Of a stretch of 25,253 bases of DNA, positions 1 through 25,253 are shown in pieces (within the stretch, counting starts at the first letter, position 1; each line of letters starts with the position of its first letter). The position numbers were made by a program, and so were the translations under genes. Location: the IMG/VR virus record IMGVR_UViG_3300031864_000012, positions 1 through 25,253 of that record. One strand, 5' to 3'. The stretch is from a virus. The notes below the pieces were generated by a model. The model saw only the letters and a program-made list of their open reading frames with translations. It made no database searches and was not told the DNA's origin.

Positions 1-1
1 A

Positions 2-334
2 AATTTTGATTCTTTGCCAGTTTTATATGAATGGATATGGAATGGCTTGCAAAGACAAGGTGTTAGAACAGAAGAGTTGGTATCAAGGGTTCATCCGACA
101 CAAAAGCCAATAGGGATATATAGAAATATTATGAGAGACTTTAGTAGAGAAGGTGAAAAAATTCTTGATGCTTTTTTGGGAAGTGGAAGCATTCTAATCG
201 CCTGCGAGAAACTCAACCGTATATGTATGGGAATGGAAATTGAGCCTAAATACTGCGATGTAATAATAACAAGATATGCTAATTTTATGGGCATTCTAGA
301 AGAAGAGATAAGGGCAACGAGGGAAAATGGCTAG
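2..334 (+). CDS. DNA (N6-adenine/N4-cytosine) methyltransferase, C-terminal part
   Basis: The reading frame is open to the left edge, so only the C-terminal ~110 residues are present. They hold HPTQKP followed by DAFLGSGS and then EIEPKYCDV. These are the TRD-proximal motif, the SAM-binding motif I (FxGxG) and the following acidic residue of the N6_N4_Mtase family (PF01555). The catalytic D/N-PP-Y/W motif would lie upstream, as expected for the beta-type order in which motif I is C-terminal. Such enzymes methylate adenine N6 or cytosine N4 and are often carried by phages next to the terminase genes, where they may protect the genome from restriction. The stop overlaps the small terminase start (ATGGCTAG), which suggests one operon. 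Target specificity cannot be read from this fragment. Confidence 0.88.
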   Translation, partial: NFDSLPVLYEWIWNGLQRQGVRTEELVSRVHPTQKPIGIYRNIMRDFSREGEKILDAFLGSGSILIACEKLNRICMGMEIEPKYCDVIITRYANFMGILEEEIRATRENG

Positions 335-881
335 AAAGACTAAATATAATGATGATTTTCCTCTGCTTGCCGAAGACTATGCCAGAAAGGGGATGATAGA
401 CAAGGATATTGCCAGAAAGTTTGGGATATCGCAAGAGACTTTTTATCAATATGTGAAGAAATATCCTGAATTTTCTGATGCCTTAAAAAGAGGCAAAGCC
501 CCTGTTGACGTGGAGGTCGAGAATGCTCTTCTTAAAAGAGCTCGAGGATATGAATATGAGGAGACTACGGTAGAGTATAGGCCTGGCAAGGAAGGCGAGG
601 AAAAGGCGAGTCCTGTGTCGATAAGGAAGACAAAGAAACAGGTTTTGCCCGATACGACCGCCCAGATATTCTGGCTGAAGAACCGCCGGTCGAAAGACTG
701 GAAAGACAAGCAGGACATAGAAGTCACCAATAAGCAAGAGGATGCGGTCATTGAAAGTCTCAAATTATTATTCAAGGAGGTTGGCGTTTTAAATGTCGAC
801 GAATTTGTCACTCAATTCAAGAAGCTCTCCGGAGGAAACGGAAAGGGAGAAACAAAACTTCTGGTCGCGGCCGGAAAGTAG
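327..881 (+). CDS. terminase small subunit-like DNA-binding protein
   Basis: A 184-residue protein. Residues ~10-50 form a helix-turn-helix of the terminase small subunit/resolvase type (ARKGMIDKDIARKFGISQET), followed by a segment ending in TAQIFWLKNRRSKDWKD, typical of phage small terminases (the 'LKNR...W+D' signature). The protein would recognise the phage packaging site and recruit the large subunit. The identification rests on the HTH, the LKNR motif and the position directly before the large terminase, whose start overlaps this gene by 89 bases. The start ATG overlaps the stop of the methyltransferase. The C-terminal tail (from ~residue 130) is poorly characterised. Confidence 0.85.
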   Translation: MARKTKYNDDFPLLAEDYARKGMIDKDIARKFGISQETFYQYVKKYPEFSDALKRGKAPVDVEVENALLKRARGYEYEETTVEYRPGKEGEEKASPVSIRKTKKQVLPDTTAQIFWLKNRRSKDWKDKQDIEVTNKQEDAVIESLKLLFKEVGVLNVDEFVTQFKKLSGGNGKGETKLLVAAGK

Positions 882-2286
882 TTTATTCCAGCGTTCCTGT
901 ATAGAGTTGCTTCGGGAGAAAGGGTTAAAGACAGAGGCGGATGTCTACGCGCTTCTGCAATGGCTGAAAGGCCCGATAGTTTCGACTAAGCGAATATGCA
1001 ATAATCCTGAACACACCGCCCCGTTCAAGTTTGTGGCTGACATCCTCTTGGATAGGGTCAGAGACTATATAGTCTGGGCAAATAGATCTGGCTCTAAGTC
1101 TTACCTAGCTGGTTTAATAACGTGGGTGAGGAGCTCGTTCAATCCTAAAGTAGAAACAACGATTCTGGGAGGTTCTTTTGAGCAATCGGAGAAATCCTAT
1201 AAGGCTATGATGGACTTCTGGAAATCCACAGGGTTGCAGGACGCATATTTGGCTGTTGAGCCAAGAAAGAGCGAGATGCTATGGAAGAACGGCAGTTTGG
1301 TTTCAGTCCTGACGGCCTCGACGAAATCGACAAGAGGCCCTCACAGCCAGAAATTGATATTGGATGAAATCGACGAGATGGACGATGAGGTTTACAAAGC
1401 AGCATTGTCTATACCTCAAAGCAAATTCGACATAAAGGCCTCTATCGGCAAGCTATCTACAAATCATAAAACTGGCGGAGTAATGGACAACGCATTAGAG
1501 AAGGCCACCAACGGCGGCGGCATAAAGATATATAAGTGGTGCGTTTTTGATGCGATCGAAAGTTGTAAAGACTATAGTTGCTCAACCTGCAAGCTGTCTC
1601 CGTATTGTCCTGGAAAGCAGATGAAAACTGCAAACGGCTATTATAAAATAGAAGACTTTATTCAGAAGCTGTATGAGCTGAGCGACATGACATTGCAAGT
1701 CGAATGGCTATCAAATAAAGTTGGCAGGGACGATCTTGTTTATGGGGCTCAGTATGATAAGATGATACACAGTCCCCTAGACTTGCCCGGCTTTAATCCT
1801 AGCAAGCCTGTTTATCTTTCGATAGACTGGGGAGGAACAAATCCCTTCTCGGTTGGCGTCTGGCAGAAATTCCCTATAGGCTGGGTTAGGGTAGACGAGG
1901 TTTATATTGGCAACACAACAAACAAGAGAGTTATGAAAGAATGTAAAGTTAGGCCTTGGTGGAAGAAGATCAAGGAGGGAGTGGCAGATCCGGCTCGTGC
2001 TGACTTGAGGCGTGAATGGGACGACATAGGTGTGTCTTTGTATCGAGGAGACACGGATGTTGACGAAGGGATAGAGGCAGTTAGAGACGCCCTGGCTCCC
2101 GTTCTTGGCAACCCGCTTTTCTATGTCAACAGAAAGTGCAAGGCTTGGATTAGAGAGGTTGGTAGCTATTCGGAAAAGAATGGAGTGCCCATTAAAGAAA
2201 ACGATCACACGTGCGACGAAACGAAGTATTTTGTGCGAAGATATATAAAGAAAAAGAGAGAGCCCGGGGTTCGGAGGGTGGCATAA
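793..2286 (+). CDS. terminase large subunit (ATPase/nuclease)
   Basis: A 497-residue packaging motor. Visible motifs are a deviant Walker A at residues 96-104 (ANRSGSKSY), Walker B at ~188-193 (LILDEID), and a C-terminal RNase-H-like nuclease with acidic residues D345 (SIDWGG), D399 (VADPARAD) and D475 (TCDETKYF). Between the domains lies a four-cysteine cluster (C258, C263, C266, C272), seen in several terminase lineages and possibly a zinc site. The ATG at 793 has AAGGAGG at 774-780, 12 bases upstream, inside the small-terminase gene. A shorter protein starting at TTG 907 is possible, because residues 1-38 look unlike conserved sequence. The gene cuts concatemeric DNA and pumps it through the portal encoded next. 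Confidence 0.95.
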   Translation: MSTNLSLNSRSSPEETEREKQNFWSRPESSLFQRSCIELLREKGLKTEADVYALLQWLKGPIVSTKRICNNPEHTAPFKFVADILLDRVRDYIVWANRSGSKSYLAGLITWVRSSFNPKVETTILGGSFEQSEKSYKAMMDFWKSTGLQDAYLAVEPRKSEMLWKNGSLVSVLTASTKSTRGPHSQKLILDEIDEMDDEVYKAALSIPQSKFDIKASIGKLSTNHKTGGVMDNALEKATNGGGIKIYKWCVFDAIESCKDYSCSTCKLSPYCPGKQMKTANGYYKIEDFIQKLYELSDMTLQVEWLSNKVGRDDLVYGAQYDKMIHSPLDLPGFNPSKPVYLSIDWGGTNPFSVGVWQKFPIGWVRVDEVYIGNTTNKRVMKECKVRPWWKKIKEGVADPARADLRREWDDIGVSLYRGDTDVDEGIEAVRDALAPVLGNPLFYVNRKCKAWIREVGSYSEKNGVPIKENDHTCDETKYFVRRYIKKKREPGVRRVA

Positions 2287-2288
2287 CA

Positions 2289-3731
2289 ATGAAAATACCG
2301 ATAAATATAAATTACAGCAAAAGAAGGAGAGTTTTAAGCATTGGGCTTAAAGCAAGGGGTTGGTCTTCTCCAGACGTTGGGGATGAAAGCATCTGGGGAG
2401 GAAGCAATACATGGGGGGAAGGTGTCGAAGAACGATTAAGCGACCCGTCCTCGCAGTTGGAATACAATAAAAGCTGGGTCTATATATGTGTCCAGTACAA
2501 TGCCAGGCAGATATCTAGGCAGAAGCTAAGGCTGTATGTTAAAAAACAGAAGGGTTCTCCCGGATACAAAGTTACGCCGACAAGAAAGGTTGAAAAAGAA
2601 CAGCTCAAATTCCTGTATGAAAATCCGGGTCTTAGGCTTTGGTTGGGCAAGGATGTGGAAATAGAAGAGGTGCTTTTACATCCATTCTTAACGATGATGG
2701 AAAGCGTCAATCCTTTGCTGAATCAGGCTGATTTATGGATGCTTACAGAGAGCTTCATGGGCATAACAGGCAATAGTTACTGGTGGATCAGGAAGAACAA
2801 GCTGGGAGTGCCGTGGCAACTCTGGGTTATGGAAACTCAGTACATGAAGCCGGCGATAGGGAAGACTTTTGATGATTACATTCAAGGATTTGTTTATAGG
2901 GTTGGGACGAATGAAGTGCCTTTTGATGTTGAGGAAATAGTCCACCACAAGTACCCGAACCTGAGAAGCAGAGCGGTAGGGATGAGTCCGATAGAAGGGT
3001 TGGCGGATCCGGTGACGGTCAACGCCCAGATATACAAGTATGAACACGCGATATTCAAGAACCAGGCAAGGCCGGATGCAGTCCTTGAATCAGACGAGGA
3101 CTTGACGACTACGCAGTATAATCGTGTTAAGAAGAATTGGCAAAAGACATACGGAGGGGTAGATAAAACAGGGCAGGTAGCTTTACTGGAAGGCGGACTG
3201 AAGTACAAACCGATATCTATAAGACCGAGGGACCTGAATCATCTTGAGGGGAGAAAGCTGACCCGGGAAGAGATCGCAGACGGTCTTGGCGTACCCATGC
3301 CTTTATTGTCACCCGACAAGTCTAACCTGGCAAACGCAACGGTAGCTTACAGGCAGTATATGAGAGATACCATTGACCCGAAACTAAAGCTTTACGAGCA
3401 GAAAATGAATGAACAGCTTTTGAAACTTTATGATGATGGCAGCATTTTTTGTGCTTTTGATAATTGTATACCCGAGGACAGGGACTTCCAGCTCAAGGAA
3501 ATGGAGTCCAGGCTCAAGACGGCATACAGTTCTGTCAATCAGGAGAGAGCAAAGAGAGGGGAAGACGAGGTTGACTGGGGGGATGTTCCTATACTTCCAA
3601 TGAACATGCTTCCATTTGGCAGTGCGCCGGCTATCCCCCCAAAGAAAGAAAGCAAAGGAATAAAGATAGCCGATAATTTCGAGGAGTTGGCTGACGGTGT
3701 TGCGAAGGCAATAATGAAGAAAATAAAATGA
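2289..3731 (+). CDS. phage portal protein
   Basis: 480 residues, of the HK97/SPP1-like portal type. The chain has the expected features: an N-terminal 'vyicvqynA' segment (SWVYICVQYNARQIS), a central region with WIRKNKLGVPWQLWVM, the conserved IVHHKYPNLRSRAVGMSPIEGL, and a C-terminal half with LTREEIADGLGVPMPLL and the ANATVAYRQYMRDTIDPKL helix. The portal forms the dodecameric ring through which DNA enters and leaves the head. The frame is open further upstream, but ATG 2289 was chosen because GGAGGG at 2273-2278 sits ten bases before it and because it starts just after the terminase stop. The gene ends in an ATGA overlap with the next gene. Confidence 0.95.
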   Translation: MKIPININYSKRRRVLSIGLKARGWSSPDVGDESIWGGSNTWGEGVEERLSDPSSQLEYNKSWVYICVQYNARQISRQKLRLYVKKQKGSPGYKVTPTRKVEKEQLKFLYENPGLRLWLGKDVEIEEVLLHPFLTMMESVNPLLNQADLWMLTESFMGITGNSYWWIRKNKLGVPWQLWVMETQYMKPAIGKTFDDYIQGFVYRVGTNEVPFDVEEIVHHKYPNLRSRAVGMSPIEGLADPVTVNAQIYKYEHAIFKNQARPDAVLESDEDLTTTQYNRVKKNWQKTYGGVDKTGQVALLEGGLKYKPISIRPRDLNHLEGRKLTREEIADGLGVPMPLLSPDKSNLANATVAYRQYMRDTIDPKLKLYEQKMNEQLLKLYDDGSIFCAFDNCIPEDRDFQLKEMESRLKTAYSSVNQERAKRGEDEVDWGDVPILPMNMLPFGSAPAIPPKKESKGIKIADNFEELADGVAKAIMKKIK

Positions 3732-4648
3732 GAGACGTCAACCTGAAAGAGAAATTCTGCAATTGTGTTGCCGATAAGTTGCTGGAGTATATCGTTAAGG
3801 AAAAAATAATAGCCATGATTGCAAAAGCGATCTACGGTAAGGCAATAGAAAAAAGTAAAGAGATTTTAAAGAGAAATAGGCCACAGGAGTTTTTGAGACG
3901 CAATGAGAAGTTTATAGTGAAATACGAACGGAAGCTCAGAAAGAGATATAGCGAAATGGAAAAAGAGGTTCTTGGAAAAATTAAATATTTGTATGAAATT
4001 TACAATAAAAGCAGTAAAGATGGGTTCGACGTTAACCAATGGCTGTTTAACAGGCAGAAGTGGCGTGGAACATTGACGGCAGATGGCAAATTATTGACAG
4101 CTACTCCGCTTGAATCGGGAGGCCAATATGCCTTGGATGACCTTGGCCTTGAGATAGCATTTGACAAGATGGACCCGAGAGTGATTGAATGGATAGCGAC
4201 AAACTCGAAAAACGCCGCCTGGTCAATAACAGACACACAGCATGAAAAGCTGAGAACAAGCCTAATGGAAGGGATAGCTGATGGCGAAAGCATCCCAAAG
4301 ATCAGAGCCCGGGTGGCAGAGATATTCGCAGCATCGAGAGCCAGAGCTACGCTGATAGCGAGAACGGAAACCCTGAAGGCATCGAACAGAGGCGGTTGGA
4401 TAGGTATGATGCAGAGTGGAGTGGTTGAGGGGAAGCAGTGGTTAAGTACGATGGACGCACGTTGCTGTCCGGAATGCGCAGAAATGGATGGAGCGACCAT
4501 GCCTTTAGAAGAGCCATTTTTTAAGCTGGGCGAAGAGCATACTTTTGAAACAGGTAAAACCATGCCTTTTGATTATGAGGAAATCCAGCATTGTCCATTA
4601 CACCCAGACTGCCGATGCACACTTTTGGCTATTTTAAAGGAAGTTTAA
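3728..4648 (+). CDS. MuF-type phage head morphogenesis protein
   Basis: 306 residues. The C-terminal half carries the phage Mu F / SPP1 gp7 signature: IARTETLKASNRGG, then a W..D.rcCpeCaemDG segment (DARCCPECAEMDG) and the closing HPDCRC. The N-terminal 130 residues are basic and probably helical. MuF proteins bind the portal and are carried in small copy number into the head; some act in DNA ejection, and some carry C-terminal toxin domains, which this one does not. Start ATG 3728 overlaps the portal stop (ATGA), so translation is probably coupled. The spacing CxxC...HxDCRC suggests a possible metal site. Confidence 0.92.
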   Translation: MRDVNLKEKFCNCVADKLLEYIVKEKIIAMIAKAIYGKAIEKSKEILKRNRPQEFLRRNEKFIVKYERKLRKRYSEMEKEVLGKIKYLYEIYNKSSKDGFDVNQWLFNRQKWRGTLTADGKLLTATPLESGGQYALDDLGLEIAFDKMDPRVIEWIATNSKNAAWSITDTQHEKLRTSLMEGIADGESIPKIRARVAEIFAASRARATLIARTETLKASNRGGWIGMMQSGVVEGKQWLSTMDARCCPECAEMDGATMPLEEPFFKLGEEHTFETGKTMPFDYEEIQHCPLHPDCRCTLLAILKEV

Positions 4649-4694
4649 TGCGGTTAATGAATAGAAACATGAAAATAATTTTAGGAGGGTTAAA

Positions 4695-6200
4695 ATGGCA
4701 AAGGAAATATTGACACAAAGACTAAAGCTTTCTGAGATAAAAGTTTCTTGGAACGATTTAAGGGAAGAGGCGATAAAAGATATATTGAAAAGTCCCAAAG
4801 TGCCTTACCGCAGCGCCGGGGATATTCCTTTTATCCGGAAGTTTTATGTTCAGGACAAGAAGGTGACGAAGGGCTTGCCGGAAGGGCAGGTACGGCATTA
4901 CATATCGACAATGGCTTTGGACAGAGACCATGAGATAATGATGCCGAAAGGAGCTAAGCTCAAGAACTACAAGAAGAATCCGATGGTTTTGTGGTCTCAT
5001 AACCCTTCGGATCCTGATAATATTATAGGCAAAAACCTCGAAATTGAACATGATGAGAAAGGCTTGGTGGCTCTGACGCAGTTCATTCTGACGAGCCCAA
5101 AGGCGGCAAGCATTTATAACTTGTTCAAAGAAGATTGGCTGAGGATGTGGTCGGTTGGATTCATACCGCTGAAAGGTCATAAACCAGAAAAGGGGGACGG
5201 AAAGCTTTCAATTTCCATAGGTGAGCCCCCGAAGTCAGGTGAGGTGAGGTATGTCCATGACGTCTGGGAATTGTTGGAATACTCGGCCTGTGCTGTCCCA
5301 TCGAATCCAGAAGCGGCGACTCTGGAAGTGGCTAAAGGTTACGACTTATCAGACGATCTGATTAAGGAGATGGGATTGAATCTTGAAAACATAAACAGGT
5401 TGAAGGCCAAGTTAGAAGGAGGGAAAGAGGATGGCAAAAAAATTATCGACTTGGGGGCTTTGAGTAAAGATGATAAGAAAAAAGAAGAACTCAAAGAGGA
5501 AAAGAAGGATGAGGATAAAACACAGGCGGAAGTTAAAGGGGCAATCCCTTACGCAGATCATGGAGCAGCAGATGAGGGAACAGCTTGGGATGGACCGAGA
5601 GAGATAAGGGAAGCAGATGTTGATGCGCTGAAAATAATCTGCGCATGGTATGATTCAGGAAATGCAGACAAAAAATCAAGCTATAAGTTGCCACATCACA
5701 GAGCAGGAGACAAGAAGGCTGTATGGCGCGGGGTTTCGGCAGCTATGGGGGCATTGCTTGGGGCTCGTGGCGGAGTAGTAATCCCGGGTGGAGACAGGAA
5801 AAGCGTCTATGATCATCTGAAATCGCATTATAAACATTGGGACAAGGAGCCTCCTGACTTTAAAGATTACAGCGATGAGGAATTGACGGAAATATTTCCT
5901 GAGGAAAAGAAAGCAAAATATGAATGTGAATGTATTAAATGTGGTTATAAGATGGGAAGTGACGAACATTGTGCTGATATAAAATGCCCGAAATGCGGAG
6001 GAGAAATGAGAAGGGTAGAGCGTCCGGGGCCGGGTAGGAGTGATGAAGAGGAAGCAAGAAAGCAATTAGGGCTTACTGTTGAGGAATATGAAAATCTTAA
6101 TTGGGATAGCGTAGAGGGCTTAGACCCGGAAGAGTTCAAAAAACTTTATGAAGAAGGTGAGAAAATTAGTGATGAGGAAGTTGGATATTATGAGCAATAA
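4695..6200 (+). CDS. prohead protease (HK97 type) with C-terminal accessory domains
   Basis: 501 residues. The N-terminal ~210 residues are an HK97-like S78/U35 serine protease: H102 in WSHNPSD, S153 in MWSVGFIP, and the LLEYSACAVPSNPEA segment at ~193-207. It would trim the capsid protein delta domain and self-digest. After a charged linker (~250-280) comes a second domain at ~285-380 with SYKLPHH and LLGARGGVVIPGGDRKSVYDHL, a module known from phage protease C-termini and separate small phage proteins. A zinc ribbon follows (C413, C416, C431, C434; ECIKCGYKM...CPKCGGEM). AGGAGG at 4683-4688 supports the start. The 3' end overlaps the end of the antisense HNH gene by 35 bases, so the last residues may have been altered by that insertion. 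Confidence 0.92.
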   Translation: MAKEILTQRLKLSEIKVSWNDLREEAIKDILKSPKVPYRSAGDIPFIRKFYVQDKKVTKGLPEGQVRHYISTMALDRDHEIMMPKGAKLKNYKKNPMVLWSHNPSDPDNIIGKNLEIEHDEKGLVALTQFILTSPKAASIYNLFKEDWLRMWSVGFIPLKGHKPEKGDGKLSISIGEPPKSGEVRYVHDVWELLEYSACAVPSNPEAATLEVAKGYDLSDDLIKEMGLNLENINRLKAKLEGGKEDGKKIIDLGALSKDDKKKEELKEEKKDEDKTQAEVKGAIPYADHGAADEGTAWDGPREIREADVDALKIICAWYDSGNADKKSSYKLPHHRAGDKKAVWRGVSAAMGALLGARGGVVIPGGDRKSVYDHLKSHYKHWDKEPPDFKDYSDEELTEIFPEEKKAKYECECIKCGYKMGSDEHCADIKCPKCGGEMRRVERPGPGRSDEEEARKQLGLTVEEYENLNWDSVEGLDPEEFKKLYEEGEKISDEEVGYYEQ

Positions 6201-6720
6201 GAATAGATTCAAGTTTAAAAATATAATTTTTCATTTTTCTAATTGTATAGTGTTCGCTGTTAGGATGAAGTTCAAGATTTTCAAGAGAATTATTAGTTTT
6301 ATTCCCATCTTTATGATGAACATGTTCCCAAGTTTCAAGAGGACGATCAAGAGATTTAGACATTACAAAACGATGTTCATAGATTTCGCCTCTTTTGTCA
6401 GCCATTGGATGATGCTTCCCAAGAAATATTTTTATATATCCATGATTAGTAGGTTTTCGTTGAAGAGGACGATTTCTATTCTTTTCTTCCCATGTAAGAA
6501 AACGATAGCAATTCTTACAAACACCAGTAAAAATGCCAGTTTTCAATCTTTTCAAAACTATGTCTTTCCGCCATGCACGAATATTGCCACATTTACCACA
6601 AGATATATTAATCATAAGCCTTTTTGCCCCATTTGGATCAACTTTTTGAAATTCGTTTTCCCAATGAATTATCGATTTAGATTTAAGAATTTGATTTTTC
6701 AAAATTGTTTTCTTTTTCAT
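6166..6720 (-). CDS. HNH homing-type endonuclease (free-standing)
   Basis: 184 residues on the strand opposite to every other gene. Residues 41-71 hold two CxxC pairs (C41/C44, C68/C71), a probable zinc finger. The HNH_3-type nuclease lies at ~112-151: EHRFVM, LDRPL, EHVHHKDGNKTNN and LENLEL, with H135/H136 and the Asn pair as expected metal and catalytic residues. Such proteins are usually mobile endonucleases that spread by cutting alleles lacking them. The gene sits between the protease and the next head gene, is AT-richer than its neighbours (about 35% GC over the sample 6481-6540) and has its own promoter, all of which fits a separate insertion. No Shine-Dalgarno site is possible (see the promoter entry). 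Confidence 0.9.
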   Translation of the reverse strand: MKKKTILKNQILKSKSIIHWENEFQKVDPNGAKRLMINISCGKCGNIRAWRKDIVLKRLKTGIFTGVCKNCYRFLTWEEKNRNRPLQRKPTNHGYIKIFLGKHHPMADKRGEIYEHRFVMSKSLDRPLETWEHVHHKDGNKTNNSLENLELHPNSEHYTIRKMKNYIFKLESILIAHNIQLPHH

Positions 6721-6727
6721 AATATGA

Positions 6728-6756
6728 ATTATACCATATTAAAAGGAACAATTCAA
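6728..6756 (-). promoter_or_regulatory. sigma70-type promoter of the HNH gene
   Basis: Read on the minus strand: TTGAAT (6756-6751), a 17-base spacer, then a perfect TATAAT (6733-6728). The -10 box ends seven bases before the HNH start codon, so transcription should begin at or next to the ATG. It lies between the HNH start and the divergent gene at 6770. The -35 box matches the consensus at four of six positions. Confidence 0.7.
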
Positions 6757-6769
6757 GAGGAGGTGTAAC

Positions 6770-7450
6770 ATGCCATTTCCACAAGAACATTCATGCCGAT
6801 TAAAAAATCCTAATTTATTCACGCCTGGGTCATTCCGGAGCTACTCAAGAACGAGTGACGGCAAGAAATACCGAGTCATAGCAGGAAGGCTGAAGGGTGA
6901 AACGACAATGACAGAGCAGGGATTCAGGTATCCGAAGGATGCATGGACTTCGGCACAGGCAAGCAAGCATTGCAAAGATCATGACGGAATCAAGTTCGAG
7001 CCGGCGAAAGAAGTAGAGACATTGGACATTGACATTGCAAAGAATCTGTTAGAGGAGTTTAGCTTACTGAAAAATGACATAATGGAGATGAGATCAGGCA
7101 GAGTAATCTCGGCAAAGAACCGGAGGCTGCTCACGGATTGTCACGGCAAGATGAATGAGGCGGCACAAGCGTTGGCTGTTTTGTTGAAAGAAACAGCGGT
7201 AGAGGAAGAGAGAGATTCTGAGTCTGAGGCTGAGGAAGAGGAAAGGAGCGGAGACGACAAAAAATTAAAAATAAATTTTGAATTAGCGAAGTTGAAGCCA
7301 CCAGTTAAAGCCGTCAAGGATGGTGATAAAGTGATAAAAGTTATTGACAAAGAGCAGGCCAAAAAGTTGGCTGAGGAACTCGTAGAGAAATTGGATTTGA
7401 GAAAAATAGTGCAGGAGAAGCTTGACTTTTTAAAAGGAAAAGTGCAATAA
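6770..7450 (+). CDS. phage protein with protease-associated N-terminal module, unknown function
   Basis: 226 residues. The first ~85 residues (EHSCRLKNP, KKYRVIAGRLKGETTM, FRYPKDAWTSAQASKHCKDH, FEPA) resemble a small module found in phages either fused to prohead proteases or next to them. Its biochemical role is not known to me. An acidic stretch follows (~140-160, rich in E/S), and the C-terminal part is charged and helical (~175-226), so a scaffold or chaperone role is conceivable but unproven. It has a near-perfect ribosome binding site (GAGGAGGTG at 6757-6765) overlapping the -35 side of the HNH promoter. It stands between protease and capsid genes, the usual place of scaffold proteins. 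Confidence 0.7.
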   Translation: MPFPQEHSCRLKNPNLFTPGSFRSYSRTSDGKKYRVIAGRLKGETTMTEQGFRYPKDAWTSAQASKHCKDHDGIKFEPAKEVETLDIDIAKNLLEEFSLLKNDIMEMRSGRVISAKNRRLLTDCHGKMNEAAQALAVLLKETAVEEERDSESEAEEEERSGDDKKLKINFELAKLKPPVKAVKDGDKVIKVIDKEQAKKLAEELVEKLDLRKIVQEKLDFLKGKVQ

Positions 7451-7580
7451 AGAAGAAATGACTATTAATATAACTACACACACATCGACTGAACTTGTTC
7501 ACTACGGTCAAATAGCGAACTTGATAACTTCTTTATTAACAATAACTTAGGATGTAATGACTAAAAAAGGAACAAAATAG

Positions 7581-7609
7581 TTGAAAATATGATAAATAGT
7601 GATTATTTT
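7581..7609 (+). promoter_or_regulatory. possible promoter for the capsid operon
   Basis: TTGAAA (7581-7586), a 17-base spacer and TATTTT (7604-7609). The -35 box matches the sigma70 consensus at five of six positions and the -10 box at four of six. The region is AT-rich, so chance matches are likely. Position before the capsid gene and its long leader makes it worth listing. Confidence 0.3.
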
Positions 7610-7691
7610 ATGAATAACGCTTTTAAAGTCCATTTAAGGACTATTTGAGATAGCATCTATTCTTGATTTTTGAGTAGATTTTAGTGAAGTA

Positions 7692-7767
7692 GCTGCCAGT
7701 AGAAAATGAAGCGAGCCCGGAGTAGCCGAAAGGCGAAGTGCTTGCGGAGTAATTTTCAAGGGGCAGT
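7692..7767 (+). ncRNA. structured RNA element in the capsid mRNA leader
   Basis: Four stacked helices use nearly every base. P1 is 7692-7697 with 7762-7767. P2 is GAAAAT 7702-7707 with ATTTTC 7752-7757. P3 is GCGAGC 7711-7716 with GCTTGC 7740-7745. P4 is GCC 7725-7727 with GGC 7732-7734, closed by a GAAA tetraloop. The internal loops P2/P3 and P3/P4 are both GGAGTA on one strand against GAA on the other, the AGUA/GAA pattern of the bulged-G (sarcin-ricin, loop E) motif. It ends 37 bases before the capsid ribosome binding site. It could be a cis-regulator of capsid translation or a separate small RNA. I do not recognise a named family. Confidence 0.65.
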
Positions 7768-7818
7768 GAAGCGGAGTTGAAAGAGGTTGAGACTAGAAAT
7801 TTTTAAGGAGATAGAAAG

Positions 7819-9201
7819 TTGGGAAAAGAACAAGAAGAAAAAAACGAATTCACATTAAAAGACCTTAAAGAGCTTGTATCATCAATTATTGAGTCGAATG
7901 TCATGAGCCAAGGGTTTGTCAAGCTGGGTGAACTGAAGGAACAGATCAAGACTGAATTGGCTTCGGTGGTGTCCGAGCAGAAAGACCTGAAAAAAGCACT
8001 GGAAAAAGAGATTGAAAAGCTGGCAAATCTGCCAGGTCCCCGGGGTGATGTTGATGTAGGAAAAGATGGCGGAAACGAGCTCAAGGGCTTGAGTAAATCA
8101 GGCGGGTATGATTCGTATTCGATGTTTGCGAAAGACGTGTATGTGGCATCAAAGCCTCAGGTCCGGGAATTAGCCCCCAGACTCAAGAAGTGGACAAGTG
8201 ATGTAGAGGCATACGAGAAGATTATCATGAGCGGTAAGCCGGATTACGGTGATCCGTCATTAGTAATAAGCGATCCAGAACAGGGTGGTTATCTTATCCC
8301 CCCGGAATATTCAGCCAATTTGATGGAGAGAGGTTTTACCAATGCTGATTTCGCACCTATGGCGGATATTATCCCTATGGCAAGAAACACAGTCCACATT
8401 CCTTTTATCAAGGATTTCACGCACACAACGTATTTGTACGGCGCTATGATGGCCTATTGGCTGGACGAACTTGGGACAAAATTGCCAACGAAGCCGAAAT
8501 TCGGAAAGACTACTCTTGAACTCAATAAGCTGGTGGTGTTGGTTTACAGCTCAGACGAATTACTGGAAGACTCCCCGATTTCGATGGAGCCCTTGCTCAC
8601 AAAGAAATCCGGGAACGTCATCAAGTGGAAAGTTGACGAATCAATGCTGGTAGGAACTGGAGTTGGACAGCCTCTCGGGGTTTTGAATTGCCCGGCGTTA
8701 ATTCCTGTGCCCATTCAGGCAGGACAGGCAGCCGGTACTATAGTCTGGCAGAACATCGCCGACATGTGGAGCAGGGTGCATCCAGCATCAATACCGAATG
8801 TTGTTTGGGTAGCGAATAACAGCATCTTCCCGCAGTTGATGGCGATGGCGATGGCAGTAGGAACAGGCGGAGCGCCGGTTTATCTACCTGCAAACGGTTT
8901 CAGTGCAAAGCCTTTTGACACCCTGATGGGCAAAAGAATAATCTGGTCTGAACACTCCCCGATTCTCGGACAGCAAGGTGATATTGCGCTAATAGACTGG
9001 AGTCAGTATATGGTTGGACAGAAAAGAGGCGCAGGCGCAGGAATCAAGACAGCGACATCGATTCATTTGATGTTCCTCTACGACCAGACAGCATTCAGGT
9101 TTGTATTCAGGATGGACGGTCAGCCCTGGTGGCCGACTGTTTTCACTCCCAAAAACGGCAACCCGCAATCCCCGTTCATAACTCTCAAGAAGAGAGTATA
9201 G
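7819..9201 (+). CDS. major capsid protein (HK97 fold)
   Basis: 460 residues. Residues ~12-70 are a charged, coiled-coil-like delta domain, which acts as internal scaffold in HK97-type capsids and is removed by the prohead protease. A flexible glycine-rich part follows (~75-100). The mature fold begins around GGYLIPPE (156-163), the classic motif of HK97-fold capsid proteins, followed by KWKVDESMLVGTGVGQPLG and a C-terminal PWWPTVFTPKNG segment. The start is TTG: AAGGAG at 7805-7810 lies eight bases before it, and no ATG occurs before residue 29, inside the delta domain. It is preceded by a structured leader and followed by a gene whose ribosome binding site overlaps this stop codon. Confidence 0.95.
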   Translation: MGKEQEEKNEFTLKDLKELVSSIIESNVMSQGFVKLGELKEQIKTELASVVSEQKDLKKALEKEIEKLANLPGPRGDVDVGKDGGNELKGLSKSGGYDSYSMFAKDVYVASKPQVRELAPRLKKWTSDVEAYEKIIMSGKPDYGDPSLVISDPEQGGYLIPPEYSANLMERGFTNADFAPMADIIPMARNTVHIPFIKDFTHTTYLYGAMMAYWLDELGTKLPTKPKFGKTTLELNKLVVLVYSSDELLEDSPISMEPLLTKKSGNVIKWKVDESMLVGTGVGQPLGVLNCPALIPVPIQAGQAAGTIVWQNIADMWSRVHPASIPNVVWVANNSIFPQLMAMAMAVGTGGAPVYLPANGFSAKPFDTLMGKRIIWSEHSPILGQQGDIALIDWSQYMVGQKRGAGAGIKTATSIHLMFLYDQTAFRFVFRMDGQPWWPTVFTPKNGNPQSPFITLKKRV

Positions 9202-9210
9202 GAGGACACG

Positions 9211-9840
9211 ATGGCACATACAGAATTTGAAAAAACAATCAAAACAACTCTCGGGATTTATCCTCAGGACATCAATGCTGCCGCTTTTGTAAGCCTTGTT
9301 ACCTCCATGTCATTGGCTCATCATGCAGCAGTGTTTTTCAATGCTGGAGTTCTTGCGAGTGACGTTATTTGTAGTATCTATCAGGGATCGGAAGACCATC
9401 CTGTAGTTGCAGTGACGTCGGGTGGAGCAGAAGCAGGTAATTTCGGTATAGCGGGAGACCTTACCGCATTGTTTACAGTAGGAGTATTGCTGGTGATTTC
9501 GGGTAGCACGGGTAACGATGGGATATACACGGTAGATGCGGCAGAATCTGCTTACGCAGGAGGAGTGACCACGATAGAGGTAGACGAAGCGGTTGCTTCG
9601 GCAGTTGCAGACGGAACTCTCACCCTTGTTAAAATCATTGCTGGAAAGACAATGACATTCACCGCGGCTACAGATTTGGCCATAAGCATCCTTGAGGCCA
9701 ACGCTTCGGAGCTGGATATAGCGAACGGTTTCAAATCGATAATCGCTCATATTTCTGCCGTCGGAGCAAATGCTGGATTTGTTGGTTGCACAATTCACAG
9801 ATTCCCGCTGAGGTACTCGCCGCCTGCTTATGTTACCTGA
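9211..9840 (+). CDS. probable capsid decoration or head structural protein with inserted beta domain
   Basis: 209 residues, low in Cys and charge, rich in Ala, Val, Thr, typical of a virion protein. The outer parts (1-78 and ~140-209) seem to form one domain, interrupted at ~79-139 by a segment with LVISGSTGNDGIYTVDAA and TTIEVDEAVA. This 'GStgNDGiYtV' pattern recurs as a small beta domain in many phage structural proteins. The position straight after the capsid gene, with a strong ribosome binding site (AGGAGG 9200-9205), suggests a decoration protein, but I cannot assign a named family. Confidence 0.6.
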   Translation: MAHTEFEKTIKTTLGIYPQDINAAAFVSLVTSMSLAHHAAVFFNAGVLASDVICSIYQGSEDHPVVAVTSGGAEAGNFGIAGDLTALFTVGVLLVISGSTGNDGIYTVDAAESAYAGGVTTIEVDEAVASAVADGTLTLVKIIAGKTMTFTAATDLAISILEANASELDIANGFKSIIAHISAVGANAGFVGCTIHRFPLRYSPPAYVT

Positions 9841-9862
9841 TGACGGTCATTAGGATCTGAAG

Positions 9863-10135
9863 ATGGAAGTTAAACTGATAAAGAACTGGGGAAATCACAG
9901 GAAAGGTGATTATCTGGTCTCGGTGAATCCAAGATTCAAGGCAAGTCTGGAAAATCTGGGGGTTATTAAAAAGACCCCGATTGCCAAAAAGAAAAAGCCT
10001 CGAAAGAGGAAGACAAAGGCTGTCAAAGCCTCACCGGCAAACAAGATGATTTCAGAATCGCCTAAAATTAAAACTGAGGAAGTCCACAAGCGCGATTGGA
10101 CTCGCGGAGAAGGCTTTCACAGAATAGAGAAGTAA
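9863..10135 (+). CDS. small basic protein of unknown function
   Basis: 90 residues. The N-terminal ~38 residues (VKLIKNWGNHRKGDYLVSVN..LENLGVI) look like a small folded domain of the kind often found between capsid and connector genes in phages. Residues 39-60 are almost entirely Lys, Arg, Pro and Ala and are likely disordered and nucleic-acid binding. Function is unknown to me; a minor head component that contacts packaged DNA is one possibility. The ribosome binding site is weak (AGGA 9852-9855), 22 bases after the preceding stop. Confidence 0.6.
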   Translation: MEVKLIKNWGNHRKGDYLVSVNPRFKASLENLGVIKKTPIAKKKKPRKRKTKAVKASPANKMISESPKIKTEEVHKRDWTRGEGFHRIEK

Positions 10136-10141
10136 CCATAT

Positions 10142-10173
10142 TGGTAGAGGGGCTGGATAAAGTCCCTCTACCA
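10142..10173 (+). other. perfect intergenic RNA hairpin
   Basis: TGGTAGAGGG pairs with CCCTCTACCA (10 Watson-Crick pairs), and three further pairs (one G-U) close a six-base loop GGATAA. No T-run follows on either strand, so it is not a classical intrinsic terminator. It lies nine bases before the ribosome binding site of the next gene and may protect or separate transcripts. Confidence 0.75.
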
Positions 10174-10193
10174 TTGCACACAGGAGGTGCATT

Positions 10194-10925
10194 ATGAAGA
10201 CACAAGCATATTGGCGAAATTACAATATGGCCTTTAGGGACAAGGATTACAGCCCTCAGAAGGGAGTGTCCCTGTGGGAAACTTGCCCTCAGTTGGCATC
10301 ACTTGACCCAGGAGTTGGGATTACTTACATGGAGGATTTTTTCGCTTGGACAACTGCTGACTGGACACAGACGATAATTGGAGTTGGTGGAGCAGTTGGA
10401 TTGCAGAATGGCAAAGGTGGAATTCTAAGGCTCACAACAGATGTTTTGGATGATGATGGTGTCCAGATTCAAAAAAAATTACCAGAGGATATTTTTATTC
10501 CTGCTGCCGCAAAACCACTTTGGTTCGAAGCGAAAATGCAATTGGTTACCGCAGCGAAGCACGTTGAGAGTGAGTTTCTAATAGGATTGGCAATTACAGA
10601 TACAACCGTTATTCCTGGCGTAAATGACGGTATTTTCTTTCAGAAAGCCGATGCCACTGCGGAAGTTGGCGCTTTAACTGAGATTGGAGGTGTAGCAACA
10701 ACTACACCGGGAGTGCTTACATTCGCCCCTGCCACATGGTACAAGTTCGGATTCTGGTGCGACGGAATTACAACCTGTTATTTATATGTAGATGGAGTGC
10801 TCGTCGCTACTCACACCACGCACATTCCAATCGTTGCAATGCAGCCGACATTTGCAGTTTTAAATGGAGAAGCTGGAGCAGTAGAATGGGATATTGACTA
10901 CTTTAAGGTAGTTCAGATTAGATAA
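10194..10925 (+). CDS. putative virion protein with concanavalin/LamG-like beta-sandwich
   Basis: 243 residues. From ~residue 45 the pattern is that of a jelly-roll lectin-like domain: YMEDFFAWTTADWTQ, GGILRLTTD, LWFEAKMQL, FLIGLAITD, WYKFGFWCDG, CYLYVDGVLVATH and the closing VEWDIDYFKVVQI. Such domains bind carbohydrate or decorate phage heads and tails. The first 40 residues have no signal peptide, unlike the two following proteins. AGGAGGTG at 10182-10189 gives a strong start. I infer a capsid surface protein from its place in the capsid operon; it could also be a receptor or mucus-binding protein. Confidence 0.6.
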   Translation: MKTQAYWRNYNMAFRDKDYSPQKGVSLWETCPQLASLDPGVGITYMEDFFAWTTADWTQTIIGVGGAVGLQNGKGGILRLTTDVLDDDGVQIQKKLPEDIFIPAAAKPLWFEAKMQLVTAAKHVESEFLIGLAITDTTVIPGVNDGIFFQKADATAEVGALTEIGGVATTTPGVLTFAPATWYKFGFWCDGITTCYLYVDGVLVATHTTHIPIVAMQPTFAVLNGEAGAVEWDIDYFKVVQIR

Positions 10926-10947
10926 CGGATAACGAAAATTAAAAGGT

Positions 10948-10984
10948 GGAGAGCATTGGCTTGATCTTTGAGCCTTTGCTCTCT
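10948..10984 (+). other. long intergenic RNA hairpin
   Basis: GAGAGCA (10949-10955) pairs with TGCTCTC (10977-10983), with an outer G-T pair. After a TT/TT internal loop, GGCT (10958-10961) pairs with AGCC (10971-10974) around a nine-base loop. No T-run follows. It lies ten bases before the ribosome binding site of the next gene, like the hairpin at 10142-10173. Confidence 0.6.
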
Positions 10985-11006
10985 GTCTATGCATAGGAGG
11001 CTAGAG

Positions 11007-11459
11007 ATGAAAAAAACCATTCTGATTTTTTTGATTGCGTTCATAGTTCTGTTTTTACCGGCGGTTGCGAACCAGACTTATTATATGGAGTTCCTGACGG
11101 CTGCCATTGACGTGAATAACAACATTATAGCTGTTCATGGGGGAGCTTTCACAAGCATAGAATATGATATTTCACGCTATCCGGCAGTGGGCGGGCTAAC
11201 AATATGGTTTACGCCAGCTGCCCCTGCGGCAGTGAAGATCGAGTTTGAATGGTCTGTTTCCGCAGATGGGACAAACTGGTCAACTGATGACGAAACGTTT
11301 GAAATAGCAGTGAACACGGATGAGCGAGCAGTAAATGGCGTTGTTAGAGTCAACGTGCCATTCCCATTCTGGGGAGCTAAAAAAATAAGGCTTGAGAGAG
11401 TTGTCGTAGGAAACGGAGCAGGGAACTGCACTGCGATAAACGCAGGGATTTCATTTTAA
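11007..11459 (+). CDS. small secreted protein with signal peptide, unknown function
   Basis: 150 residues. The start (MKK, then a hydrophobic stretch ILIFLIAFIVLFLPAV, then ANQ) is a typical Sec signal peptide with likely cleavage after AVA (about residue 21). The mature part is short and beta-rich (IEFEWSVSADGTNW, VRVNVPFPFWGAKKIRLERVVVG), possibly a beta-sandwich. ATG 11007 was chosen because AGGAGG at 10995-11000 precedes it by six bases and the signal peptide begins there, though the frame is open to 10968. A secreted product is unexpected in a head-tail operon; the next gene has the same property. Confidence 0.7.
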   Translation: MKKTILIFLIAFIVLFLPAVANQTYYMEFLTAAIDVNNNIIAVHGGAFTSIEYDISRYPAVGGLTIWFTPAAPAAVKIEFEWSVSADGTNWSTDDETFEIAVNTDERAVNGVVRVNVPFPFWGAKKIRLERVVVGNGAGNCTAINAGISF

Positions 11460-11471
11460 GGAGGTAGCATG

Positions 11472-12332
11472 ATGAAGAAAGCACTAGGTATATTTTTATT
11501 GTGTGTAACAATCCTTTTGGCCGGTCTAATTATTGCAGATGCCCAGTCGTTCAGGCCAGTTCTATTCAAGCTGAGTGCGATTAAGGATGTCAGTAGCGTG
11601 GATGCAACAGATGGATATTACCTGAAATATGATGGGACTGCAGGGACATGGGGACCGGCTGAGCTGGTAGTACCGCCTTCAACACCGGTCTTCACTGACA
11701 ATTTTGCAGACGCGGCTATTTATTGGGCTTGGAAAACGGATGAGACGGATGCGAATAAAACGATAGTAGAGGCAGGTGGTTTATTAACTATTGAAGTAAA
11801 GAATAATGTAATAGCTGTATTGAATGATTCGGACAATATGGCTCCTAAAATCTTTACTGGTGTTCCTGGATATCCCTGTGAAGTTATTACAAAGCTAAAT
11901 GATTATACTGTAAATGATAAAACTGCCGCAGGATTGTTTATTGCCATGAACCCAATAACTAATACTGCTCAGGGATTTTATGGAATTTGTAGGCTTAAAT
12001 CAACCGTTAATGGGAGAGACGGGATATCAATGATAGACATAGCTCATATAAGCGGAGGGCTTGCAGATGCAGCTGTAGCGACGCTTCCAATATGGTTAAA
12101 GATTAGAATAAAAGCACATGCTTATGCTGCAATAGATATTTTATTTTATTACAGTGAAGACGGCATTAATTACACTTTACTCTATACGTTAACTCCGTGG
12201 GCTTGGATTAATACAAAAGACCCCGCAGTCATTATTGGTTTAATTGCAAATAATACCGCCATAACTAGTAACATCGCAGCCCCGTTTGAGTTTATTACAA
12301 TAACACAGGATTCGGGGCCAGGGTGTCCATGA
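11472..12332 (+). CDS. secreted beta-sandwich (LamG-like) protein with signal peptide
   Basis: 286 residues. The N-terminus has Lys-Lys, a hydrophobic core (LGIFLLCVTILLAGLI) and a cleavage site of type ADA-Q near residue 24. No lipobox Cys is present. From ~residue 70 the sequence reads like a concanavalin-type domain: FTDNFADAAIYWAWKTDE, AGGLLTIEVK, ITKLNDY, AGLFIAMN, WLKIRIKAHA, ILFYYSEDGINYTLLYTLTP. It resembles the protein at 10194 in type, not clearly in sequence. Of two adjacent ATGs, the second (11472) has the better spacing (seven bases) from AAGGAGG at 11458-11464. It may coat the host surface or act on glycans; the role is inferred from the signal peptide and the glycosyltransferases that follow. 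Confidence 0.7.
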   Translation: MKKALGIFLLCVTILLAGLIIADAQSFRPVLFKLSAIKDVSSVDATDGYYLKYDGTAGTWGPAELVVPPSTPVFTDNFADAAIYWAWKTDETDANKTIVEAGGLLTIEVKNNVIAVLNDSDNMAPKIFTGVPGYPCEVITKLNDYTVNDKTAAGLFIAMNPITNTAQGFYGICRLKSTVNGRDGISMIDIAHISGGLADAAVATLPIWLKIRIKAHAYAAIDILFYYSEDGINYTLLYTLTPWAWINTKDPAVIIGLIANNTAITSNIAAPFEFITITQDSGPGCP

Positions 12333-12382
12333 TCGGCACAAAGAACGCTTTTATTGGAGTTAAGGGAAAAAGGTCTGGATGA
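12329..12382 (+). CDS. possible 17-residue micro-ORF
   Basis: MIGTKNAFIGVKGKRSG. Its start overlaps the previous stop (ATGA), and its own stop overlaps the start of the next small ORF (again ATGA). The chance of such a chain without selection is not high, but there is no ribosome binding site and no recognisable product. It may only serve to pass ribosomes along, or be a remnant of a larger gene. Confidence 0.3.
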   Translation: MIGTKNAFIGVKGKRSG

Positions 12383-12453
12383 GCACAAATCAATCCAAAG
12401 AATGCATATTATGCGGGATAAACCCGATAATTGGGCACGATGTTAGAGGCTAA
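12379..12453 (+). CDS. possible 24-residue Cys-containing micro-ORF
   Basis: A very small ORF with one CxxC pair (KECILCGINP). It starts in an ATGA overlap with the preceding micro-ORF and ends three bases before the start of the glycosyltransferase at 12457. It resembles half of a zinc knuckle and could be a broken small zinc protein. No function can be assigned. Confidence 0.35.
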   Translation: MSTNQSKECILCGINPIIGHDVRG

Positions 12454-12456
12454 TTA

Positions 12457-13401
12457 ATGAAGGTTCTAATCGTAACTGACAAATATGCGATGTCAAATGA
12501 CATATCAAACGGTTACCGGGTCGGCAAGGCTTTCGGGTCCTTGGGTCATGATGTTAGTTTTGTGAGTCCTGAAATGGCATCGACAAAGGCGGGAGACGCT
12601 GATTTCATTCTAGGGTTTAATTCACTTCTGTACAGTTACCGGATGTTCTTGAATGTATGGATATCGAAAGCGAAGGCCCCGAAGGCAAAATTTGCTATAT
12701 GGAACTTTGATTCTTGTAGTGATATTGACGGAATGAATAAAATGCGCAACAGAAACATCAGGAAAATAATCCCATATATAGACCTGCTGATTACAACGGA
12801 TCACGACTTCCCTTGGGAAAACCATATTGATAATTATCTGCATTTAAGCCAGGGGGTCGATCCAGAAGATTTCAATTATACACTCGGCAACAATGAAGAC
12901 AGGCCGTATGATGTGATTTATACTGGAGGGATATATGACAGAGAGCCGGAAAGAATACAGGCTTTAGAGAAAATCGGACAAAAGTTCAAAAGTATTATTT
13001 ATACTTCAAGCAATGGAGACAAACTTCCTGAGCTGAAAAAATTGACTTTGAAGGCTAGTGTTTACGGGAAAGATTTTTTCGATGCGTACCAGCAAGCAAA
13101 AATCGCTTTCGTGCCCAGGCCGCCCTCTGAAATCAAGGAAAACTACTGGAGTAATCGGATTTATTTGGCAGCCGCTACGGGGACTTGTTGCCTTGTTGAA
13201 TATGTGAAAGGTATAGAGAAAGAGTTTAATTCTTTTGAAGAAGTGTTGTATTCATTTGGTAGCAACGATATTGTCGAAAAGATAAAATTTCTGTTGTCAG
13301 ATCCAGGACTGAGGTTAGAGCTTGGCAGAAATGCAAGGCAGAGGGTTCTTAATAATTATAAATATTCAAACAGAGTTAAAAAAATACTGGAGATCTTATG
13401 A
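12457..13401 (+). CDS. GT-B type glycosyltransferase (CgeB/YkvP-like)
   Basis: 314 residues. The N-terminal half begins MKVLIVTDKY and has the Rossmann-like pattern of GT-B enzymes. The C-terminal half (~150-314) fits the Glyco_trans_1_2/CgeB family (PF13524): VIYTGGIYDREPERI, YGKDFFDAYQQAKIAFVP, NRIYLAAATGTCCLVEY and the closing helical NARQRVLNNYKY. It would transfer a sugar from a nucleotide donor in the cytoplasm; donor and acceptor are unknown. The stop forms an ATGA overlap with the next gene, a second glycosyltransferase, followed by a methyltransferase, so the three probably build one glycan. Their place inside the structural operon suggests that virion proteins are the acceptor, though host surface glycans are an alternative. 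Confidence 0.85.
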   Translation: MKVLIVTDKYAMSNDISNGYRVGKAFGSLGHDVSFVSPEMASTKAGDADFILGFNSLLYSYRMFLNVWISKAKAPKAKFAIWNFDSCSDIDGMNKMRNRNIRKIIPYIDLLITTDHDFPWENHIDNYLHLSQGVDPEDFNYTLGNNEDRPYDVIYTGGIYDREPERIQALEKIGQKFKSIIYTSSNGDKLPELKKLTLKASVYGKDFFDAYQQAKIAFVPRPPSEIKENYWSNRIYLAAATGTCCLVEYVKGIEKEFNSFEEVLYSFGSNDIVEKIKFLLSDPGLRLELGRNARQRVLNNYKYSNRVKKILEIL

Positions 13402-14078
13402 AAATATCGCTGTTTATTCCTGTCTGGAAGCGGTTCAAATACCTTAAAAATGTGCTACAGGCATGGTCTCCGCAGGTTGATGACATAACAGTCTGGGATG
13501 ATTCAGGAGAAGAAAGAAAATATTCCAGCAAAGTCACAGTGATAAGAGCCTCCAAAAGGCAAGGCAGTCATATCAAATTCAAAACAGCCCAGATTCTTAA
13601 GAACGACATGGTTCTGATAAGCGATGACGACATCATGCCGGGGCAAAATCTGGTTGCGGAACTCATGGCCGGATTCAATAAAATTCCATTGGATGACGAA
13701 CTGAAAGTAATAACCATATTCGGGAGAAAGCTGTCTAAACACGGCTACCAAAGCTATCCGCTGCAAAGGGCAGATCTGATTACAGAAATTCAGGAAGTTG
13801 ATTGGGCAGGGCGACTGCTGTTTGGACATCGGAAGAATTTTATGATTGATATAACCAAGTGCCCCAACTATTTGCTGGACGATCTGTTCTGGTCATTTGA
13901 GCTTCGCAGGCAAAGACCAAAAGCAAAGATATTTGTTATTCCTACAATAGAATGGGGGAATACCCTTGAAGCTAATGATAAAAATTCGCTTTGCAATATT
14001 CCCGGGTACTGGATAATGAGAAACAATTTTGTAAGAATGAATTACGAGAAATATTTTAATGAAGGGCACGAAAAATGA
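13398..14078 (+). CDS. GT-A type (family 2-like) glycosyltransferase
   Basis: 226 residues. It starts with the GT-A beta strand MKISLFIPVWKR, has a nucleotide-binding DD pair (TVWDDSG, ~32-37) and a metal-binding DxD-type motif at residues 76-78 (LISDDDIMPG). It is shorter than classical family 2 enzymes, with a compact C-terminal part (LLDDLFWSFEL, IEWGNTLEANDK). It would be a cytosolic nucleotide-sugar dependent transferase. It is joined to both neighbours by ATGA overlaps, which implies co-translation with the GT-B enzyme before it and the FkbM methyltransferase after it. Confidence 0.82.
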   Translation: MKISLFIPVWKRFKYLKNVLQAWSPQVDDITVWDDSGEERKYSSKVTVIRASKRQGSHIKFKTAQILKNDMVLISDDDIMPGQNLVAELMAGFNKIPLDDELKVITIFGRKLSKHGYQSYPLQRADLITEIQEVDWAGRLLFGHRKNFMIDITKCPNYLLDDLFWSFELRRQRPKAKIFVIPTIEWGNTLEANDKNSLCNIPGYWIMRNNFVRMNYEKYFNEGHEK

Positions 14079-14827
14079 AGGCACGAGTATTGAACCATAT
14101 TATGTATTTAGACCCTGAAGATCAGCTTATATCCAAAAATTTGTTTAATAATAAGGGTCATGAGCTTAACGAAACCGCCCTTGTATTAAAGACGCTAAAA
14201 AAGGGTGATGTGGCCATAGACATAGGAGCGCATATTGGTTATTTCACTTTGATAATGGCAAGGTGTGTCGGGCGGCAGGGAAAGACATACGCTTTTGAGC
14301 CATCGCCTAGAAATTTTAAATTATTGCAAAAAAACGTTGATTACAATGGTTATAAGAATGCGACTCTCATCCCCAAAGCCGTCTCTGATAGATCGGAGGA
14401 AGCAACGTTATATCTGAATCCTGGGAACACGGGAAACAACATGCTTTTTAAAAGAACTAATAATGTTCAAGGAATTCGGATTGAGACCATATCGCTTGAC
14501 AATTATTTCTCTGACATTGATTTCAATATTGATTTCATTAAGATTGACGTAGAGGGTTCAGAGCCTTTGGTCATAAACGGGATGAAGAAAATACTTGAGG
14601 AGTTTGCATACATAAATCTAATGATAGAGTTTTTCCCGCAATTGCTCAGGGTTTCAGGATTTGACCCCCGGGCTTTCCTGGTCACGCTGAGAGAGCTTGG
14701 CTTTAAACTGTATTTTATAGAAAAAGGTAAGCTGAAAGCATTTAATCAAATCGCAAGCAGGTATATTAATCACCTAACTTGGCACAAAAACATTTATTGT
14801 GAGAGCATGATGAGGTATGAAAAATGA
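14075..14827 (+). CDS. FkbM-family SAM-dependent methyltransferase
   Basis: 250 residues. SAM-binding motif I is at 47-58 (AIDIGAHIGYFT), followed by the acidic FEPSP (74-78), the NvdyNGYKNATLIPKAVSD segment and IKIDVEGSEP at ~159-168. These match the Methyltransf_21 (FkbM) family, whose members O-methylate sugars or related hydroxyls. Next to two glycosyltransferases it most likely caps a glycan by methylation. Starts in an ATGA overlap and ends in another one with the small ORF at 14824. Confidence 0.92.
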   Translation: MKARVLNHIMYLDPEDQLISKNLFNNKGHELNETALVLKTLKKGDVAIDIGAHIGYFTLIMARCVGRQGKTYAFEPSPRNFKLLQKNVDYNGYKNATLIPKAVSDRSEEATLYLNPGNTGNNMLFKRTNNVQGIRIETISLDNYFSDIDFNIDFIKIDVEGSEPLVINGMKKILEEFAYINLMIEFFPQLLRVSGFDPRAFLVTLRELGFKLYFIEKGKLKAFNQIASRYINHLTWHKNIYCESMMRYEK

Positions 14828-14949
14828 TTGACCTAAAAGAACGGCTTTGGAGACCGGATGACAGCCTCGTAGGATTCCATCCAAAGAACCGGTATGCCAG
14901 AGCTAAACTGGAATCGCTCGGATATATATGTAGGAGGCTTAAATGTTAG
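14824..14949 (+). CDS. small 41-residue protein, unknown function
   Basis: A short ORF whose ATG overlaps the methyltransferase stop (ATGA) and whose stop overlaps the connector gene start by seven bases. The sequence is basic and amphipathic (LKERLWRPDDSLVGFHPKNR...LESLGYICRR). No family is recognised. Because it fills exactly the gap between two genes with coupled ends, it is likely translated, whether or not the product matters. The connector ribosome binding site (AGGAGG) lies within its last codons. Confidence 0.5.
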   Translation: MIDLKERLWRPDDSLVGFHPKNRYARAKLESLGYICRRLKC

Positions 14950-16301
14950 ACCCATATGCGCTTTTAACCTTAGAGGAATACAAGGCACTTGCCGGCCTGA
15001 GCAACAACGACATCGAGGCCGATGCCATATCGCTATATAGCGATGATGGAACTGCTGCGACCGCTAAGAAATCAGGAAATATTTTAACGCTGGACAAAAC
15101 TGCCGGAACAGGGACAGACCACGCCATTGACCTAACGGGTGGCACTCCAGTAGTTGTTACCGATATCACTCTAGGGATTTGCACAACAGCAGACACGCAA
15201 GATTTGAATATTGGCGATTTAGTTATCTTTGCCGGGGATGTCTCGGTTAGTGGGAAAACATATGAAATAACAGCATTGACTCTAGATACTGATTTTACAA
15301 TAGATGATTTGACGGTAAACCCGGGAGCGGTAATAGCAACCACCTGCATACTTGCCAGTTATAATCTTGGTAAATTGGCGGTGCTTATAAATAATTATGT
15401 TGGCTGGACAGCGAATTTAGAAGGTTGGTCGATGGCAAGTTCTATTGATTTGAAGAACCGTTCTGCGACTAACTGTCTATTAGAAGTAAACGAATTGACG
15501 CTGATTTATTATGATAACTATACTCTGGAGAGGCTGATTGACAGCGCCAGTCAGATCGTGGAAAACTTTTTGAGGCGGAAAATCCTGACAAGAGATTACT
15601 TAAATGAACGGTATGATGGCCACGGAAGTGTATATCTCGAGCTTGACAATTATCCGGTTACTGCAATTTCGCAAATATGTGAGGGCGTGGCTGATGTGAT
15701 CAGAGCAAAATACACGAGCACGACTGAAAGGAATGCTTATATCACAGTAACGGCAACGGGGGTTGTGCTTACGGTAGATGGAGTATCAGGGGCAGAATTG
15801 ACATTTGTGGCATACCCAACGATTACGACAATGGCAGCGGCAATAAATGCGGTTGCTTCTTGGAATGCTCAGGTCATTGCATCGACTTTTAACGGTTATC
15901 CGTCAACCCAACTATTCGAGCAGGCAAATCTTTACGGAAAGGATGTATATGCTGACTTGTGCATACCAGACGATCCGCTAGACGGCTATGAAATTGATAA
16001 AAATGAAGGAAGGATTTACAGGCCTTCTGGGTTTTCGTCAGGCGATAGGAATATATTCACTACCTATACCGCTGGATATTTGACAGTTCCTTATGCGATA
16101 AAGCACGGTGTTTTCAAGCTGGTTAAGGATATGGATGACAAGAGAGAGGAAAGTGGTGGGGAAAGCCTTAAGTCGGAGAAGCTGGGCGATTATAGCTACA
16201 GTAAAGGCGAAAGCAAAAATGTGCTAAAGAAGGTTCTGGACTCAAAGGAATATAGCGAATTGAAGGCATACCAAAGACCGCTGGTAGGAGATTTGTATTG
16301 A
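14943..16301 (+). CDS. head-tail connector (HK97 gp6-like) with two inserted domains
   Basis: 452 residues, whereas gp6-like connectors are usually 100-200. The connector itself is visible in pieces: ALLTLEEYKALAGLSNND (7-23), TLERLIDSASQIVENFLRRK (194-213), LELDNYPVTAI (232-242), then GRIYRPSGF and YTAGYLTVPYAIKHGVFKLV near the end. Insert 1 (~24-192) and insert 2 (~253-335) are beta-rich. They share a pattern: LAVLINNYVGWTANLEGW in the first and MAAAINAVASWNAQVIAS in the second, so they may be diverged copies of one domain. Connectors form a ring below the portal; the inserts probably project from the neck. AGGAGG upstream of ATG 14943 supports the start. Confidence 0.8.
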   Translation: MLDPYALLTLEEYKALAGLSNNDIEADAISLYSDDGTAATAKKSGNILTLDKTAGTGTDHAIDLTGGTPVVVTDITLGICTTADTQDLNIGDLVIFAGDVSVSGKTYEITALTLDTDFTIDDLTVNPGAVIATTCILASYNLGKLAVLINNYVGWTANLEGWSMASSIDLKNRSATNCLLEVNELTLIYYDNYTLERLIDSASQIVENFLRRKILTRDYLNERYDGHGSVYLELDNYPVTAISQICEGVADVIRAKYTSTTERNAYITVTATGVVLTVDGVSGAELTFVAYPTITTMAAAINAVASWNAQVIASTFNGYPSTQLFEQANLYGKDVYADLCIPDDPLDGYEIDKNEGRIYRPSGFSSGDRNIFTTYTAGYLTVPYAIKHGVFKLVKDMDDKREESGGESLKSEKLGDYSYSKGESKNVLKKVLDSKEYSELKAYQRPLVGDLY

Positions 16302-16639
16302 GCATCAAGAGCATGATTGAGAAGGCCGGGACTAAATGCAAAATACTGTATTTGAGTAGTGTCGTAGGGGCCGGCGCCCAGCTCACGAAAACGTGGTTGG
16401 TAAGATATAACAATGTGCCGATAAGATTCAACCCGAAGCCGAAAGTAAACGAGGCGCTGTATTTCGATACTCAAAAGGCGTTCCCGGTAACTGTTGCTTA
16501 TATTATGTATAAGCCCGGGATAATTAAAAGAGATAGAGTGAAATTTGGCACCAGGCTTTATGATATTAAAATGATTGAAGATTGGGATGAGCAAAACTTG
16601 TATTTAACATTAAGTTTACAGGAGATAACCAACCCATGA
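16298..16639 (+). CDS. head closure / head-tail joining protein
   Basis: 113 residues, the usual size for this family. The C-terminal part KFGTRLYDIKMIEDWDEQNLYLTLSLQEI follows the pattern of Phage_H_T_join proteins (SPP1 gp16 / HK97 gp7 type: 'gtr.YdI..v.dwde.n.yl.l...e'). The protein would plug the connector after packaging and offer the surface for tail binding. The start is TTG 16298, overlapping the previous stop (TTGA), because AGGAG at 16286-16290 lies seven bases before it, while the first ATG (16313) would be too far from any ribosome binding site. Ends in an ATGA overlap. Confidence 0.75.
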   Translation: MSIKSMIEKAGTKCKILYLSSVVGAGAQLTKTWLVRYNNVPIRFNPKPKVNEALYFDTQKAFPVTVAYIMYKPGIIKRDRVKFGTRLYDIKMIEDWDEQNLYLTLSLQEITNP

Positions 16640-17058
16640 AAATTAACGGATTTAAAGACAGTGAATACGCTAGAGAACCTAGGACTGTCCTTAAAAGATA
16701 CCTTGAAGAATGGGAGAAGAGAGACTGGGCTGGAATGGTTGAAGACACGCAAAAATCTTGGGTGTTGGCAATGCCAGATCCAGAAGAGATGCTGAAGGTC
16801 ATCTTTTCATATAAGCCAATTGAGGCTACCTTGATAAGGGAAGCGATGTTGAGCAACGTAGCTTATGCCTGTATATTAAACATGCAATATCTGGTGGCTA
16901 GAGGGGTTGTGGCAGACGTCCAGTTTGACGCGAGAGTTATCTGTGAGATTGATCAGCTGATGCCGTCTCCTGATGGAGATTGGGGAGTGAACCCCATCAG
17001 CTTGACCCCGACAATGGGGCTTGGATATAAAAATGATAAGGCCGAAAATCGTTGTTAA
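16636..17058 (+). CDS. neck-region protein, possibly NTF2-like
   Basis: 140 residues. I do not recognise it with certainty. The pattern LKRYLEEWEKRDWAGMVEDTQKSWV at the start, then YKPIEATLIREAMLSNVAYACILNMQYLV, a strand VRVICEID-like segment and DWGVNPISLTP at the end, would suit an NTF2-like alpha+beta cone fold. Many phages have one uncharacterised gene at this place between head closure and gp10-like genes. Starts in an ATGA overlap, and its end overlaps the next gene by 26 bases. Confidence 0.55.
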   Translation: MKINGFKDSEYAREPRTVLKRYLEEWEKRDWAGMVEDTQKSWVLAMPDPEEMLKVIFSYKPIEATLIREAMLSNVAYACILNMQYLVARGVVADVQFDARVICEIDQLMPSPDGDWGVNPISLTPTMGLGYKNDKAENRC

Positions 17059-18508
17059 GCCTGGTAAGGTATTTCTTACAAATTGTAAGTTATTGCCGGT
17101 CAAGGTGAGAGAAGCAGTCAAAAAAGCGACGCTGATGACTGCCTATCAGATTCATAACGACGCCAAAATTTTGTGTGTTCATCCACGAACGAAAGTTTTG
17201 ACTAATGATGGCTGGAAGCCAATTAAAGACATATCTACAGGTGAATTAATTGTTACAGAATCAGGAAAAATGAAGCCAGTAGAACAAATCGTAAAAAGTA
17301 AGCCTAAAGAAATTATCAGGCTTTATATAAACGCCATAAATAATGGTTTAACGCAAATAAAAGGCACATTTTCGTCTATTTCAGCAAGCCCAGAACATAT
17401 AATAAAAACAAGTCTGGGTTGGAAAAAATTCGGTGATATTATTGAGGGCGAAAAAATATATTTTCTTGCTTCAAAATGTAAAGAATGTGGTAAATTAAAG
17501 CCTTTTTTTAGTGTTTTTTGTTCTCAATCTTGTGGCGGAAAATGGAAATATAAACACGGAGAAGGAGAAAAGGGCTTGAAAATAGGACACGTTAAAGCAA
17601 AAGAATTTGCCCAAAAAAGAGACAGTGAATTAATTATAAAGAAAGGGAAAGAATGGAGAGAGAATAATCCAGAAAAAGTAAAAAAATATCATGCAAGACA
17701 AGGTAGAACGCTTGCTGAATTTTATAAGAAATATCCTGAGAAACATCCGAATGCTGTTTGTGCGAAAAATCATTTCTTTACAAAACTAGAGAGGAAGATC
17801 AAAAAATTATTACAAGAATTAAATATTGATTATATCCATCAATTTAAAGTTTGCAAATATTGGGCAGATTTTTCTTTGCCAAACATGAAGATTTTATTGG
17901 AATGCGATGGCGAGCACTGGCATCGAGATAAAAATAAAGAGGATAAAAGAGATAAAGAAATAAAAAAATTAAAACCAGATTATCGATTAATCCATTTAAG
18001 TGAGGAAGAGATTAATAATATAACGATGACTGGTTTATCTCAATACTTATCATGTGGTTTAGGCGATATTAGACTTATTGAGTTGAAGGTCAAGAAGATT
18101 AAAAGAATAAAAACCCCAAAATATTGTCCTCATTTTATCGATTTAGTAATTAATGGAGGTAAGGGAACGTTTATCGCGAATGGATTTTTAGTCCATAATT
18201 GTCCGGTCGATACGGGCAGGCTGAGAGCATCGATTTCCGTAAACTGGACAGGCAGTGGTATGTCGTATGGCAAGGTTACAGGGAAAACATCGGCAAAGGC
18301 CGGAAGGAAACCAAGCTCTGGCTCAGATGGAGTCGGGCAGCCCCCGAAGGAAATGGGTGGTTTTTACGCTTCTGTGGGTACTAATGTGGAGTATGCAGAG
18401 GATGTCGAGAATTATACATCTCCTTATCTGTGGCCCGCATTTGCTATGAACAGAGAGAAATACAAGGCGGCTTTGGTGATCGCGTTGGGAGCGGCTATAA
18501 AATTATGA
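17033..18508 (+). CDS. HK97 gp10-like neck/tail protein, interrupted by an intein
   Basis: The frame codes for 491 residues. N-extein (47 residues, ending HNDAKIL) and C-extein (102 residues, beginning CPVDTGRLRASISV) join to a 149-residue protein of normal size for the HK97-gp10/putative tail-component family, whose hallmark is 'AK...PVDTGrLr.SI'. In many phages this protein sits between head closure and tail terminator, as here. The intein lies directly before the most conserved motif. ATG 17033 was preferred to TTG 17021 because neither has a clear ribosome binding site; the gene overlaps its upstream neighbour and is probably coupled. The 3' end overlaps the next start (ATGA). Confidence 0.88.
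   Translation: MIRPKIVVKPGKVFLTNCKLLPVKVREAVKKATLMTAYQIHNDAKILCVHPRTKVLTNDGWKPIKDISTGELIVTESGKMKPVEQIVKSKPKEIIRLYINAINNGLTQIKGTFSSISASPEHIIKTSLGWKKFGDIIEGEKIYFLASKCKECGKLKPFFSVFCSQSCGGKWKYKHGEGEKGLKIGHVKAKEFAQKRDSELIIKKGKEWRENNPEKVKKYHARQGRTLAEFYKKYPEKHPNAVCAKNHFFTKLERKIKKLLQELNIDYIHQFKVCKYWADFSLPNMKILLECDGEHWHRDKNKEDKRDKEIKKLKPDYRLIHLSEEEINNITMTGLSQYLSCGLGDIRLIELKVKKIKRIKTPKYCPHFIDLVINGGKGTFIANGFLVHNCPVDTGRLRASISVNWTGSGMSYGKVTGKTSAKAGRKPSSGSDGVGQPPKEMGGFYASVGTNVEYAEDVENYTSPYLWPAFAMNREKYKAALVIALGAAIKL
17174..18199 (+). mobile_element. intein with Vsr/DUF559-like homing endonuclease
   Basis: 342 residues in frame. Splicing block A starts with Cys1 (CVHPRTKVLTNDGW). Block B is SASPEH (His75). 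Blocks F and G are GTFIANGFLVHN, ending His341-Asn342, followed by Cys+1 of the host protein, all that class 1 splicing needs. Between them are a zinc finger (C102, C105, C116, C120) and a PD-(D/E)xK-like nuclease of the Vsr/DUF559 kind: E205 (KLERKIKKLL), D232 (YWADFSLP), E243 and H248/H250 (LLECDGEHWH). Vsr-like homing endonucleases such as I-Bth0305I are known; LAGLIDADG or HNH types are the rule in inteins. The DNA is AT-rich (about 28% GC over the sample 17581-17640), unlike its flanks, which suggests recent arrival. Confidence 0.92.
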
Positions 18509-18909
18509 GCGACAACACAAGCTATCCAATTGAAGCCTTGCAGACAACTTTGCATACGCTTCTAATCGGTATTACAGGAGGATTATACGATGAGGTCCCG
18601 GAAGGCGCAGGCCTACCGTATTCGACTTTTGGCGACATGGTTGATGAGCCTATGGAAGCCCGGGGAGTTAAGGGCAGGATGGTTGTTGTGCCGATTCATG
18701 TCTACAGCAAGGATTCAGGTGGCAGGTTTCAGGCTGCCGGTATAATGAAAGAGATAGTGGAACTGGTGACAGCAGATGCCTTAACGATAGTTGGTTGGCA
18801 GGATTGTGGAAAAGTATATAAGGCCGGAAAGATAGAGAGGATGAAAAAGGATAGCGGATACAGCTATCACGGGATATTGACTTTTTTAATAACGGTGTGC
18901 AAAAAATGA
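18505..18909 (+). CDS. tail terminator / tail completion-like protein
   Basis: 134 residues. Position (after gp10-like, before tail tube), size and pattern (N-terminal helix PIEALQTTLHTLL, then YSTFGDMVDEPMEARGVKGRMVVVPIHVYSK, a helix, and a closing strand SYHGILTFLITV) fit the DUF3168/HK97 gp10-lambda U group that caps the tail tube. The frame is open from 18430, but ATG 18505 overlaps the previous stop (ATGA), the linking style used throughout this operon. Ends in another ATGA overlap with a glycosyltransferase gene. Confidence 0.7.
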   Translation: MSDNTSYPIEALQTTLHTLLIGITGGLYDEVPEGAGLPYSTFGDMVDEPMEARGVKGRMVVVPIHVYSKDSGGRFQAAGIMKEIVELVTADALTIVGWQDCGKVYKAGKIERMKKDSGYSYHGILTFLITVCKK

Positions 18910-19856
18910 GACTAGATGACGTGGCGGTAGTGGTCACTACTTTTATGAGGGAGAACGACTGCATGAAATGTTTATCTAGCATAAGGAAATTCTACCCAGA
19001 TATAAAGGTGCTTGTGGCAGATAATGGAAGGCATAAGGACGAGCGGTTTATTAATTTTCTGGACAGGATGAATATTGACTATGTAATTCTTCCTTTTGAT
19101 AGCGGGGTAAGCAAGACCAGAAACGTTGCATTGGACAACTTAAAGGATTTCCCCTATATTCTATTATTAGAGGACGACATGGAACTCACTGAGGAATCGG
19201 AAATCGAGAAATTCAAGGCTGTTCTTGAGGCGGAGCCAGGACTCGGGATGATAGCTGGGGCGATTGATCTAGATAGCGGAGCCAGGGCACTTTGGGCACA
19301 GCAATTGGAAATCAATAGGAAAGACAAAATGCTTTTCTCGTATCCGATAGTGAATCCAGAATGGATTGTATCGAATGGCGTGAGATGGCATTATGCAGAT
19401 CAGGCCAGTAATTTTGTCTTGTTGAGAAACAATCAAGACATAAGATGGGACAGCGATTTGAAGTCCGGAGGAGAGCATATAGATTTTGCAATTCACATAA
19501 AGCTTGATACAGCTTGGAGATGCAGCGTAACTGATGAGGTTATTTGCCTTCATCATGCCGGAGAAAAAACACCTGGCTATCTGAGACGCAGGCACAGAGG
19601 CGACACGTGGCCAAAGATAAGGAAAAAGAGAGGGTTGTTATTCTGGGTTGAAAACAGCAGAAAAGCAATCTGGGATTACAAAAATGCGAGAGGAATATTT
19701 TATCCTGAATATATGTATAATCTGATGAAGACCATAAACGAATCTAACGGTAAAAAACTTGCAAAGAATAAGGATTTTTTAAGAAAAATAAACAGGGGTG
19801 AAACCTTAGAGGTTAATTTAAAGCACCCCGATTTTAAGGAGGCTCAAAATGGCTGA
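18906..19856 (+). CDS. family 2 (GT-A) glycosyltransferase inside the tail operon
   Basis: 316 residues. Typical GT-A features: AVVVTTFMRENDCMKCLSSI (7-26), VADN (37-40), GVSKTRNVAL (67-76) and the metal-binding EDDM (89-92). The central part holds WIVSNGVRWHYADQASNFVL and SGGEHIDFAIHIK, which suits the acceptor site with a catalytic acidic residue, then CLHHAG. No membrane segment is seen, so it acts in the cytosol. It lies between tail terminator and tail tube genes, joined by ATGA before and an eight-base overlap after, away from the other sugar genes. It may glycosylate the neighbouring tail proteins; that is inference only. ATG 18906 was preferred to GTG 18897. Confidence 0.88.
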   Translation: MRLDDVAVVVTTFMRENDCMKCLSSIRKFYPDIKVLVADNGRHKDERFINFLDRMNIDYVILPFDSGVSKTRNVALDNLKDFPYILLLEDDMELTEESEIEKFKAVLEAEPGLGMIAGAIDLDSGARALWAQQLEINRKDKMLFSYPIVNPEWIVSNGVRWHYADQASNFVLLRNNQDIRWDSDLKSGGEHIDFAIHIKLDTAWRCSVTDEVICLHHAGEKTPGYLRRRHRGDTWPKIRKKRGLLFWVENSRKAIWDYKNARGIFYPEYMYNLMKTINESNGKKLAKNKDFLRKINRGETLEVNLKHPDFKEAQNG

Positions 19857-20301
19857 CCAAATAGCAATCCCTGGTGAATTTTGTACGTTTGTTATTGGCA
19901 CGCCGCCCCAGGCAATAGCCGCAACAAGAACATTTACAATGAACCTGGACGCGGCAACGTATGGGAATTTCGTTGCTAGGGGCACGAGTTATTGGCGGAC
20001 TAATTATGTGGCTGATCTTGGTGGGACTTTTGATATCGATGGGCTGATTGTGGTGCAGGATGTAGTACCAGCCGGACCGAAGCAATTCGACGACCTGTTT
20101 ACTCTTTTTGCAAACAGGTCCCTATTTGCAGTAGTTTTCACGTTGAGAGAGAAGGTTTTTTTGGAATCGTTCGTTTATTCCTGTAACTGCTACATTACTT
20201 CATTGACAACCACGGCGCCGGTTTTTGGCGAAACCACTTATTCTGCTTCGTTGATCATAACAGGAGAAGTCAAGCAGTGGCTAGGCTCAGTTAGTTCGTA
20301 A
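19849..20301 (+). CDS. major tail (tube) protein
   Basis: 150 residues. The sequence has the alternating beta pattern of siphovirus tube proteins: FCTFVIG, FTMNLDAATYGNFVARGTSYWRTNYVADLGGTFDIDG, then FDDLFTLFANRSLFAVVFTL, ESFVYSCNCYITSLTTTAP and the closing TYSASLIITGEVKQW. The tube protein stacks in rings around the tape measure. It directly precedes the chaperone pair and the tape measure gene, as in almost all siphoviruses. AAGGAGG at 19836-19842 gives a strong start within the end of the glycosyltransferase gene. No tail sheath gene is seen, so a non-contractile tail is likely. Confidence 0.85.
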   Translation: MADQIAIPGEFCTFVIGTPPQAIAATRTFTMNLDAATYGNFVARGTSYWRTNYVADLGGTFDIDGLIVVQDVVPAGPKQFDDLFTLFANRSLFAVVFTLREKVFLESFVYSCNCYITSLTTTAPVFGETTYSASLIITGEVKQWLGSVSS

Positions 20302-20338
20302 GCGTAAACGTAAGCATTATAATTTTTAAGGAGGTCTT

Positions 20339-20722
20339 ATGACAGAGACAAAATCAGAAAACAAACCGTTTACTATGATTGATCTTGACAGGCCCAGAAA
20401 GTTCAGACTAACACTGAATGCATTGGTGGAGCTGGAAGAGAGGGTAGGGCTGGAAATTACTGACCCTGGCACTCTTTTGGCGAAAATGAAAAGCTTCAAT
20501 GTTATACGGCTTGTTTTGTATCTAGGTCTATTAGATGACGACCCGAAATTGACAGAGGAAAAGGTTGGAAGCCTCATTGAGTGGGATAGCCTGTCTGATA
20601 TTTTAGACAAGATATTGCCGTATCTGGGTATGAGCAAAAAACCAAAAAACGTGGAGAGGGTGACGCCCCGGAAAAGGAAGAACCCTGGGACTGGGAAGTT
20701 GCCCTCGAAACGTCATTCTTGA
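20339..20722 (+). CDS. tail assembly chaperone, N-terminal frame
   Basis: 127 residues when read without frameshift. Typical content of the G-type chaperone: FTMIDLDRPRKFRLTLNALVELEERVGLEI and a second helical part (IRLVLYLGLLDDDPKLTEEKVGSLIEW). The end after ~residue 104 (VERVTPRKRKNPG...) is basic and unlike a folded domain, as expected where a short and a frameshifted long form are made. AAGGAGG before the ATG gives a strong start. The protein binds the tape measure protein before tube polymerisation. Confidence 0.85.
   Translation: MTETKSENKPFTMIDLDRPRKFRLTLNALVELEERVGLEITDPGTLLAKMKSFNVIRLVLYLGLLDDDPKLTEEKVGSLIEWDSLSDILDKILPYLGMSKKPKNVERVTPRKRKNPGTGKLPSKRHS
20644..20650 (+). promoter_or_regulatory. 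-1 programmed ribosomal frameshift site (A AAA AAC)
   Basis: In the reading frame of the first chaperone the codons are CCA AAA AAC, giving the canonical heptamer A AAA AAC. After a -1 slip, translation continues from 20650 with RGEGDAPEKEEPWDWEVALE and runs without a stop into the second chaperone frame. A weak GAGGG/CCCTC pairing (20656-20660 with 20702-20706) starts six bases downstream and might act as a stimulator. Confidence 0.85.
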
Positions 20723-21090
20723 TAGGGTTAAAGCCGGAGGAGTTTTATAAACTAACAATTCAGGAATTCACGACAGCAGTAAATGCTCATGGCAAAAAGA
20801 GACAGGAAGAATGGTTGAGGACGGCATGGTTGGCGTCATGGATTATAAATGTACAATTGCCGAGAGGGAAAAACGTAACCCCTCAAAAGCTGTTGGGGGC
20901 AGAATTCTTCGGTGAGCCCGAAAAGAGCCCATATAAGAGCAGGGAAGTATGGGAAAAGGCTAAAACGAAGATAATTAAAATGGCCAGGTGGCATAGCAAG
21001 ATTATGAGGCACATGGAAGCCGAGAGCAGGAAGGGCAAAAAGACCTCAAGGACAGTAAGCATCGGAGACTTTATGAAGAGAACTCGTTAG
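20650..21090 (+). CDS. tail assembly chaperone, C-terminal extension made by -1 frameshift
   Basis: This is the T-type part of the lambda G/GT system. Joined to the first frame at 20650 it adds 146 residues, for a 250-residue long form. Key pieces are EEPWDWEVALETSFLIGLKP, then EEFYKLTIQEFTTAVNAHGKKRQEEW and a basic helical tail (IIKMARWHSKIMRHMEAE). As an independent ORF it could only start at TTG 20719, which lacks a good ribosome binding site and would lose the WDWE segment. The long form bridges the tape measure and tube proteins in lambda; I infer the same here from the order of genes. Confidence 0.8.
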   Translation, partial: RGEGDAPEKEEPWDWEVALETSFLIGLKPEEFYKLTIQEFTTAVNAHGKKRQEEWLRTAWLASWIINVQLPRGKNVTPQKLLGAEFFGEPEKSPYKSREVWEKAKTKIIKMARWHSKIMRHMEAESRKGKKTSRTVSIGDFMKRTR

Positions 21091-21104
21091 CATGAGATAT
21101 TAAA

Positions 21105-24100
21105 ATGGCGACTTCAATAGGGAAACTTTACGCGCTTGTTGGTGCGAATACAACGGAATTCGACGCCAAGATGGCAGCGTTGGGGAAGAGGGCTGCAGTT
21201 TTGGGCAAAAGCCTGACAATGTTTTTGACCCTTCCGATTCTTGCGATAGGAGCGGCATCAGTAAAGTTCTCAGCGGATTTCGAGCAGTCAATGAAAAACG
21301 CCCAGTCCGTATCCGGGGCTACAGCCGACGAGCTGAAGATGATGGAAGGGGTTGCCCGGGAAATGGGCAAGACCACCGTCTTTTCCGCAAAAGAGGCGGC
21401 TGACGCTTTCTACTATATGGCTTCAGCAGGCTGGAAAGCGAACCAAATGGCCGTGGCTATCAAGCCGACACTTGACCTTGCGGCAGCCACCCAATCGGAT
21501 CTGGCTTTTACTACAAACACGGTAGTAGCCTCTCTAAATCAATTCGGACTGGCGTCCTCAGAGGCGGGAAGAGTTACAAATGTATTCGCTGCGGCGATCG
21601 GAAATTCACAAGCGACTCTTGAAAAGCTAAAAATCTCTATGACTTATATAGGCCCGCTGGCAAATGCCGTTGGCTATTCAATAGAACAGACGACTGGAAC
21701 GCTTATGAGTTTGTATGATGCAGGGTATGAGGCATCATCAGCCGGAACAGCATTGAGAATGGCACTAGCGAAATTGATGCAGGGTACAGGAAAAACGAGG
21801 GAAGGGCTAGAAAGTCTTGGGCTTTCTATGGCTGACGTTAATCCTGCAACAAACAGCCTTGTAGAGATAATAAGGAAACTCGAAGATGCCGGAGCAGACG
21901 CAACTGCCATAATAAACATATTTGGAGTGAGAGCTGGTCCTGCGATGGCGGCGGCAATAGCGCAAGGTGCAGACAAGATAGAAGACTACACGAAAACAAT
22001 AACAGGCACAGAATCGGCGTCAGAAATGGCAGCGATACAGCTGGATACACTCAAAGGCCAAGCCAAACTTTTGACCTCTGCTATGGGTGAGGTGGCGTTG
22101 CAGATCGGGAAGGTGGTAGTCCCGGTCATAAGGAACTTCATAAAGAATCAATTACAGCCGGCCGTTCTGTGGTTCTCTAATTTGTCAGAAGAGGCAAGGA
22201 AAAACGTAATAAAATGGGCTCTTATCGTGGCGGCGATAGGTCCGGCAATTATGATATTCGGAAAGGCTGCAATAGCGATAGGGGCTCTTAATAAGGGATT
22301 TAAAGCATTGAGAGTGGCGATGGGTACAAAATTGCTAGGCCCGATTGGATTAATAACTGTCGCTATAATAACTCTCACAAAGACGATTTATGATAGCCAA
22401 AAAGGTTTCCGAGATTTTTATAACACACTAGAAGAATTTGATGAGGTATCAAAAGAAAATGTATCGACACTTGAAAAAGTAACCGCTGGGGCTAAAGGGA
22501 TGTTGCTCAAAATGGGGGCGACCTATAAATTATTGTTGAAGGTCTCTGGAGCCACTAAAAAATGGACTGAAGAACAACATAACTTAAAAGAAAAAACGGC
22601 AGAATTAACGGAAAAGCAGAGAGAACACGGCAAAGAGGTATGGGAAGCGATAAAAGGGACTGACTTATACAATAAAACATTAGGGAAACAGGCAAAGAAA
22701 GCAGAGGAAGCGAAAAGTAAACTCGAAAAAATGAATGAAGCCGTAAAAAAGGCGTTGCAGGCTCAGGAGAAGGCAAAAGAGGCGGCAAAAGCCTTCAATG
22801 ACACGCTTAAATCGATTGCTTTGGAGACAATACCGCAGAAAATAGCGAAGATGAAGGAGCTGGAAGGGAAGCTTGCTATAGTTGATGGGCTTTGGGCTAA
22901 AAACAAGATAACGATGGGCGATTGGATAAGGGTATCCAGCGAACTGAGACAGCAAATAAGCGACCTGAGTGTTGGAATAACAACTAGTGCAATACCGGCG
23001 GCAAGAGATATGGCCGGGGTATTTGAACAGGCTGTAACTAAAATGAAAGGTATAACCTTCCTCCCAACAAAAGAAATAGGAACAGATTGGAAAGCGTTAA
23101 ATAAAGAGATAGAGGCAGATACGATTCGGAGTATTGCAAATATCATCAAAACAGGTGGGAATCTGTGGGAAGGTATGAAAGGGATTTTTGATAATATTGT
23201 TGGTTATTGGATTGATAAAGTTGTTAATGAAATAGTAAAGGGTGGAGACGATATATGGGGGACATTGAAGAAAGGATTTTCTGGGCTGTCAGGAAGCATT
23301 TCAGGAGTATTTTCAAATGTCGGTGGAGCGGTAAAAGGTTTGGGAGGGCTAATCGGAGGAGCTGCAGGGAAAGCGGGAAATTTTGTAGGTGATTTAATAG
23401 GGAAATTTGGGAAGTTGGCAGGACCAATCGGCGCAGCCATTTCAATTGGCATGAAACTCCCAATTATAGGTGATGTGATAAAAGGTATTACTGGAAAGGT
23501 TGCTGGGCTGCTGAGTAAAATACCGCTTATCGGTGGGCTATTTAAGAAGTCTGAGACTGAAGCTGAAAAGGCTGCCCGTGAGATGAAGGAAATGGTAGAT
23601 GGGCTTATCTCTTCAGTCTCGAAATGGGGAGATATTACTGAAGAAACCGCTAAAGCAATCGCTGAAGATATAAAAGGAGGAATGGAAGGGGCCGCGGCTG
23701 TTTCTAAGAATTATGCAGATGTGCTGAAAGATGTAGGGGTTACGCAGAAAAGCATCAGCGATCAGTGGGACAGGGCTACTGGCATACTTGCTAATTACGC
23801 AGATGGGATACTAGATGCAGAAGACGCCTCACAAGCTGCTAGCGAAAGCTTCTCTATACTGCTCGATTCAGCTAAAAAGTTTGGGACTGAAGGCTCTGAA
23901 TCGATGGTTAGTTTTATTAAGCAAGTTAAGGCTTCTGGGTTGGAAATAGCAGAAGTAACAGGTTATATAAATGACCAACTTGGAGTCGTGAAAAGCGGCT
24001 CAATAAATGCTGCTCAGGGACTTGAGGCTATGGCAGGAGCTGTCGGAACAAATGTAGAGTCTCTCGGGCGGCTCGAGACCCAGACCCTAGCTGTTTTTAA

Positions 24101-25115
24101 TGCCATGATTGCAAATGGCGCATCGTACAGTGAGGCCATGAATTCTTTAGGGGGAACATTAGATGCAATAATTAAAAAGCATGAAGAATTGGGAACAGAA
24201 GCATCAGCTGGCATACAAGAACTCTTGAAGATTAGAGGAGTAACAGAAGCCAATAAAGAATTATTTTCTGCTATGGAAGGCAATTTGGCAGTCTTGAATG
24301 CTTTGGGGAACACAGGAAGTTTGACTCAAGAGCTATTCAATAATGCCGCGGTATCTGCTACAGATTATTATAACCAAATGATGGAAGCTGGGTTGGATGG
24401 CAACCAGGCCCTTGTGCAGATGGCGCCTACGCTTGAGAGATTACGCTATCTTGCTAAGGAGCAAGGGCTGCAAATTGATGACACCACCAAATCAATGATA
24501 AAGCAGGCTGAGGAGCAAGGGATTCTGGGCAAAGAGCAGATGTCGATACAGGATACTCTGATGGCCGGGTTTGGGGCTATTATAGAAGCGATTGGTGGTA
24601 AGGTTCCTGAGGCGTTCAGAAAAGCCATGGATAAGATGAGAGATTTTGCTGATGATTCTGATGATGCTTTTAACCGTGTTAAAGATGGAGTAGGAGGCAT
24701 ACAAGATAGTCTTAATGATTTACATGCTCCTGATTTGACTTTTAACGTCGATGGTAATTTCAGCAAGCTAGACAAGCAAATGAAAAATTACACCATTGCT
24801 GCGGAGCCCGCAGGAGGCGGCGGCGGCGGAGGCAAGAATGTTGCCTGGCAGACTGGGTTTGAGGGCATAGTAAGAAAGCCCATGATGCCATTGATTGGAG
24901 AGGTGCCGGAATATGTGAGCGTCCAGCCTTTGTCAAAAGGTGGAGGCCCGAAATCAGGCGATGTCAATATGAAGTTGGAATTTTTTATCAATAACCAGGT
25001 GGATCCTAACTTTACCAGGAAATATGTCCAGCATGACTTATTGCCGGCAATTATGACGGCATTGGAGACCGGAGCAAGGAAGACAAAAATGAAGGAAATT
25101 ATGGGGGTGGCTTAA
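21105..25115 (+). CDS. tape measure protein
   Basis: 1336 residues, the longest gene of the window, directly after the chaperones. The N-terminal ~350 residues match the TP901-type minor tail protein family (PhageMin_Tail, TIGR01760): FEQSMKNAQSVSGATADELKMM, AREMGKTTVFSAKEAADAFYYMASAGW, ATQSDLAFTTNTV and GTALRMALAKLMQG. Hydrophobic stretches at ~37-53, ~368-395 and ~408-424 may help pass the host membrane during DNA ejection. A Lys/Glu-rich coiled coil follows (~485-600), a Gly-rich part (~715-790), helical repeats and a glycine run near the C-terminus (~1237-1243). The usual rule of 1.5 angstrom per residue predicts a tail of about 200 nm. There is no clear ribosome binding site before ATG 21105. 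Confidence 0.95.
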   Translation: MATSIGKLYALVGANTTEFDAKMAALGKRAAVLGKSLTMFLTLPILAIGAASVKFSADFEQSMKNAQSVSGATADELKMMEGVAREMGKTTVFSAKEAADAFYYMASAGWKANQMAVAIKPTLDLAAATQSDLAFTTNTVVASLNQFGLASSEAGRVTNVFAAAIGNSQATLEKLKISMTYIGPLANAVGYSIEQTTGTLMSLYDAGYEASSAGTALRMALAKLMQGTGKTREGLESLGLSMADVNPATNSLVEIIRKLEDAGADATAIINIFGVRAGPAMAAAIAQGADKIEDYTKTITGTESASEMAAIQLDTLKGQAKLLTSAMGEVALQIGKVVVPVIRNFIKNQLQPAVLWFSNLSEEARKNVIKWALIVAAIGPAIMIFGKAAIAIGALNKGFKALRVAMGTKLLGPIGLITVAIITLTKTIYDSQKGFRDFYNTLEEFDEVSKENVSTLEKVTAGAKGMLLKMGATYKLLLKVSGATKKWTEEQHNLKEKTAELTEKQREHGKEVWEAIKGTDLYNKTLGKQAKKAEEAKSKLEKMNEAVKKALQAQEKAKEAAKAFNDTLKSIALETIPQKIAKMKELEGKLAIVDGLWAKNKITMGDWIRVSSELRQQISDLSVGITTSAIPAARDMAGVFEQAVTKMKGITFLPTKEIGTDWKALNKEIEADTIRSIANIIKTGGNLWEGMKGIFDNIVGYWIDKVVNEIVKGGDDIWGTLKKGFSGLSGSISGVFSNVGGAVKGLGGLIGGAAGKAGNFVGDLIGKFGKLAGPIGAAISIGMKLPIIGDVIKGITGKVAGLLSKIPLIGGLFKKSETEAEKAAREMKEMVDGLISSVSKWGDITEETAKAIAEDIKGGMEGAAAVSKNYADVLKDVGVTQKSISDQWDRATGILANYADGILDAEDASQAASESFSILLDSAKKFGTEGSESMVSFIKQVKASGLEIAEVTGYINDQLGVVKSGSINAAQGLEAMAGAVGTNVESLGRLETQTLAVFNAMIANGASYSEAMNSLGGTLDAIIKKHEELGTEASAGIQELLKIRGVTEANKELFSAMEGNLAVLNALGNTGSLTQELFNNAAVSATDYYNQMMEAGLDGNQALVQMAPTLERLRYLAKEQGLQIDDTTKSMIKQAEEQGILGKEQMSIQDTLMAGFGAIIEAIGGKVPEAFRKAMDKMRDFADDSDDAFNRVKDGVGGIQDSLNDLHAPDLTFNVDGNFSKLDKQMKNYTIAAEPAGGGGGGGKNVAWQTGFEGIVRKPMMPLIGEVPEYVSVQPLSKGGGPKSGDVNMKLEFFINNQVDPNFTRKYVQHDLLPAIMTALETGARKTKMKEIMGVA

Positions 25116-25116
25116 A

Positions 25117-25253
25117 ATGGGGATGTATTACGTGGCTGATAATCATGTTTTGGGCTCTACGATAACGACTTCGGATGACGCGGCTCCAAACCCTATTTAT
25201 GGCAATACGGATTATTTGTCGAATAGGAGACAAAGCCTTCCATACCGATTTAC
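25117..25253 (+). CDS. tail protein, N-terminal fragment
   Basis: Only the first 45 residues lie in the window. They read MGMYYVADNHVLGSTITTSD and continue with YGNTDYLSNRRQSLPYRF, a pattern seen at the N-terminus of phage proteins downstream of tape measure genes, where it may start a beta-sandwich (discoidin-like) domain. It begins one base after the tape measure stop. A role in the distal tail is inferred from position only. Confidence 0.6.
   Translation, partial: MGMYYVADNHVLGSTITTSDDAAPNPIYGNTDYLSNRRQSLPYRF

Follow-up and report, generated by a model that had tools for sequence, protein, structure and literature searches.

To our knowledge, introns and split-intein loci have so far been the main sources of described EDxHD nucleases. 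Vsr-like endonuclease genes reportedly occur between split-intein halves in the "fractured genes" that Dassa and colleagues are said to have described in 2009. These loci combine a Vsr-like nuclease with phage inteins, as does the locus analysed here, which lies in a 25,253-nucleotide stretch of viral DNA (IMG/VR record IMGVR_UViG_3300031864_000012, hereafter the window). However, the nuclease of the fractured genes is said to be free-standing and their host genes to belong to DNA metabolism, whereas in the window the nuclease is fused in frame and the host gene is a virion assembly gene.

EDxHD enzymes are an established homing endonuclease family, with I-Bth0305I as its founder (PMC3943268). 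The nuclease domain of the window intein agrees with that of I-Bth0305I in sequence, profile and fold comparisons. I-Bth0305I comes from a group I intron (PDB 3r3p, "Mobile intron protein"), whereas the window nuclease lies inside a continuous intein and, unlike I-Bth0305I as compared here, is preceded by a Cys4 finger. Nucleases of phrog_559, which carry a VSR signature, are found in TerL group I introns (PMC11878797); the finger-linker-nuclease unit of the window intein matches this PHROG (7e-12), whose nucleases are intron-borne rather than intein-borne. Mycobacteriophage terminase and replication inteins contain nested homing nucleases, and both splicing and endonuclease activity have been shown for them (PMC5050341). 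They follow an intein and homing logic like that considered here, in other host genes, and the text of that paper does not mention Vsr. In a cryoconite phage, a minor head gene has been reported to contain an intein bearing a 0.8-kb homing endonuclease (PMC7468147); this host gene is of the type found in most of the family described below, and not a tail completion gene. No continuous intein with a Vsr, DUF559 or EDxHD nuclease was described in the literature that we searched, which covered few subscription papers, so this is weak evidence of novelty.

The window encodes, on the plus strand at 17033..18508, a precursor of 491 amino acids plus stop that combines a gp10-type tail completion protein with an intein. 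Alignment with 80 inteinless homologues, in which the junction reads AKxL|C, places the 47-residue N-extein, ending in NDAKIL, at 17033..17173. The same homologues and the reading frame place the C-extein, which begins with Cys+1 (CPVDTGRLRASI...) and runs to the stop, at 18200..18508. Between them, Pfam, profile, fold and family-alignment evidence delimits an intein of 342 amino acids at 17174..18199 (residues 48-389 of the precursor), an in-frame, stop-free stretch of 342 codons inserted between KIL and CPVDTG. The boundaries proposed in the initial annotation proved exact to the base. Positions 17033-18508 form a single open frame, unlike a split intein or fractured gene, in which the halves lie on separate open reading frames.

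The joined extein scores 28.1 bits (4e-6) against Pfam HK97-gp10_like, above the cut-off of 21.4, whereas the interrupted extein reaches 14.4 bits and falls below it. A PHROG search matched the joined extein to phrog_5, "tail completion or Neck1" (5e-11), and the next gene in the window is a tail terminator (phrog_176). By these matches the host gene is that of a tail completion protein of the HK97 gp10/lambda gpZ type, and the intein interrupts it directly before the conserved PVDTG motif of the gp10 family, as had been proposed. The accompanying description of the product as a neck protein needs correction. In phage 80alpha, gp51, equated by the authors with HK97 gp10, lambda gpZ and SPP1 gp16.1, is present as one copy inside the neck rather than as a ring of its wall; its long N-terminal helix is followed by an extended loop, which caps the DNA end, and the protein contacts the tape measure protein (PMC11661146). 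The gp10 type stands, but the product is better described as a tail completion protein than as part of the neck wall. By analogy with the 80alpha structure, we infer that the intein site should lie past the expected N-terminal helical region of gp10.

Sites without the insert are common. A scan of virus-contig DNA for the joined motif AKxLCPVDTG returned at least 120 stretches, and among the loci examined at least 80 carry the motif in uninterrupted open reading frames of about 89-206 codons. Two loci (L009 and L010) have a colinear, inteinless gp10 homologue that is 44% identical. When a profile was built from the 80 inteinless homologues, the joined window extein scored 74 bits against it, whereas the interrupted form aligns in two pieces (11 and 41 bits) that break exactly at LC|PVDTG. 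Because the motif loci are uninterrupted and the profile splits at this point, the insert is no conserved domain. The initial annotation had suggested a search for such homologues, and had pointed to the same insertion recurring as a conserved structural domain as the finding that would speak against an intein; the homologues lack the insert, and the intein reading survived. A reading of the insert as a permanent structural domain of its host protein would agree with a frame that is open throughout, but we find this explanation scarcely credible in view of the inteinless homologues, the complete Hint fold with invariant splicing residues, and the presence of the same type of insert in unrelated minor head genes.

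The N-terminal half of the Hint domain (residues 1-98, 17174..17467) contains Cys1 (17174-17176) and the block B His75 (17396-17398), and matches the gp41-1 fold. The C-terminal half (residues 298-342, 18065..18199) ends in FLVHN, with the terminal His-Asn (H341-N342) at 18194-18199 and Cys+1 directly after it, at 18200. All of the splicing residues named in the initial annotation are therefore present, and C1, H75, H341 and N342 are invariant in a 33-row alignment of the intein and its relatives. In Pfam, the precursor matches Intein_splicing with 1.3e-7, although its 32 bits are slightly under the cut-off of 35.8, and the NCBIfam model of the C-terminal splicing region (intein_Cterm) is matched above its cut-off. 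An AlphaFold2 model built from the 33-row alignment has a mean pLDDT of 83, with values near 90 in the Hint halves and most of the nuclease and less certainty in the finger-linker region. Foldseek searches with this model retrieved Hint matches, including the gp41-1 intein (7e-7) and many more inteins, and the Hint and I-Bth0305I folds were matched within one chain. Since profile search, fold search and family alignment agree, the identity of the element as an intein is beyond doubt despite the weak single-sequence Hint matches. It is very probably a functional class-1 intein, and splicing is predicted; the activity expected in the initial annotation is thus likely. The block B Thr is replaced by Ser in the window intein and by Asn in a same-site relative (L015), so that splicing kinetics could differ.

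Three elements lie between the Hint halves, all on the plus strand. A zinc-finger-like CxxC...CxxxC motif (C102/C105/C116/C120, 17477..17533) is followed by a helical linker (residues 125-200, 17546..17773; helices predicted at 118-199, with low confidence in part) and by a Vsr-like nuclease (residues 201-293, 17774..18052) with E206, D232, E243, D245 and H250. Pfam matches to the precursor include DUF559 (2.3e-4) and Vsr (0.0045). Among solved structures the closest by sequence is the I-Bth0305I catalytic domain (3r3p, 8e-5), which is also matched by profile search (4e-7) and by fold (3r3p_A in Foldseek; TMt 0.77, rmsd 2.5, E 3.2e-4). The unit of finger, linker and Vsr domain aligns with phrog_9529 nucleases as well as with those of phrog_559. 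In the family alignment the EDxHD residues E206, D232, D245 and H250 are invariant, and D252 is kept in 28 of 33 rows. All four finger cysteines are kept in 32 of the 33, with C105, C116 and C120 missing in L062 alone. As judged from sequence and modelled fold, the domain is of the EDxHD/Vsr type that the initial annotation had recognised together with the finger, and cleavage is predicted. The finger is a candidate zinc-binding site, and the linker might form an extended DNA-binding region.

A second virus contig, IMGVR_UViG_3300020171_000259 (L015), carries a 338-amino-acid intein at the identical codon boundary. The two inteins are 50% identical, the exteins only 30-34%, and a translated comparison of the contigs found similarity only at the intein region and at an HNH gene. 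Intein identity in excess of extein identity, at an identical site in dissimilar phages, is a mark of a mobile intein. These are the only two distinct gp10-site inteins recovered from the virus contigs: searches for others with Ser, Thr or Cys at +1 found none besides the window population and L015. One candidate, L012, was a chance pattern match outside any gp10 gene.

We propose with high confidence that the locus holds a class-1 intein with a nested homing endonuclease, for which both splicing and homing are predicted. The 491-residue precursor would be translated, and the Hint domain, by means of Cys1, the block B His, the terminal His-Asn and Cys+1, would excise itself and join KIL to CPVDTG, giving a tail completion protein of 149 amino acids. 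With the 342-residue insert still separating the N-terminal helix from the loop region, the unspliced precursor would probably be unable to enter the neck, and splicing could gate particle formation, as it could for other phage inteins placed in virion assembly genes. The unit of Cys4 finger, linker and EDxHD/Vsr nuclease would act on co-infecting phages whose gp10 gene lacks the intein, cutting that gene near the site; the element would spread when the break is repaired from the copy that holds it. Self-excision, binding of zinc by the finger, the place of the cut and homing are all predictions.

Alternatively, the nuclease could be inactive, a relic within an intein that splices and persists by vertical descent. 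The intein is present in all five contigs of the window's phage population (the window and four others), and the four others differ by at most five SNPs in 12 kb, with none inside the intein. An intein-minus allele, which would be a direct sign of homing, was not found among these five contigs. Such fixation would suit a relic, as would the existence of related head-gene inteins in which no nuclease is recognisable by reading, such as that of Gordonia phage Lennon. We nevertheless judge this unlikely, because E206, D232, E243, D245, W249 and H250 are invariant in the 33 relatives and because, between the window and L015, the nuclease is as conserved as the N-terminal Hint half (identity 0.49 in both), with codon position 3 varying most and position 2 least.

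The predicted homing intein is one of many. The window intein, used as query against virus contigs, retrieved an identically organised intein of 390 amino acids that interrupts a head morphogenesis gene (L020), and a search of virus contigs with a three-sequence alignment returned 80 loci. From these, 31 non-redundant complete inteins (L020 included) were extracted, which with the window and L015 make 33. At least 33 distinct continuous inteins thus share the order of Hint, CxxC...CxxxC finger, linker, EDxHD nuclease and Hint. The junctions place most of them in MuF/gp7-type minor head proteins, at HPx^CRC or close variants. Three (L048, L054 and L062) sit at the second Cys of a CxC motif and four (L045, L052, L059 and L060) at an upstream DM^CD-type site; gp10 accounts for two more (window and L015), and a few sites occur once each. 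Six representative non-gp10 joined exteins were identified by PHROG search as head morphogenesis or minor head proteins. In the window's own minor head gene (3728-4648) the HPDCRC site is uninterrupted. Because the combination forms a widespread family in phage assembly genes, its description as rare in inteins needs correction. The set supplies a fused EDxHD arrangement and new candidate splicing scaffolds (334-430 amino acids). It also adds new predicted site-specific nucleases, for which the sequences reveal the natural targets: empty gp10 or MuF genes.

The family sites coincide with cysteine motifs (CRC, CxC and CPVDTG) in assembly proteins. This would be expected of conditional inteins whose splicing, responsive to redox state or metal through the Cys4 finger, Cys1 and Cys+1, times virion assembly. 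We consider such regulation very improbable, since inteins commonly require a cysteine at +1 and homing commonly targets conserved motifs. For the mobile inteins themselves, the balance seems even on whether continuous inteins with a Cys4 finger and EDxHD/Vsr nuclease constitute a widespread, unrecognised lineage that specialises on virion assembly genes and enters at cysteine motifs. If they do, the lineage would show how free-standing EDxHD nucleases become permanent parts of inteins, perhaps in more than one capture.

Besides the residues named above, T10, G13, W83, C102 and G246 are invariant in all 33 rows. Four pairs have measurable dN/dS (L052-L060, L027-L031, L020-L049 and L048-L077), and their values of 0.12-0.31 show purifying selection; dS is saturated in two more relative pairs and between the window and L015. 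The window intein has a G+C content of 31%, whereas the flanking extein has 47% and the window as a whole 43%, and the intein lies under its locus in G+C in all 32 relatives. Two site types each form a clade of their own in the intein tree: the gp10 pair, on a long branch (100/100), and the DM^CD-type group (100/99). Inteins at HPx^CRC and CxC sites are mixed. A tree of Vsr domains that included 20 free-standing nucleases did not unite the intein nucleases in one clade (p-AU 0.035), a result obtained from few columns with long branches. This tree is poorly resolved, and a single nuclease capture for all inteins is neither shown nor safely excluded. Many free-standing Vsr/EDxHD nucleases occur in virus contigs (L070-L095); in several of them NUMOD-like repeats or Cys fingers precede the nuclease domain. 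Such genes are possible donors of the intein nuclease.

Searches of 50,697 annotated phage records for full-length relatives of the window intein and three of its relatives gave partial matches only, and searches of genome contigs gave one weak nuclease match. A match in Prevotella Lak phage covers the nuclease side only. Corynebacterium phage phi673 (L227 2181-4691) and Vibrio phage 103E44.1 (L233 1654-4242) were set aside as relatives, since by reading each has a helicase intein without a recognisable Vsr domain; the displayed annotation of both helicase genes leaves the inteins unmarked. In Gordonia phage Lennon (L234 1628-4738), an intein ending HN^CRC lies within a MuF-like capsid gene whose annotation shows a single head morphogenesis protein. 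Eight more Gordonia phage records match as well, and the Gordonia phages represent cultured material. An intein fragment at a contig end (L101 2758-3489) shares the Cys finger and lies in another small gene, at a different site (DMK^C); this gene reads like a gp10-type TGxLxxSI protein and had no match in the PHROG search.

Elsewhere in the window, a free-standing HNH endonuclease gene is encoded on the minus strand at 6166-6720 (phrog_20891, 2e-17). It resembles the HNH gene of L015 (5086-5739; tblastx 47% over 66 amino acids), so the two phages share this gene and the intein and little else that is detectable. At about 10989-12379, contig G001 of the same population has a different segment of about 620 bases between near-identical flanks, and this region is a variable cassette between structural genes. 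By reading, glycosyltransferase-like genes and an FkbM-type methyltransferase-like gene lie among the structural genes at 12457-14827 and 18897-19856, and in L009 a glycosyltransferase-like gene is likewise found downstream of gp10.
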